64,000 nt of DNA from positions 1,407,001-1,471,000 of the forward strand of contig JAGYJG010000001.1 in NCBI GenBank assembly GCA_018402155.1, read 5' to 3'. The notes under the pieces are model-generated. The model saw nothing but the letters and a program-made list of their open reading frames with translations, was not told where the DNA came from and searched no databases. A program made the translations under genes and the position numbers. Source of the stretch: Bacteroidia bacterium. GTDB lineage: Bacteria > Bacteroidota > Bacteroidia > NS11-12g > UBA9320. Position 1 is the stretch's first letter. Each line of letters begins with the position of its first letter. This document shows, piece by piece, positions 1 to 64,000 of this stretch.

Positions 1-2
1 CT

Positions 3-905
3 TGCAATGTGGGAATTGGCACTAGCACTCCGTCTGCACAACTTACTATTTTTGATGACCAGACATTTGGTACACTCCCAGGAACACCAGTGGTTAATCC
101 TTTTGAAATCAATCGCAAAATATTTTCAGGGACATCTACACTAACAGAGTCAATGTTTACCCTCACTCCTTCTGGTAGAATTGGGATATTTAATAGCAAC
201 CCAAGTAGTTTATTCCATATTAATGCACCGAGTATCGGAGATATCCCATTTGAAATTACCAAAAAGCTTATTTCGACCACCTCACAATTGGTCGTTGACC
301 CTCTTAATTATAATAGCATACAACTTGGTCAATCTACTCTTATTAATCAAAAAGACGCTTCTATCATTTTCTCAGACAATGCAAATGGAGATAATGTATC
401 TGCAAGTCTTGTTATTGCTCCTAGAATGAGCAGTAACGCAGGCGGAATAAAAATAGGAAACACTGGGGATTTAAGTGTAATAAATTCTGAACTAGTACTA
501 AACAACAGTAGACTAGTAATCAATGACGGTACGACTAACCAATTTCAAATAACAGCAACTGGTTTAGTAGCTGCACGTCAGATTGACGTTCACTTAGACC
601 CCATCCCCGATTTTGTTTTCCATTCTGCTTTTGATACCGATAGTGCGGCTTATTATACAGAAACTGGTCGGTATATAGCAATGACTCTAGCAGAAGTTGA
701 CACTTTTGTGAGAGCAAACAGACACCTACCAGGCATTAAAAGTGCTGCTGACTATCAAGAAGCAGGAAGCATAAATGTAGGAGAGCTCCAACTTCAACTA
801 CTACAAAAAGTAGAAGAACTAACTTTGTACAATATCGAGCTGATGAAGCAGCTTGAAGCTTTGAAGCAGAAACAACTATTATTGGAGGAACAGTTTAATA
901 GATAG
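3..905 (+). CDS. Tail-fibre-like secreted protein, C-terminal part (5' end outside window)
   Basis: The frame is open to the left edge, so only the C-terminal ~300 residues are present. The first residues read C-N-V-G-I-G-T-S-T-P-S-A-Q-L, the 'VGIGTxxPxxxL' repeat common in large Bacteroidota surface proteins that resemble phage tail fibres. The end has a conserved C-terminal module: 'DFVF', an 'AMTLAEVDTFV' helix, 'NRHLPGIKSA', then a Leu/Glu/Lys-rich coiled coil of about 45 residues. The same module closes the frameshifted gene at 28465-29698, so the two are paralogues. Four bases separate it from a lipoprotein gene, suggesting one operon. Function is unknown; the coiled coil suggests a trimeric fibre. 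No T9SS C-terminal domain is seen. Confidence 0.75.
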   Translation, partial: CNVGIGTSTPSAQLTIFDDQTFGTLPGTPVVNPFEINRKIFSGTSTLTESMFTLTPSGRIGIFNSNPSSLFHINAPSIGDIPFEITKKLISTTSQLVVDPLNYNSIQLGQSTLINQKDASIIFSDNANGDNVSASLVIAPRMSSNAGGIKIGNTGDLSVINSELVLNNSRLVINDGTTNQFQITATGLVAARQIDVHLDPIPDFVFHSAFDTDSAAYYTETGRYIAMTLAEVDTFVRANRHLPGIKSAADYQEAGSINVGELQLQLLQKVEELTLYNIELMKQLEALKQKQLLLEEQFNR

Positions 906-909
906 GGAT

Positions 910-1473
910 ATGAAAAATATAATACTAAACATAGCAATACTCTCATTAGTAGGTTTAGCAAGTTGTTCAGACAAAAATCCGACTCCAACTTACACCCTTA
1001 GCTCCGAATTTAAAGATTACTTTGTTAATCATGATGTGGGTACAAAATGGATATATAAAGACACCTCATCGGGTTTACTTGATACTATTGAACTAATCAG
1101 TAAAGTGGGAGAAGGATGGCAAGAAGAAGGCAAGAATGCTGAATCGGGAGAAGGTTATAGGCTGGAATTTACTAGTAAAAAAAATCGTGACTTCACATTG
1201 AATGTTGCTTCTAGTAAAAGTGGTTTTTATTCCGCATATTTAAACCCAGAGCCTTCATCAACAGGTGCACATTTAGGCACCATTTCTTGGGCATACCAGC
1301 CATCTGAAGACCGATGGTATGACGAGTTTATTGACAGTTTAATCATAGAAGAAAAGAAGTTTAATGATGTAATTTTTAGCCATTCTAGTTCCGTACCATA
1401 TTTCCGCTGTTACTATTCTAAGATGGGCTTAATAGTGTTTAATGAATTCGTACTTGAAAATGTGATTAAGTGA
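910..1473 (+). CDS. Lipoprotein of a WxYK paralogue family
   Basis: A 187-residue protein with a lipoprotein signal ending in L-A-S-C (Cys19), so it is probably anchored in the outer membrane. After the linker it has 'VGTKWIYKDTSSGLLDTIEL'. The same G-x-x-W-[IV]-Y-K-x(3-4)-[ST]-G-x-x-D-[TS] pattern occurs at the same distance from the lipidated Cys in the lipoproteins at 3640 and 9066 and, up to its break, in the fragment at 33498. The rest is beta-rich and unlike any family I recognise. It lies between a tail-fibre-like gene and a serine protease gene, and its TGA overlaps the protease ATG by one base, implying translational coupling. Confidence 0.7.
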   Translation: MKNIILNIAILSLVGLASCSDKNPTPTYTLSSEFKDYFVNHDVGTKWIYKDTSSGLLDTIELISKVGEGWQEEGKNAESGEGYRLEFTSKKNRDFTLNVASSKSGFYSAYLNPEPSSTGAHLGTISWAYQPSEDRWYDEFIDSLIIEEKKFNDVIFSHSSSVPYFRCYYSKMGLIVFNEFVLENVIK

Positions 1474-3473
1474 TGAGAAAATTATTATTACTAACAGCGA
1501 TAACACTAGCCACATTAGCGGGGTATACACAGACAAAAACATCAGGAATTCCCATTTCCAAACTTTCTGAGTTAGGTGTAGAATCTATTCCTTCAATACA
1601 ATTAAATGAATTGGACTTAGATAGTATTTTAACCTCGGATACCTGTACTGACTGCGGCGACTTAATTGGATGGGACATACCTAGATCTATTAACTTTATG
1701 GAAGAATCATCTAGCGAAATAATCAATCACGATGGACAGGACTTTTTAGTTAGAAGACTAAAAATAATTGCTCCTTCGGCAGATGGATTAAAGGCATACT
1801 TTAGTAAATTTATTTTACAACCAAACGATAAAATTTATTTCTACAGTGATAGCTTTACTAATTTCAATGGTGGATTTTCTTATAATTGGAATAGAACAGA
1901 CTTATCTTTTATTTCTGATGATATAGTTGGCAACCATATTACAATCGAATTCAACAGAAGACTAACAAACAGCCAAGCAGACCTACTACCTATAGAATTA
2001 GAAATTAGAGGTTTTATTTTTCTATTCAAGACAGCAATTGACTTTGACGATGCCTTGTCTTGTCATCAAAATACGATCTGTCAGCCTCGTTACAATGAGT
2101 ATTGCAATGAAATACGATCAGTAGTCAAAACCCGAAGGCTGAGGGAGGGTAAGCAAGGGTATTACAGATGTTCGGGGGCTTTGCTTAACAATACACGTGA
2201 AGACTTCGACCCACTTATTCTCACTGCTGAACATTGTACTAGGTTCCCTCGTGATATGAACTTATGGGAAGTAATTTTCAATTTTCAAAGTCAGACCTGC
2301 GACCCATCAACGATGGGCAATGACCAAATGCGGCTTGTCGGCGTAAGCAGGATTGGACGTGACGATGGTGATAATGTAGGGTGTCCAGATTTTGCTATGT
2401 TACGCACTGACAACCCTATACCGATTCAATATAATGCTTTTTTTGCAGGATGGAACATGCGAGCATGGTCTTCATTGCCCGATAACAAACATGTAATTGG
2501 GATTCATCATCCTAGCGGTGATGTAAAAAAAATGACGTATGGATGGGTCTCTAACTCTAGATATACTAGATGTATTAAAGCACACTGGAGACATGGCACA
2601 GGTACAGAGGACGGTTCATCTGGTTCACCCATATTTTTAGAAGAAACCAAAGAATATATAGGAGCACTAAGTGGAGGCACCGAGATGAAATGTGACGGAG
2701 ACAATAACGACTATTATAGTTTCTTGCATAGTGCTAATGGTTCCATAACCAGTCCTCTTAATCCTGATGGTATTGACGCTTTAACATTTGGAGGGATAGA
2801 CCCTATTTCAGCTTGTCAGCCAGAAGTAATACTGAATGACATAGCATACCCTGGTGCAGATTGGCAGCAAAAGAATCAAATTGAAATTCAAGCAAGCGAT
2901 AGAATCATTGTAGCACAAAATGGTTTACCGACAATAATTAGTAATTCTCCTGATATTACTTTCCCTGCTACCCTTCCTGTATCAAATGCTGATTATGTAT
3001 TCAAAGCACAAAATCGTGTAACAATCAACCCCGGTTTTAGAATAAATGCACCTAGAAGATTGTCAAGCGGAAATTATGCCTCTATGTTTGAAAATGGAAA
3101 CCAAAATAGAGTTTCGTTCAGAATTGAGCCTTGCACGCCGAGCATTCCTGAATGCGGTATAAATCATGCAGCTCGTGTTAAGCAGGACTCAGATGTTGAG
3201 GATTTTAATAATGATCTTGATATGGATTTGCTCACAATCAACATCTATCCAAACCCCACAACAAAGACTATGGAGTTGAATTTTGAAAGTACTGAACCTA
3301 TCGCCAAAATTGTAATTGCAAATTATGTCGGTCAAACTGTTTTCACATCAGAAATGAATAACACTACCCTGTATAAGAAGATTGTTCTACCTAAAATAGC
3401 CTCAGGCATTTATTCCGTATCTGTAACTTCAAACAACGGCAAAATTATTACAGAGAAACTAATCGTAAACTAA
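1473..3473 (+). CDS. Secreted trypsin-like (lysyl-endopeptidase-type) serine protease with T9SS domain
   Basis: A 666-residue secreted S1-fold protease. Signal peptide at residues 1-20; N-terminal beta prodomain to about 200; protease domain about 210-430. The triad is visible as His254 (L-T-A-E-H-C), Asp306 (D-F-A-M-L) and Ser383 (G-S-S-G-S-P). The 'GIHHPSGDVKKM' segment is typical of the lysyl endopeptidase/Achromobacter protease I group. A 'VFKAQNRVTINPGF' segment follows and the last ~75 residues form a type A T9SS sorting domain (N-I-Y-P-N-P ... G-I-Y-S-V-S-V). The GTG at 1470 also fits, but the ATG at 1473 overlaps the upstream stop and gives a normal signal peptide. The substrate preference is inferred from family resemblance only. 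Confidence 0.85.
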   Translation: MRKLLLLTAITLATLAGYTQTKTSGIPISKLSELGVESIPSIQLNELDLDSILTSDTCTDCGDLIGWDIPRSINFMEESSSEIINHDGQDFLVRRLKIIAPSADGLKAYFSKFILQPNDKIYFYSDSFTNFNGGFSYNWNRTDLSFISDDIVGNHITIEFNRRLTNSQADLLPIELEIRGFIFLFKTAIDFDDALSCHQNTICQPRYNEYCNEIRSVVKTRRLREGKQGYYRCSGALLNNTREDFDPLILTAEHCTRFPRDMNLWEVIFNFQSQTCDPSTMGNDQMRLVGVSRIGRDDGDNVGCPDFAMLRTDNPIPIQYNAFFAGWNMRAWSSLPDNKHVIGIHHPSGDVKKMTYGWVSNSRYTRCIKAHWRHGTGTEDGSSGSPIFLEETKEYIGALSGGTEMKCDGDNNDYYSFLHSANGSITSPLNPDGIDALTFGGIDPISACQPEVILNDIAYPGADWQQKNQIEIQASDRIIVAQNGLPTIISNSPDITFPATLPVSNADYVFKAQNRVTINPGFRINAPRRLSSGNYASMFENGNQNRVSFRIEPCTPSIPECGINHAARVKQDSDVEDFNNDLDMDLLTINIYPNPTTKTMELNFESTEPIAKIVIANYVGQTVFTSEMNNTTLYKKIVLPKIASGIYSVSVTSNNGKIITEKLIVN

Positions 3474-3490
3474 GATTGAAAGCAGACTTG

Positions 3491-3567
3491 TAACACATGT
3501 GTATAACGTAATGCCGCTTTTGTACACGCTATAAGGGCGGCACTACGCATACACTCACGTAATATGC
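3491..3567. repeat. Palindromic cassette-junction element P1
   Basis: Inner arms at 3499-3518 (GTGTATAACGTAATGCCGCT) and 3537-3554 (GCGGCACTACGCATACAC) are inverted with a few mismatches; the loop is short. The right outer arm is GTAATATGC (3559-3567), but the left flank (TAACACAT) does not pair with it. It begins about 20 bp after the protease stop codon. Compared with P2 and P8 the loop lacks the GTTCGCCGTGGCGAA core. Confidence 0.75.
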
Positions 3568-3639
3568 AAGTAAGAAAGAAGAAAACAACCAGATTTAGAG
3601 AGTGTTGCACACACTCTAAATCCCACAACAAATAACAAA
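3559..3639 (+). promoter_or_regulatory. Type I leader, copy 1 (5' UTR with hairpin)
   Basis: Starts with GTAATATGCAAGTAAGAAAG, a block shared with leaders at 8984, 28316 and 33416. It contains a hairpin ATTTAGAG/CTCTAAAT (3593-3621) ending about 18 bases before the ATG. No TAnnTTTG box is evident, so it may be a transcribed leader rather than a promoter. Confidence 0.6.
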
Positions 3640-4323
3640 ATGAAAAAGACAATTTTATTATGGATGACACTTGCAGTAGGAACTTTCTGTTTTTACGGTT
3701 GTGGTCCCGAGGATAAGCCCGTAGAAGACTTAGGATTCTTCCCTCTAGGCGAAATAAAGGACTATCACTATTTTCAGCCAGGTAGTTGGTGGGTATATAA
3801 GAATATGATCACTGGAGATCTCGATACAGTGGTCATGGCCAGAAGCAACATTGACACTATACCTGTAGGTAATAATATACGTAAATTTAGTTATGAAGAT
3901 ATTACTTATACTACTACGAGTATTACATTAAAGGAAAACTATAGACACTATAGACGCTATCCTATGTCTGCAGAGCCAATAGACTGGAAATATTTCTATT
4001 ATATCTCCCGCTCCCGAATTTCCGATAAAAATGGGTTTGAGGGTATTCAAGATGTGTTTATTTCACCTGATGACATCTCCTATGGGTATGCAGATATCAT
4101 TTTCATTGAAAATTTAGATACTCTGAGCCTAAATTCTGGAATTTTAGTTTACAAGGTTAAAGTATTTGAAACTGATTTTGAAGGAGATGGGTCTTGGGAT
4201 TCTTATCCAGCTAAATATTATTGGGCCAAAAACATTGGATTGATAAAACGAGAAAAACTCGACACAGACAAAATCACACTCCTTGAAGGATGGGAATTAA
4301 TAGATTATGAAATAACACAATAA
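3640..4323 (+). CDS. Lipoprotein of the WxYK paralogue family
   Basis: 227 residues; hydrophobic signal with Cys21 (F-Y-G-C) followed by G-P-E-D, so a lipoprotein. It has the family segment 'FQPGSWWVYKNMITGDLDTV' about 40 residues after the Cys and many Tyr/Trp-containing beta strands later. It follows leader type I and sits 5 bp before the large frameshifted gene at 4329, so the two are probably co-transcribed. The order lipoprotein then large secreted protein is repeated at 9066/9753. A role in surface retention or maturation of the neighbour's product is possible but not shown. Confidence 0.7.
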   Translation: MKKTILLWMTLAVGTFCFYGCGPEDKPVEDLGFFPLGEIKDYHYFQPGSWWVYKNMITGDLDTVVMARSNIDTIPVGNNIRKFSYEDITYTTTSITLKENYRHYRRYPMSAEPIDWKYFYYISRSRISDKNGFEGIQDVFISPDDISYGYADIIFIENLDTLSLNSGILVYKVKVFETDFEGDGSWDSYPAKYYWAKNIGLIKREKLDTDKITLLEGWELIDYEITQ

Positions 4324-4328
4324 ATATT

Positions 4329-6551
4329 ATGAAAAGAAACATTAAGATTAAAACAATTGTACTCGTCTTACTCGGACTTATGTATGGACAAGAAGCCTTC
4401 TCACAGGTGGCTACCGAAAAAATTTTAAGAGACCGCTACTGGCAGTACAGAGAACGTACACGCAGGCATTTTGTAAAAGTGGGCAAGGAAGATGGAGAGT
4501 CTATACCAATAATACGTATAGAGCCAGAGTACGAGATGCTTATCATCCCTGCTGATAAGGTAAATCTCGCCGTGCCCGATGATCAAAAATGGGAAACCGT
4601 AAAGGGCAAGATATTTTTTGGTGATGCGGGAGTAGATTTGGGTTACTATATGGGAATGCTAGCCACCGAGTATGCTGTGCTAAAGAAAGAAGGAGCTGAT
4701 CTGACCGCCATAAAAAACGAATTGTACTACGCCATCAATGCCTTTAACAGACTAGATCTTAACGCTGAACAATATTTCGGTTCTGCTAAGAATCTGAATG
4801 GATTTTTTATTCGAGAAGATTCGCCGTCTGAGTTTTATGAGCAGTTTGAGGAGCTGGGAGACGATATACATATGCTTCACGCTCGGCACGCTGTGGTAGA
4901 AGTAGACTATACACCACACGACGCGAGCGGAAATGCTCTGCCCAGTCGCAAAATGTTCGAAGACAAAGATGGTAACCTCCTATTTGAAGCTTGGGATAAT
5001 AAGGTACGGCAACCCGAATTTTACGCAGGTTATGAGGCTAATAATCGGTATGGATACAAGGCCAATGAAATGAGCCAAGATCAGGTTATCGGTATAGTAT
5101 TTGGGATCAAGTATATCCATAAGTTTGTAGATGACGTATATGTTAAACCCACCCCAACGGATCAAGGATTTAACCTAGTTACAGAGGCAAAAGCAATATT
5201 GGATAGAATATTAGACCCCATAGCTAGTTCTAAGGATTTATTACCTCAGTTTAATGATAGAGGCCCTGGTGGAACAGAAACTTGCCCTAATGCTCCAAGC
5301 TATATAGAGGATGCACCACTGGGTAGTTGTAATGTGAATAAACTAACTTCAGAATGGACTATAAAAAACCCAGTGAACGGCAAAGCCGTATGGCGAGGCC
5401 CCTGCCTTAGCCTCCTTGGGTTTGGATTTCCAATGAAAGAAATAAGTGAGGATATAAATGGCTCCAATTCCTACAAAGAATGGTCAACGATGCAAATCGA
5501 AAGAAAGTTAGGAGGCTCACTAACTTTGGCTCAGAATGCCGCAGTCAATCATAAGAGTAGATATGGTATCGCTTTTGCTAATGTAATGGATATATCACAT
5601 TCTAATAGTAAATTTTACAATGTGAACATGTTTCATAAGTTAGGATATGCCGGAGGAAGTGACGTTGCAGATAACGATGATTTATTTGATTTATTAGAAA
5701 TTTGGGATTTTGAGCACCTAGAAATACACGGAGTTATATTAAATGGAGAGACTTCTAAAAAAGGAAAGGAGTATTACAAAAATTTGCTCCTAAAAGCAGA
5801 TTGTAAAGGCCCTTACCATACTGCTGCAGACAAGCAAGCAGTAGATGAAGCTAGAGCTACATTGCTTGGGTTTGAAGCTAGAAAGCAAAGAATAATTGCT
5901 GATTTGCTAACACATTCAGGAAACCCTAATAAGGTGCAGCAGCTTTTATTTGAACAACAATGGCTTAATGGACAGATCTCATCTCAAACACCAATCCTGC
6001 AGGCAATTATTTATGAACACTCTGGGGCATGGAAAAAAGAAGATCTTTTGGCTGTTAGCGATGCTGACCATTATCAAAATGGTCTATTTAATGGCATAGA
6101 CTACGCCTTTCTTTACAATCTATATCGACTGGCTTTTGACAATGATTTAGGTGACGAGTTTTCAAAAGAATACTCTTGTCCTTGTGCGGAAGACATGAAT
6201 AAAGATACGGTATTTTACACCAGTACCGACCAGCCAATTTCTGTTTTGCAAAGTGGGGGTACAAATTCCCAAATTAACACAGAGTATAGGTTTCCAGAAT
6301 ATATAGATTATGAAATCCGATTAAATTCCTATTTGAATCACGACTTGACTGTAAATCTAGGAGGAGAATTAAATACACAAGGCAACTTTGTTTTATGCAA
6401 CAGTGTACTCACTATTGATAATGGGAATTTGAATGCAGGGACTGTGCTTGATGGAAGAAATAAGAAATTTAATGTAGCTCCAAATTCAACGTTAGATTTG
6501 AAAAGTAACGCAGTCTTTCTAATCAACAATAACACTACGGTCTATATGTAG
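4329..6551 (+). CDS. Large secreted protein, N-terminal part of a frameshifted gene
   Basis: 740 residues with a signal peptide (cleavage near A-F-S-Q). Residues 25 to about 630 are mostly alpha-helical and match no family I know; 'CPC' near 617 marks the end of that region. A beta-strand section then begins and stops abruptly at a TAG (6549). The frame open on the other side of the stop continues the same kind of sequence: reading GTC TAT GTA GAA AAG, i.e. without two of the bases in TATAT at 6543-6547, gives an uninterrupted protein joining the ORF at 6743. The intact gene would span 4329-8785, about 1,485 residues, with a beta-helix and a T9SS domain. The break may be a real mutation or a sequencing error. 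Confidence 0.65.
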   Translation: MKRNIKIKTIVLVLLGLMYGQEAFSQVATEKILRDRYWQYRERTRRHFVKVGKEDGESIPIIRIEPEYEMLIIPADKVNLAVPDDQKWETVKGKIFFGDAGVDLGYYMGMLATEYAVLKKEGADLTAIKNELYYAINAFNRLDLNAEQYFGSAKNLNGFFIREDSPSEFYEQFEELGDDIHMLHARHAVVEVDYTPHDASGNALPSRKMFEDKDGNLLFEAWDNKVRQPEFYAGYEANNRYGYKANEMSQDQVIGIVFGIKYIHKFVDDVYVKPTPTDQGFNLVTEAKAILDRILDPIASSKDLLPQFNDRGPGGTETCPNAPSYIEDAPLGSCNVNKLTSEWTIKNPVNGKAVWRGPCLSLLGFGFPMKEISEDINGSNSYKEWSTMQIERKLGGSLTLAQNAAVNHKSRYGIAFANVMDISHSNSKFYNVNMFHKLGYAGGSDVADNDDLFDLLEIWDFEHLEIHGVILNGETSKKGKEYYKNLLLKADCKGPYHTAADKQAVDEARATLLGFEARKQRIIADLLTHSGNPNKVQQLLFEQQWLNGQISSQTPILQAIIYEHSGAWKKEDLLAVSDADHYQNGLFNGIDYAFLYNLYRLAFDNDLGDEFSKEYSCPCAEDMNKDTVFYTSTDQPISVLQSGGTNSQINTEYRFPEYIDYEIRLNSYLNHDLTVNLGGELNTQGNFVLCNSVLTIDNGNLNAGTVLDGRNKKFNVAPNSTLDLKSNAVFLINNNTTVYM

Positions 6552-6742
6552 AAAAGGGAGCAACCTTAAAAATTGGTCAGGGTACTCGAGTTATCCTAGA
6601 CGGCCCCAATGCCATCCTAGAAATACGAGGCAATCTAGTACTAGCAGATGGAGCAACCTTCCAACCCGTAGGTGGACCCAATGGGCAAGGATTTGTACGA
6701 TTTAACCAGCAAAATGTAAACTCAGGAACGGCAACAACTTAT

Positions 6743-8785
6743 GTGAATGTAGGAAACAATAGTCAGATGATTTTTGAAGCGGCGGGCAGTTCTACCAAGG
6801 TGCTAGAAGTAGCTAGTACCGATTTTTGGATAAACGACCAAGGAAGAAGCTTTAGATTCACACTACGTAATGGCAAAGCAGAAATGGCACACGAAGCTAT
6901 GATGAATCTTGGCTGTAGAGTTACCCTAGAAGGAGCATTGGTAGAGAAACTTCCATCAGCAGGTCACTACAGAGGATTAGTACTTTGGAATACGGGTTAT
7001 ACCCAGATTGTCCGTAACTCTACCTTCAAAGAAGCATCAGAGGCAGTGCACTTTATTGGGAGTAATGGCGGTAGTCGCTTGATAGCATTAGACAACCAAT
7101 TTATTAACAACTACAATGGTCTTAGACTTACAGGTGGTAGTTTTTGGCTCAGAGAAGCAAACCTAAGTAATAATAACGGCTATGGTTTGTTAGCCACTGG
7201 TCAGCAACGAACAAGTACACTTTTTCAGTCTACAGTCAATAATAATCTATTTAAAGGTATACGATACGAGAGCAATATAGGTGCAGGGCTGAATCTACAT
7301 ACAAACGACATCTTGGAAAACACCATAGGAGTAAAATTCATAAGTAGAGGAAATCTCAATATGAAATGCAACCAAGTACACGGTATAGCAGGATTTGGAT
7401 CGCCTATTGGATTGGAATTTTATCATGGCAATCTGAATATGACCAAGAACCTGTATAAAACAGGCAACAACTCTTTCAAAGACAATGAAAAAAGTATATT
7501 ATTCCCTACAGGTGTAGGTATAGAACCTCGAATAGAGCTAAATAACGGATGGAACAGATTGAGTAATAAAGATGCAGGCAGTCCTAATTTTTACAATTCA
7601 CTGGAAGGAACAGTAGATGCTAGTAATGCTATAAAACTTGCTGAAAACAATCACTGGGACTTAAACAATAATATCCCAGAGTTTAACTACCAACCATTCT
7701 TTACAAATTATGGGAATTACCAAACGTATTATCTAACACGTATGCTTGGGATGAATATACTTGCCCCTACTACATTGGTTAACAATGGGTTTTCGCTTAG
7801 TCAATCTCAATTTACAGAGGATTGGACTTCCGAGTGTACCAACAACCTAAAATGGAAACGAGAGCCAGGAGGGTTTGGCGATATCTATCCTGTGGGAGAA
7901 GGTACTGTGGTGATATCCACTTCTTTTAACAACAAGCCCCTCAGTGAGTGTGTGGAGCAGATTTTAGTATCTACAGCTGACTCTTTAGTAACTGATGATG
8001 AAAGAATAACACTTTGGAACGAACTATTGACCTACGATGGCTATCCAGAAGAAATAGATAAGGTAGATGAATACTATTTATCTGTAGCGGAAACTCAACT
8101 ATTTGATGTATTAGGAAACTATCTTTTGGAACAGGATAGTATTCACCCTGTGCTAATACAAGATGCAGTAGTACAAGACGTACTAGAAGTGTGTGATTTT
8201 TGGGAGCAAGAATTGGTAGGTGACACATCTATTTACTCTGCTCGATTTAGAAATAAGATAAACCTTAGCAAAGGCCATCTGTATCATATGATAGATGATA
8301 ATGCTGCTGCTCTTAACCAGTTTGGTAGTATGCAAGCTTGGGCAGATACGTTTGCGTTAAATGAATCGGGTTACTGGATGTGTCATATTAACAACTTGGA
8401 GCAACTTAATGCTAGTGGTTACGATGCAGATTTACTATTCTCATTACCTGAATGTACATTTTCTGAAAATAGCACTATTCTATACAAGAGAAGTCCAGAA
8501 GGAAATCAAAAATCTAAGGTTGAGCTAGAGGAACGCTTCAATGTTTTCCCTAACCCTACCAAAGACTATTTTAATATATCATTCTTCACAGACCAAGAAA
8601 CAACAGTATCTATTTCACTTGTAGATATTTACGGAAAGGAGATAAAAGACTACGGTAGTATGGACACTTACATTGGAGACAATAGAGGACGAATGAGCAC
8701 CGAAGGTCTAAGAGCAGGAACCTACTTCGTAAGATTGACCTCAAACGAGCGTATGGTGTTTAAAAAACTAGTTTTGTTAGATTAA
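6743..8785 (+). CDS. Beta-helix T9SS protein, C-terminal part of the frameshifted gene
   Basis: The frame is open from 6533, and coding-like sequence rich in G, N and V runs from 6548; the GTG at 6743 is only the first formal start. There is no signal peptide, so this part alone would not be exported. Residues about 60-230 form short repeats with N, G and hydrophobic residues (for example 'NLHTNDILENTIGVKF') typical of a right-handed parallel beta-helix. A helical region follows at about 410-560. The last ~80 residues are a type A T9SS domain (V-F-P-N-P ... G-T-Y-F-V-R-L). The architecture resembles the C-terminal half of the intact protein at 20728. It belongs with 4329-6551. Confidence 0.7.
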   Translation: MNVGNNSQMIFEAAGSSTKVLEVASTDFWINDQGRSFRFTLRNGKAEMAHEAMMNLGCRVTLEGALVEKLPSAGHYRGLVLWNTGYTQIVRNSTFKEASEAVHFIGSNGGSRLIALDNQFINNYNGLRLTGGSFWLREANLSNNNGYGLLATGQQRTSTLFQSTVNNNLFKGIRYESNIGAGLNLHTNDILENTIGVKFISRGNLNMKCNQVHGIAGFGSPIGLEFYHGNLNMTKNLYKTGNNSFKDNEKSILFPTGVGIEPRIELNNGWNRLSNKDAGSPNFYNSLEGTVDASNAIKLAENNHWDLNNNIPEFNYQPFFTNYGNYQTYYLTRMLGMNILAPTTLVNNGFSLSQSQFTEDWTSECTNNLKWKREPGGFGDIYPVGEGTVVISTSFNNKPLSECVEQILVSTADSLVTDDERITLWNELLTYDGYPEEIDKVDEYYLSVAETQLFDVLGNYLLEQDSIHPVLIQDAVVQDVLEVCDFWEQELVGDTSIYSARFRNKINLSKGHLYHMIDDNAAALNQFGSMQAWADTFALNESGYWMCHINNLEQLNASGYDADLLFSLPECTFSENSTILYKRSPEGNQKSKVELEERFNVFPNPTKDYFNISFFTDQETTVSISLVDIYGKEIKDYGSMDTYIGDNRGRMSTEGLRAGTYFVRLTSNERMVFKKLVLLD

Positions 8786-8803
8786 AACAGTGTCCCAAAC
8801 TAG

Positions 8804-8873
8804 CAAATGCACATTGGGTGGCTCGCAAGCCTAGCCGCAAACCTGCCACCCAAAGAGCATTCGCCGCGGCGAA
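8804..8873. repeat. Second palindrome family, copy 1
   Basis: Arms AATGCACATTGGGTGGC (8806-8822) and GCCACCCAAAGAGCATT (8845-8861) pair with few mismatches. It is followed by the perfect 14-bp palindrome TTCGCCGCGGCGAA (8860-8873). The same element precedes P8 at 33234, where the left arm has one change (GGGTAGC). It lies directly upstream of P2. Confidence 0.75.
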
Positions 8874-8890
8874 CCACAAGATGATAACCT

Positions 8891-8992
8891 GCATATTACA
8901 CTGTGTATAACGTAATGCCGCTTTTGTACACGCTATAGCAGGGCTTGTTCGCCGTGGCGAAGCGGCACTACGCATACACTCACGTAATATGC
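8891..8992. repeat. Palindromic cassette-junction element P2 (matched outer arms)
   Basis: Outer arms GCATATTAC (8891-8899) and GTAATATGC (8984-8992) are exact inverses. Inner arms at 8903-8922 and 8961-8979 pair imperfectly. The loop contains a further small palindrome TTCGCCGTGGCGAA (8948-8961). Layout and length resemble an integron attC site, but the canonical RYYYAAC/GTTRRRY core is absent. Confidence 0.8.
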
Positions 8993-9065
8993 AAGTAAGA
9001 AAGAAGAAAATAACCAGGTTTACACAGCCTTACAGGCAGAGTAAATCCCTCAATAAATAATAAAT
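8984..9065 (+). promoter_or_regulatory. Type I leader, copy 2 (5' UTR with hairpin)
   Basis: Same 5' block as the leader at 3559. The hairpin at 9017-9048 uses a different stem, TTTAC/GTAAA flanked by GG/CC, with an inner GCCT/AGGC stem. Its place relative to the start codon is the same, so pairing is kept while sequence changes. Confidence 0.6.
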
Positions 9066-9734
9066 ATGAAAAAAATAAAAAACGCTATGCTGATCTTCTT
9101 AGCATTTCTCACTACCGCTATTTATCTAAGCAGTTGTGGCCCATCAGACGAGATAGTATATATTAAAATAGATCCAGAACTACTCGCGTGGGGTTCATTT
9201 AAAGAAGGGACTTACTGGATATACAAAGAAGAAAACACTGGAGCTACTGATAGTGTATATGTATACAAACACGAGAAAAGCTATGGTGAAAGTGATAGGG
9301 GGTCCAAAAAAGTAAAAACTACCTATGAGGTGTTTTATTCATCATTCTTTACTAGCAACAAAGATATTGATACACTATATTACGATATTGGCACTTTTTC
9401 TTCTGACATTCATCTTGCTAGAAAGTCGATAATAAAAAACGGACCGCTTCTCTCTTGCAATATTGTCCCTCCCCCTTTTCCTAACTTTTTTTTTGAAGGT
9501 TATACCGTATGGGTTTCTTCTTCACAAAAGACTGTTTTTGATAGTATCTATCCAATTTACCAGTTAGGAGAGTTAGAGTTTAGTAATGTGATACGTGCTA
9601 ACAATAATGAAAACTATGCATACAATGGCACACCTACGCTGCTATACTCTGCTCGTAATGTGGGTATGATAAGAAAAGAATTTCCGGAATACAATGAGAT
9701 ATGGAACCTCATTAGATATAACATAGTCCAATAA
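9066..9734 (+). CDS. Lipoprotein of the WxYK paralogue family
   Basis: 222 residues; signal ends L-S-S-C (Cys24) then G-P-S-D. The family segment reads 'FKEGTYWIYKEENTGATDS'. Its N-terminus closely matches the truncated copy at 33498 (F-L-A-F-L-T-x-A-x-Y-x-S-x-C, then F-K-E-G-T-x-W), so the two are close relatives. A run of nine T (9486-9494) encodes part of P-N-F-F-F-E-G and would put the gene out of frame if it changed by one base. It is followed after 18 bp by a T9SS protein gene, probably in the same operon. Confidence 0.7.
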   Translation: MKKIKNAMLIFLAFLTTAIYLSSCGPSDEIVYIKIDPELLAWGSFKEGTYWIYKEENTGATDSVYVYKHEKSYGESDRGSKKVKTTYEVFYSSFFTSNKDIDTLYYDIGTFSSDIHLARKSIIKNGPLLSCNIVPPPFPNFFFEGYTVWVSSSQKTVFDSIYPIYQLGELEFSNVIRANNNENYAYNGTPTLLYSARNVGMIRKEFPEYNEIWNLIRYNIVQ

Positions 9735-9752
9735 TTTTAATCACTTAATAAT

Positions 9753-11345
9753 ATGAAAAAATCAATCTTATTTTCCTTACTTCTGACCATAGCTGTAGTA
9801 GGTAAAGCACAATTAGATAGTGCCGCCTTTACTGGTAGTTATATATTAAAAATCAAAAGTCAAGAGGCCACACTTAGTAGCTCCAACTCAGCAACAGTAG
9901 ATGCTCAAATAATATTTTACGACACCACGTATTGGGATTATACCGTAAAGTTAGAACACGAAGTTTATGGATATGACAGACCTTGGCAAGGCGTATTAAC
10001 TAAAACTAGTACTGACTGGTGGAGCAGTGGATCTATCACTGCCCCTACCGAAGGTTTTTACTATGCTGGAGATACTTTAAATATCTCTATGAATTTTAGT
10101 TACAATCCCAATTTCCTTCCTTATTCCTTTAGGTCACTGAAATTTAATGTTGAAAGTGCTGCTGGTGAATTGGTAAGCCTAGAAAAAGCATTTATATATT
10201 TCACCCCATACAATACATTGGAAACTTGGAATTATGATGATTTCTTAGACCTAAAAAGAACTTGGGACAGTCCAGAAGATGGATTACTCACTACCTACAG
10301 AGCAAGCTATATCCATCCTGATTCTATTCCTCAAAGTAACTTAACTGATGAGGATTTTGCTAATGATAGTTTTGAATATCAGTATTTCTCTCTGCCTGGT
10401 TTAGGGTATTCTGTATATGGCAAATTTTCTTCCTCTTGGAACGGCAACAGTTCTAATCAGAGATTAAGAGATTGGCTAAATCCTACTAATGATGTATTTA
10501 CATTAAACGGAGTTAATGGTTGCGGACAAGGAATGGCTGTAAACTTAAACATTACCCATACCATTACATCAGGTTCTGTAGAACTACATCAAGCTACAAA
10601 TACAATTACTGCTTCTAACAGAATAGAAGCAGGTGCGACAGCTACTTACGAAGCACAAACAATAGTGCTAACTGACGGTTTTGTTGCAGAAGCAGGAAGT
10701 AATTTTGTAGCAAGACCTCGCGATTTTAATTGTGTTGTAACTTGCGACCCGATGAATTTAGTAGCTTGGACAAGTTTCGTTTGTAGTGGTGATGACTTGT
10801 GTTTTTTAATTTCTAATGCTTCTACGTATAGTGTTAAAATTCATTCAACATCAGGAGCTTTAGTACATCAAAGTTCAGGTAGTGCAACTAATTCGCCTGT
10901 TTGTGTATGGAATACTACTGGCGTAGCATCTGCAATTTACAATGCAACGGTAACATTTACAACAGACTGTCAGGAAATATCTAATACCTACCAACTGTTA
11001 GTTACTTCTTGTAAAAAATCAGCAGGTGGCAGCCCTGATACAGAAGAAGAAGAAAAACAAGAAGAAAAATTTGTAACATCCATTTCCGACACAACAAGGT
11101 TAGATTTTAGTTTTACCGTATTCCCAAATCCCAATGACGGTAGTTTTTCTGTTAAGATACCCAATGGAGTTACTATGCCTTATTCACTTGAAATCATTAA
11201 TTCAGTAGGTAAAATTATGTATAGTGTTGAACATCTAAATGCTAACCAAGTTAATGTTACTCAAACAGGATTAACAAAAGGGATTTATTTTATCAGGATT
11301 AAGTCAGCCAATAGAATTGCAACACAGAAATTCATTATTCAATAA
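9753..11345 (+). CDS. Secreted T9SS protein with adhesin-like beta domains
   Basis: 530 residues; signal peptide of about 19 residues (V-V-G-K-A-Q). Residues 20-250 are beta-rich and rich in aromatic residues. Residues ~255-330 carry 'ATATYEAQTIVLTDGFVAEAG', a motif often found in Bacteroidota secreted proteins just before the sorting domain. A Cys-containing Ig-like segment follows (~335-425), then a Glu/Lys linker (~430-445) and a type A T9SS domain (V-F-P-N-P-N ... G-I-Y-F-I-R-I). No enzymatic motif is visible. It is co-oriented with lipoproteins on both sides; the next start lies 19 bp after its stop. Confidence 0.75.
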   Translation: MKKSILFSLLLTIAVVGKAQLDSAAFTGSYILKIKSQEATLSSSNSATVDAQIIFYDTTYWDYTVKLEHEVYGYDRPWQGVLTKTSTDWWSSGSITAPTEGFYYAGDTLNISMNFSYNPNFLPYSFRSLKFNVESAAGELVSLEKAFIYFTPYNTLETWNYDDFLDLKRTWDSPEDGLLTTYRASYIHPDSIPQSNLTDEDFANDSFEYQYFSLPGLGYSVYGKFSSSWNGNSSNQRLRDWLNPTNDVFTLNGVNGCGQGMAVNLNITHTITSGSVELHQATNTITASNRIEAGATATYEAQTIVLTDGFVAEAGSNFVARPRDFNCVVTCDPMNLVAWTSFVCSGDDLCFLISNASTYSVKIHSTSGALVHQSSGSATNSPVCVWNTTGVASAIYNATVTFTTDCQEISNTYQLLVTSCKKSAGGSPDTEEEEKQEEKFVTSISDTTRLDFSFTVFPNPNDGSFSVKIPNGVTMPYSLEIINSVGKIMYSVEHLNANQVNVTQTGLTKGIYFIRIKSANRIATQKFIIQ

Positions 11346-11364
11346 CCATATAAAACACCAAATT

Positions 11365-11820
11365 ATGAAAACGAAAGAAACAATATTTAGAACTCAACTG
11401 TCTTTACTTCTTTTTATTATTTTCCCATTAATCACTGGAATGAGCAGTTGTCAAAAAGATAAAACGCTTGATTTGGATATTACTAAATCTCAATGGGAAT
11501 TAATATTAATCACTCAAAATGGCATAGAACATAAAAAACCAAAAGAAGAATTTCAAAACCCCGATGCGTATATATTAAGGTTTGAAAGTGATTCCACATT
11601 TTGGTTGAACTTTAATGTAAATACAGGTTATGGTAAGTATAGGATAAGTACAAATGGTAACATTGTAATTGACACTTATGACAATATAACAAGAGCTGCA
11701 ATGTCTGATTTTGACAAAAAATTACTTTCTGAATTTAGAACAATGACATCTTATACTGTAAAAGGTAAAACACTGACATTTAAAGGTAACAACAGCGCTG
11801 TTGAGTTTAAGAAAAAGTAA
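11365..11820 (+). CDS. Small lipoprotein (lipocalin/META-like fold possible)
   Basis: 151 residues from the ATG at 11365, which gives a lipoprotein signal ending M-S-S-C (Cys29). An ATG at 11317 would add 16 polar residues and overlap the upstream gene. The mature part has 'ITKSQWELILI', 'YILRFESDSTFWLNF' and 'GYGKYRIS', a W-x-L ... F-x-x-D-x-x-F pattern like the small beta-barrel lipoproteins often labelled lipocalin-like or META-domain. This family call is tentative. It is the last gene of the unit that starts at 9066. Confidence 0.65.
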   Translation: MKTKETIFRTQLSLLLFIIFPLITGMSSCQKDKTLDLDITKSQWELILITQNGIEHKKPKEEFQNPDAYILRFESDSTFWLNFNVNTGYGKYRISTNGNIVIDTYDNITRAAMSDFDKKLLSEFRTMTSYTVKGKTLTFKGNNSAVEFKKK

Positions 11821-11832
11821 AAAAAACTGAAT

Positions 11833-11964
11833 GTAACACGGGTTTTGCGTCAGGCGGGGTCACGTGCAAACTTGGAGCTTTGTGCTTCTATTCAAGTTTA
11901 GTGCAGGTTGACAGTTTTGTGCTACGAAACCCGCCCGAACGCAAAGCCCGAAAACGTTGGTGAT
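11833..11964. repeat. Palindromic cassette-junction element P3
   Basis: Large imperfect inverted repeat: GGGTTTTGCGTCAGGCGGGG on the left against a right arm containing CCCGCCCGAACGCAAAGCCC. Inner arms differ in sequence from P1/P2, but the 3' end is GTTGGTGAT (11956-11964), shared with P4 and P5. The left end (GTAACACG) does not pair with it. This stretch and the following leader fill the 303-bp gap between genes. Confidence 0.7.
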
Positions 11965-12123
11965 AACCAAAAGAAAGAAAAGTAGGCGAGTTAGTGATTG
12001 CGAAAAAAGCAGTATATTAGCCGACCGAACCATTCGCTTGTAAACGAATGCAGCTCTGAACCAAGGTTAAAAAACCACCGACATTGATTTTTTTTTAAAC
12101 ATTAACACAAAAAAAACAAAACA
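11956..12123 (+). promoter_or_regulatory. Type II leader, copy 1
   Basis: A block of about 168 bp that is almost unchanged in leaders at 14898, 16960 and 20555. It holds a purine-rich start (AACCAAAAGAAAGAAAAG), a possible -7 element TATATTAG (12013-12020) with TTAG 18 bp upstream, a hairpin CATTCG/CGAATG (12031-12050) and an A/T-rich end before the ATG. Conservation continues into the first ~30 bases of the coding region for the 20728 copy. Confidence 0.6.
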
Positions 12124-14169
12124 ATGAAAAACAAAATTTTAAGAAAAATGGTGCTGCTAGTAGGGCTAGTATTACTAAGTATGACAGGCTTTGGCCAAGA
12201 AGAGGTAGACACTAGTGAACCAATTCTAGACCCTGAGCCACGATTTGAATGTAATTTTATTGGTATCGACCAAGAGTTTATTCTTCACTTCAAAAACGAA
12301 TCTGCACTTTCAATTGAGTTTAATGAAACACCTTCTAATCCCCTTCAAGTATTGGATCAAAACAACAATGTAGTAGCGGTTTTAACAGACAAGAATAACG
12401 CTGTTGCTTTACCAACTTACCAACATTATGCCTTACAAGATCTAAACACTTGTGGCGAGGTTGGTGTGTTTTATACTTTCAACACAATCCCAAAAATAAA
12501 CCACGAAGGTTTTGGTCTGCCTGCCAAAATCTATGATGAATGGACTACGCATTTTAATTCGGAAAGTACGGCTAGAACAATTGACTTTTTAAGGGCTAAC
12601 GAAAATTTATCTGCACTAGAAAAGTTATTTCTAATTCAGGAGTATTATTACGACGGAGATTTAGCAATAGCCCACAGAGACGGCAATGGTTTAGACAATG
12701 ATACCCCACCTCTATTAGGTGGATTACTGGATTCCATTTTACTCAATGACGAAATATTTTGGGATCGTATCAATGACGATATTGATATAGTCGTTTGGGG
12801 AGAAGAAACCAATGACTGCCACTGTAAAACAACTTGGGGTAAAGTTGGTCCAGTAAACTTACATACTGAATTTTTAAAAACCCACAACACCCCTTACCGC
12901 TGGTTTGAACACTTAGTTGACCATCCAAGCAAAGTACACAAAGGAGGAAGTAATCGCTACACGGAATATCGTAATGCGACTAAGGGTGCAGCGAAAATAC
13001 TTGACGGCAAGATGTATATGAAGGGAAGCCATTGGGATACGTACAGTCAAAAGTTCCCTGATCCTGCCCAAGCTACTTCTGCGTATAGGACATATATAAA
13101 ATATAATTTAGCATGTGAGAATGCACAAGAACAAGATGATAATTGTATGTGCAATGATAGGGTGCTAGAATATACTGCCTCTTATGTAACATCATTATCT
13201 ACCAATGCCAAAGAAAATTCGCCTTGTTTTTTGTGTGGCACGGGTTCTTGGGCTGCGTATGCTCAGGCAGAGGATTGGGCTATACTCACTCTTAGTTCAA
13301 AAAAACAGGGCATAAAAATAGTAGATGCAGGTAGAGCCTATTCAAAGTCTGAAAAACACACAACTGCGAATAAAGATTGGAATAATAAAATCATAGATCT
13401 TGCGGCTTCGGTTACAGCAATTGCGGTGACTGGCGGCACATCTGCATTGGTAGACTCCGCTCTTATAAAAAGGTCAGCAGAAGATATAAAATACCTTATC
13501 AATAATCCACCAAACTATGGTGGAGGTAGCACCTATAATTCTGGTGGCAATGAACTACTTGGTGGCTGTGGTAGTGAATACTCAGTTACACTAAGGCCAA
13601 ATGACCCGACAAATATTATGATACATAGTTATGCAGGTTTTGATCTCGGTGGTCATACTAAATGGGAATCGACTGCACACATACAAAGTGATGACTATCT
13701 AGCTGCATACATGGATTATAAAGAGACAGACGAATGTTGTAATGAAGAGGTATTTAATTGGGTAATTGGTGTAAATGGTGCTCAGCAAAACGAAGAAGCC
13801 TTAAGATGTGTAAATAGTTTTTTCCAATCTCGCCCAGTGAATATAAATCCTAAGTACCCAAATCAACCTTTCTTATATTGGACGGGTAATCACGAGTGGG
13901 GTTTTGAAAGATCCGATAACTGTCCTGATGATTATTTTGAAGCTTTTGTAGTAAAGTATGATGACGACATTCTTCCAATTGGTACCGAATATTTCATTTC
14001 ATCTATACTCACTGGAAATGTCTTAAAAACAGCAAAAACCTCTACTGTTTTAACTTTAGGTCAACTTAAACAGCAATTAGCAACAGATGGAAGCTTTCGT
14101 CATAGTTTTTATTCACTCAAGTTGGTTAGCAATAATGAAGTTCAATATTTAAAAATTTATATAGATTAA
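12124..14169 (+). CDS. Secreted Cys-rich protein, CxC/CC family, member 1
   Basis: 681 residues with a signal peptide ending T-G-F-G-Q (~25). The N-terminal ten residues match those of the unrelated protein at 20728. The mature protein has spaced cysteine motifs: C-H-C (~227), C-M-C (~344), C-F-L-C (~366) and C-C (~541). The protein at 17131 has C-I-C, C-L-C and C-C in the same order with similar surroundings (for example 'CCNEEVFNWVIG' against 'CCSKKWGNYVLG'), so they are diverged paralogues. No known domain is recognised and no clear Y/F-P-N-P sorting motif is present. It is followed after 2 bp by a Cys-rich lipoprotein gene, again as in the 17131 unit. Confidence 0.7.
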   Translation: MKNKILRKMVLLVGLVLLSMTGFGQEEVDTSEPILDPEPRFECNFIGIDQEFILHFKNESALSIEFNETPSNPLQVLDQNNNVVAVLTDKNNAVALPTYQHYALQDLNTCGEVGVFYTFNTIPKINHEGFGLPAKIYDEWTTHFNSESTARTIDFLRANENLSALEKLFLIQEYYYDGDLAIAHRDGNGLDNDTPPLLGGLLDSILLNDEIFWDRINDDIDIVVWGEETNDCHCKTTWGKVGPVNLHTEFLKTHNTPYRWFEHLVDHPSKVHKGGSNRYTEYRNATKGAAKILDGKMYMKGSHWDTYSQKFPDPAQATSAYRTYIKYNLACENAQEQDDNCMCNDRVLEYTASYVTSLSTNAKENSPCFLCGTGSWAAYAQAEDWAILTLSSKKQGIKIVDAGRAYSKSEKHTTANKDWNNKIIDLAASVTAIAVTGGTSALVDSALIKRSAEDIKYLINNPPNYGGGSTYNSGGNELLGGCGSEYSVTLRPNDPTNIMIHSYAGFDLGGHTKWESTAHIQSDDYLAAYMDYKETDECCNEEVFNWVIGVNGAQQNEEALRCVNSFFQSRPVNINPKYPNQPFLYWTGNHEWGFERSDNCPDDYFEAFVVKYDDDILPIGTEYFISSILTGNVLKTAKTSTVLTLGQLKQQLATDGSFRHSFYSLKLVSNNEVQYLKIYID

Positions 14170-14171
14170 TT

Positions 14172-14792
14172 ATGAAAAACACCTTAATAGTATTAGTTAT
14201 CATCCTTACTAGCCTGTCGGCTTGTAAGGATGATTGTTTAACTTGCCCAGAGAATGAAGCTGTCGTAAATGGGAAATGTGAGTGCATTGGAATTAGTTTT
14301 AAGGAGGATTGCACAAGTTTAGCTAAGGCATTAGAACCTTCTAAACTTGATCAAACGAATATCAACGAAGTACTTACTGCCTATATAAGTGACAAGGATG
14401 AGTGCAATTCGAATTTTGATTTTAGTAATCAAGTGATGTTTTTTTATTTATCTACATTATCTAAACGTGATGCGAACACTGTCGAAGCAGTTTGTGGTAT
14501 TCGTACAGAGGATAAAGAGAAACCATTTTTGACCGAACTGCGGTCTCCACTTGGTCAACTATCGTGGGACACTTTGAGATTCTATGCTCCAAGTGCTCTA
14601 GAATATAATGGTTTTGTGTCTAATATTGGTGAATTTCCTGGTTTCCATTACACAACAGAAATAGATGGACAAACTTGCTATTTGCGACCATATATCAAAA
14701 TTTTGGATAAAAATTACATAAGGGTCACGTTCAGGTATGTAACTGCCGATGAAGAAGTGAAAGCTGAATGCGTAAGACTCTTTCATAAATAA
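14172..14792 (+). CDS. Cys-rich lipoprotein with EGF-like segment, member 1
   Basis: 206 residues; lipoprotein signal ending L-S-A-C (Cys18). Directly after it comes K-D-D-C-x-x-C-P-E-N-E-A-V-V-N-G-K-C-E-C, an EGF-like Cys pattern. The lipoprotein at 19331 has the same layout (C-Q-G-Q-H-V-F-T-N-G-N-C-Q-C). Both follow a CxC/CC-family secreted protein, so the pair is duplicated as a unit. The start is 2 bp after the preceding stop. The TAA belongs to a conserved block TAAGAAAGGCTA that leads into palindrome P4. Confidence 0.7.
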   Translation: MKNTLIVLVIILTSLSACKDDCLTCPENEAVVNGKCECIGISFKEDCTSLAKALEPSKLDQTNINEVLTAYISDKDECNSNFDFSNQVMFFYLSTLSKRDANTVEAVCGIRTEDKEKPFLTELRSPLGQLSWDTLRFYAPSALEYNGFVSNIGEFPGFHYTTEIDGQTCYLRPYIKILDKNYIRVTFRYVTADEEVKAECVRLFHK

Positions 14793-14800
14793 GAAAGGCT

Positions 14801-14906
14801 ATCACCAACACAAAATAAAACGCAATGCCGCTCCGCCGCGGCGGACAGGCTGCAAGCCTGGCCCGCAGGCCTTGCGGCACGTGCGTTTATTCGAGCCGTT
14901 GGTGAT
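14801..14906. repeat. Palindromic cassette-junction element P4 (matched outer arms)
   Basis: Outer arms ATCACCAAC (14801-14809) and GTTGGTGAT (14898-14906) are exact inverses. Inner arms ACGCAATGCCGC and GCGGCACGTGCGT pair imperfectly. The GC-rich loop contains CCGCCGCGGCGG and a GCAAGCC/GGC stem, so nested structures are possible. Confidence 0.8.
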
Positions 14907-15064
14907 AACCAAAAGAAAGAAAAGTAGGCGAGTTAGTGATTGCGAAAAAAGCAGTATATTAGCCGACCGAACCATTCGCTTGTAAACGAATGCAGCTCTG
15001 GAATAAGGTATACCATCGACATTGATTTTATTTTTTAAACATTAACACAAAAAAAATAAGAAAA
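14898..15064 (+). promoter_or_regulatory. Type II leader, copy 2
   Basis: Nearly identical to the leader at 11956 through the hairpin (14973-14992). It differs in the 15001-15020 stretch, where 'AATAAGGTATACCATCG' replaces the usual 'ACAAAGGTTAAAAACCACCG'. The downstream gene does not start with the MKNKIL codons seen after other type II leaders. Confidence 0.6.
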
Positions 15065-15475
15065 ATGAAAAAATTATTTTTATTATTTATTGCTGCATTA
15101 TTTACAGCACAGGTTCAAGCTAAAGAGATTCGTCTAATTAAAAAAGGTGGAGAACCTTGTAAAGGCGACAAGTCCAAAGTGTGCTATGACAAAGTCCAAA
15201 TTAGGAGTACCGATGAAGTATATCAACAAGCTTGCGAAAATCCAGGTCACGAAACGTGCCCAAAGGTTGGGATCGTAACAATAGGTGGAAGTCTTGCTTT
15301 TGATGCTGACAATTTTGTCTTCAATATTGAGCAGGCAATATTATCGGGTGTTACTTCAGGTAATGGTGTTATTCAAGATTCTAATAACCAAGTAGTTGCT
15401 CATTACAACTGGACTGGCCTTATAAATTCGGAGGGTTTTATTGAGTATGATATAGTCATAAATGATGAGATATAG
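15065..15475 (+). CDS. Small secreted protein of unknown function
   Basis: 136 residues with a clear signal peptide (cleavage after A-Q-V-Q-A, ~20). The mature protein has four cysteines near its start (at about 31, 39, 55 and 63) and then a short beta-rich region. No family is recognised. It is the first gene after a type II leader and overlaps the next gene: the ATG at 15462 lies before its TAG at 15473-15475. Small size and an exported Cys-containing fold would suit a surface or periplasmic partner, but nothing in the sequence shows a function. Confidence 0.65.
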   Translation: MKKLFLLFIAALFTAQVQAKEIRLIKKGGEPCKGDKSKVCYDKVQIRSTDEVYQQACENPGHETCPKVGIVTIGGSLAFDADNFVFNIEQAILSGVTSGNGVIQDSNNQVVAHYNWTGLINSEGFIEYDIVINDEI

Positions 15476-16859
15476 TCTCATTTTATTAGTAGTCTTGCCC
15501 CTTTCACTACTGGGGCAAGGCTTTATTTTAGTTGATTCATTTTCAGTATCGAATGTGGATTTATTAGATGTTATAAACATTGATAGCTACTATGACCAAA
15601 ACCATAATGGTTTTGTTTATACAACCACTGATTCGGTTGTTTTAGTTCGAGTAACACAAGATGGTATAATTACATCTAGAATTTTAACTTCTAGCAGTCC
15701 TAATGGTTTTGAAATTAGCAGCCTACAATCATTTAATGATTATGTAACGGAGTATAAATATACTGACGAATTTATATTATATGACCTGAACTCTGGAAAT
15801 GCTAAAGAAATCAAAAAGTTTAAACCGAAACGACACAAAAGTATTGAATATTCGTTTCAAGATAATAACTACCTATACTTAATATCATACTACAATCGAC
15901 TATTGGAAGACAAGTCAAAGTCACACGATCTAGTGTACTTTTATAAGCTATCAAAAAAGAGTTTAAGACTTGTTAAATCCGCAAGTTTCAATATCGACAA
16001 AGAGATTATTCTCGCACCTTTTAATCACCAGTTAATAAGCTTCAACCAAGATTACTTTTTAATTGCTGACAGAATCGGCCATAAACTACTAAAAGTTAGT
16101 AAAGACTTAAAACTCTGCGATACAGCATTTCTCAACCAACCACTAGGTCTAAGTAACTGGGAGGCTTTTAATAATACTTTCCCCGATGAAAATGTTAAGC
16201 ATTATCTTCATAAACCAAAAATGGTAATTGACCATTTTAGCTCTAGTGAGGATACAAAAAACCTTAAAACAATTTTCAAAACATTTTTTTTAAATGATTC
16301 ATCCTTGGCTGTAGTATACAAAGAAGGCATTCATCCTTCCTATACTTTTGAGTTAGAAGTACTCAACATTAATTCTCAAGAGATAATATATAGAAGAAAC
16401 ATCCCATTTAGAGGAGATGAACTATCGCCCTTTGCTTGGACGAGAAAGATATATACTAACAATGAAGGTCATTTCTTAACAATAAGTCTAGGACAAGGGA
16501 TGAGTGCTCAACAATACACAGTGAAAATATGGGAATTCTCCAATCAAAAATCAGTTTCTACTGAAATATTAACTAGAGTTCTATCGGCAGATTCATCATT
16601 TATCGAACCATATTCAGGAGTTATCTTAGCAGATGAATACTTCTGTAAAGGGTGTTATGGTAGTGCTGGAACTGGTGTGGGAGTTTTGGTCATTTCAAAA
16701 GCACCCGATGTAAACTCAGACTTAAGAGATGTTATCCAGAAAAAACAAAAACGAGATTGGAAAATAAATGGAGATTTAATATTTGTAGACTCTTCTATTT
16801 ATGATGAACTTAAAACTAGATTACAGCTAAACTATTTAACCCCCTTGGTCAAAAAATAG
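15462..16859 (+). CDS. Secreted beta-propeller-like protein
   Basis: 465 residues; signal peptide of ~19 residues (L-S-L-L-G-Q). Two ATGs (15462 and 15465) are both usable. The mature part has repeating short beta-strand blocks ('GFVYTTTDSVVLVRV', 'NYLYLISYY', 'DYFLIADRIGHKLLKV', 'EGHFLTISLG') as in six-bladed propeller proteins of Bacteroidota; this is an inference from pattern. There is no sorting domain, so it may stay in the periplasm or be released. The overlap of 14 bp with the upstream small protein argues for coupled translation and a joint role. Confidence 0.65.
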   Translation: MMRYSLILLVVLPLSLLGQGFILVDSFSVSNVDLLDVINIDSYYDQNHNGFVYTTTDSVVLVRVTQDGIITSRILTSSSPNGFEISSLQSFNDYVTEYKYTDEFILYDLNSGNAKEIKKFKPKRHKSIEYSFQDNNYLYLISYYNRLLEDKSKSHDLVYFYKLSKKSLRLVKSASFNIDKEIILAPFNHQLISFNQDYFLIADRIGHKLLKVSKDLKLCDTAFLNQPLGLSNWEAFNNTFPDENVKHYLHKPKMVIDHFSSSEDTKNLKTIFKTFFLNDSSLAVVYKEGIHPSYTFELEVLNINSQEIIYRRNIPFRGDELSPFAWTRKIYTNNEGHFLTISLGQGMSAQQYTVKIWEFSNQKSVSTEILTRVLSADSSFIEPYSGVILADEYFCKGCYGSAGTGVGVLVISKAPDVNSDLRDVIQKKQKRDWKINGDLIFVDSSIYDELKTRLQLNYLTPLVKK

Positions 16860-16869
16860 GAGACGAACC

Positions 16870-16968
16870 GTCAACACTATGTATACGTAATGCCGCTTTT
16901 GTACACGCTGTAGCAGGGCTTGTTCGCCGTGGCGAAGCGGCATTTACGCATACACTCACGTTGGTGAT
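16870..16968. repeat. Palindromic cassette-junction element P5
   Basis: Inner arms TATGTATACGTAATGCCGCT and AGCGGCATTTACGCATACAC flank a loop with TTCGCCGTGGCGAA, as in P2. The right outer arm is GTTGGTGAT (16960-16968), but the left flank is CCGTCAACAC, which pairs with it only at GTTG. The inner part matches P2 (next to a type I leader), yet a type II leader follows. It is thus a hybrid of the two element kinds. Confidence 0.75.
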
Positions 16969-17130
16969 AACCAAAAGAAAGAAAAGTAGGCGAGCTAGTG
17001 ATTGCGAAAAAAGCAGTATATTAGCCGACCGAACCATTCGCTTGTAAACGAATGCAGCTCTGGACAAAGGTTAAAAACCACCGACATTGATTTTATTTTT
17101 TTAAACATTAACACACAAAAAAACAAAACA
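16960..17130 (+). promoter_or_regulatory. Type II leader, copy 3
   Basis: Same elements as at 11956, with one difference in the early part (GAGCTAGTG). Hairpin CATTCG/CGAATG at 17035-17054. The first 18 bases of the following gene are also shared with the genes at 12124 and 20728 (M-K-N-K-I-L). Confidence 0.6.
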
Positions 17131-19338
17131 ATGAAAAACAAAATTTTAATGAAAACATTTCTGCTACTTGTAGCAGTTGTATTTAAGACGGCCAGTATGG
17201 CTCAAACGGACAGTTTAGCAAACCTTTTCTATCAAAATGTACAGACTAACAACAACGTCTTACGATTTGAAGACAATGCTTTAGCTTCGGTAAGATTTAC
17301 AAATGGCAGTCTAACTGACAATTTACAGTATTATCTCAGGGATGAAAGCGGAGCGATAATTTATCCAAAACAGACGAACAACACTTGGAATGAAGTCTTA
17401 TTTGAAAATATGGTACTTGATGTTGATTATAGTATTCATACAAGTTTTCAAGGACAGGAGTACAATGTAGGTTCTTTTCATACCCGCGATAATTCGCTAG
17501 AACCATTTGAAGCATCTGAAATCTTATTTAATGCCTTAGAAACGTGGTATGAGATACCACAAGAAACTAGACCAGAAGCAGGTAGTTTCTTACTGCAAAG
17601 CTCTACGGCACCTTTTTTTGAAAGTGTAGCCTACCTACAAGCGTTATATGATATGCCTCATCTGCCAAATTCTCTTTTAGAAGAAAACTCTGAAGCCAAT
17701 ATTATTGACATTTGGGTAGATTACGGTGACCCTAGTGATAGTATTTCTACGCATACCCATTTGGGAGATTTAGAAGGTATAATACTAAATACTTTGCCCC
17801 CACCTTTAGACCCTAGCACAATTGACAAGTGTATTTGTCAGTATACGTTACAATCATCTAGATTAGAAGATTTTGAAAGTAGCTATATTGACAAAGACTA
17901 CAACTATTATGTGACTCATCATAACAAGTCATACCATCAAATAAACTCAATCTACCCTGACCGAAGTACTAATACTTTTACAGATAAAAAGACTGGCTTT
18001 GAAGGCCCTGCAAAATTTGTTGAGTTTAACTTACAAGGATACAAAACAGATAAAACAATTCACGGAAACGATGGTGGTTTAACATCAGATCCAAGCACAT
18101 CAACCAACAAACATTATGCGGGGATCCAAATGAAGTTATTTTGTGCAGGTCTGCCAAAAAAAATATTACAAAGATTATCACCATACTTGCTTATTGACCC
18201 TGCAGATCCCGACCAAGAGTTTGACTTTCTAATACCTACTCCTGCTGAGAGTTGCCTATGCTCTAAACAAGTAGACATTTGTTATAGATACGATTCAGAT
18301 ATTTATGTAGAGGCTAGTGATAACGACTGCTTGAGCTGGGATAGTGAAGCAACAATCACAGCACAAGATTATGCTGAAGTTACATTACAGCAAGGGTCTA
18401 AAGCACCAGAAACACTAAAAATAGGGACACATACAGCTAAGGTTAAATGCAATGCTAACCATTTGGACAAAACTGTAAAAACTGTAGATATTTCAGCTAA
18501 AAATGCCAAAATTGCTGAAATTAATACAAAAATTGCTAATGAAACAGACCCTGTTAAACTTACAACATTGCAGGCAGAATTAGCTGCTGCACAGGTAGCA
18601 TTATTAGCTTCAATTCAGACTGCTGACAATACAGTAAATGACTGTTCAAGTGACAACTTTCAAATTGGATTTCAAGGTTGCAAACAAATCACTTTACAAA
18701 GTAATCAAACTTCTTACTTTAAGATGGCCACAGGTTGTAAAATAGATGCTGAAGGTAAAAACTGCTTTAACGCCAAAGCTAATATTAAGAGCGACTTTTA
18801 TCTCACAGCTATTATGGAACAGCCTAATGTAACACCAAATGATGTAAAATACTGTTGTTCCAAGAAATGGGGAAACTACGTACTAGGTTCTTTCGACGGT
18901 GCACCAATGACCAGACAGCTAGCCAAATCTGAAGTGGGCCAGAAGTTTCAATTAGCGGGTAATTGGGATGCTCCTTACAGCTACCTTAGTTCCAACCCAA
19001 ACATGGTTTTTGACATGGATATACTTACGGGCGGAACAAACTGCGATGATATAATTTTTAACAATGCAAGAGTAATTAAGGACAAGGATTTATATTTTGA
19101 TGAAGTAAGCGTACTTAAGACTAATGCTAGTACTCTTGAATTACGACAGATACCACAGAATGAGCAAAAACCCATTAACGTAGTAATAATTGATATGATG
19201 GGCAAGGTCATTTTTAATGCAAACACAAATCAATCAGAACTGATTATTAGCAATCTACCACTTAGAAAAGGAATGTATTTTGTTTCTCTAGTTTCGGCAA
19301 ATAGCCGTAAAACCTTTAAAGTAATAAATTATGAGTAA
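17131..19338 (+). CDS. Secreted Cys-rich protein, CxC/CC family, member 2, with sorting-like C-terminus
   Basis: 735 residues from the ATG at 17131; an upstream ATG at 17002 lies inside the leader and would spoil the signal peptide. The signal ends A-S-M-A-Q (~25). Cysteine motifs C-I-C, C-L-C and C-C occur in the same order as in the protein at 12124. An Ala/Lys-rich helical stretch (~450-495) is specific to this copy. The last ~70 residues ('INVVIIDMMGKVIF' then 'GMYFVSLVSANSRKTFKV') have the strand pattern of a T9SS type A domain although the P-N-P motif is missing. The stop overlaps the next lipoprotein start by 8 bp. Confidence 0.7.
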   Translation: MKNKILMKTFLLLVAVVFKTASMAQTDSLANLFYQNVQTNNNVLRFEDNALASVRFTNGSLTDNLQYYLRDESGAIIYPKQTNNTWNEVLFENMVLDVDYSIHTSFQGQEYNVGSFHTRDNSLEPFEASEILFNALETWYEIPQETRPEAGSFLLQSSTAPFFESVAYLQALYDMPHLPNSLLEENSEANIIDIWVDYGDPSDSISTHTHLGDLEGIILNTLPPPLDPSTIDKCICQYTLQSSRLEDFESSYIDKDYNYYVTHHNKSYHQINSIYPDRSTNTFTDKKTGFEGPAKFVEFNLQGYKTDKTIHGNDGGLTSDPSTSTNKHYAGIQMKLFCAGLPKKILQRLSPYLLIDPADPDQEFDFLIPTPAESCLCSKQVDICYRYDSDIYVEASDNDCLSWDSEATITAQDYAEVTLQQGSKAPETLKIGTHTAKVKCNANHLDKTVKTVDISAKNAKIAEINTKIANETDPVKLTTLQAELAAAQVALLASIQTADNTVNDCSSDNFQIGFQGCKQITLQSNQTSYFKMATGCKIDAEGKNCFNAKANIKSDFYLTAIMEQPNVTPNDVKYCCSKKWGNYVLGSFDGAPMTRQLAKSEVGQKFQLAGNWDAPYSYLSSNPNMVFDMDILTGGTNCDDIIFNNARVIKDKDLYFDEVSVLKTNASTLELRQIPQNEQKPINVVIIDMMGKVIFNANTNQSELIISNLPLRKGMYFVSLVSANSRKTFKVINYE

Positions 19339-19927
19339 GGTTAGTATATTATGTTTTTTTCTCTTTTCAATCTGTTTGGGTTGTAAAGAGAAGTGTAAGG
19401 ACGAGCAGCCAGAAGCAAGCTGCCAAGGACAACATGTATTCACTAATGGTAATTGTCAGTGTCCTGAAAACTCAGTTGATATGGGCAACTATGTATGTAA
19501 ACCATACTCGAAAAATAATTTTTGGCTGCAAGAGGGAGACCCGTGCCTTGGTCAGGCTTACTTCTTTTTTGGAAAATCTGGTACTGATATTTTTGACGAT
19601 GGACAATCTACCATTGAAATGTCATGGACGCAGGGAATAAGTGGTACAAGATTAGGGGGTAGCTTTCAAAGCATAGATAAGATAGCTAACCAATACTATT
19701 TGATATCTTGTCCTTTTAATGATGTAAATCACTTTACCGACGACTTCAAAGAGTGTATTGGTAAAGATTACAATTACTATGATCTAGAGCTAAAGATTGA
19801 CTTAGACTGGACAACGGCAGATGTAACCTACAAGTTTTGGAATGATGTAGATACAAGTGTTCATATCAAGAAAGAATTTGGTAAGGAACTTAAAGCAGTG
19901 TTCATGAGCAATACTGGACCAAAATAA
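19331..19927 (+). CDS. Cys-rich lipoprotein with EGF-like segment, member 2
   Basis: 198 residues; signal ends C-L-G-C (Cys18), followed by K-E-K-C-K-D-E-Q and an EGF-like Cys pattern ending C-Q-C-P-E-N. It is a diverged paralogue of the lipoprotein at 14172. The ATG lies inside the last codons of the CxC-family gene, so translation is probably coupled. The C-terminal two thirds are beta-rich ('YYDLELKIDLDWTTADVTYKF') with no recognised family. A stem-loop terminator follows at 19943, before the barrel gene. Confidence 0.7.
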   Translation: MSKVSILCFFLFSICLGCKEKCKDEQPEASCQGQHVFTNGNCQCPENSVDMGNYVCKPYSKNNFWLQEGDPCLGQAYFFFGKSGTDIFDDGQSTIEMSWTQGISGTRLGGSFQSIDKIANQYYLISCPFNDVNHFTDDFKECIGKDYNYYDLELKIDLDWTTADVTYKFWNDVDTSVHIKKEFGKELKAVFMSNTGPK

Positions 19928-19942
19928 CACACACATAAATAT

Positions 19943-19970
19943 GCCGAGGTTATTCGTAGCCTCGGCTTTT
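19943..19970 (+). terminator. Intrinsic terminator after the 17131-19927 pair
   Basis: Stem GCCGAGG (19943-19949) / CCTCGGC (19960-19966), 10-base loop, then TTTTAATAAT. Confidence 0.75.
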
Positions 19971-19983
19971 AATAATATAGCAC

Positions 19984-20451
19984 ATGAGAAAAATAATTAC
20001 AATACTAGTATTAACAGGCACCATTATTGGTTTTGCCCAAACAACTGAAATTAAACCCACAGCGTTACTTAGCGAGATTGGGGGTAGTCATTTTGGAGTT
20101 TCTATTAAACTGAATAGAGTATATAAAATAAAGCCAAATATTGCATACACATATGAATTTGGTGCGTCTCCTTTTACAGAAAACGATTTACAAACTTTTG
20201 ACCCGACCTTGTCTGTTAGTTGGTCTGCATTAATATTTAGCAAAAATAGCAGTCATTTAGAACTTGGTTTTTCTACAGTCATTGATAGCTCTACAGAGCC
20301 TGTTTTTACTTTACTTATTGCCTATCGATATCAGAACTTTACCGATAGCAGGACTTTTGCACGCTTTGGCATAATACCAATTGGTGCAGATGGGAGTGGT
20401 ATAGGCTTCACCTCTATGCCTGCATTGGGTTTAGGCTACACAATAAAATAA
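19984..20451 (+). CDS. Small outer-membrane beta-barrel-like protein
   Basis: 155 residues; signal peptide ends I-G-F-A-Q (~19). The mature chain alternates polar and hydrophobic residues in about eight strands ('NIAYTYEFGASPF', 'HLELGFSTVI', 'FTLLIAYRYQNF', 'MPALGLGYTIK') and ends in a strand with a terminal aromatic/basic pattern usual for barrels. A family cannot be named. It lies after a terminator but before the next palindrome, so it belongs to the same unit while possibly having its own transcript. Its TAA is the first codon of the conserved block leading into P6. Confidence 0.65.
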   Translation: MRKIITILVLTGTIIGFAQTTEIKPTALLSEIGGSHFGVSIKLNRVYKIKPNIAYTYEFGASPFTENDLQTFDPTLSVSWSALIFSKNSSHLELGFSTVIDSSTEPVFTLLIAYRYQNFTDSRTFARFGIIPIGADGSGIGFTSMPALGLGYTIK

Positions 20452-20460
20452 GAAAGGCTA

Positions 20461-20563
20461 ATCACCAACACTATGTATGACGTAATGCCGCTTATGTACA
20501 CGCTGTAGCAGGGCTTGTTCGCCGTGGCGAAGCGGCACTACGTATACACTTACCGTAGGTGAT
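20461..20563. repeat. Palindromic cassette-junction element P6 (matched outer arms)
   Basis: Outer arms ATCACCAAC (20461-20469) and GTAGGTGAT (20555-20563) pair with one mismatch. Inner arms (TATGTATGACGTAATGCCGCT and AGCGGCACTACGTATACA, given here in part) and the TTCGCCGTGGCGAA loop are those of P2 and P5. Confidence 0.8.
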
Positions 20564-20727
20564 AACCAAAAGAAAGAAAAGTAGGCGAGTTAGTAATTGC
20601 AAAAAAAAAGCAGTATATTAGCCGATCGAACCATTCGCTTGTAAACGAATGCAGCTCTGGACAAAGGTAAAAAAACACCGACATTGATTTTATTTTTTTA
20701 AACATTAACACACAAAAAAACAAAACA
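20555..20727 (+). promoter_or_regulatory. Type II leader, copy 4
   Basis: Same layout as at 11956, with a longer A-run (nine A) before GCAGTATATTAG and one change at GCCGATCG. Hairpin at 20632-20651. Confidence 0.6.
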
Positions 20728-23700
20728 ATGAAAAACAAAATTTTAAGAAAAATGGTAATACTAGCGGGGTTTCTTCTAGTTGGAACCTCTACCTATTGCC
20801 AAGCTCCATCTTGGGGTGGTTCAATACCCAGCTCCAACCTGAATTATTATGACATAGTAAGCCAAACACAGGCTTATTTTGACTCTACGGGACTAGATAC
20901 TGTTCCGCATTCTGGTTACAAAGATTTTAAACGATGGGAGTACACCTTTAAAAATTTAGGATCTGGGACAAGCAATGGTGGGTTTCAAGATGCCAATACT
21001 GCTATGGCTGTTTTATTCCAAAATTCTAATTTAATTTGTAATGGAAGTACTTTTTATCCAAATAATTGGGAGTTTGTAGGACACAATAAAACGACTGGTA
21101 CATCCCAATCTCGTGGACAAGGAATAATAATGACAGTTTATGTAGATTACAAAAATGACCCAACTTTGAATACTATTTACGTTGGCACTGCAAATAGTGG
21201 TCTTTGGAAAACTACAAATGCAAAGAGTTCCACACCACAATGGAGCTGTATTACTAATAGTGCCCGTATGCCTTTACAAGGGGTTAGTGGAATTGCAGTG
21301 AATCCTTCTAACCCTAATGTAATTTATATTTCAACAGGATGTTGGAGAGGAACTACTATGAATAACTTTTATAGCATGGGAATCATAAAAACAACTGATG
21401 GCGGAAATTCTTGGCAAACCACAGGATTATCTTATGACATTAATAACCCAAGTGATTATATAGTCACGCAGAATGTTTATTTAGCTCCTTGGAAACATAA
21501 TGGAAATGATGTCTTGTATGTCTTAAAACAGAATAAGATATTTTATTCTAATGATGCAGGTGTGTCATTTACCCAAGCTTTTTCAAATTCTAGTAATAAA
21601 AATTGGAGAGATCTGAGATTCCTTAATTCTAATAAAGTAATAGCATCTACGGATGGCCCAAATGGAGAGGTTTGGCAGGCAACGAATAAAGGTCAAACCT
21701 CTGTGAACTGGACAAATATTACTAGCTCAGTGTTTTCTTCCGGTTTGTCTTCTATACGCGTGGATTTAGATGTATATGAAAATAACAAAAACATTATTTA
21801 TGTTTCTGGGGCTGGCCAAGGTAGCACTATTCGTTTAGCTTATTCAGGTGATGGTGGCACTTCATGGAGTGATTGGAATGTAAATACAGGTCAAGCAAGA
21901 GATGAACATGAGAACGATATTGCGATTTCAAAAAGCACACCTACTCGTCTCTATTCTGCTGGAAAAACAGTCGGAATGTCAACAAACGGAGGCCAGACTT
22001 TTACAAATTTATTTGGGTACTGGAATGATTTTGTACATCCTGATCAAAGGGCTTTGTTTACCGTAGTAGATGGTCAAGGAAATGACATTGTTTATAGTGG
22101 ACATGACGGAGGAATTAGCAGAGCTAATGCTCCTCAGACTGGAACGAACGGAAGCGATTGGCAATTAATTAACGGTGAAGATTTGAATATTTCAGAAACC
22201 ATTGGGGTTGGCGTAAATCTCAACGAAGATTGGATAGCAACAGGACTTTTCGACATGGGATGGTATGATTATCGCAACGGAAGTTGGGAAAATTATAGAA
22301 TTGCAGATGGACTAAGTACAATTTTTGATCCTTTTTCATCGCCAAATCGAATGTATGTTGAAAGCAATTACGGGATACACAGTCTAAATGAGGAAACATT
22401 CCCTCAAAATGTTAATTTCCCTAATATTGGAATCCAATCTAATGAAAGCTGGGATCAAAGGATCGTAATTGACTCAAGAGGAAACATATATCAGGGCGGG
22501 GCTAATCGTCTGCATCGAAGATTATTTGGTTCAAATACGTTTAGTCAAATCTTTACACGAGGTGGTGGTATAGATGGTGTTTCGGCGATTGCTCCATCAC
22601 CATCCAATCCTAATGTTCTTTATGTAGGGTTTGAAGAGCCAATGTGGGGAAATCCAGTAAGTCTTAAATTCTTTAAAAGCACCAATGCTCTTTCATCTAA
22701 TCCAACATATTCAGACATATCATCAGCTTCAGGGTTGGATTTGGCTTGGAACTCCATTTCGGATATTGTAGTTGACCCAAATAATGAAAACGAAGTATGG
22801 GTGTGCAACGGACAGTTGATAAATCAGACGGGCAAAAGAGTCTATTATTCTACCAATGGAGGCAATTCTTTTGTACAGCTAAAACCATTCTACTATTGTG
22901 ATGGCACTACTCCGATGCCTTGGGCGGTCACAAGATTAGTAATAGATGAAGCTACTGGAGGTATGTATGCAGCAACAGATATAGGCGTATATTATAATCC
23001 GAATCCAAAAGATATAAACTCTGATTGGGTACTGTACAATAAAGATTTCCCTGTAGTACGTGTGACCGATATGCAAATCAACTATTGTACTAGAAAATTG
23101 TATGTATCGACTTACGGTAGAGGTTTATATAAATGTGATTTAGCAGAACCAGCTGATATAAACCAAACAATAACTGTTTCTAATTATTTAAACATACCGA
23201 TTGGAGAAACTAGGATTTTCAACTCAAATGTAACCATACCTACAGGTGCTACAATGACTGTTAAAGGTCTTGTTCGTATGGCCACAGACAGAACTATAAC
23301 AGTACAACCAGGTGCGAAGCTATTAGTTGATGGTGGAACTATCACCAGTACATGCGATTTGCCATGGGGTGGTGTTATTGTGGAAGGGAACCCTAGCCTA
23401 TCACAGATACCTTACTCTAATCAAGGATACGTACGTATGACAAATAATGCCACTATTTCTAATGCATGGAATGCGATTAGATTAATAGGTATAAATAGTG
23501 CTGGAGGTTTACATTGGGGTAAGGTAGGAGGAATCATTCAATCTACAAATTCTCAATTTAAAAACAATTGGAGAGATGTAGAATTTATGTCGTATCGCAA
23601 TATGTACGGTGGAAATGAATTGCCAAATCAATCAAAATTTATTACTACCAGGTTCACTACGGATGTTGACAACAAGATTCCTAACAACACGCTATGGCCT

Positions 23701-25782
23701 CACGTCACTATGTGGGATGTTTATTTGCCTCGTTTTGAAGGTTGCGTTTTTGAAGATACTAGAAGTTTAGTAAGTAAGTGGCAAGGTAGAACGGGTATAT
23801 ATACTAGTTCATCTTCTTATAAAGTAGGTTCCTATTGTTCAGGCTGGCAAATACCTTGTAACGGAATTCCTTCAGAATTTAATAATTTGGCTGATGCCAT
23901 AGAAAGTTATGGAGATAGAAGTAGAGGACCTATTTCAATAGAAAATTCAATATTTAATTCTTATAAGGGAGTACTCCTACAAGGGACAAATGGTGCTCTA
24001 GTTCGTAGTAATACATTCAATATAGAGCACGACCCAATTACACCAGGGAATACAGAATATCCTTATGGATTATATCTTGATATGTCTCAAGATTTTAATA
24101 CGGAAGGAAACCAATTTCAAGGTATAGGTGATGCACAAAATGACGGAGCAGCTGGTCTGGTAATAAGAAATACTGGTCCTAACAATAATAAATTTTATCG
24201 TTCAAATTTTGATGATTTGAGACTTGGGTCACAAGCTCTTCACGCAAATAAAATGTGGATGAATGGGTTCATTGGATTAACATTTAGATGCAATGATTAT
24301 GAGAATGATTGGGATGATTTGGATATCCGCTTTGACCCTAATACCATGGTTACCTATCCTTCAGGGTACATTGGTATGAGAGAGTTTCAAGGTCAGAATC
24401 TTAACTCACCACCACTATTGCCAGACAATGAATTTGGGAATAGTAGCTCTATTCTAAACTACAGTATAGAAAATGATGCTCACTACATGCAGTATTCGTA
24501 CTCAGGTGCTCCAAATATTAGCAATAAAAACTATCCTTATATAGTAACTCCTCATCCTACAGTCTCAGGACAGGACAATGTGCTTAGAGCCCAAATATCA
24601 GGACTACGAGTTTGTCCAGATAAAATCAGCACTTGGGGTGGAGATCGCGAGATGCTGATAAGCGAAATAGGAACATTAGAACCTCTTATGATGATAAAAA
24701 TGGGTGAATGGAAGGAATTAGAGGATGAGGGAAATACTCCTGCAGTATTATCCGCCGTAGAGTCTGCTTCAGTTAGTAATATTTCTCAGATATTATCAGA
24801 TCTGACATCCTATTCTCCTCACTTAGGGATAGAAGTATTGCAAGCCGTAGCAAGTGCTAACTCACCTTTTACGAATGAGAATGTTCGAGATATATTAGTA
24901 CTAAACCCTCATAGTGCAAGATCAGCTACAGTCCAAGAAGCATTAGACAACAGGTTAAACCCATTACCTCAAAGTTATCGAGACACAATTAATAACCAGA
25001 TAACTTCATATACTACTAGGGACAATCTGCAAGAGGAGCTAGTTGCTTTAGTAGGTGATTATGATGATAAGTTGACAGAATTGTTGTCATCTTACATAAC
25101 AGATACTTCTTCTGTGCTCTCGGATTATGCTCAATGGTTTGAACACCCATTCAATCCTACGCTAAGATACCAGTTGGCTACTATATATTTTGACTTGGGT
25201 GATTGGAGTTCTTATACTCAGATCTTAAATGATATCCCTCTAGATATTCCTTTGGATGCTCTTCAGCTTCAGTATCATACTGCATATTCAGATTTATATA
25301 GTCAATTGCATTCGTGGGAATTAGCCAATGAGCCAGTCTATGGAGATATTGCTAAAAAGGATTGGCTATTGAATTATGCTCAAAGTCACTCAATATATCC
25401 TAATAGAGTAAATGCTTTGTTATCCATTCACGATACTATTATTGCTAAACCATATGTCTATATTGACTACATTGAAAATGCTTCTAGTCAACAAGCACCT
25501 GCAAGTAGTTCAAGTGACCAATTAGAAAATGAGAATAACATGTCGTTGGTAAATTTATTCCCTAATCCTACCAAAAATAAGGTAACTTTGGAATGGAAAG
25601 AAGAACCCAAAGAAGCTACAGTTACCGTGCTTAATACTTTTGGGGTAAAAGTATATAGCGAAAACTGGATAGAGAATACACCGCTTAGTTTTGAAGTAGG
25701 TGGTTGGAGACAAGGAGCCTATTTTGTGATAATAGAGACCCCTACGGAAACAATCAGAAGAAACCTGCTGATTAGTAGATAG
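20728..25782 (+). CDS. Giant T9SS protein: Asp-box propeller plus beta-helix
   Basis: 1,684 residues. Signal peptide 1-25 (S-T-Y-C-Q). Residues ~90-810 contain Asp-box/BNR motifs (T-T-D-G-G-N-S-W, S-G-D-G-G-T-S-W, S-T-N-G-G-N-S-F) as in VPS10/sialidase-type propellers of secreted glycan-active proteins. Residues ~830-1280 have beta-helix-like repeats beginning with 'NIPIGETRIFNSNVTI'. A helical region spans ~1320-1580 and a type A T9SS domain closes the chain (L-F-P-N-P-T-K-N-K). The first nine codons are the same as at 12124, so the leader repeat extends into the gene. The beta-helix plus helical plus sorting layout matches the frameshifted protein at 4329-8785. A surface adhesin or glycan-binding role is inferred; catalytic residues cannot be assigned. 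Confidence 0.8.
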   Translation: MKNKILRKMVILAGFLLVGTSTYCQAPSWGGSIPSSNLNYYDIVSQTQAYFDSTGLDTVPHSGYKDFKRWEYTFKNLGSGTSNGGFQDANTAMAVLFQNSNLICNGSTFYPNNWEFVGHNKTTGTSQSRGQGIIMTVYVDYKNDPTLNTIYVGTANSGLWKTTNAKSSTPQWSCITNSARMPLQGVSGIAVNPSNPNVIYISTGCWRGTTMNNFYSMGIIKTTDGGNSWQTTGLSYDINNPSDYIVTQNVYLAPWKHNGNDVLYVLKQNKIFYSNDAGVSFTQAFSNSSNKNWRDLRFLNSNKVIASTDGPNGEVWQATNKGQTSVNWTNITSSVFSSGLSSIRVDLDVYENNKNIIYVSGAGQGSTIRLAYSGDGGTSWSDWNVNTGQARDEHENDIAISKSTPTRLYSAGKTVGMSTNGGQTFTNLFGYWNDFVHPDQRALFTVVDGQGNDIVYSGHDGGISRANAPQTGTNGSDWQLINGEDLNISETIGVGVNLNEDWIATGLFDMGWYDYRNGSWENYRIADGLSTIFDPFSSPNRMYVESNYGIHSLNEETFPQNVNFPNIGIQSNESWDQRIVIDSRGNIYQGGANRLHRRLFGSNTFSQIFTRGGGIDGVSAIAPSPSNPNVLYVGFEEPMWGNPVSLKFFKSTNALSSNPTYSDISSASGLDLAWNSISDIVVDPNNENEVWVCNGQLINQTGKRVYYSTNGGNSFVQLKPFYYCDGTTPMPWAVTRLVIDEATGGMYAATDIGVYYNPNPKDINSDWVLYNKDFPVVRVTDMQINYCTRKLYVSTYGRGLYKCDLAEPADINQTITVSNYLNIPIGETRIFNSNVTIPTGATMTVKGLVRMATDRTITVQPGAKLLVDGGTITSTCDLPWGGVIVEGNPSLSQIPYSNQGYVRMTNNATISNAWNAIRLIGINSAGGLHWGKVGGIIQSTNSQFKNNWRDVEFMSYRNMYGGNELPNQSKFITTRFTTDVDNKIPNNTLWPHVTMWDVYLPRFEGCVFEDTRSLVSKWQGRTGIYTSSSSYKVGSYCSGWQIPCNGIPSEFNNLADAIESYGDRSRGPISIENSIFNSYKGVLLQGTNGALVRSNTFNIEHDPITPGNTEYPYGLYLDMSQDFNTEGNQFQGIGDAQNDGAAGLVIRNTGPNNNKFYRSNFDDLRLGSQALHANKMWMNGFIGLTFRCNDYENDWDDLDIRFDPNTMVTYPSGYIGMREFQGQNLNSPPLLPDNEFGNSSSILNYSIENDAHYMQYSYSGAPNISNKNYPYIVTPHPTVSGQDNVLRAQISGLRVCPDKISTWGGDREMLISEIGTLEPLMMIKMGEWKELEDEGNTPAVLSAVESASVSNISQILSDLTSYSPHLGIEVLQAVASANSPFTNENVRDILVLNPHSARSATVQEALDNRLNPLPQSYRDTINNQITSYTTRDNLQEELVALVGDYDDKLTELLSSYITDTSSVLSDYAQWFEHPFNPTLRYQLATIYFDLGDWSSYTQILNDIPLDIPLDALQLQYHTAYSDLYSQLHSWELANEPVYGDIAKKDWLLNYAQSHSIYPNRVNALLSIHDTIIAKPYVYIDYIENASSQQAPASSSSDQLENENNMSLVNLFPNPTKNKVTLEWKEEPKEATVTVLNTFGVKVYSENWIENTPLSFEVGGWRQGAYFVIIETPTETIRRNLLISR

Positions 25783-25797
25783 TTAAATTAAACAATG

Positions 25798-25835
25798 AGC
25801 ATCGGAGATCGACATAAAATTTCCGATGCTTTTTT
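25798..25835 (+). terminator. Intrinsic terminator after the giant protein gene
   Basis: Stem AGCATCGGA (25798-25806) / TCCGATGCT (25822-25830), 15-base loop, then TTTTT. It lies only 13 bp before the next ATG, so 25848 either has readthrough expression or an unseen promoter. Confidence 0.8.
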
Positions 25836-25847
25836 AAAACATAACAT

Positions 25848-27440
25848 ATGATAAAACAAATACTATTCATATTTATAATTCTAATATCTGAGCAAGGATT
25901 AGCCCAAAATACATGGTTCAAAATGTATGACAGACAGACGTTTGGCTATACTTCAAATAATATGCTCCTTCAAAATGACACCTTGGTACATGTTCATGCA
26001 TTTTACAATTTTGACATTCAAGGTTCGGATATAGCCATAGATCTGTTAGATGCAGAAAATGGGGAGTTATACTCTTCAGATTCTCTGACCTATTCCCAAT
26101 TTTCTAATAATTTGTATACCCCTAATCATTTAATCCAAAATGAGGATAAAGATATGGAGGTGGCATTTAGCCAAGTAGATACTGTTGGGCCACATTATTG
26201 GTCTGTTTTTGTTTACAATTTAAATGATAAAACCTATAAAGCATCCAATACAAACATAGATACTTTAGACTCTAGTGTAACCGGTCTATTTACCATTTAT
26301 CAGGATAAATATATGATAGCTTATTATGTTGATGTTACAGAGAACAAACAACGATATGATATTTGGAAAATGTACAATGATTCCTTTAGCATCATATACT
26401 CTTCCAAAGTTGCTCGTGTATGTGCTTCATGCCATAAAATAAGTTTTACAGACCTTCAGGAAGACAATCAATCTAATCGTAATCTATTCCTCACTCAGCT
26501 AGATCAGTGGGAGTTTTCAGGTGGCCCAGCTAATTGGGAAGTAGACATTCTGAAACTAGATACGGCTGGTAATGTGATTTGGAAATGCAGGCCCAATACT
26601 CGAGATACGTTTAACACCACATTTCCTAAAATGGTTCAAAAACCAAATGGTAACTTGCTTGTAATGTGGAATGATCAGTACATAAAAGAAGGTATGAATA
26701 AGACCGGAACAAACTATTATGAAGAACTAAATGATGATATGACTTTATGGATTACTGAGATAGACTACCAGACCGGTAAAGTGTTATGGAGTAAAGATTT
26801 ATTTCAATATTTATCAAGAAAAACAAGAGTGCAATATCAGTATATCAATATCAAATATGCTAAGTTACAACCTGATAATTCTATTATATGGGTTGGTGAC
26901 TTATCTGCTCACAAGTCTTTTCCTGTGATGCTCAAAACGGACTTAGAAGGGAATCCAATATGGTACCGACAGTATGAAATATATCCTGACGATAGTGGGG
27001 ACAAAGGTATGAAAGCTCACAGTTTTGTAAGAACATCAGATGGAGGTTTTATAATAGCTGGCGAGTACGAAAATAGATATGGAGAAATGACAGGAGGTGC
27101 TGAGCACTGGCAAAGACCAGCCCTGCTCAAAGTAGACGAATATGGCTGCTACGAACCTGGCTGTCAAGAAACAGACGGTATATTCAGCAAACAATCTATA
27201 TATAAACTCTGCAAGATTTATCCTAATCCCGCTAGCGACGTTGTACGTATAGAACTGCCTGTTAACCACCATCTCAAAGACTACTCGATAGCCCTACATA
27301 GCTACACAGGTCAAAAATTGACTGGTGTAAATGCAGAGTCAATTGATATTTCACAATTATCCGTTGGTATATATTTTATTCAAATAACAAACACAAAAAC
27401 AAATCATTATGAAACACATAAAATTATTATTGAGCGTTAG
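25848..27440 (+). CDS. Secreted T9SS protein, propeller-like repeats
   Basis: 530 residues; signal peptide ends Q-G-L-A-Q (~20). The mature part has repeated blocks of the type 'DILKLDTAGNVIWKCRPN', 'LKTDLEGNPIWYRQYE' and 'LKVDEYGCYEPGC', a pattern seen in Bacteroidota propeller proteins where each blade has a 'D-x-x-G-x-x-x-W' turn. The end is a type A T9SS domain (I-Y-P-N-P-A-S-D-V-V-R-I-E-L ... G-I-Y-F-I-Q-I). Its 3' end overlaps the next gene by 32 bp, so both are translated from one message. Confidence 0.75.
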   Translation: MIKQILFIFIILISEQGLAQNTWFKMYDRQTFGYTSNNMLLQNDTLVHVHAFYNFDIQGSDIAIDLLDAENGELYSSDSLTYSQFSNNLYTPNHLIQNEDKDMEVAFSQVDTVGPHYWSVFVYNLNDKTYKASNTNIDTLDSSVTGLFTIYQDKYMIAYYVDVTENKQRYDIWKMYNDSFSIIYSSKVARVCASCHKISFTDLQEDNQSNRNLFLTQLDQWEFSGGPANWEVDILKLDTAGNVIWKCRPNTRDTFNTTFPKMVQKPNGNLLVMWNDQYIKEGMNKTGTNYYEELNDDMTLWITEIDYQTGKVLWSKDLFQYLSRKTRVQYQYINIKYAKLQPDNSIIWVGDLSAHKSFPVMLKTDLEGNPIWYRQYEIYPDDSGDKGMKAHSFVRTSDGGFIIAGEYENRYGEMTGGAEHWQRPALLKVDEYGCYEPGCQETDGIFSKQSIYKLCKIYPNPASDVVRIELPVNHHLKDYSIALHSYTGQKLTGVNAESIDISQLSVGIYFIQITNTKTNHYETHKIIIER

Positions 27441-28233
27441 TCTTTTACTGACTTTAAGTTCCGTTAAAGCACAAGACACGATATCATTTTCACTAAGAGA
27501 GGTATATGATTTCAATGTTGGAGATGAGTTTCATATAGAAGCTTACAATCCTTCTATCTCATTTATCAAAAGGCTGGTGACTAAAAAAACAACAGTTAAT
27601 GCTGATTCAATTTCCTACTCATACAAAGACTCCATATATGTAGTGAAACCCAATCCTATGCGAGTAGCATTTGACCAAGTTAGAGATTGGTCAGAAGGGT
27701 ATGGCAATCTGGATTCAGTGATTTCGTATCCAGGGGACTCTGCTACATACGATTATAATGGTCGTAAAATTTTGGTGTCTCATTGGGAAACGGAAATATT
27801 TATTGGAATAGATACAGGTATAGCTTATGTAGAAATTCAAACACCTATTAATCCTGAAGGTTACGAAAAAACAATATTCTACAAAGGATTGGGTTCTTAC
27901 AAGACCTTATGGTATCAGTCAGTTGGAGGATACCAAAATACACTTGTTTACTATAAGAAGGATGGTCGTAGTCAAGGTACTCCCATTGCATTGGGACTGA
28001 ATAAGCTACAGATAGAGCCTATTGAACTTTATCCAAATCCAACAAGCAGTTATATTTTTATAGATAATCTCTCTCAAGAATACATCTATGCAATCTATGC
28101 TATAGGTGGTAAAACGGTGTTAGGGGGCAACACCGCAAAGAAGATAGATGTTCGTGAACTTGAATCTGGTTTATACTATTTGGAAATTATTAGAGATGAC
28201 AAAAGGCTACTTGGCAAGTTTATCAAAGAATAA
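27409..28233 (+). CDS. Secreted T9SS protein of unknown function
   Basis: 274 residues; signal peptide ends S-V-K-A-Q (~21). Residues 25-190 are beta-rich and contain 'FNVGDEFHIEAYNPS' and 'YEKTIFYKGLGSYKTLW', a pattern seen in small Bacteroidota T9SS proteins without assigned role. Residues ~200-274 are a type A T9SS domain (L-Y-P-N-P-T-S-S-Y-I-F-I ... S-G-L-Y-Y-L-E-I). The ATG at 27409 lies inside the preceding gene in another frame. The stop codon is the first triplet of the conserved block TAAGAAAGGCTA next to P7. Confidence 0.75.
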   Translation: MKHIKLLLSVSLLLTLSSVKAQDTISFSLREVYDFNVGDEFHIEAYNPSISFIKRLVTKKTTVNADSISYSYKDSIYVVKPNPMRVAFDQVRDWSEGYGNLDSVISYPGDSATYDYNGRKILVSHWETEIFIGIDTGIAYVEIQTPINPEGYEKTIFYKGLGSYKTLWYQSVGGYQNTLVYYKKDGRSQGTPIALGLNKLQIEPIELYPNPTSSYIFIDNLSQEYIYAIYAIGGKTVLGGNTAKKIDVRELESGLYYLEIIRDDKRLLGKFIKE

Positions 28234-28241
28234 GAAAGGCT

Positions 28242-28324
28242 AACACCAACACGATGTATAACGTAATGCCGCTCATTACCACGACGTAGGGGCGGCACTA
28301 CGTATACATTATGACGTAATATGC
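28242..28324. repeat. Palindromic cassette-junction element P7 (mismatched outer arms)
   Basis: Left end is the type II-associated arm AACACCAAC (28242-28250); right end is the type I arm GTAATATGC (28316-28324). Inner arms (ATGTATAACGTAATGCCGCT and GGCGGCACTACGTATACAT) pair well around a short loop, as in P1. It is the clearest hybrid in the array: left half of one kind, right half of the other. Confidence 0.8.
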
Positions 28325-28464
28325 AAGTAAGAAAGAAGAAAATAACCAGATTTAGAGAGTGTTGCACACACTCTAAACCTCCGCTTCTCTCGCTTGCTTG
28401 GGGAGCTATCCACATAGGTAGCAAAAAACGGTTTGGCTTAACGGCGTAAGAAAAATATAAAACT
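28316..28464 (+). promoter_or_regulatory. Type I leader, copy 3, with an extra 3' segment
   Basis: The first ~65 bp match leader copy 1, including the hairpin TTTAGAG/CTCTAAA (28351-28377). About 85 bp not seen in the other copies follow (28378-28464), with a possible small hairpin GCTATCC/GGTAGC (28404-28421). Confidence 0.55.
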
Positions 28465-29253
28465 ATGAGAAAAAACATCAAAAAACTCAGCGTAATGATG
28501 CTCGTTCTAGGAATGAGCTTAACAGCAAATGCACAGACTACTTGGGATCTTGGGGGAAACTCTAATCCAACTCCTAACGAAATTGGGACAAGTTCGCCCA
28601 CCGACTTTAAATTTATAACCGATGGCCAATTTAGGATGAGTTTGACACAGCAAGGAAGGCTAGGTCTGGGTATAGACCAACCACGAGCCTGGCAAGAAAT
28701 CAGTTATTGCCCATCTCCCGGGCAAAGTGAAAATGGCTTAATTGTTACCTTAAACAACTGTAATCAAGCTAGTCATTCATTTTTGAATGTGCAAGATGTA
28801 ATTGGAGGGGGGATAATATTCAATCCATCATTAGAAGGAAGTACTTTTACTGCTCCTTTAAACTTTTTAACAGGTAATATTACCAACGTTGCTTTTCCAT
28901 TATTGAACAATGAAGCTCCATTGTTTTGGGTGAGACAGGAATTTCCGCAAGGTAAATATACCCAAAATTCAGGGCTTCCAGAGTATGAAACCAATTTTGT
29001 AGTGATGCCAGATGGAAGTTGTGGTGTAAATATTGCACAACCAAGAGCGGCTATGGATATCAGAGGAAGCAACAAAGCAGACTATCCTGCAGCCATAATA
29101 GGAGCCAGAGTCCCAGGCTACAATCCACCAAACAGTAATGGTTTAGTGCAATATTATACTCAACAGGTACAGTTTGTTCCTTTATTAAAGACAAATGCTT
29201 ATAATCAGATAACGCAAAACGGAGACCAAGGTATGTTTTTTTACGGATGGTAA
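28465..29253 (+). CDS. Tail-fibre-like secreted protein, N-terminal part of a frameshifted gene
   Basis: 262 residues; signal peptide ends L-T-A-N-A-Q (~24). The mature part has 'GRLGLGIDQPRAWQEI' and 'CGVNIAQPRAAMDIRG', variants of the VGIGT-type repeat in the protein at the left edge of the window. It ends at a TAA after M-F-F-Y-G-W, just past a run of seven T (29236-29242). With six T the frame continues T-D-G-K-G-V-T-A-S-S into the ORF at 29351. The intact gene would be 28465-29698, about 410 residues. The slip may be a real mutation, a phase-variable tract or a base-calling error. Confidence 0.7.
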   Translation: MRKNIKKLSVMMLVLGMSLTANAQTTWDLGGNSNPTPNEIGTSSPTDFKFITDGQFRMSLTQQGRLGLGIDQPRAWQEISYCPSPGQSENGLIVTLNNCNQASHSFLNVQDVIGGGIIFNPSLEGSTFTAPLNFLTGNITNVAFPLLNNEAPLFWVRQEFPQGKYTQNSGLPEYETNFVVMPDGSCGVNIAQPRAAMDIRGSNKADYPAAIIGARVPGYNPPNSNGLVQYYTQQVQFVPLLKTNAYNQITQNGDQGMFFYGW

Positions 29254-29350
29254 AGGCGTTACAGCGTCAAGTGCAAGAGATGGATCTAATCTAAACGGCT
29301 CATTTGTCCTTGCTCCTTGGGCATCGCAAGGGAACTCAGACATAGGCGGT

Positions 29351-29698
29351 ATGCGTATGGATGCCATGGGGAATACCGAATTTCACGGAACACTACGAGC
29401 TATTAAGATGAATGTAGACGCCAAATGGTGGAGTGATTTTGTATTTGCAGATGATTACAAACTTCCTAGTTTGGCAGAAGTGGAAGCGTTTATAGCGATA
29501 AACAAGCACTTACCCAACGTACCAAGTGAGGCCGAAGTACTAGAAAACGGCATAGACGTAGCAAATATGCAAGCCATACAGCAGCAAAAGATAGAAGAGT
29601 TAACTTTGTACACCATAGACCAAGAAAAGAGAATAGCCGCTCAACAAAAAAGATTAGAAGAGCTAGAAGCTTTAATTGGCCAAATAATAAAACAATGA
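29351..29698 (+). CDS. Tail-fibre-like protein, C-terminal module of the frameshifted gene
   Basis: The frame is open from the T-run at 29236; the ATG at 29351 is just the first start in it. It encodes 'WWSDFVFADDYKLPSLAEVE', 'NKHLPNVPSEAEV' and a terminal coiled coil of ~50 residues, the same C-terminal module as the protein at 3-905. Alone it lacks a signal peptide and would not be exported. Four bases separate its stop from the next lipoprotein gene. Confidence 0.7.
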   Translation: MRMDAMGNTEFHGTLRAIKMNVDAKWWSDFVFADDYKLPSLAEVEAFIAINKHLPNVPSEAEVLENGIDVANMQAIQQQKIEELTLYTIDQEKRIAAQQKRLEELEALIGQIIKQ

Positions 29699-29702
29699 AA
29701 TT

Positions 29703-30560
29703 ATGAAAGTATTGAAATTCTTAATACTCCTTTTAGGGTTTACTGGGCTATTCACACTGCAAAGCTGCAAAGAAGAATGCCCTTGCACCGACCCTACAAA
29801 TCCCAATTGTGATAACTATGATCCGTGTTTTGGAAAAAAGCCTATCACAGCAGATTTTGAGATGGGACGATACCGACCAGGTGGCTGGCCCGATTACGTA
29901 CCAGAATGGAATCCCGAAACAGCATTTGAACGCGGTGGTGTTATCGGTTTTAAAGGATTGGGATACGACAAAAGTGACACCAGTATAAAATATACTTGGC
30001 TACTCGGCTCTGAAATTATTAATGGATATGAGTTTAACCGAGATTTTGTAGACATCAGAAATACGGATATAAGAGAAATAAAAATAACGCTGATTGTAGA
30101 AGGACAGCCCAACTTAGACTGTTTCCCAGATGATGATGGTAAAGATACTCTTGTAAAATACATACAGTTTGTAGACGGCCCTTGTGAATTTCTGATAATG
30201 GGTGATTTCAAAGTATTGTTCGAGGGCTATCAAGATAGTGTCATTGTAAGTACTAGGGCTTGGAATAATGAACAGCAAAATGATAAGCCCGGGGTAATTA
30301 CAGATTCCTGCTCTGGTTATAGAATACTATATATTGGTTTTGACCCACAAAGAACCTATGGAGACACTAACTGGAGGTTTCAAACGGTTTATAACTTTAA
30401 TTCTATAGCATATTATGGTGATGTTACTGCAAGAGCTAAATTGGGCAATGGAAGTTTTGAAGTAGACCCCAACACCCTTGTAGCAAAGGCAGAGTATACC
30501 TTTGGCCTAGGAGGTGATGAATTTTTAAGTTATAAATTTAAAGGAAGGAAAATAAAATGA
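29703..30560 (+). CDS. Lipoprotein with Cys-rich N-terminus
   Basis: 285 residues; lipoprotein signal ends L-Q-S-C (Cys22), followed by K-E-E-C-P-C and three more cysteines within 20 residues. Residues ~45-140 ('GGVIGFKGLGYDKSDTSIKYTWLLGSEIINGYEF') have the strand order of a PKD/Ig-like domain. The C-terminal half is beta-rich with no assigned family. It takes the same place as the lipoprotein at 910: after a tail-fibre-like gene and before a T9SS protein. The TGA overlaps the next ATG (ATGA), so translation is coupled. Confidence 0.7.
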   Translation: MKVLKFLILLLGFTGLFTLQSCKEECPCTDPTNPNCDNYDPCFGKKPITADFEMGRYRPGGWPDYVPEWNPETAFERGGVIGFKGLGYDKSDTSIKYTWLLGSEIINGYEFNRDFVDIRNTDIREIKITLIVEGQPNLDCFPDDDGKDTLVKYIQFVDGPCEFLIMGDFKVLFEGYQDSVIVSTRAWNNEQQNDKPGVITDSCSGYRILYIGFDPQRTYGDTNWRFQTVYNFNSIAYYGDVTARAKLGNGSFEVDPNTLVAKAEYTFGLGGDEFLSYKFKGRKIK

Positions 30561-33229
30561 AAAGAATATTAATACAAATAGTAGCAATTACTGCTACACT
30601 GAATATGTGCATTGCACAGTGTACAGACTGCAACGAAATAAGAGATATCAGTACAAATCCGAGTGACCCAAAGAACTGTGAGGTAAGCACTGGTCACCCT
30701 CTCATTAATACCAGTTTCAATTGGGCAGCATACACAAATAATGCATTTGATGCTATCAGCATCAACTCAAATGCAGGATGGGACAATACACCAGGGTCTG
30801 GTTTTTTATCTGTAGGTTCATTCTTGATGCAATCACCATTTTCGTACGGGTATCTGTTTGATCCTAACAAGACGATTGACGAGCATGATTGGCACTGGGA
30901 AGATGGATGGGAGCTCATGTATCTCAATACTGGTCGCTATCCTAATGGGCAAGAGATACAAGTAGCTAATAGTTTTTATGGAGCACAAGGGCTACCCAAT
31001 AACAACGCTCCCTATTTTATGTTGTACAATAAATATACGGGCAAGTTGAGGGTGTTTTCTAACCTATATGCTCCTATAGGCACTTGGGATGACGTGAAAC
31101 TGACCATTGGGTATCACGGGAAAAGTGGGGATGATTTAGTTAGTGGGGTCTTTCGCCATGTGAATAACTACGACACTCCTTTAGATCAGAAAACTGATGG
31201 ATTAGCTATCAGTACTTATCACAAAGATGAGAGTAATAGCAGTAACAAGTGGTTTGTAAGCGAAGTACAGCTCGGGTACGATGCTTGTGTTTGCGATGAT
31301 GAAAGTTCTTTGTTTGATGTGACACTTTCAGGCATAGAAACTTTTGATGTAAAACTAACGGGAAGGTCTATTACTACCGAGCTACCGCTTCAAGATGCCA
31401 ATGGAGATCCAACTTATACCGATTTTTTGAATATGAACTCGGTAACAGATGCAAATAATTCAGGTACCAATGGAGCATTTATTTATAAGAGTTTAGATGG
31501 AATGCTTGGGAGCTATCAAGCCAACCTTGATAAATACAAGAACGACTTAGAAGATTACAATTCTATTGGCAACCTAGCAAAGCGAACCGTAATTGACCTG
31601 GGAAAAGCAGCGTTAAAAACTAGTGCTACCTCTTTGGTACCTGCATCTACGTTGGCTCCACTTATAACAAAGTCTGTTGGAATTCTTAAAAGTGCAGATT
31701 ATGATGGTTTAGCTTATAATTACACAACCACAAATGAGAAATTCAAGGAGTATGACAAGAACTTGAGTAAGAATTTAAAATCAACGGTTGGAGCCTTGTC
31801 GGATGGTTTATTTGCTTCTTTTTATACAAAACCTACAAAGCCTGTGAAACCAACTATGCCAACAGCATCATTTACAGAAATGGTTATATCTGGCAAGATA
31901 GAAGACACGGACCATGTTAACATAACAGATTTCTATACGCCAGGCTCATACAAGTATACTACAAGTGCGACTAATCCATTGAAAATTCCGATATACTCGC
32001 AACCAGTAGGATTATTTGCCTTGCTAGAAACACCAGAAGTATCTTTTTACGAAGACACTTATGTTAGTGGTACATCAGGTAATTTCTTTAGCTATTATGA
32101 AACCAAAAATTACATCAAGTTAAAATCTCCTCTCAAATATAGATTTAATCATGCAGTAGATTTTGACTTTGATAAGACGGAACTGCATGGTATGTATCAA
32201 TTCACGTATGAAGTGCCCAAGAACTTTATTGAATTTAAAGATTATGGTATTTACGGTTCTCACAACCTCAAATTGCTAAGTACCGCAAAAGATCCAAACA
32301 CTGGTAAAATATTTGCTACTTTCACTTCTGATTGGATCCCATTTGACATGCTTGGCGAATATTTAGTCGGCGGTACTTGGAAACACCAAAGTAATAGTCA
32401 AGGTAGTGTTTCTAATAGTCTATCAGACGGAGGGCGAATATTAAAGACAGTAACATTTAAAATCATGGCAGACATGTATTTTCAGTCCAAAGGATTTGGG
32501 AATACAGACAAGAACACTACGCATATTTTTACATATTTACTATTTGATTCTGAGAATTCAGTTGATTATATAGATACAAAAGGTGAGTACATTTCTAATG
32601 CTGGTTTAGGGAATTTTATAAAATATCGTATCGGAGAATTGGAGCTTTCTGGTCAAATAAATTCATATGTCTCTTCCAATAGTGACTACACACCGGAGGT
32701 CATAGGTAACGTAATTTATGTAAAGGCACAGAGTGTAAAAGTAGTAGGTGATCTTTGGGTTGAACCTGGATATACTGCTGTAATTGAAGCATATGATGAT
32801 ATTGAGATAATCGAACCTGTTGAAGTATCAGAAGGCATTAGTCTAAGCATAAAAAAAGACTTTTATAGTTTTCAAGAGTTTGATGAAGTTAGCAAAACCG
32901 AACTTGAGAGTTTCTGTACGAACACTAACAAGTATAAATCTAACCAGATAAAAGCTAAAAGGGAAATAGTTATAGATGAAGAAAAAGACCCGTTGGCTGA
33001 CTACAAGTTTACCATTTATCCTAATCCAGGCTCTGACGTATTAAACGTACAAGCAGAAATTGAAACGGGTTCCATAGATATAATGGACCTAGGCGGGAAG
33101 ATTATTTCAACTTTTGAATTAACTGGATATAAAGCTCAACAAGATGTTTCAGGGATAAGTGCGGGTTTATACTTTGTAAGACTCAAAACTCCAAATGGCT
33201 ATAAGTATTTGAGATTTATCAAGCAATAA
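30557..33229 (+). CDS. Large secreted T9SS protein of unknown function
   Basis: 890 residues; signal peptide ends M-C-I-A-Q (~21), then C-T-D-C. The N-terminal ~230 residues are aromatic and Gly-rich ('GYLFDPNKTIDEHDWHWEDGW'). A helical section (~315-440) includes 'SYQANLDKYKNDLEDYNSIG' and a Pro/Lys linker 'KPTKPVKPTMP'. A beta region follows, and the end is a type A T9SS domain (I-Y-P-N-P-G-S-D-V-L-N-V ... G-L-Y-F-V-R-L). No known enzyme motif is seen. It is the last gene of the unit starting at 28465 and is followed by two stacked palindromes. Confidence 0.75.
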   Translation: MKRILIQIVAITATLNMCIAQCTDCNEIRDISTNPSDPKNCEVSTGHPLINTSFNWAAYTNNAFDAISINSNAGWDNTPGSGFLSVGSFLMQSPFSYGYLFDPNKTIDEHDWHWEDGWELMYLNTGRYPNGQEIQVANSFYGAQGLPNNNAPYFMLYNKYTGKLRVFSNLYAPIGTWDDVKLTIGYHGKSGDDLVSGVFRHVNNYDTPLDQKTDGLAISTYHKDESNSSNKWFVSEVQLGYDACVCDDESSLFDVTLSGIETFDVKLTGRSITTELPLQDANGDPTYTDFLNMNSVTDANNSGTNGAFIYKSLDGMLGSYQANLDKYKNDLEDYNSIGNLAKRTVIDLGKAALKTSATSLVPASTLAPLITKSVGILKSADYDGLAYNYTTTNEKFKEYDKNLSKNLKSTVGALSDGLFASFYTKPTKPVKPTMPTASFTEMVISGKIEDTDHVNITDFYTPGSYKYTTSATNPLKIPIYSQPVGLFALLETPEVSFYEDTYVSGTSGNFFSYYETKNYIKLKSPLKYRFNHAVDFDFDKTELHGMYQFTYEVPKNFIEFKDYGIYGSHNLKLLSTAKDPNTGKIFATFTSDWIPFDMLGEYLVGGTWKHQSNSQGSVSNSLSDGGRILKTVTFKIMADMYFQSKGFGNTDKNTTHIFTYLLFDSENSVDYIDTKGEYISNAGLGNFIKYRIGELELSGQINSYVSSNSDYTPEVIGNVIYVKAQSVKVVGDLWVEPGYTAVIEAYDDIEIIEPVEVSEGISLSIKKDFYSFQEFDEVSKTELESFCTNTNKYKSNQIKAKREIVIDEEKDPLADYKFTIYPNPGSDVLNVQAEIETGSIDIMDLGGKIISTFELTGYKAQQDVSGISAGLYFVRLKTPNGYKYLRFIKQ

Positions 33230-33233
33230 CCTT

Positions 33234-33304
33234 GCAAATGCACATTGGGTAGCTCGCAAGCCAAACCGAAACCCTGCCACCCAAAGAGCATTTGCCGCGG
33301 CGAA
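33234..33304. repeat. Second palindrome family, copy 2
   Basis: Same element as at 8804: AATGCACATTGGGTAGC pairs with GCCACCCAAAGAGCATT, followed by a TTGCCGCGGCGAA core (one base different from copy 1). Again it lies directly upstream of a matched-arm P element. Confidence 0.75.
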
Positions 33305-33321
33305 CCACAAGATGATAACTA

Positions 33322-33424
33322 GCATATTACACTGTGTATAACGTAATGCCGCTTATGTACACGCTGTAGCAGGGCTTGTTCGCCGTGGCGAAGCGGCACT
33401 ACGCATACACTAAACGTAATATGC
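33322..33424. repeat. Palindromic cassette-junction element P8 (matched outer arms)
   Basis: Outer arms GCATATTAC (33322-33330) and GTAATATGC (33416-33424) are exact inverses. Inner arms and the TTCGCCGTGGCGAA loop are as in P2. The whole stretch 33234-33424 is close to 8804-8992, suggesting a duplicated junction. Confidence 0.8.
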
Positions 33425-33497
33425 AAGTAAGAAAGAATAAAATAAGCAGATTTACACAGTCTTGAAGGCAGAGTAAATCACACAAACAAATAACAAA
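33416..33497 (+). promoter_or_regulatory. Type I leader, copy 4
   Basis: Same 5' block as the other type I leaders. Hairpin stem ATTTAC (33450-33455) / GTAAAT (33473-33478). It ends at the truncated lipoprotein gene. Confidence 0.6.
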
Positions 33498-33668
33498 ATG
33501 AAAAATGCTAAAAACACCATTCTGCTCTTTTTAGCATTTTTAACAATCGCTTTTTATATCAGTGGCTGCAAAGACCCCGACCCCGTTTACAATCAAGTAC
33601 AACAAGAACTAAAAGACTTGGGTGCTTTTAAAGAAGGTACATGGTGGATGTGTGAAGAAAAAACTTAG
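33498..33668 (+). pseudogene. Truncated WxYK-family lipoprotein at the end of the array
   Basis: 56 codons: signal ending I-S-G-C (Cys24), then K-D-P-D and 'GAFKEGTWWMCEEKT' before a TAG. Relatives at this point read W-I-Y-K-E-E-N-T-G and go on for about 150 residues. Here the Tyr-Lys is replaced by Cys and similarity ends at the stop; the following 88 bp show no continuing family sequence in any frame I checked. The fragment keeps its leader and signal peptide, so it looks like a unit cut off at its 3' side where the array meets the chromate-transporter gene. Confidence 0.7.
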
Positions 33669-33756
33669 CCGAATATCTTATCTAGTGTTTGCCAGCACAA
33701 CCTTGAGTGGAGTGTATTAGTATAGAAATTGATATAAGTATATTCAATCTTCAAAA

Positions 33757-35040
33757 CTACTTAATGAAAATCCCAAAGAGTATGGCCAACACTATATACC
33801 AAGGGGATTTAATTTTTGTCTTAAAGAGCAAAAGCGAAGTAACTACTATTATTATGATCTCTCTCACATTAAAAGCATCAGCTAAATTTAAATTTGTGTA
33901 AAAAAAACTACCCTCCTCCACCCAATTTAGGCCTACCGGCAGAAACATAAGGTAAGCAGCTGCGAGTACCAATCCACACGAAGATGCTATTATACCTGGA
34001 AGCGCTTTTACCACAATAGGATGCGAACGTATTTTTTTCCAAACTGGAAACACAAAGAAAATAAGTAAAGCGCCAGGCAAGAATATGCCCAAAGTACTCA
34101 CAAAACTGCCCAACACCTGCTGCAACACACCAAATCCGTGCATAGCTGTAGCTCCCGTATAACTAGCAATAGTAAAAATAGGCCCCGGTATAGCTTGCAC
34201 TAATCCTACACCATTTATAAACTGTGCCGGAGTCATATAATTAGCGTGATTTACAAACTGCTCCAACATCATAGGAATAAGCACATTACCTCCACCAAAT
34301 ACCAAACTACCGAAGCGATAACAGTTTTCAAATAATAACACTAGTCTGTTACTACTGACCTTACCCAGCACACCCGCAGCAACAAAAATAACAACAAACG
34401 CTATCAACGAGGTCCATGGAAATCGCACCTTAATAGACTCATAGGATTGCACCTTGCCTTTATAATTGAAGTAAGAAAACAGTCCACCCAAAAGCAGTAC
34501 CACTGGAAACATCCATGGTGTTTTCATATTGACTACCGTGTCTAGAGGGTGACGGAGCACCGCTACAACCACAAATGCCATAGCTGTAAGTATATAGCCT
34601 TGCCTATTTACTACTGACTTTTGTATCATCTTGATACCCGCAACTAAAACAAAAGCTACGGCTACAGGCGTTACAAAACGTAAATAATAAAGGGCTTCTT
34701 TCTGAAAAGCACCTATAAAAACTGCGCTAATTGTTAACAAAACAAATGCTGGCAAAATCCAAACTAAAAGCGTAAGAAAAGCAAGAATAGAACCACCATA
34801 TTTATAACCAATACTAGCTAAAGTCTGGGTACTACTGGGTCCGGGTAGCATTTGACATAATGAATAAAACTCTAAAAGCTCCGAAGTTGTAATATACTTT
34901 TTCTCGTCTACTAGCTTTTTTTGATACAGTGCAAGATGCATAGACGGCCCGCCATAGGCACTTAAAGCTAAGACAAAAACATCTTTCAAAAATATGAGCC
35001 GCTTTATTTTTTTTACGCTATTTGTACCTTTCTTTGCCAT
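33757..35040 (-). CDS. chrA: Chromate transporter family (ChrA/CHR) protein
   Basis: 427 residues with about ten predicted membrane spans. It has two CHR domains in tandem. The first (~12-190) has 'SAYGGPSMHL' and the signature 'CQMLPGPSSTQ'. The second (~215-420) has 'FGGGNVLIP' and 'VQAIPGPIFTIASYTG'. Length and two-domain layout fit full-length ChrA of the inner membrane. Family members export chromate or take part in anion exchange; the true substrate here is unknown. The start codon abuts that of the divergent lipoprotein gene with a single base between them, leaving no ordinary promoter room, so promoter elements must lie inside the neighbouring coding region or the real start is downstream. 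Confidence 0.85.
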   Translation of the reverse strand: MAKKGTNSVKKIKRLIFLKDVFVLALSAYGGPSMHLALYQKKLVDEKKYITTSELLEFYSLCQMLPGPSSTQTLASIGYKYGGSILAFLTLLVWILPAFVLLTISAVFIGAFQKEALYYLRFVTPVAVAFVLVAGIKMIQKSVVNRQGYILTAMAFVVVAVLRHPLDTVVNMKTPWMFPVVLLLGGLFSYFNYKGKVQSYESIKVRFPWTSLIAFVVIFVAAGVLGKVSSNRLVLLFENCYRFGSLVFGGGNVLIPMMLEQFVNHANYMTPAQFINGVGLVQAIPGPIFTIASYTGATAMHGFGVLQQVLGSFVSTLGIFLPGALLIFFVFPVWKKIRSHPIVVKALPGIIASSCGLVLAAAYLMFLPVGLNWVEEGSFFYTNLNLADAFNVREIIIIVVTSLLLFKTKIKSPWYIVLAILFGIFIK

Positions 35041-35041
35041 T

Positions 35042-35605
35042 ATGATGAAAAGTTATTCCTCTACACTTAATGCTTCGTTTATATATTTAACAACGGCTTT
35101 ACTTATATCTGCCCTAGTCAGTTGTGACCAAAGGATGAGCAGAGAAATAGAGCTTATAACAAAATTACAAGAAAAACTAGATAGTAATCACTTAAACTTA
35201 AATTTGGATGCAGATTTATTTCGTGCGAGAGCTGAGCACATAGACCAAACACTGCGCACATTTGAAAACCACTATAAAAATACAATGAGTAAAGAACTGG
35301 GCGACAACCTTTCTAAATTTAAAAATTTTTATAAAATATACTTGCGGAATACATCCGTACATGATGAATCTATGAAAGAGCAAGTGGAACTCACATCTCA
35401 ATTGCAAAAACTAATGACAGACTTGCAAAACGGTAAAATGACCAAAAATGAATTTAAAATGTATTACCGAACTGAAAAGACGGACGTAGACATTCTAATT
35501 AGAAAGTCTAAAGACTTGGGTAAGCTTATGTACGAAATAGAGCCCGAGTACTTAAGAATAAATGAATATTTAGAGCCGATAGCCGATAAAATTGGACCAA
35601 AATAG
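35042..35605 (+). CDS. Helical lipoprotein
   Basis: 187 residues from the ATG at 35042 (35045 also possible). The signal ends A-L-V-S-C (Cys28). An ATG at 34994 would add 16 residues encoded inside the divergent gene. The mature part is almost entirely helical with heptad-like Leu spacing ('ELITKLQEKLDSNHL', 'MKEQVELTSQLQKLMTDLQNG') and many charged residues. No family is recognised. It could be a periplasmic or outer-membrane coiled-coil protein. No T9SS domain is present and it is not part of the repeat-flanked array. Confidence 0.6.
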   Translation: MMKSYSSTLNASFIYLTTALLISALVSCDQRMSREIELITKLQEKLDSNHLNLNLDADLFRARAEHIDQTLRTFENHYKNTMSKELGDNLSKFKNFYKIYLRNTSVHDESMKEQVELTSQLQKLMTDLQNGKMTKNEFKMYYRTEKTDVDILIRKSKDLGKLMYEIEPEYLRINEYLEPIADKIGPK

Positions 35606-35739
35606 TTTTTTTACGTTATGTCGGAAACCCTCAGTTTAGGCTTTTACACATATTATATCCGGTATTCACTTATTCATTAACAAATCAGTATCTATCAATG
35701 TGTACCAATTTTATCCTTTAGTATTGATTTAGCAAAGTC

Positions 35740-37146
35740 ATGATTTTCAACTCCGTAGCATTTTTTGTTTTTCTTACGTTGGTGGTTTTAGGATTTTACG
35801 CTCTCCCACACAGATTTCGGTGGTTGTGGCTTTTGCTAAGTGGATTTGTTTTCTACGGATGGTGGAAATGGGAATACCTCAGTCTGCTCTTGGCATCAGG
35901 TATAGCTGATTTTTATATTTCTAAACGCATATTTAACACTTTAGAAGATAATAGAAAGAAAAAATGGCTATTGCTCTCTGTGTGCATCAACCTAGGCATA
36001 TTGGCGCTATTTAAGTATGTTGGAGCTTTTGCCATGTTCCATCCTCAAATGCCCTACTACATTAGTGCCTACCCAAAATTGGGCAGTATCATAGAGTTTC
36101 TGAATTTAGCGTTACCCGTAGGTATATCATTTTATACTTTTCAAACTATGAGCTATACCATAGATGTATACCACAAAAGGGTAATTCCTGAAAAGAATTT
36201 GGGCAGATTTTTACTCTTTGTAAGTTACTTTCCACAGTTAGTAGCAGGTCCTATTGAGCGTTATAACCACCTAGACCCTCAACTCAAACAAAAGGTGCAC
36301 TTAGTCTACGAAAACTTTCAAATAGGTTTTAGATTTATCGCTTATGGCCTTTTTATAAAAATGTGCATAGCCGATAACCTAGGAGTTTGGGTTGATGAGG
36401 TTTATCTCACTCCTAGTAGGTGGCATAGTGCTGTCAATTGGTTTGCTATGATTGCATTTTCTTTTCAAATTTATGCTGATTTTCACGGTTACACCACTAT
36501 AGCAAAAGGGGTTGCAAAGTTATTTGGTGTTAATTTAATGGATAATTTCAATAAACCTTATGCTGCAATCTCTGTGAATGAGTTTTGGAAACGTTGGCAC
36601 ATCAGTCTCACCTCTTGGTTTAGAGACTACTTGTACATACCTCTGGGGGGAAGTAAAACAAGCAAGAGTCGTTGGATTAGTATTGTTTTCTTGGTATTTC
36701 TCACTAGTGGACTTTGGCACGGTGCCAACTATACATTTCTTATTTGGGGTGCAATACATGGTTTTATATATCTACTTGAAAACAAATTTATGGTAAGCAA
36801 TCGCTATGTCCCTAGTATAAAATTCGCCGGTTGGCTATTCACCTTTTTCATTGTAACCTTAGCTTGGGTATTTTTTAGAGCCGAAAACCTAAACGTAGCT
36901 TTAGATATGCTTACCAATGCACTATTCATCACTACAGGAGCCGATTGGCTCACTATACCCTGGCACTCCGCCCTATTAATACCACTCTTTATAGTTTTTG
37001 ACCATTTTATAATCGAAACAAATGTGCAAGAAACACTAAAACGATGGTCTTGGCAGCAGCGTTGGATTACTTATGGGTTTTTACTATTTTGTTTAATTAA
37101 TCTGTCTGGAGCACAGGCACATCCATTTATATATTTTAGATTTTAA
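35740..37146 (+). CDS. MBOAT family O-acyltransferase (AlgI-like)
   Basis: 468 residues and about 11 membrane spans. Typical membrane-bound O-acyltransferase features: 'LALPVGISFYTFQTMSYTID' (~125-144), 'QLVAGPIERY' (~166), 'FWKRWHISLTSWFRDYLYIPLGG' (~281-303) and the active-site His327 in S-G-L-W-H-G. AlgI/DltB-type enzymes pass acyl groups across the inner membrane to a partner that acetylates an exported polysaccharide. The next gene, 11 bp downstream, encodes an anchored SGNH-like protein, the usual partner. The acceptor polymer is unknown; no glycan synthesis genes lie nearby. Confidence 0.9.
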   Translation: MIFNSVAFFVFLTLVVLGFYALPHRFRWLWLLLSGFVFYGWWKWEYLSLLLASGIADFYISKRIFNTLEDNRKKKWLLLSVCINLGILALFKYVGAFAMFHPQMPYYISAYPKLGSIIEFLNLALPVGISFYTFQTMSYTIDVYHKRVIPEKNLGRFLLFVSYFPQLVAGPIERYNHLDPQLKQKVHLVYENFQIGFRFIAYGLFIKMCIADNLGVWVDEVYLTPSRWHSAVNWFAMIAFSFQIYADFHGYTTIAKGVAKLFGVNLMDNFNKPYAAISVNEFWKRWHISLTSWFRDYLYIPLGGSKTSKSRWISIVFLVFLTSGLWHGANYTFLIWGAIHGFIYLLENKFMVSNRYVPSIKFAGWLFTFFIVTLAWVFFRAENLNVALDMLTNALFITTGADWLTIPWHSALLIPLFIVFDHFIIETNVQETLKRWSWQQRWITYGFLLFCLINLSGAQAHPFIYFRF

Positions 37147-37157
37147 CCACAACTACT

Positions 37158-38201
37158 GTGACTACCTTACTAAAAATAAAAACTAAAATACTAGGCAGAA
37201 TTGCTTTCCTCGGCATTCTAGCGGTGCTAAGTATTTGGATTTACAACCAGTATATATGGCCACTAGACCGAAAAGAGCACGCCTATTTTTTGGAGGAACT
37301 AACACAGAGTAAAGATACGTGTGACTTAATATACATCGGGGAATCCTCCAACATGTGGTACCATCCGGATTCGGGAGATGCGAGAGAAATAAGCAAGATG
37401 ATAGAGCACAGAACAAATAGAAAAGTACTTAATTTGAGTAAAAGTGCTTATCATATCGGCATATATCAGACCATTTTTGAGCATTTTGAAACACTAAATA
37501 CTTTGCGGGATGTTGTTCTTACTGTAAATCTACGAACGTTTGGTCCGCCGTGTGTTCACTCCAAACTAGAAACAAGCTTGCAAAAAGACCGTATATTTTA
37601 TGCCAATGAAATGCCTTTTATCAAAAAAATGCGTGCTGTATTTTCACTTTATGATAATACTGACGAGAAAACCCGAGACAGAAAAATGTGGGAACACTGG
37701 ACCTACGATACTCTAAACTTGGCACAAAAAAGAATGAAATACTACACCGTAAAAAACTGGTGTAGTGTCCCAAAATTTTTAGATAGTGCAGGTATAGAAA
37801 ACATGAATAAACGGATTTTGGCAGATCACTACATAAAAGCCTACGGATTTAATATAACAGAAAATAATCCGCGAATAAAAGATTTAGATGCCCTAACGAG
37901 CCGTGTAGATACCTCTCGCTATAATCTGCACCTACTTATTCTAAGTGAAAATACCCAATGGGCAGATAGTCTTGCTGGTGAAGAATTAGCAGATTTAATG
38001 CGCGAAAATCGTGATTTTATTGTGCAGCGGTACAGAAATAAGTATACTAACGTACATATCATTGATAATTTGGAAACTGTTCCTCCCCGTTATTTTGGAG
38101 AAAAACAATGGACTACTGAGCACTATTTTTGGCAAGGACGGTCGATGATAGCTAATAGTGTTATAAATCATCTAAAAGCAATTAATCACTATGAAAGATG
38201 A
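37158..38201 (+). CDS. Membrane-anchored SGNH-like protein, MBOAT partner
   Basis: 347 residues, GTG start. One N-terminal membrane span ('FLGILAVLSIWIYNQYIW', ~15-32) places the rest outside the cytoplasm. 'DLIYIGESSNMW' (~54-65) resembles SGNH block I with a possible nucleophile Ser. 'LNLSKSAYH' may be block II and 'TTEHYFWQG' near the C-terminus may hold the catalytic His. AlgJ/AlgX/DltD-like proteins next to MBOAT genes complete O-acylation of glycans, and the spacing of 11 bp supports joint function. The motifs are weak, so the fold call is an inference. Confidence 0.65.
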   Translation: MTTLLKIKTKILGRIAFLGILAVLSIWIYNQYIWPLDRKEHAYFLEELTQSKDTCDLIYIGESSNMWYHPDSGDAREISKMIEHRTNRKVLNLSKSAYHIGIYQTIFEHFETLNTLRDVVLTVNLRTFGPPCVHSKLETSLQKDRIFYANEMPFIKKMRAVFSLYDNTDEKTRDRKMWEHWTYDTLNLAQKRMKYYTVKNWCSVPKFLDSAGIENMNKRILADHYIKAYGFNITENNPRIKDLDALTSRVDTSRYNLHLLILSENTQWADSLAGEELADLMRENRDFIVQRYRNKYTNVHIIDNLETVPPRYFGEKQWTTEHYFWQGRSMIANSVINHLKAINHYER

Positions 38202-38263
38202 CTCTTAATTTTGTAAAGAATGAGCACTCTTAGAACCAGAAGCTAGATTCTTTGATTATAAAA

Positions 38264-38578
38264 TTAGGCTTCACCAGCCGGTCCAAAGCTCATCGGTGGA
38301 AACTGAGGTGCAGCGTCCTGCATCTGTATCTCGCCAAAGTTAGTCTCAAATTTTGTAATATTGTCTGAGAGCGCCATTCGAAGCCTTTTGGCATGTTGTG
38401 GACTAAGTACTATTCTACTTTTAACTTTAGCTTTGGGCACACCAGGCAGCATTCTTATAAAATCTATTACAAACTCAGAGTTAGAATGAGAAATAATAGC
38501 TAGGTTACTATAAATACCGTCTGCAACATCTTCGTTTAGTTCTATATCTATTTGGTTTCCTTTGATTTGTTCTGACAT
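38264..38578 (-). CDS. DUF3467 domain protein
   Basis: 104 residues, no signal peptide. It matches the small DUF3467 family, often encoded right after rpoC in Bacteroidota: 'GIYSNLAIISHSNSEFVIDF', 'LPGVPKAKVKSRIVLSPQHAKRL' and a Met/Pro-rich tail. The biochemical role is unknown. It lies 109 bp downstream of rpoC on the same strand with a terminator between, so it may depend on readthrough. Confidence 0.85.
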   Translation of the reverse strand: MSEQIKGNQIDIELNEDVADGIYSNLAIISHSNSEFVIDFIRMLPGVPKAKVKSRIVLSPQHAKRLRMALSDNITKFETNFGEIQMQDAAPQFPPMSFGPAGEA

Positions 38579-38612
38579 AGTTCAAAACAAGGCATTTTTT
38601 TTGATAATGGCA

Positions 38613-38646
38613 CAAAAAAAGAGCGGTAAAATCTTACCGCTCTTTT
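38613..38646 (-). terminator. Intrinsic terminator after rpoC
   Basis: On the - strand: stem AGAGCGGTAA / TTACCGCTCT with a 4-base loop, followed by seven T. On the + strand the stem is followed by four T, so it might also stop transcripts from the other side. Confidence 0.85.
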
Positions 38647-38687
38647 ATAAATCCATAGGACTAAGACATTTTAGAATAACTATACAG

Positions 38688-41600
38688 TTAAGCTCCTACT
38701 TTTGCTTCACTGCTAGCCATCGTTTCCTCTTTTGCTGCTTTCAAGAGATCAAATTCCTCTTGAGACCCAACTACCAGATTCTCGTATGCACGCAGACCTG
38801 TACCAGCTGGTATAAGATGACCTACTATTACGTTTTCTTTCAAACCTAACATGTGGTCTTCCTTACCTGCTATAGCTGCTTCGTTTAGTACTTTAGTAGT
38901 CTCTTGGAAGGATGCTGCAGACATAAAGCTATACGTTCCTAAAGATGATTTTGTAATTCCTTGGAGCAATGGCCCAGAAGTAGCAGGTAGTGCCTCTCTT
39001 ACTTCTATCAATTTCATATCTTTACGTTTCAAGGAAGAGTTTAAATCCCTCAATCTACGTAAAGAAAGAATTTCACCAGGTTTCACTTCACTAGAATCAC
39101 CAGCATCAGTAACAACTCGTTTATCATACAACTCATCGTTTCCTTCTTTGAAATCCAATTTATTCACAGCGGAGCCTTCTAGAAACTTAGTATCACCAGC
39201 TTCCACAACCGCTACTTTTTGCATCATTTGCTTAATAATAACCTCGATATGCTTATCATTTATTCTTACACCTTGCAATCTATAAACCTCTTGGATACCA
39301 TTGACAATGTAATTTTGAACAGCACTAATTCCCTCTATAGAAAGGATGTCTTGCGGGGTAATAGATCCATCAGACAGGGGTGTACCTGCTCTAACAAAGT
39401 CACCATCTTGGACCAAAATATGTTTAGATAGCGATATAAGGTACTTTTTAGCTACACCTTCTTTAGATTCTATAGTTACTTCGCGATTACCACGTTTGAT
39501 ACCACCGTACGTAACAACGCCGTCTATCTCTGACACCACTGCTGGGTTAGATGGGTTACGCGCCTCAAAAAGCTCAGTTACCCTTGGAAGACCACCAGTA
39601 ATATCACTAGTTTTACCAACTACACGTGGGATTTTTGCAATGATAGTCCCCGCTGTAACCTGAGTACCTTCCTCTATAGATAGGTGGGCACCAACAGGCA
39701 CGTTAAGTTCCTTGAGAATTTCACCTTTACTATCTAAAATATTAACAGCTGGATTTATTTTTTTATCTCTACTGTCTGTAATTACTTTTTCCTTATATCC
39801 GGTCGCCTCATCCATTTCTACGGTAAACGAAACACCCTCTTTCAAATCTACAAACTCCACTTTACCGTCTAAATCAGTTAAGATTACTGCATTATACGGA
39901 TCCCAAGAGCAAATTAAATCGTCCTTTTTAAGTTTAGCTTTGTTTTTAGTGTACAAAAATGAACCATAAGGAATATTATTTATGGCAAGTACCTCTTTAG
40001 ATTTTGGATCTAAGAATTTCACTTCGCCAGATCTTCCCACTACAATACCTACGTCTACCCCATTTGAATCTTTACCTGGAACAGTTTTAACCTCATCAAA
40101 CTCAGCTATACTTGTATAGCGAGACCTAAGCTGAGAATCTTGAGCAATGTTAGAAGCTGTACCACCCACGTGGAAAGTTCGCAGCGTAAGCTGAGTACCT
40201 GGTTCCCCTATAGACTGCGCTGCTATTACACCAACGGCCTCACCGGCTTGCACCGTTCTACCCGTAGCAAGATTCCTACCATAGCATTTTGCACAAACTC
40301 CTCTACGAGACTCACAGGTCATCACTGAGCGTATTTGAACAGATTCTATACCAGCATCTACTATTAATTGCGCAATATCTTCATTTATTTCCTCACCAGC
40401 CTCTATGATTACTGCATCTGTTTCTGGATGATGCAAGTCAAGCAATGTAACTCTACCCACTATCCTATCAAACAAGCTATCAATAACCATTTCGTTTTCT
40501 TTCAAGGTAGAAACCTCAAAACCACGTAATGTTCCACAATCATTTATTGTAACTACAATATCTTGTGCCACATCATGCAATCTTCTTGTCAAATATCCAG
40601 CATCAGCAGTTTTCAAAGCTGTATCTGCCAGACCTTTACGTGCACCGTGAGTGGATATAAAGTACTCCAAAATAGATAAACCTTCCCTGAAGTTTGAAAG
40701 AATTGGGTTTTCAATAATTTCACCAGTACCTCCAGTTCCTAGTTTTTTCTGAGGTTTAGCCATAAGACCCCTCATACCACCTAACTGACGAATTTGTTCT
40801 TTAGATCCCCTTGCTCCAGAATCAAGCATCATGAAAATTGGATTAAAACCTTGATCATCAGTAGCAATATCATGGAGTAGTGCATCTGCAACCTTAGAGT
40901 TAATTCTAGTCCAAATATCAATTACCTGGTTATATCGCTCATTGTTGGTAATCAAACCATTCTCATAGTTGAATGTAATTTCTTCTACCTCTTTGCGAGC
41001 AGACTCTACAAGCTCTTCTTTAGCTTTCGGAACTAATACGTGAGAAATATTGAAAGAAAGACCACCTCTAAAAGCGTAATAAAAACCAAGACTCTTTATT
41101 TCGTCAAGGAATTTAGCAGTTTTAGCAACACCCGATTCTTTTATTAATTTACCGATTATATCCCTCAAAGACTTTTTAGTAAGGAGCGTATTAATATATC
41201 CTATTTCGGCAGGAACACTTTTATTGAAAATAACACGACCTACGGTAGTTTCTACAATTTCATCTACCAATTGGCCGTCTTTTTTTACCTTAGTTTTTAC
41301 TTTAATAACAGCATTTAAGTTTGCTCTACCCTCATTGTATGCTATTTCCACTTCCTCAAAAGAATAGAATTTCAGGCCTTCTCCTTCTACCTTCTCGTTT
41401 TTGGTAGAAACTCTTTGCTTAGTCATGTAGTATAAACCCAAGACCATATCTTGTGAGGGAACAGCGATTGGAGCACCATTTGCGGGGTTCAGAATATTGT
41501 GTGAAGCAAGCATTAGAATTTGAGCTTCCAATATTGCTGCATTACCCAAAGGTACATGAACAGCCATTTGGTCTCCATCAAAATCCGCATTAAATCCTGT

Positions 41601-43004
41601 ACACACCAACGGGTGAAGGCGAATAGCTTTGCCCTCTACTAATTTAGGTTGAAATGCTTGTATACCAAGTCTGTGAAGCGTTGGAGCCCGGTTTAAAAGA
41701 ATCGGATGCCCTTTCAAAACATTCTCCAAAATTTCCCAAATAACTGGCTCTTTTTTATCTACTATTTTTTTAGCTGATTTTACCGTTTTAACGATTCCAC
41801 GTTCTATCAGTTTTCTAATAATGAAAGGTTTAAATAGCTCTGCAGCCATACCCTTAGGCAAACCACACTCGTGTAACTTGAGATTTGGACCTACCACAAT
41901 AACAGAACGCCCAGAGTAGTCCACACGCTTACCGAGCAAGTTTTGACGAAAACGCCCTTGCTTGCCCTTAAGCATATCACTCAATGATTTTAATGGTCTA
42001 TTACCGTTAGCTTTGACTGCATTTGCCCTTCTAGTATTATCTAATAGAGAATCAACAGCCTCTTGTAACATCCTTTTCTCGTTTCGTAAAATAACCTCCG
42101 GAGCCTTAATCTCCATGAGTCTTTTCAAACGATTATTTCTAATTATTACTCTTCTGTAAAGATCATTCAAATCTGAAGTGGCAAATCTTCCTCCATCTAG
42201 TGGAACAAGTGGCCTCAGCTCTGGTGGTATAACAGGAAGCATCTTTAGTATCATCCACTCAGGTCGATTTTCCCCTGTTTTGGTAGATGCCCTGAAACCC
42301 TCAATCACATTTAATCTTTTGAGTGCCTCATTTTTACGCTGCTGAGAAGTTTCGTTAGCAGCTTGGTGTCTTAAACTGAACGACAAATCATCTAAATCTA
42401 AACGAGATAAAAGATCCGTAATAGCTTCACCACCCATTTTGGCAATGAATTTATTTGGATCATTATCATCTAAATATTGATTCTCTTTTGGCAGAGAGTC
42501 TAGGATATCGAGGTATTCTTCTTCCGTTAAGAAATCTAAATAGTTTACCCCATCCGCTTCTTTCAAACCGGCCTGTATTACAATATACCTTTCATAGTAC
42601 ACGATCATTTCTAATTTCTTAGAAGGCAGACCTATGAGGTAACCAATTTTGTTTGGCAATGATTTAAAGTACCAGATGTGCACCACTGGCACTACCAACT
42701 CAATGTGCCCCATACGCTCTCTACGAACTTTCTTTTCGGTCACTTCTACCCCACACCTATCGCATACAATACCTTTGTATCTAATTCTTTTATACTTACC
42801 ACAATGACACTCGTAATCCTTTACCGGTCCAAATATTCTTTCACAGAATAAACCACCCATTTCTGGTTTGTACGACCTGTAATTGATGGTCTCTGGTTTG
42901 GTAACCTCACCAAAAGACCTTTGTAGTATAACCTCCGGTGATGATAAACCAATTCTAAGTTTCTTGAAATTAGACTTTATTTTTATATCCTTTTTGTTTG
43001 ACAT
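38688..43004 (-). CDS. rpoC: RNA polymerase subunit beta'
   Basis: 1,438 residues, full length. It carries the N-terminal zinc site (C-H-C-G ... C-D-R-C-G, ~66-85), the catalytic Mg-binding N-A-D-F-D-G-D-Q loop (~475), and the second zinc site [11 protein letters not shown] (~890). It forms the catalytic core with RpoB. The gene starts 21 bp after rpoB and is surely co-transcribed with it. Nothing unusual is seen in the key motifs. Confidence 0.98.
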
Positions 43005-43025
43005 TTTTTCTAATTTAATTTGTTT

Positions 43026-46000
43026 TTAATCGAAGGTTATTTCTATACCCAAACCTCTTAATTCATGAAGTAGTACGTTGAATGACTCAGGTAATCCTGG
43101 TTCTACCATATTGTCACCCTTAACAATAGCCTCATATGTTTTAGCTCTACCCACTATATCGTCTGATTTTACAGTTAGTATTTCACGCAGTATGTTGGCC
43201 GCACCAAATGCTTCTAATGCCCATACTTCCATCTCTCCAAAACGCTGACCACCAAATTGGGCTTTACCACCAAGAGGCTGCTGAGTTATAAGTGAATATG
43301 GTCCAATTGAACGTGAGTGCATCTTATCATCAACCATGTGCCCAAGTTTTAGCATATACATTATACCCACAGTTGTTTTCTGATGAAATTTCTCACCTGT
43401 AAGTCCATTATACAATTGGGCAGAACCAAATTGAGGCAAATTAGCCTCAGCTATCTTATTATCAATGTCTTGCTCAGTAGCACCATCAAAAATAGGAGTA
43501 GCAAAATTCAGCCCGAGTTCTTGACCTGCCCAACCCAAGACAGTTTCATATATCTGTCCGAGGTTCATCCTAGAAGGTACACCGAGTGGATTTAATACAA
43601 TCTCTACAGGTGTCCCATCCTCTAAATAAGGCATATCTTCTTCTGGAACTATTTTGGCTACTATACCTTTGTTTCCGTGGCGCCCTGCCATTTTATCCCC
43701 CACTTTCAACTTACGTTTTTTAGCAAGATATATTTTGGCCAATTTCAGAATACCTGTAGGCAATTCATCTCCAACACTTATGGTAAACTGCTCTCGTTTG
43801 TATGTAGTTGATATTTCTGTATGCTTTGCCTTATAATTGACCAAAATTTTTACAATTAAGTCATTTCTATCTGCATCAGAAGTCCAATTGTTGTAAGATA
43901 CAGTTGCAAAATCTATCGTCGCAAGATTTTTTAGTGTAAACTTACTACCCTTCGGAATTACATCTTCATAATACACGTTTTGTACACCTGCAGATGTTTT
44001 TCCACTTACAACTTTGTATAGTTTTTCTAAAAGTAATGCACGCAATTGATCCAGTTCACTAAAGTGTGCATTTTCTAATTTTGTTAGCCTTGTTTTGTCA
44101 TCGGCCTTATTAGCTCTATCTTTTTTTCGTCTAACAAAGAGTTGCTTTGCAACCACTACACCCTCTTTGGAAGGCGTAGCTTTTAATGACGCATCTTTCA
44201 CATCACCTGCCTTATCTCCAAAAATAGCTCGCAGTAATTTTTCTTCGGGTGATGGCTCTGATTCTCCCTTTGGAGTTATTTTACCTATTAAAATATCACC
44301 TTCCTTAATGCGTGCACCAACCCGAACAAGTCCATTTTCGTCCAAGTCCTTAGTTGCTTCTTCACTCACATTTGGAATATCGTTGGTGAGCTCCTCGATA
44401 CCTCTCTTAGTATCGCGTACTTCTACATCGTGCTCAGTTATGTGTATTGAAGTGAAATAGTCCTCTTTAACTACCTTCTCAGATATTACAATAGCATCCT
44501 CAAAATTGTATCCCTGCCAAGGCATAAATGCAACTTTGAGATTTCTGCCAAGTGCTAGCTCTCCCCCTTGTGTACCATAACCCTCACTCAAAACTTGACC
44601 TTCCTTTACTTTATCACCCTTCAACACTATTGGTCTCAGGTTTACAGTCATATTCTGGTTAGTTCTTCTAAATTTTGTGAGATAATATGTTTTTGTATCA
44701 CCGATAAAACTCGCCAACATATCATCGTCGGTCAAGTCGTATTTGATTCTAATTTCGTCAGCATCTACATATTCTACTGTACCAGTTCCTTCTGCCAAGA
44801 GCTGTGTTCTAGAGTCTTTGGCTACTTGAGCCTCTAATCCAGTTCCAACAATTGGAGCCTCCGGATTCATTATAGGTACGGCTTGACGCTGCATATTTGA
44901 CCCCATCAAAGCCCTGTTGGCATCATCATGTTCCAAGAATGGTATAAGCGATGCTGCAATCGAGACAATTTGATTTGGCGCCACGTCCATATAGTTGATT
45001 TTATTCCTATCTTCAATTGGGAAATCACCCTCAAAACGTGCCTTAACAAGTTCATTAGTCAGATTACCCTCCTTATCAAAAGGAGAATTAGCCTGAGCGA
45101 TCACATTGTTATCTTCTTCTTCTGCACTCAAGTAAACTACCTCTTCGTTTACTTTAATTTTTCCATTTTCTACTTTTCTGTAGGGTGTCTCTATAAAACC
45201 TAAGTTATTAATTTTGGCGTGAACACATAGTGAAGAAATCAACCCAATATTTGGGCCCTCCGGTGTTTCAATGGTACAAAGACGACCATAATGTGTGTAG
45301 TGAACATCCCTTACCTCAAAACCAGCTCTTTCTCTGGACAATCCACCGGGACCTAGTGCAGACATTCTACGTTTGTGCGTAATTTCTGCCAAAGGATTAG
45401 TTTGATCCATAAACTGTGAGAGTTGGTTTGTACCAAAGAATGAATTTATGACAGAAGACAAAGTTCTTGCATTAACCAAATCAGTTGGTGTAAAGACTTC
45501 ATTATCTCTAATGTTCATTCGCTCACGAATAGTTCTTGCCATACGAGCAAGACCTACCCCAAACTGATTGTATAATTGCTCTCCAACAGTTCTCACCCTT
45601 CTATTACTCAAATGATCAATATCATCAACATCGGTACGCGAGTTTACTAGTTCAATTAGGTATTGTATGATGGAAATAATATCTTCATTGGTCAAAACTC
45701 GGATTTCACTATCAATCGAGAGCTCTAATTTTTTATTGATTCTATAGCGACCTACTTCTCCTAAGTCATAACGCTTATCAGAGAAGAAGAGTCGTTCGAT
45801 GATACCACGCGCAGTTTCCTCATCTGGTGGATCTGTATTTCGAAGTTGACGATAGATATGTTCTACGGCCTCCTTACCAGAATTAGACGTATCTTTTTGC
45901 AACGTATTAAGAATGATTTGAAAATCGTTCTTATCATCATTCTCTTTGCTGAGAATAATAGTCTTTACTCCAGAATCTATAACTTCAGAAATATGATCAG

Positions 46001-46832
46001 CTTCAAGCACGGTATCGCGCTCTATGACAACTTCATTTCTCTCTATAGAAACAACTTCACCTGTGTCTTCATCTACAAAATCTTCTATCCAAGACCGTAA
46101 AACTCTTGCCGCTAATCTACGTCCAAGGACTTTCTTAAGACCAGCTTTTGTAACTTTAATCTCTTCGGCTAACCCAAATAAATCTAAAATATCTTTGTCT
46201 GTTTCGTAACCAATGGCTCTTAGGAGTGTTGTTACGGGAAATTTCTTTTTTCGGTCTATGTATGCATACATGACGTTGTTTACGTCAGTAGCAAACTCAA
46301 TCCAGCTGCCCTTAAATGGTATAATACGCGCAGAATATAATTTTGTTCCGTTAGTATGGTAACTCTGACCAAAAAACACCCCCGGTGAACGATGGAGTTG
46401 AGATACAATAACCCTTTCAGCTCCGTTTATAATGAAGGAGCCTGTCGGTGTCATATAAGGAAGTGTACCCAGATAGACATCCTGCACAACCGTCTCAAAG
46501 TCTTCATGCTCTGCGTCGTTACAGCTAAGTTTCAATTTAGCTTTCAGAGGAACAGCGTGTGTCAATCCTCGTTCAATACACTCCTGTATGGTGTACCTCG
46601 GCGGATCTACAAAGTAGTCAAGAAATTCTAGGACAAAAATGTTTCTGGTATCAGTGATTGGAAAATTCTCACTAAAAACCTTAAACAATCCCTCAAATTT
46701 TCGGTCTTCAGAGGAGGTCTGAAGCTGGAAGAACTCTTGAAAAGACTTCAACTGCACATCCAAGAAATCTGGGTAATCAATCACCTTAGCGATTCTCCCG
46801 AAATCTATTCTTTCGTTATATTTTGATGACAA
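43026..46832 (-). CDS. rpoB: RNA polymerase subunit beta
   Basis: 1,268 residues, full length. The rifampicin-pocket segment '[20 protein letters not shown]' with 'SALGPGG' (~465-492) carries the residues usual in sensitive enzymes at the Asp, His, Arg and Ser positions. Other core motifs include '[11 protein letters not shown]' and '[12 protein letters not shown]'. The gene lies between rplL and rpoC with a hairpin in the rplL-rpoB gap, so its level is probably tuned by partial termination. Confidence 0.98.
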
Positions 46833-46884
46833 GGTTATTTAAATGTTTATTGTTAACGGAAAATAAAAAAATTTTAAAACACCA

Positions 46885-46912
46885 AAAGACCCACTGAAAA
46901 TCAGGGGTCTTT
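46885..46912 (-). terminator. Attenuator-like hairpin between rplL and rpoB
   Basis: Stem AAAGACCC (46885-46892) / GGGTCTTT (46905-46912), extended inside by CTGA/TCAG with one bulged base. On the - strand T-rich sequence follows after a few bases (TTGGTGTTTTAAAATTTTTTT, partly quoted). This is the place of the known partial terminator in other bacteria. Confidence 0.7.
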
Positions 46913-46933
46913 CGATGGGTTTAATGTTATAAA

Positions 46934-47311
46934 TTACTTAAGTTCAACTTCAGCTCCTGCTTCTTCTAAGGCGGATTTCAAAGCTTCTGCTTCATCTTTA
47001 GAAACATTTTCTTTTACCTCTTTTGGAGCAGAATCTACTAGTTCTTTTGCTTCTTTTAGTCCCAAACCGGTCAATGTTTTTACAGCTTTAACCACGTTTA
47101 GTTTTGAAGCACCTGCAGCTTTCAGAATAACAGTAAACTCTGTTTGCTCTTCTACCGCTGAATCACCATCTGCCGCTGGTCCTGCTGCTACTGCAACTGG
47201 AGCTGCCGCTGGTTCAATACCGTACTCTTCCTTTAGGATCGTTGCCAATTCGTTTACATCTTTCACTGAAAGATTAACCAATTCTTCTGCTAATTTTTTA
47301 ATGTCAGCCAT
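46934..47311 (-). CDS. rplL: Ribosomal protein bL12 (L7/L12)
   Basis: 125 residues, full length. N-terminal dimerisation helix region (1-~35), a short Ala/Gly hinge (~36-52), and the conserved C-terminal domain with '[29 protein letters not shown]' (given here as a region, ~70-98). It forms the ribosomal stalk that recruits translation factors. It follows rplJ by 36 bp. Confidence 0.97.
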
Positions 47312-47347
47312 TTTTTCTTTTGTTTAAATTTTTGTTTGTGTAATAAA

Positions 47348-47869
47348 TTAATTTTCTCTTTCTGCCAATGTCTTAAGCAACCCTGCAATAGTATTTCCAC
47401 CCGATTGTAGAGCAGATATCACATTTGTTGCCGGAGAACGAAGCAGTCCGATGATTTCTCCAACGAGTTCTTCTTTTGACTTCAAATCTACTAGGGCTCC
47501 TAGTTGATCATCGCCAATGAATACGTCAGAATCGATGTATGCACCTTTAAGTAACGGTCTATCGCTTTTTTTTCGGAACTCTTTTATAGCGATAGCAGGT
47601 GCTTTAGGATTGGAAGCAAATAAGAGTGCCGTAGTGCCTTTTAACGTGTCTTTGAGCTCTCCCCATTCAGTTCCGCTCTTTTCCAATGCTTTGTGCACAA
47701 AAGTATTTTTGATTACTTGCATTTTGACCCCGTTTTTATGCAATAACTTTCTAAGGTTATTGTTCGAGTTCGCTGTTAACTTTGAACTATCCGTTACGTA
47801 AACGTACTGGTATTCTTTTAAGTTAGCTACTAACTCATCTATTATTGTATCTTTTTCAATTTTATTCAT
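47348..47869 (-). CDS. rplJ: Ribosomal protein uL10
   Basis: 173 residues, normal length. 'LRKLLHKNGVKMQVIKNT' (~39-56) is the rRNA-binding part; the C-terminal helix that binds bL12 dimers is at ~145-173. It sits between rplA and rplL in the usual order. Confidence 0.96.
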   Translation of the reverse strand: MNKIEKDTIIDELVANLKEYQYVYVTDSSKLTANSNNNLRKLLHKNGVKMQVIKNTFVHKALEKSGTEWGELKDTLKGTTALLFASNPKAPAIAIKEFRKKSDRPLLKGAYIDSDVFIGDDQLGALVDLKSKEELVGEIIGLLRSPATNVISALQSGGNTIAGLLKTLAEREN

Positions 47870-47890
47870 CGCTGTACCTTTTTTAGTTGA

Positions 47891-48586
47891 TTATACAGTT
47901 AATGCTTTTGTATCTACCTTTATGCCTGGGCTCATGGTACTAGATACAGTAATACTCTGAAAATACACACCCTTTGAAGCACTTGGCTTTAACCTGTTCA
48001 AAGTGTCTATAAGTTCCTTTGCGTTCTCATAAATTTTATCCGCATCAAAAGAGACCTTACCTACACTTGTATGTATAATCCCTGTCTTGTCCACTTTAAA
48101 ATCTATCTTACCAGCTTTAATATCAGTTACGGCCTTCCCTATTTCCATGGTTACCGTGCCACTCTTTGGGTTTGGCATTAAATTTCTAGGGCCTAAAACA
48201 CGACCAAGTCTGCCTATTTTTCCCATAACAGCTGGCATAGTGATAATAACATCAATGTCTAACCACCCTCCTTCGATTTTAGATACATAATCATCAAGAC
48301 CTACGTGATCTGCGCCCGCATCTCTGGCCTCCTGCTCCTTGTCTGGCGTTACTAGAGCTAAAACACGAACTTCTTTACCAATACCGTGGGGCAAAGAAGT
48401 AGTACCCCTTACCATTTGATTTGCCTGTCTAGGATCCACTCCTAACTTTACATCTACATCTACAGAAGAGTCAAACGTGGTAGAAGTAATTTTCTTTACT
48501 ACGTCACACGCTTCCCTAAGACTGTAGAGAGTGTCCTTGTCATACTTAGACAAAGCCTCTTTCCTTTTCTTTGTTAATTTTCCCAT
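47891..48586 (-). CDS. rplA: Ribosomal protein uL1
   Basis: 231 residues. Typical motifs '[22 protein letters not shown]', quoted in part, and '[20 protein letters not shown]' in the second domain. It binds 23S rRNA at the E-site stalk and in other bacteria represses its own operon. It follows rplK by 18 bp. Confidence 0.97.
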
Positions 48587-48604
48587 TTTGTTTGTTCGAT
48601 AATT

Positions 48605-49048
48605 TTAGTTATCTGCCGGAAACTGTCCGGTCACAGTTACACCCATACTTCGTGCAGTACCCGCTACCATTTTCATTGCAGAATTGATAGACATTGCATT
48701 TAAGTCAGACATTTTATCTTCAGCAATTAGCTTTACTTGTTCCCAAGAAATCTTCGCAACCTTCACTCTATTAGGCTCAGCTGAACCACTTTTCTTTTTT
48801 GCTGCCTCCAATATTTGAGATGCAGCAGGAGGAGTTTTAATAATGAAATCAAATGAATTGTCTTGAAAAACAGTGATCACTACTGGAAGTATTTTCCCAG
48901 CTTTATCTTGAGTTCTTCCATTGAACTGTTTACAGAAGTCCATAATGTTAACACCTTTAGCACCTAGTGCTGGACCAACTGGAGGTGCAGGATTTGCTGC
49001 TCCACCTTTCACCTGTAATTTTACGTATCCTTTTATTTGCTTAGCCAT
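48605..49048 (-). CDS. rplK: Ribosomal protein uL11
   Basis: 147 residues. N-terminal '[20 protein letters not shown]' contains the Pro-rich loop that contacts the GTPase centre; the C-terminal rRNA-binding domain covers ~75-147. It lies 5 bp after nusG. Confidence 0.97.
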
Positions 49049-49053
49049 AAAGC

Positions 49054-49611
49054 TTATTCTTTTTCTACTTGTATATAATTTAACTCTAACGGCGTTTTCC
49101 TTCCGAAAATTTTCACCATTACTTTTAATTTTTTCTTCTCCTCATTCACCTCTTCAACCACACCACTAAATCCAGTAAACGGACCATCGGTAACTTTGAC
49201 AAACTCACCAATAATGTATGGATTTAATGCACTTTCTCCACCTTGATTACTATCATCGACTTGACCAAAAATACGGTTTACTTCAGTCTGTCGCATGGCA
49301 ACAGGCTCACCATCTTGGCCTAAAAATCCTACAACACCATTGACCGCTCTAATAGTAGGCACAACCTCACCAACCAAGTGAGCATTGATTAGAATGTAGC
49401 CAGGAAAATAACTTTTATCTCTCGAGGTTTTCTTACCATTTTTTATCTCATACACCTTTTGAGTAGGTATTAAAATCTCAGGCACAAATTTAGTAAGTTT
49501 AGCATGAGCAAGTTCAGACTCAATAATAGCCTTAACCTTCTTCTCTGAGCCACTTATAGCACGTACTACGTACCACTTAAACTCGTTTTCTACTTTTTCT
49601 TCGCTAGACAT
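49054..49611 (-). CDS. nusG: Transcription termination/antitermination factor NusG
   Basis: 185 residues. N-terminal NGN domain with '[15 protein letters not shown]' (~12) and 'FPGYILI'; C-terminal KOW domain with '[21 protein letters not shown]'-type sequence (~125-150). It joins RNA polymerase to ribosome or Rho. The gene lies 22 bp after secE and 5 bp before rplK. Confidence 0.96.
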
Positions 49612-49633
49612 TACGCTGTGTTTGTACCCTTAA

Positions 49634-49828
49634 TTATTTTAAAAAACTGTAGAGAACATCCATAACTCCGCCAAATACTTTATCGATAAGTAATATGACA
49701 AGAGCAAAAATTAAGGAAGCAACCAGTACAATTACTGTACTACTCCTTAGCTCTGCCCATGTTGGCCAAGTCACCTTGTTTACCAACTCGTCAGTGGTTT
49801 CTTTCCAAATTTCTACTATCTTACTCAT
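49634..49828 (-). CDS. secE: Preprotein translocase subunit SecE
   Basis: 64 residues, the short single-span form. An amphipathic helix with 'ELVNKVTWPTWAEL' is followed by one membrane span ('VIVLVASLIFALVILLIDKVF', about 33-53). It is a part of SecYEG in the inner membrane. It lies between tRNA-Trp and nusG. Confidence 0.95.
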   Translation of the reverse strand: MSKIVEIWKETTDELVNKVTWPTWAELRSSTVIVLVASLIFALVILLIDKVFGGVMDVLYSFLK

Positions 49829-49842
49829 TTTATTTTTTATTG

Positions 49843-49916
49843 CACGGGTGGAGAGATTCGAACTCCCGACACCTGGTTTTGGAGACCAGTGCTCTGGCCA
49901 GCTGAGCTACACCCGT
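49843..49916 (-). tRNA. tRNA-Trp (CCA)
   Basis: Cloverleaf on the - strand: acceptor ACGGGTG/CACCCGT, D stem GCTC/GAGC, anticodon loop CTCCAAA with anticodon CCA, T loop TTCGAAT. The 3' CCA is not encoded. Confidence 0.95.
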
Positions 49917-49934
49917 TTGAGCCTTTAAATTATT

Positions 49935-51122
49935 TTACTCTATAACTTCAGTAACCTGACCAGCACCTACTGTTCTGCCACCTTCACGTATTGCGAATTT
50001 CAAACCTTTTTCCATCGCAACCGAGTTGATTAGAGTTACAGTAATACTTACGTTGTCGCCTGGCATTACCATTTCTGTTCCCTCAGGAAGCATGATTTCA
50101 CCTGTAACATCAGTAGTTCTGAAGTAAAACTGAGGTCTGTACTTATTGAAAAATGGAGTGTGACGTCCACCTTCTTCTTTAGAAAGCACATAAATCTCAG
50201 CATTAAATTTAGTATGTGGTTTTACTGACCCTGGAGCTATAATAACCATACCTCTCTTAATGTCAGTTTTCTCAATACCTCTCAATAATATACCAGCGTT
50301 GTCTCCTGCTTGACCTCTATCCAAAAGTTTTCTAAACATCTCAACACCCGTACACACAGATTTCATTCCCTCTGCGCCCATACCGATTATCTCAACTGGA
50401 TCAGACACATTGATAACTCCTCTTTCTATTCTTCCTGTAGCTACAGTACCACGGCCAGTAATCGAGAAAACATCCTCAACTGGCATTAGGAATGGTTGAT
50501 CTGTCAAACGTGGTGGAACTGGAATCCAAGAATCCACAGCATCCATCAACTCTTGAACAGTAGCAACCCACTTTTCTTCTCCGTTCAATGCACCAAGTGC
50601 AGAACCCTGAATAATAGGAGTATTATCCTCATCAAAATCATAGAAACCAAGAAGTTCTCTGATTTCTATTTCAACAAGTTCTAATAGCTCCTCATCGTCT
50701 ACCATATCTACTTTGTTCATAAACACTACCAATCTAGGCACTCCTACTTGTCTAGCAAGGAGGATATGTTCTTTGGTTTGTGGCATAGGGCCATCTGTAG
50801 CAGCAACCACTAATATCGCACCATCCATTTGCGCAGCACCCGTAACCATGTTTTTTACATAATCGGCGTGACCAGGACAATCTACGTGAGCGTAGTGCCT
50901 TGCATTTGTTTGATACTCAATGTGAGCTGTGTTAATGGTGATACCTCTTTCTTTTTCCTCTGGAGCAGAATCGATAGTACCAAAATCTGTTTTCTCTGCT
51001 AATCCTTGACTAGACAGTACAGAACTTATGGCAGCAGTTAAGGTAGTTTTACCGTGGTCTACGTGACCGATAGTTCCGATGTTTACGTGTTCTTTCGAAC
51101 GATCAAATTTTGCTTTTGACAT
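49935..51122 (-). CDS. tuf: Translation elongation factor EF-Tu
   Basis: 395 residues, full length. GTP-binding motifs: G-H-V-D-H-G-K-T (~18-25), D-C-P-G-H (~80-84) and N-K-V-D (~135-138). Domains II and III run from ~210 to the end. It delivers aminoacyl-tRNA to the ribosome. It lies between tRNA-Thr(GGT) and tRNA-Trp, the arrangement also known for tufB in other phyla. Confidence 0.98.
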
Positions 51123-51160
51123 GATTAAAATTAATTATTCTTTCTTTCTAATAATAAATG

Positions 51161-51235
51161 TGGAGCCAACGATGAGAATTGAACTCACGACCTCTTCCTT
51201 ACCAAGGAAACGCTCTACCCCTGAGCTACGTCGGC
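51161..51235 (-). tRNA. tRNA-Thr (GGT)
   Basis: Acceptor GCCGACG/CGTTGGC, D stem GCTC/GAGC, anticodon loop TTGGTAA. The 3' end encodes TCCA, so this is the only tRNA of the cluster with a genomic CCA. Confidence 0.95.
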
Positions 51236-51375
51236 TTATTTGCTTTCTTTTCACAAATAGTTTGTATCTTAAGGAGTAAAACAGTGAGTCGTTTGAAAAA
51301 CTTACCATCAACCCAAACTAAAAAACAACACCTTTTAAATGTTGCATACTTACAAGTTTTCACTCGAAAGCATTG

Positions 51376-51448
51376 AGCGGGAGACGAGGCTCGAACCCGC
51401 GACCTACAGCTTGGAAGGCTGTCGCTCTACCAACTGAGCTACTCCCGC
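51376..51448 (-). tRNA. tRNA-Gly (TCC)
   Basis: Acceptor GCGGGAG/CTCCCGC, anticodon stem ACAGC/GCTGT around loop CTTCCAA, T loop TTCGAGC. No encoded CCA. Confidence 0.95.
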
Positions 51449-51476
51449 ATACATATTACCTGCTTTTATATTTCTG

Positions 51477-51557
51477 TGGGGAGAGTAGGATTCGAACCTA
51501 CGTAGCCGAAGCAGCAGATTTACAGTCTGCCCCATTTGACCGCTCTGGTATCTCCCC
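51477..51557 (-). tRNA. tRNA-Tyr (GTA)
   Basis: Acceptor GGGGAGA/TCTCCCC, anticodon loop CTGTAAA, and a long variable arm as expected for bacterial tRNA-Tyr. No encoded CCA. Confidence 0.95.
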
Positions 51558-51565
51558 AAAATATG

Positions 51566-51638
51566 AGCCGCCTATTGGACTCGAACCAACGACCGGCTGA
51601 TTACAAATCAGCTGCTCTACCAACTGAGCTAAGGCGGC
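51566..51638 (-). tRNA. tRNA-Thr (TGT)
   Basis: Acceptor GCCGCCT/AGGCGGC, anticodon stem GCTGA/TCAGC around loop TTTGTAA. First tRNA of the cluster in transcription order; 75 bp after the promoter at 51713-51741. Confidence 0.95.
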
Positions 51639-51712
51639 AATATGTTTGAAAATCAACGGGTTATCTCAAAGAACTTAGTACTTTTTTATACCCCCGCCTA
51701 TTTCAAGGACGG

Positions 51713-51741
51713 CAAAGGTAACTATTTTTTGAAATGTACAA
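51713..51741 (-). promoter_or_regulatory. Promoter of the tRNA-tuf-secE operon
   Basis: On the - strand: TTG (51741-51739), 18-bp spacer, then TACCTTTG (51720-51713), an exact Bacteroidota TAnnTTTG box. Expected start of transcription near 51706. It lies in the 184-bp gap between hpf and tRNA-Thr. Confidence 0.75.
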
Positions 51742-51822
51742 GTGCTTTGGTTAAAAATAATTGTTTTTTTTGAATGCGTGGCTGAAGATTACAGAACAAC
51801 CCAATCCATTGGCAAAACTACC

Positions 51823-52122
51823 TTAGTGTTCTATCATTCTGCCTTTATACCGTTTTACTTGTACCGCAAGCGCATCTATTGCAATGTCTGCAGCCGCTTC
51901 AAACGTTAAGGCAGTTTCATTCTGTATAAAGGTATTGAGTTTAGCATTTACCTTTATCTCTATATGCTTATTTTCTTTGACAGAGGTATTCTCTACTTTT
52001 AAAAATACCTGTGCATCTATAATATCGTCATAAAATGTGTCTAGTTTATTTAACTTATGACTGATGTACTCTTTTAACTTGCGATCGGCTTTAAAATGAA
52101 TTGCTTGAATTTGAATGTCCAT
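51823..52122 (-). CDS. hpf: Ribosome hibernation promoting factor (short form)
   Basis: 99 residues. 'IQAIHFKADRKLKEYISHKLNKL' (beta-alpha start), 'IEIKVNAKLNTF' and 'AAADIAIDALAVQVKRYKGR' follow the HPF/RaiA family pattern. The length equals the short form without the dimerisation tail. It binds in the decoding channel of idle 70S ribosomes. It is 31 bp downstream of the xerC-like gene and probably shares a message with rpsU and xerC. Confidence 0.9.
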   Translation of the reverse strand: MDIQIQAIHFKADRKLKEYISHKLNKLDTFYDDIIDAQVFLKVENTSVKENKHIEIKVNAKLNTFIQNETALTFEAAADIAIDALAVQVKRYKGRMIEH

Positions 52123-52153
52123 GATTTATATTTTTTTAAAACGAAATTAAAGT

Positions 52154-53035
52154 CTAATCCGAAAATGGGTGAGAATCTCTGTATACCTCTTTTAGGCGAG
52201 CAATATCGTTGTGTGCATAAAGTTGTGTCGCACTTAAACTACCGTGCCCTAGCAACTCTTTTATGGCATTAATATCCGCTCCATTTTGCAACAAATGAGT
52301 CGCAAAACTATGCCGTAATATATGAGGGCTTTTCTTTTCTCCATACGTTTGATTTAATAAATCATTAACCAAGCTGTAAACCCATTTTTCTTTCAACTTC
52401 TTTCCGTCGAAAGTACAAAAAAAATATTCATTTTCAATACATTCTTGCTTTTTAAATAAAATAAACTCCTCAATAATACGCATCAATTCATTACTCATTG
52501 GCACTAAACGCTCTTTATTTCCCTTTCCAACCACCTTTACTTCTTTTCTGTTTAGGTCAAAATCTTTTTGTTGAAGCTGTATCAGTTCTGACCGCCTTAA
52601 ACCAGTGTGATAAAAGGTAGAAACAATTACAAAAGGCAGCATAGATTGAAAATCTACTGCCTTCTCTTCCAAGTTGTTCAATACTAGATTCATTTCTTTC
52701 ACCTTGATGTATGAGGGCAGTTTTCTTTTTACTTTGGGCAAATTGAGCTCAAGTGTAATTAGCTTATTTATTCGTTGAGTATCGTACAAATATTTGGCGT
52801 AGGTGCGAAGAGAACTAACCTTTCTCTGAACAGTTCGTTCCGTCTTGCCGGCTTGCAGAAGGCTTCTGATCCAAATACGAACCTGAGCAGAGTTTGGAAA
52901 CCAAGTATCATCAGCCGCAAACAAAAAATACTGCTCCACGTCCTTTAAGTACGCAACAGCAGTATTTTTGCTATAGTTTCGCTCTTTAAGCAAAAAACTA
53001 TAAAAGTTTTGTATGTGTGAGACATATTCACTCAT
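52154..53035 (-). CDS. xerC: Tyrosine recombinase XerC/XerD-type
   Basis: 293 residues. N-terminal core-binding domain (~5-90), catalytic domain with Arg147 (H-T-G-L-R-R-S-E), Lys171, His238-x-x-Arg241, His264 (L-G-H) and Tyr273. All six active-site residues are present. Size and placement between rpsU and hpf fit the chromosome dimer resolution enzyme of Bacteroidota rather than an integron or phage integrase. XerC versus XerD cannot be settled from this gene alone. Confidence 0.85.
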   Translation of the reverse strand: MSEYVSHIQNFYSFLLKERNYSKNTAVAYLKDVEQYFLFAADDTWFPNSAQVRIWIRSLLQAGKTERTVQRKVSSLRTYAKYLYDTQRINKLITLELNLPKVKRKLPSYIKVKEMNLVLNNLEEKAVDFQSMLPFVIVSTFYHTGLRRSELIQLQQKDFDLNRKEVKVVGKGNKERLVPMSNELMRIIEEFILFKKQECIENEYFFCTFDGKKLKEKWVYSLVNDLLNQTYGEKKSPHILRHSFATHLLQNGADINAIKELLGHGSLSATQLYAHNDIARLKEVYRDSHPFSD

Positions 53036-53094
53036 TTCTGTGAGTGGGCAATATACACTTTTCTTTGGAGAAAAGCTTGCACGTATATCTCTCG

Positions 53095-53286
53095 TTACTG
53101 TTTCGGATTATTAAGCGATTGCTTATATTTCGCTTTAATTATCAGCTTTCTTCTTTTTACTGAAGGCTTAATGAATTGTTGTCTTTCTCTAAGCTCTTTG
53201 ATAACCCCAGTTTTCTCAAATTTCTTCTTATACTTCTTTAGAGCCTTGTCTACAGTATCGTTTTCTTTTAGATTTATTAATAACAT
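53095..53286 (-). CDS. rpsU: Ribosomal protein bS21
   Basis: 63 residues, highly basic. 'DTVDKALKKYKKKFEKTGVIKELRER' (region ~10-35) and 'KPSVKRRK' are typical of S21. Start codon 11 bp after the expected transcription start of the promoter at 53304-53333. In Bacteroidota this gene often precedes xerC and hpf. Confidence 0.95.
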   Translation of the reverse strand: MLLINLKENDTVDKALKKYKKKFEKTGVIKELRERQQFIKPSVKRRKLIIKAKYKQSLNNPKQ

Positions 53287-53303
53287 TTTTTATAAAAGGT
53301 CTG

Positions 53304-53333
53304 CAAAATTAGTATTAAAATATTAAAATACAA
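53304..53333 (-). promoter_or_regulatory. Promoter of rpsU-xerC-hpf
   Basis: On the - strand: TTG (53333-53331), 19-bp spacer, TAATTTTG (53311-53304). Both boxes fit the Bacteroidota consensus exactly. Confidence 0.8.
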
Positions 53334-53337
53334 CTGG

Positions 53338-54477
53338 TCATTTCAATATTTGCCGTGATATTACGATTTTTTGAATTTCAGAGGTTCCTTCACCGATTGT
53401 ACAAAGTTTACTATCCCTATAAAATTTCTCTACTGGATAATCCTTTGTATAGCCATACCCGCCAAAAATCTGAATAGCCTCTGTGCTAGCTCGTACACAA
53501 ACTTCTGATGCATAGTACTTCGCCATTGCACTTTCTTTGGTCATTGGTAGACCTTCGTTTTTCAAAAAGCACGACTGATCTATGAGCAGTTGAGATGCCT
53601 CAATCTCCGTCGCCATATCAGCTAGCTTGAAACTTATTCCCTGAAAACTAGCGATTGGCTTGCCAAACTGCTCTCTCTCCTTACTGTATTTCAACGCTGC
53701 TTTGTACGCTCCTTTTGCTATACCCAAAGACAGTGCGGCAATGGATATGCGTCCCCCATCTAATATCTTCATCGCTTGTATGAAACCTTCTCCCTCTACT
53801 CCTATCAAATTATCGTCTGGCACAAAGCAATCTTCAAAAATCATTTCTGCTGTTTCTGAAGCACGCATTCCAAGCTTATTTTCTTTTTTTCCTCCCTTAA
53901 AACCTGTAGTTCCTTGCTCTACAATGAAGGCAGATATGCCCCTACTATCTAGAAGCTCCCCAGTACGGGCAAGAACAACAGCTATATCACCGGATATTCC
54001 GTGTGTTATCCAGTTTTTAGCCCCGTTTATGACCCAACCTCCATCTACTTTTTTGGCAACGGTTTTCATTCGAAGTGCATCACTCCCTGTGTTGGGCTCT
54101 GTGAGACCCCAAGCACCTAAATGCTCGCAGGTAGCAAGTTTTGGCAGGTACTTTTTCTTTTGTTCTTCATTACCGTGATACAATATATGCCCGGTGCACA
54201 ATGAGTTGTGTGCGGCAGTCGATAACCCAATAGATCCGCAAACTTGTGCTATTTCGTCTACAACAGCTGCGTACTCAAAATAACCAAGACCAGATCCTCC
54301 GTATTCTTCTGGAACCAAAATCCCCATAAATCCTTGTTCTCCCATTTGCCTAAAAAGTTCACGCGGAAAATGCTGTGCTTCATCCCACTCCATAACGTGG
54401 GGGCGCACATACTTTTCAGCAAAATCACGTGCCGATTGTCTGATCATTTCTTGGGTATCTGTTTTATTGAAATTCAT
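53338..54477 (-). CDS. Acyl-CoA dehydrogenase (short/medium-chain type)
   Basis: 379 residues from the ATG at 54477; an upstream ATG at 54510 would add 11 residues. Family blocks: 'GIPVPEEYGG'-like '[19 protein letters not shown]' (~48-66), '[17 protein letters not shown]' (FAD/substrate), 'KNWITHG', '[21 protein letters not shown]' and the C-terminal 'IGEGTSEIQ' with probable catalytic Glu363. It oxidises acyl-CoA to enoyl-CoA with electron transfer to ETF. Chain-length preference cannot be read from sequence. It is a single gene, with no beta-oxidation partners in the window. Confidence 0.93.
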
Positions 54478-54539
54478 TGCTTTTATTATTGCTTTTATTT
54501 TCTGGTGCAAGTATACGCAGACTTCAACCCAGTAAAAAG

Positions 54540-55397
54540 TTAGTTTAAGTCTAAATAGGGTAACAACTTTGTTAAATCCTTGTTTTTAAAAAAATGTAAC
54601 GCTTTGAATTCTTCTAAATTTTGGAATCCACTATGTTGGTCACGGTAACTGACCACGGCCTTCACCTCATCGAAACCTAAATACGGGTGAGCAAGCAACT
54701 GCTTAAAACTAGCATTATTGACATTAATCTTTTTTATCCCTAGCCCATACTCAAACATATCTGCTATATCTTGGGCACTTTCGGGGCGCATTTTATACAC
54801 TTCTAACAGCTGCTCTTTAGCCATATACCCGCCTAGTTTGTCTCTGTAAGCTACCAACTGTTTGGCATAAAAATCTCCAATACCAGGCAGCGCTCTGAAT
54901 TCTGCCTCACTCATGCCATTTATATTGAGCCCACTTGGCCGTTTATATTCCTCTTTCCGTTCATTGGGACTCTGCTCCCAGTTTGATTTATCCTTTTCTA
55001 TAACGTCTGGCAAATCGATGTAGTCTTTTAGTTTGGCATACACTTTTTCGTTTACCGCATACATCTTGGCAATATCTCTTTTGGTTTTAAAACTACCCCC
55101 TGCATTTCTGTATTTAACCACTCCTCTAGCCACATAGGCTGGCACTCCCTTTTGTGTCAACTCATTTTCGCTATCCTTGTTTGGATCAAATTTTTGTATT
55201 GATACAGCTTCTTTTTTTGTAGCATCTGTTTTGGAGTATGAAGCATACCGCTGTTCCTTCTCAGCGGCAAAGGCACTGTCTACCTCCATCCTAAATGCTT
55301 TTAGGGATTGCTCGTCTATCTGTGAGATTGAAGAAACTGTGGTATTTTTCCAATAGTAATACCCTGAAACAAAAAACAAACAAAAGAGGAGAAACAT
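54540..55397 (-). CDS. Membrane-anchored helix-hairpin-helix protein (ComEA-like)
   Basis: 285 residues. One N-terminal membrane span (1-~17), a polar linker, then three helix-hairpin-helix-type repeats at ~75-130, ~150-210 and ~220-285; the second reads '[25 protein letters not shown]'-like, with the L-P-G-I-G turn. Such domains bind DNA without sequence preference. The ComEA family takes up DNA in the periplasm, though the triple-repeat Bacteroidota form is poorly defined. The ATG lies in the loop of a strong hairpin (55383-55411), so initiation may be controlled or the hairpin may serve as terminator of the upstream gene. Confidence 0.8.
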
Positions 55398-55411
55398 AAG
55401 TCCTCCTCTTT
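55383..55411 (-). terminator. Hairpin between alpha-oxoamine synthase and HhH genes, enclosing a start codon
   Basis: Stem AAAGAGGAG (55383-55391) / CTCCTCTTT (55403-55411), 11-base loop holding the CAT of the downstream gene (55395-55397). On the - strand a T-rich run follows (TGTTTGTTTTTTG), so it looks like an intrinsic terminator of the gene at 55468. Confidence 0.6.
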
Positions 55412-55467
55412 CAAAATTAGATATTTCTAGATATGCTATTAGTTTTTTGATAACCTAGTTCCTAGTA

Positions 55468-56712
55468 TTAGTCAAATGCAGCTAATGTTTCTGATTTGTA
55501 CTCCCCAGCTGCCAGCTTTCCTTTTATATCTTGAAAAGCCTTGATGGTAACGCCAACATCCTCTAGTGTATGAGCAGCAGTAGGAATGAGTCGTAGCATA
55601 ATGACATCCTTGGGCACTACTGGGTAGACTACTATAGAACAAAAAATATTGAAATTTTCTCTCAAATCGCGGGTGAGGTGAGTCGCCTCAGCCACATCTC
55701 CCTTGAGTATCACCGGAGTGACGCATGAGCTAGTTGTACCTATATTGAAACCCTCGGCTTTTAGTCCATCTTGTAGGGCATTCACAATTTTCCAAAGATT
55801 TTTTTTGTGCTGTGGCTCGTTTCGAAGCATGTCCAATCTTTTTAGCGCACCTATCACAAAAGTCATAGGCAAGGATTTAGCAAAAATCTGTGAGCGCATA
55901 CTGTAGCGCAGGTAGTTTATGATCATCTTATCTGCAGCGATAAACGCCCCTATACTTGCCATAGATTTGGCAAAAGTAGAAAAGTACACGTCTATATCAT
56001 CTTGTATGCCTTGCTCTACTCCTGCGCCTTCTCCCTTGGGGCCAAGGGTGCCAAAACCGTGCGCATCATCAACCAATAATCTAAAGTTGTAAAGCGATTT
56101 TAACGCCGCTATTTCTTTAATCTTACCTTGATTTCCACTCATTCCAAACACTCCTTCGGTAATGACAAGAATAGCCCCACCTTGCTCTTTAGCCATTTTA
56201 GTGGCTCGTTTCAGTTGCACCTCCAGATTTTCTATGTCATTGTGTGCAAAGACATACCGTTTACCTTGGTGCAATCGCACACCGTCTATGATACACGCAT
56301 GCGATTCGGCATCGTACACAATGACGTCCCTTCTGTCTACCAAAGCATCTATGGCAGAAAGAATGCCTTGGTACCCAAAATTCAGAAGAATAGCATCTTC
56401 TTTTTGTTCAAATTCGGCTAGTTGCCGTTCCAATTCTTCGTGATAATCTGTATTTCCCGACATCATTCGTGCGCCCATGGGGTACGCGCAGCCCCAATTG
56501 GCAGCGGCATCTGCATCTGCTTTTCGCACATCGGGATGATTGCCCAATCCAAGGTAATTGTTCAGACTCCAATTGAGCACTGTTTTCCCCCTGAACGTCA
56601 TGTGAGGTGCCAATTCGCCTTCTAGTTTTGGAAACGTGTAATAGTGGTGAGCACCTTCGGAATACTGCCCAAGCGGACTCTTTCTCTTCGCTATTTTTTC
56701 AAATAAATCCAT
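55468..56712 (-). CDS. Alpha-oxoamine synthase, probable serine palmitoyltransferase
   Basis: 414 residues from the ATG at 56712; the ATG at 56736 adds eight residues. A PLP fold-type I enzyme of the KBL/AONS/SPT group: His138 (cofactor stacking, 'DAESHACIIDG'), D-D-A-H (215-218) and Schiff-base Lys249 in 'STFAKSMAS'. It condenses an amino acid with an acyl-CoA, losing CO2. Bacteroidota typically use such an enzyme (serine plus palmitoyl-CoA to 3-ketosphinganine) to make sphingolipids. Glycine C-acetyltransferase or 8-amino-7-oxononanoate synthase are alternatives; no threonine or biotin genes lie nearby. Confidence 0.75.
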   Translation of the reverse strand: MDLFEKIAKRKSPLGQYSEGAHHYYTFPKLEGELAPHMTFRGKTVLNWSLNNYLGLGNHPDVRKADADAAANWGCAYPMGARMMSGNTDYHEELERQLAEFEQKEDAILLNFGYQGILSAIDALVDRRDVIVYDAESHACIIDGVRLHQGKRYVFAHNDIENLEVQLKRATKMAKEQGGAILVITEGVFGMSGNQGKIKEIAALKSLYNFRLLVDDAHGFGTLGPKGEGAGVEQGIQDDIDVYFSTFAKSMASIGAFIAADKMIINYLRYSMRSQIFAKSLPMTFVIGALKRLDMLRNEPQHKKNLWKIVNALQDGLKAEGFNIGTTSSCVTPVILKGDVAEATHLTRDLRENFNIFCSIVVYPVVPKDVIMLRLIPTAAHTLEDVGVTIKAFQDIKGKLAAGEYKSETLAAFD

Positions 56713-56788
56713 TGTTTTATATCGAATAAGGCGCAAAAATATGCATATTTAACAACAATAACACCGAGCAAATAAAATATACCTTCAC

Positions 56789-56819
56789 TTGCATTTATAG
56801 AATATTTAGCTTAATTTTG
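56789..56819 (+). promoter_or_regulatory. Promoter of the phase-variable beta-helix gene
   Basis: TTG (56789-56791), 20-bp spacer, TAATTTTG (56812-56819), both fitting the Bacteroidota consensus. Transcription would begin near 56826, 17 bp before the ATG at 56843. Confidence 0.75.
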
Positions 56820-56848
56820 ACATTCAACAATCTAAATATACCATGAAA

Positions 56849-56880
56849 TCAGCAAATCAGCAAATCAGCAAATCAGCAAA
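56849..56880 (+). repeat. 8-bp tandem repeat (TCAGCAAA)x4 inside the signal-peptide region
   Basis: Four perfect copies directly after ATG AAA (56843-56848). Eight is not a multiple of three, so each change in copy number shifts the frame. With four copies the ATG frame ends at TAA (56900-56902) after 19 codons. Confidence 0.95.
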
Positions 56881-56910
56881 TCCCCTTGGGTTTGTAAACT
56901 AACCATTTTT

Positions 56911-59199
56911 TTGGTCTTCGCTTCTCTTATGACTACATCCCACTATTCTTTTTCACAGTCTGCCCCTGTTTTGGCAGCCGAAAGCGGAGAAGTAGCCGTT
57001 TTAGGATGCTCAAACATTATCGTGATGAACAGTTCTGTATCAAATTCTAACAGTATAGAATGGTGGTACGATGCAGATAATAACCCAGCAACACCCGATG
57101 TGCAAGTGCAAATAGGTGGTACTTCTTTGTTGCCGCCTCAGCAAGGATTTTACTATGTCAAATTTCCATGGCATACTGATAATAGCAACTCTATAGAGTC
57201 TGTGTCATTTACACCCCTGACACTGAATTCAGAATATCTATCCCCAAACAACAAGCTAACTCCCTCCTTGATAAATCCTAACCCCCAAGCTCCTTGGGTG
57301 GGGGCCCCTTACTGTAAAATAGAACCAAACTACACGCCAGGGGTAGAGTATAGCCAACATCTTTGGACCCGAGATCAAGACATATATTCATCGGCAATAG
57401 TACTCGAAAAGGTGCGTAGATCTGGAGATTATGCACTCACAGTAAACGGCCCTTGTGGTGTAGAATCTCCCACAGAAAACGTTCCTTATGAGTGCGACAA
57501 TGCTATTCTCAGCTCATCGGTATACGGGTATAACACTACTTTTATCAATGGTGGGTCGATTAATAACAATACCATTCTTGGATCTGACTGCATTTTTGGA
57601 GGAACCGTAACAATAGTAGGCTCTATCGTTCTAAACGCGCATTACAAAATGGAACAAGATGCCATGATTTATGTGCCCTCTGGCTCAACACTGAGTTTAG
57701 ACGGCTCTATATTCAACTCTTGCGGTACGTGGAAAGGCATAGTGGTTGATGGGGGACAATTGAACTTCACGGGTGCTCCTCCGGTGCAGCTAGCTCATAT
57801 CTACGATGCTGAAGTGGCAATTACGGAACTAAACTCGCCGTCCAATTTTATTGTGCGAAATGCCGTGTTTGAAGGTAATGGGGTACACATCGCTTCTTCA
57901 AATTCAAATTATGGGATAGAAAAATGTACCTTTAATTCTTTGGCAGCTATTCCTAATCAAAACGCTTATGCAAGTTTTCTAACTAATAAACAAACCGACA
58001 ACCCCATGATATATGCAGAATATACATCCCTTTCAGCGATAATTGATTGTACCTTCGACCAAAGAGATGATAATACCTTCGGCTCTCCAAATACTACTAC
58101 TGCCATAGAATTAAACAATACTACACTCAACGCCAATGGATACATCCACGTGTATGACAATTTTTTGTACGGTATACACGCTACCAATAGTCCGGGGGTG
58201 TATATTAAAGCACTCCGTTTTGGAAGCCCATTTATTTCTAGCTTAGTAGACTACCACTACAATCAGCCCTTTTCTAACCACGGTGTTTACCTAAAAAATT
58301 GTAAGAGTGCTCTCATTGGTAAGGCAACATTACGCCCATCAGAAACAGGAATTCAGTGGTACCTTAATGAAGATCTAAATCCACAGCAATTAGCCACAAA
58401 TTTTAACGAAATAGACATTTATCACGTTGGTGTGGGTAACGATAGAGCCGGAATAATAATTGCCCCAGATGTGAATCCACTGACCAATTCAAACCCTGGC
58501 CTAAATGCATCTACCACTCCGCTCAAAGTAGATATTAGCTGTAGCAAAATAGAAAACTGCGACTATGGTATAATAGGTAGCGGTAAAAAAACAGATTGGG
58601 TGATGAAACAGCAATGGCTTACGGGAAACTACGGAGAGTACGACCCCTCCATTGAATTTGTAAACAACGTGCACTGGAACATCCTCTGGAGTGAAAATTT
58701 GAACTGGGATAATACTCCAAATATAGGCATACCCCCAATGAAATACTATTATTCGAATACATACGCTACCCCCCTTTACTCTGCTAACTCTGCTAACAGT
58801 ACAAGGCATACTCCTCTGCTAGATGGTACGCTAATTTATTATAATAATAAGGGAAATCAAGAAAGTCCGTTTGAGGATACCCTCAGTATGAATGGTCCAT
58901 TTTGCACCCCCTCCAATCGGGTATTTTATAAAAAAGACGTGGCAAGTGCCCCTACTAAAGTGCCTGAAGATAAAAAACAGCTGTACCCCAATCCTTTTAC
59001 CCACTCCCTATACATAGACCTAGGAGAAGACGAAAAAGCAGAAGTTGTGGTGTACAATACCCTCGGCAAGAAAATAACAGAAAACCTAAATGCTACGGGT
59101 CTCGTATATTTTAATACCCAAAATTGGAATTCAGGCATCTACTTTGTCACACTAACGTCCACTCGTGGGTCTAGTAGCTACAAAGTGATAAAGCAATAA
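56911..59199 (+). CDS. Beta-helix T9SS surface protein, phase-variable, apparently OFF
   Basis: The main frame is open from 56836; TTG 56911 is only the first formal start. With three or six repeat copies, ATG 56843 would run in frame and give M-K-S-A-N-Q-Q-I-S-K-S-P-W-V-C-K, a hydrophobic core (T-I-F-L-V-F-A-S-L-M) and a cleavage site near S-F-S-Q: a good signal peptide. The mature part (~750 residues) has an N-terminal Ig-like region, a beta-helix-like region (~190-480, 'STLSLDGSIFNSCGTWKGIVV') and a type A T9SS domain (L-Y-P-N-P-F-T ... G-I-Y-F-V-T-L). It resembles the beta-helix regions at 6743 and 20728 and is probably a surface adhesin. Its stop lies 7 bp before the next gene. Confidence 0.75.
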   Translation: MVFASLMTTSHYSFSQSAPVLAAESGEVAVLGCSNIIVMNSSVSNSNSIEWWYDADNNPATPDVQVQIGGTSLLPPQQGFYYVKFPWHTDNSNSIESVSFTPLTLNSEYLSPNNKLTPSLINPNPQAPWVGAPYCKIEPNYTPGVEYSQHLWTRDQDIYSSAIVLEKVRRSGDYALTVNGPCGVESPTENVPYECDNAILSSSVYGYNTTFINGGSINNNTILGSDCIFGGTVTIVGSIVLNAHYKMEQDAMIYVPSGSTLSLDGSIFNSCGTWKGIVVDGGQLNFTGAPPVQLAHIYDAEVAITELNSPSNFIVRNAVFEGNGVHIASSNSNYGIEKCTFNSLAAIPNQNAYASFLTNKQTDNPMIYAEYTSLSAIIDCTFDQRDDNTFGSPNTTTAIELNNTTLNANGYIHVYDNFLYGIHATNSPGVYIKALRFGSPFISSLVDYHYNQPFSNHGVYLKNCKSALIGKATLRPSETGIQWYLNEDLNPQQLATNFNEIDIYHVGVGNDRAGIIIAPDVNPLTNSNPGLNASTTPLKVDISCSKIENCDYGIIGSGKKTDWVMKQQWLTGNYGEYDPSIEFVNNVHWNILWSENLNWDNTPNIGIPPMKYYYSNTYATPLYSANSANSTRHTPLLDGTLIYYNNKGNQESPFEDTLSMNGPFCTPSNRVFYKKDVASAPTKVPEDKKQLYPNPFTHSLYIDLGEDEKAEVVVYNTLGKKITENLNATGLVYFNTQNWNSGIYFVTLTSTRGSSSYKVIKQ

Positions 59200-59206
59200 C
59201 TACTTT

Positions 59207-62200
59207 ATGAAAAAATGGCTAACCATACTGCTATTTTTGGTATTGCCTTGCTGCGCTATTTTTGCACAGCAAGGCAACACTGTTTTGGTAGGAACTGGGT
59301 TGATACTTCAGTTTGATGGTGATAGTTTACGCATAGATACCCTGCGTTCTTTCCAATATAATCGGGCTAATTCTTATTTTTTAGGTGGCAATCACCTTAC
59401 CGACTGCCAAGGCAGCACCATCGGATTTCACCGTCGCTCTTTGAGAGACGACAGCTTGCCGATAATAAAATATAGAGACCGATATTATGATGAAATTTAC
59501 AGCCAATGTGGCACTGGTCGTTTTGGAGACTATTCAGAGTTTATCTCCCCACTGGAATTCGATAAAACAATCTTTATTACCGCTGACCGCACATATGGGG
59601 GTAATCAGTGGACCCATGAGTATACCTTTTTGTACAACAAACGTTTTTTGAGAAACGACAGTATGCTCTGGGATACCATTTCCTGTACGGGTATTAGTGA
59701 CACATTTTTCACATCGCGTATCGACTCCGAATCCATACGGCTAGAAAACGCTATCTGGCACGTAACGGCACATGGAGGAAACTCGATATTCGCTTTCCAC
59801 ATAGACCGAGAAGGTATAAAAACCCTTAAGCGCAGTCTCAAAAAACCCACAACTTTGAGTAATTTTGGATCTTCAATATACCATAACGTCTTAAAAGCGA
59901 GCAACGACGGCAACCACCTGGCCCTGGTAGAAGACAATGGGCTATACACCTTTAGTCTCTACGATTTTGACAAAAACACGGGAGCAGCCACCTATAGCAA
60001 ACCGCTCCTTACCAAGGCGCAACTGCCTAGTTACTCTTGGTGTCTTGACAGCTATGGAGCAAGGCCTGCCATAGACGGTATAGCATTCTCCCCCAACGAT
60101 TCGCTCATCTATGTAGCCTACAACTACTGGCCCATCTGCACCGAAGGTAGTAAGATGGTGCGTATCATTTACCAGATAGATCGGTATCACCCCAATCCGC
60201 CCAGCACTGCCAACGTGGTGTATAGTAAATTTTACAATAATATACAATCGAACCAACGACATACGATGATGTTTACCGCGCCCAATGGCATCATCTACTG
60301 GGGCCAACCCGGTGACTCTGCAATACACTCTATATCACAAGCCAACACCTACCGAGGAGCGATACATCACCTCAATACTATCAGTGTTTCGGGACACTAC
60401 AATGCTACTTCATTAGACCTATCTACTAGCGCCTACCTGCGAGCCGATTTTGATATATGGGCAAGCTGTGAAGATAGCGCCACTGCCATATTTTATGGCA
60501 ACGAATTTTTGCCCAAGGTGACGTACCATTGGGGAGATGGCGACAGCACGGTGTACGATAGCGGTAGCCTTACCAATAAACAATACATAAACCACCGCTA
60601 CGATAGCACCGGCACCTATACAGTAATACAAAAAGCCCTATTAAATACCTGTGACTATGCTCAGACAAAGACCAAGGTGGTGGATGTCACTATACCACCC
60701 CAAAGCACTGCATTTAGCTTATCCGTAGACACCGGCTGCACCCATAGCACACTCACTATAACAGATACCGTAAGCCACACAGATAGTATATATGTAGACT
60801 GGGGAGATGGTACCATAGACACTATACGAACAGGTCATACGCGCATAACTGCTGTTATTATTTCACACTCCTACACCACATCAGACACTTTTGATATAGC
60901 CTATAGGCTGATAGGCCACGGTATACCTCAAAAAAATAAAAGCGGGTGTCGCTACAGCGCAGACACCAGCTTACACGTGGTATTACGGCCCAGGCCTACC
61001 CCACAATATCGTTACACTACTACAGGTACGAGTACGCCAATAGCCTTGCAAGACACCACTTTGGCATGCTCTGGAGAACCATTGATAGTATCACAGCAAA
61101 ACGATAGCCTGATAAGCTTCCTTGGTACACTGGCAAACGATACCGTGTATGCAGATACTGATAGCATTATTTATACCCTAAAAGGAGGTTGGTACACTAC
61201 AGTACTTGCGGCTACCACTGCACATGGCTGCACAGTGCAAGACACCATAGAAATAGGCATAGCGCAAACCACACAAGTGACGTGGAGTACTGACTCAGTA
61301 TTTTGTAAAAATCGGCCGGCAGCTACACAAGTCAATGTGGTGAAAGGGCTAGGCTCTTTAGACCAAATCAACAGTAATCTGTTATACACACGGCACGGAG
61401 ATACCTCCCTAACATTATTTCACCCGGCCGCCACTAGCGGAGAATATATAGCGCAAGTCGTTATACATACCGATGTAGGGTGTAGGGATACTTTTAGCAA
61501 AAAAATGAGGGTATCTGAGTTTCCCGATATATCCATAAAAGGTGACAGTGTAGGCTGCATAAACCATCGAATTGAATTTGACCCAAAAACAGAAAGTGAT
61601 GATAGCATCGCCATACAATGGTACGTCAACAGTCTTTTGGCACGCCGTACTGATTTCCGCATTTCTGGTACGCACATGCCTTACGAATTGGTGCCTAGTG
61701 TCGCCGGAACTAGCACCATTGTAGCAGAAGTGTCTACCCCGTTTGGCTGTATATCCACAGACACACTGCAAGTAGCTATCATACCTCCGCCACAAGTGAT
61801 TTTAGGTAAAGCGGACGATACCCTTTGCCATAATCAACAACCCTATCACCTAACAGCAAATTTGACCTTGTCTAACCATAGTAAGGTCTACACCTTTTGG
61901 GGAGACAATCTACAAGATAGCAATACTGCAGAGCGAAATATAGACACCATTTTGCAGCATACATACACATCATCTGGCTCCTATACACTACAGAGTATAC
62001 TAGCATACAACTACCCCGTTTGTGCAGACACTGCTACGAGCAAAGTAACCATTCTCGCCCCTCCTAGTGTTACCCTTCAAGCGCTAGACCTCTGTACCAA
62101 CGAGAAAGGGGAAGCAAGACTACATTGGCAATCAGACACCCCACTATCATGGCTCAAAGTGTACAACAATAACACCCAGATAGAAACATACAGCGAACTA

Positions 62201-62839
62201 CCAAAAAGTGGCAGCATAACCCAAGAATATCTAGCTGGGTTGCAGACCAATATACTACTTGCAAGGGCTAGAGACACACTAGGCTGTACAGCCAGCAGCA
62301 CCCAGCAATATAGAACAGTAGAAAAACCTGTGGCCACCTTTGATGCTGCCTACCTCAGGACTGACGATTTAGCGGTCACCTATATGTTTACTGATAAATC
62401 TCAGAACCACAGCACCTCCTTACTCATTTATGGCGATGGCATATCAGAGACACTAGTACCATTTTTTGAGCAGAGACATACCTACACCGACACGGGGGGG
62501 TATACCGCTACGCTTGTAGTTTCAAATGAAAATATATGTGCAGATACCGCCCAACTTACGGTCTGGGCACAGCCCTCTATCACGTTTTATGTACCTACAA
62601 GCATCACACCAAATGGTGACCAGCTCAATGATTATTTGCATTTTGATACTAGGCTAGTGAAGGCACTAAACGTGCGCATATACAACAGATGGGGAGCAAA
62701 AGTAATGACGATAACCAACCCCGAACAGCTAGAAAAAACCAGAGAATTGCCTGCCAGCGTGTACCTTGTGCGTTTTTCGATTACCGATATTTATGGAAAA
62801 ACCCATCGCGGCCAACAAACCCTCACCGTGCTGCGATAG
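59207..62839 (+). CDS. Large PKD-domain surface protein with gliding-type (type B) T9SS domain
   Basis: 1,210 residues; signal peptide ends A-I-F-A-Q (~21). Residues 25-410 look like a propeller ('SFSLYDFDKNTGAATYSKPL', 'GIAFSPNDSLIYVAYNYWP'). From ~425 there are several PKD/Ig-like repeats with W-G-D-G cores ('YHWGDGDSTVYDSG', 'YVDWGDGTIDTIRTG', 'YGDGISETLVPFFEQRHTYTDTGGY'). The last ~90 residues carry the type B sorting motif: 'PTSITPNGDQLNDYLHF', then 'IYNRWGAKVM', then 'YLVRFSITDIYGKTHRGQQT'. Type B domains also occur in gliding adhesins such as SprB. A run of seven G (62494-62500) lies in the C-terminal PKD repeat. It is likely co-transcribed with 56911. Confidence 0.85.
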   Translation: MKKWLTILLFLVLPCCAIFAQQGNTVLVGTGLILQFDGDSLRIDTLRSFQYNRANSYFLGGNHLTDCQGSTIGFHRRSLRDDSLPIIKYRDRYYDEIYSQCGTGRFGDYSEFISPLEFDKTIFITADRTYGGNQWTHEYTFLYNKRFLRNDSMLWDTISCTGISDTFFTSRIDSESIRLENAIWHVTAHGGNSIFAFHIDREGIKTLKRSLKKPTTLSNFGSSIYHNVLKASNDGNHLALVEDNGLYTFSLYDFDKNTGAATYSKPLLTKAQLPSYSWCLDSYGARPAIDGIAFSPNDSLIYVAYNYWPICTEGSKMVRIIYQIDRYHPNPPSTANVVYSKFYNNIQSNQRHTMMFTAPNGIIYWGQPGDSAIHSISQANTYRGAIHHLNTISVSGHYNATSLDLSTSAYLRADFDIWASCEDSATAIFYGNEFLPKVTYHWGDGDSTVYDSGSLTNKQYINHRYDSTGTYTVIQKALLNTCDYAQTKTKVVDVTIPPQSTAFSLSVDTGCTHSTLTITDTVSHTDSIYVDWGDGTIDTIRTGHTRITAVIISHSYTTSDTFDIAYRLIGHGIPQKNKSGCRYSADTSLHVVLRPRPTPQYRYTTTGTSTPIALQDTTLACSGEPLIVSQQNDSLISFLGTLANDTVYADTDSIIYTLKGGWYTTVLAATTAHGCTVQDTIEIGIAQTTQVTWSTDSVFCKNRPAATQVNVVKGLGSLDQINSNLLYTRHGDTSLTLFHPAATSGEYIAQVVIHTDVGCRDTFSKKMRVSEFPDISIKGDSVGCINHRIEFDPKTESDDSIAIQWYVNSLLARRTDFRISGTHMPYELVPSVAGTSTIVAEVSTPFGCISTDTLQVAIIPPPQVILGKADDTLCHNQQPYHLTANLTLSNHSKVYTFWGDNLQDSNTAERNIDTILQHTYTSSGSYTLQSILAYNYPVCADTATSKVTILAPPSVTLQALDLCTNEKGEARLHWQSDTPLSWLKVYNNNTQIETYSELPKSGSITQEYLAGLQTNILLARARDTLGCTASSTQQYRTVEKPVATFDAAYLRTDDLAVTYMFTDKSQNHSTSLLIYGDGISETLVPFFEQRHTYTDTGGYTATLVVSNENICADTAQLTVWAQPSITFYVPTSITPNGDQLNDYLHFDTRLVKALNVRIYNRWGAKVMTITNPEQLEKTRELPASVYLVRFSITDIYGKTHRGQQTLTVLR

Positions 62840-62948
62840 AGCAGCAGGATGCAGCGGCAAAAAACAAGCAGACAGGAGTAAGTTTGTCTATTATTTGTGT
62901 TAAATGGTAACATCCGCACTAATTTTACGTACATTATCTAAAAAATCA

Positions 62949-62956
62949 TACCTTTG
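62949..62956 (+). promoter_or_regulatory. -7 box of the bamD promoter
   Basis: TACCTTTG is a perfect TAnnTTTG box. The -33 side is weak (TTTTAC about 22 bp upstream). Transcription would start only about 6 bases before the GTG at 62969. Confidence 0.6.
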
Positions 62957-62968
62957 TAAGCATTTTCA

Positions 62969-63775
62969 GTGAAAAATATCATATACATCGTACTAGCATT
63001 CAGTCTTTTTTCGTGCTCTGGCTACCAGAAGCTGGTGAAAGACGGTACTCCTGTGGAAAAACTAGAGGCTGCCACAAAGTACTATAAATCGAAAGATTAT
63101 GTGCGAGCACAGATGTTATTTGAGGAGCTACTAGGGCTGTACTATGGAAAACCGGAGCGTGAAGAGATACAATACATGTATGCCTACGCCTACTATGGTA
63201 CTAGTGAATATTTGCTTGCTGGCTATTACTTCAACTCATTTGCCCAGACCTATGCCAATAGCCCAAAAGCAGAAGAAGCCAGCTATATGGCTGCAGTGTG
63301 CAAATATAAAAAAGCAATGCCGGTAGAGCTAGATCAAGAGCCCACAAGCGCGGCAATATCGAGTTTACAATCTTTTATAAACCAGTATCCTAACAGCAAA
63401 TATGTTGCAGAGTGCAATGATAAAATAGACCAATTGCGTGCACGAATACTCGCTAAAGTATATGAAAATGCCAAATTGTACCATAGCTTGGGCTACTACA
63501 AGAGTGCTATGGTAGCGTGTGAAAATGCACTATCAGACTACCCTGACATGGTACATAGAGACGAGCTACATTACCTAATGGCAGATGCCGCTTTCTTGTA
63601 TGCCAAGAACAGCATTGCAAAAAAACAAGCTGAACGCTATGAGGATGCGGTATCAAAAGCAACCGAGTACCTATCCGAATTTGGACCATCGTCTGAATAT
63701 CAGTCTATGGTACGCAAAATAATTAATAAAAGTACATCAGCAATTACTGAATTAAAAACCATACAACAAGGATAA
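62969..63775 (+). CDS. bamD: Outer-membrane assembly lipoprotein BamD
   Basis: 268 residues, GTG start. Lipoprotein signal ends L-F-S-C (Cys16). The rest consists of TPR-type helical hairpins: 'AATKYYKSKDYVRAQMLFEEL' (~35), 'YMYAYAYYGTSEYLLAGYYF' (~66), 'NAKLYHSLGYYKSAMVACENAL' (~163). Size and order match the BamD/YfiO family, which works with BamA to insert barrel proteins. The omega-like gene follows after one base. The GTG start and the very short predicted leader are unusual. Confidence 0.9.
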   Translation: MKNIIYIVLAFSLFSCSGYQKLVKDGTPVEKLEAATKYYKSKDYVRAQMLFEELLGLYYGKPEREEIQYMYAYAYYGTSEYLLAGYYFNSFAQTYANSPKAEEASYMAAVCKYKKAMPVELDQEPTSAAISSLQSFINQYPNSKYVAECNDKIDQLRARILAKVYENAKLYHSLGYYKSAMVACENALSDYPDMVHRDELHYLMADAAFLYAKNSIAKKQAERYEDAVSKATEYLSEFGPSSEYQSMVRKIINKSTSAITELKTIQQG

Positions 63776-63776
63776 T

Positions 63777-64000
63777 ATGAACAAAGAAGAGATCTCAATC
63801 CCAAACACTACTATCACTAGAGACACACGCGATATAAGCGAACCAACAGGAAATCTTTACGAGGCTGTAGCAGTTATTTCTAAAAGAGCAAATCAGATAG
63901 CCGCTGCCACCAAAGAGGAGCTTGTAGCTAAATTAGATGAATTTGCATCGGAGCACGATAACTTAGAGGAAATTTTTGAAAACAGAGAGCAAATAGAAAT
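63777..64000 (+). CDS. rpoZ: RNA polymerase omega subunit-like protein, N-terminal part
   Basis: Runs past the right edge; 74 residues visible. 'PTGNLYEAVAVISKRANQI' is the Rpb6/omega family motif and 'LDEFASEHDNLEEIFENREQIE' is typical of the Bacteroidota form. It stabilises the beta' subunit in RNA polymerase. One base after bamD, and this bamD-rpoZ neighbourhood is common in the phylum. The N-terminus is complete. Confidence 0.85.
   Translation, partial: MNKEEISIPNTTITRDTRDISEPTGNLYEAVAVISKRANQIAAATKEELVAKLDEFASEHDNLEEIFENREQIE

Follow-up and report, generated by a model that had tools for sequence, protein, structure and literature searches.

An octanucleotide repeat behind the start codon of a T9SS cargo gene: a candidate phase-variable locus, assembled OFF, in an uncultured Bacteroidota lineage

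Directly after the ATG at position 56843 of the window (the whole 64,000-nucleotide stretch of DNA that was analysed) lie four perfect tandem copies of an octamer and a partial fifth, and this array puts the start codon out of frame with an otherwise intact gene for a T9SS surface protein. Judged from its sequence, the arrangement is on balance probably a slipped-strand translational phase-variation locus of the known SSR kind, assembled here in its OFF state. The array can be read directly in the sequence, and TRF reports it with period 8, 4.6 copies and a 100% match, so that four perfect copies after this ATG, as claimed in an earlier note on this DNA, is the correct count; the four copies of TCAGCAAA that can be read from 56849 are the other register of one and the same array. 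The features of the locus are as follows.

55468 to 56736, reverse strand: gene for a serine palmitoyltransferase-like protein (SPT), which flanks the islet on the left (profile and comparison with relatives).
56789 to 56819, forward strand: putative Bacteroidota-type promoter, TTG at 56789-56791 and -7 box TAATTTTG at 56812-56819 (sequence).
56843 to 56845, forward strand: ATG, the only one placed to provide a signal peptide.
56843 to 56902, forward strand: 19-codon ORF of the four-copy allele (OFF), with its stop TAA at 56900-56902 (sequence and computed frames).
56846 to 56882, forward strand: perfect tandem array, (AAATCAGC)4 plus AAATC, in codons 2-13, with a unit of 8 that is not divisible by 3 (sequence and TRF).
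56881 to 56958, forward strand: main-frame remainder of the signal peptide (SPWVCKLTIFLVFASLMTTSHYSFSQ), with which ATG 56843 is in frame only at 0, 3, 6 ... copies (computed frames).
56911 to 59199, forward strand: main ORF with T9SS type A sorting domain, given a mechanical TTG start (profile matches).
59207 to 62839, forward strand: PKD/CHU_C (T9SS type B-like) protein, probable operon partner (profile matches and gap).
62949 to 62956, forward strand: BamD's own -7 box TACCTTTG, in the same place as in relatives (comparison with relatives).
62969 to 63775, forward strand: BamD, right flank of the islet (profile and comparison with relatives).

The Bacteroidota -7 box has the consensus TAnnTTTG, and by that consensus we take the element 23 nt upstream of the ATG to be such a box; together with its TTG it bears out the promoter previously proposed at this place. 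In the four-copy allele translation from ATG 56843 gives only MKSANQQISKSANPLGFVN before the TAA is reached. When the frames were computed for 0 to 9 copies, a long ORF appeared only at 0, 3, 6 and 9 copies (774, 782, 790 and 798 aa, respectively), while 1, 2, 4, 5, 7 or 8 copies gave ORFs of 11-28 aa. The earlier note was thus right that four copies end translation after 19 codons, that the loss of one copy or the gain of two restores the frame, and that the ON frame carries a signal peptide of 36 residues, which is MKSANQQISKSPWVCKLTIFLVFASLMTTSHYSFSQ in the three-copy allele. The frame returns with every third unit, which lengthens the n-region of the signal peptide by the residues KSANQQIS. 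Seven consecutive T at 56906-56912, inside the signal peptide and just 3' of the array, form a possible second slippage site; it is unable to rescue the four-copy frame because the stop precedes it.

With no units at all the product would start MKSPWVCKLTIFLVFASL, and since this gene start, MKSPWVCKLTIFLVFASLMTTSHYSFSQ, looks like an ordinary Bacteroidota signal peptide, ATG 56843 is very probably the real start, with the array inserted behind it. The genome has 86 T9SS type A sorting-domain matches, and most of the 85 gene starts inspected have an in-frame ATG and a signal peptide; the array gene as assembled has neither, which argues that the ON frame was very probably the original arrangement. 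The first in-frame ATG of the main ORF in the four-copy allele falls after the hydrophobic core. If the protein were made in spite of the four copies, through a start or restart of translation at TTG 56911 or through ribosomal frameshifting, the array would be no off-switch; we consider this improbable. That TTG is in frame and only 9 nt past the stop of the short upstream ORF, but a product started there would begin MVFASLMTTSHYSFSQ, which has no charged n-region and is unlike nearly all the other T9SS proteins of this genome, and no slippery heptamer was seen upstream of the stop. TTG 56911 is thus unlikely to be the real start of the main ORF. As separate observations, 86 sorting-domain matches is an apparently high load for a 2.49-Mb genome, and two T9SS genes that lie far apart (G000:C1:1611637-1611825 and 1985777-1985965) have an identical N-terminus and the same length of 344 codons, which may reflect a recent duplication or a mobile copy.

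The main ORF runs for 762 codons from the mechanical start with its frame intact. Its tail matches TIGR04183 (5.9e-13, residues 691-762) and also Pfam PF18962, as expected of a T9SS type A cargo protein, and the signal peptide that such a protein needs is present in the ON frames only; no Pfam domain besides the sorting-domain tail was recognised. The description of the product as a T9SS beta-helix protein therefore stands for the T9SS tail, while the beta-helix is weakly supported, by 24% identity with a single further T9SS protein (in genome G315) and by strand-rich patterns; the predicted fold, at pLDDT 34, is too poor to use. Since the long ORF is intact and the sorting domain complete, the gene is not an old, decayed pseudogene.

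Chance fails to account for the array: the base composition of the window predicts 4e-11 perfect period-8 runs as long as this per genome, and about 1e-9 if any period of 4-30 is allowed. We sampled 864 kb of the genome, made up of the window and forty stretches of 20 kb (35% of 2.49 Mb), for perfect arrays with at least 2.8 copies of a 4-30 bp unit and a length of at least 16 bp, and found three, of which the octamer array is the only one above 17 bp; the other two are 17 bp each. The doubled octamer AAATCAGCAAATCAGC has a single site in the whole genome, the array itself. No other tandem array longer than 21 bp was found at the 85 of 86 T9SS type A gene starts that were inspected. The position is notable as well, since the sequence less than about 45 bp downstream of start codons makes up only a few percent of a genome (an estimate that assumes about 2,100 genes). 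In 351 kb from two genomes of the same genus there were only one array with an 18-bp unit, which is divisible by 3, and a short hexamer. A perfect 37-bp array with a frame-breaking unit, alone in the genome sample and directly after an ATG, favours a switch. On the other hand, neither the 864 kb nor the 85 T9SS starts hold a second array of like size, so there is no multi-locus contingency ("phasome") pattern and no sign of a general contingency strategy, and this counts against a switch. Repeat tracts are a classic site of assembly and consensus errors, and the true allele might have three copies and be always ON; we consider this very improbable, since reads of any type span 37 bp, and the frames of most other T9SS genes are intact, as are the conserved genes around the locus.

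The same octamer occurs elsewhere in the phylum. In a class sample of 295 genomes, arrays of its degenerate form AATYAGCA were found in 8 genomes besides the present one, all outside the order of the array genome, while a reversed control pattern gave none. When the loci of these arrays and of one IMG/VR contig were read, 31 of 32 distinct AATYAGCA matches lay outside ORFs of at least 100 aa. The intergenic, degenerate arrays of distant Bacteroidota include L205, L208, L209, L215, L223 and L236 among others, and one genome (G353) has up to 21 matches. The array described here could thus be a member of this intergenic family that was brought in with the islet (below), and be regulatory or neutral DNA and not a frame switch. 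The recurrence of the octamer in those 8 genomes, against none for the control, speaks for this, as does the viral IMG/VR contig (L207:4458-4484), in which the same octamer is tandem directly upstream of a long ORF's ribosome-binding site and ATG; but those arrays are degenerate and intergenic, whereas the present one is single in its genome, perfect and coding, and we regard this explanation as quite improbable. With those genomes outside the order and no second copy in the present one, a link between the array and the AATYAGCA arrays of distant Bacteroidota is no more than possible.

Together with the PKD/CHU_C gene, the T9SS gene makes up an islet of about 6 kb (window positions 56740-62900) between the SPT-like gene and BamD. 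In all seventeen relatives' loci compared, some of which are probably one genome present in two collections, these two flanking genes adjoin each other in divergent orientation, with about 150-200 bp between them. GC3 is 0.39 and 0.45 in the islet genes vs 0.23-0.33 in the window's other T9SS genes, which is consistent with recent acquisition. No homologue of the T9SS islet gene was found in the genus, and no orthologue with another copy number was found among 38 family genomes, 108 order genomes, the 295-genome class sample, genome contigs or IMG/VR; the distant G315 protein has an ordinary start without repeats. By these searches of the order genomes and the class sample, the gene is an orphan. 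A second allele of the array was not found in a comparison that used one genome per species and in which the gene is absent from the relatives.

These findings bear on the main rival to phase variation, namely that a burst of slippage turned a recently acquired, dispensable gene off once and left a young pseudogene with no meaningful switching. The only genome that has the gene is in the OFF state, which is also expected after plain loss of function and counts against a switch. The tract is short and alone in the genome sample, and the absence of the gene from all relatives, with the raised GC3 of the islet, makes it probably recent and dispensable. Against this, four identical units after an ATG require several slippage steps by a process that also reverses, and the long frame has stayed intact. 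We judge a one-off inactivation to be unlikely, though a good deal less so than the other alternatives.

If the locus is phase-variable, the octamer array would be a site of replication slippage, and each unit gained or lost would move the frame by 2 (modulo 3); the T9SS surface protein would accordingly be translated only at 0, 3, 6 or 9 copies. The assembled four-copy genome would be OFF, and it would take one unit fewer or two more to bring expression back; the eight polar residues added to the n-region at each ON step should be tolerated. The PKD/CHU_C gene starts 7 nt past the stop of the T9SS gene and has no obvious promoter, and the short gap makes translational coupling between the two plausible. 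With the T9SS gene OFF, 2.3 kb of mRNA would go without translation and expression of the PKD gene would probably fall too, so that both proteins would probably go on and off together. A polar effect of switching on BamD was considered and rejected, since BamD keeps its own promoter. Slippage would further have to occur at a useful rate, be reversible in the population and alter the cell surface.

SSR-mediated translational phase variation is known from the contingency loci of H. influenzae, Neisseria and Campylobacter. As in those loci, a unit not divisible by 3 lies near the 5' end of the coding region, in a gene for a surface protein, and its copy number sets the frame, with both ON and OFF copy numbers possible; such a repeat in codons 2-13 is standard translational contingency anatomy and favours a switch. 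The repeat is longer than chance allows and exceeds the published in-silico cut-off of 3 copies for units of 6-9 nt (PMC5953494; PMC2651432), and one H. influenzae octanucleotide tract has 1 to 6 copies, varying by strain (PMC2651432). The present locus differs from these contingency loci in its T9SS cargo, its uncultured Bacteroidota lineage, its lone array and its only four copies, and in being known from one allele. The GCATCATC tracts of hmwA in H. influenzae biogroup aegyptius also have an octamer unit and belong to surface adhesin genes, but they are phase-variable, strain-differing tracts of 12-15 copies that lie in the promoter region and act on transcription (PMC3309571; PMC2651432); beside them four copies are few, which counts against a switch. 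The TAACTGA heptamer repeats of Beggiatoaceae, Cyanobacteria and some Bacteroidetes are likewise short tandem repeats near start codons, proposed to be post-transcriptional regulator sites, but they lie upstream of the start codon and are many per genome, unlike the single array after an ATG (PMC4679880). Invertase-mediated phase variation in Bacteroides also switches surface structures of Bacteroidota on and off, but by site-specific inversion and not by repeat slippage. The locus is thus of a known kind, in an unusual gene class and an unusual lineage.

The earlier note had likened the locus to contingency loci of host-associated bacteria, but a host-associated setting is not supported: the nearest named relatives are unclassified Bacteroidia MAGs and isolates with aquatic- or marine-looking names, and we take the nearest named records (SI072_bin56, BS301-5m-G47 and AH-578-I02), from those names, to be water-column samples. 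The lineage is probably not host-associated. Most known repeat-slippage switches come from host-restricted pathogens, and we found no paper in the open library searched that joins T9SS with repeat-based switching. A 2025 review (PMC11868660) lists among the open questions whether multi-locus phase variation is truly confined to pathogens or only seems so through database bias. The full proposal, that octamer slippage at the signal peptide switches a T9SS cargo protein of a probably free-living Bacteroidota lineage, we put forward tentatively, as possible but well short of probable. If it is true, slipped-strand phase variation acts on islet-acquired T9SS surface proteins in bacteria other than host-adapted pathogens, and may make use of an octamer found repeatedly in arrays across Bacteroidota; a confirmed case would extend repeat-slippage switching to T9SS cargo and to uncultured Bacteroidota.
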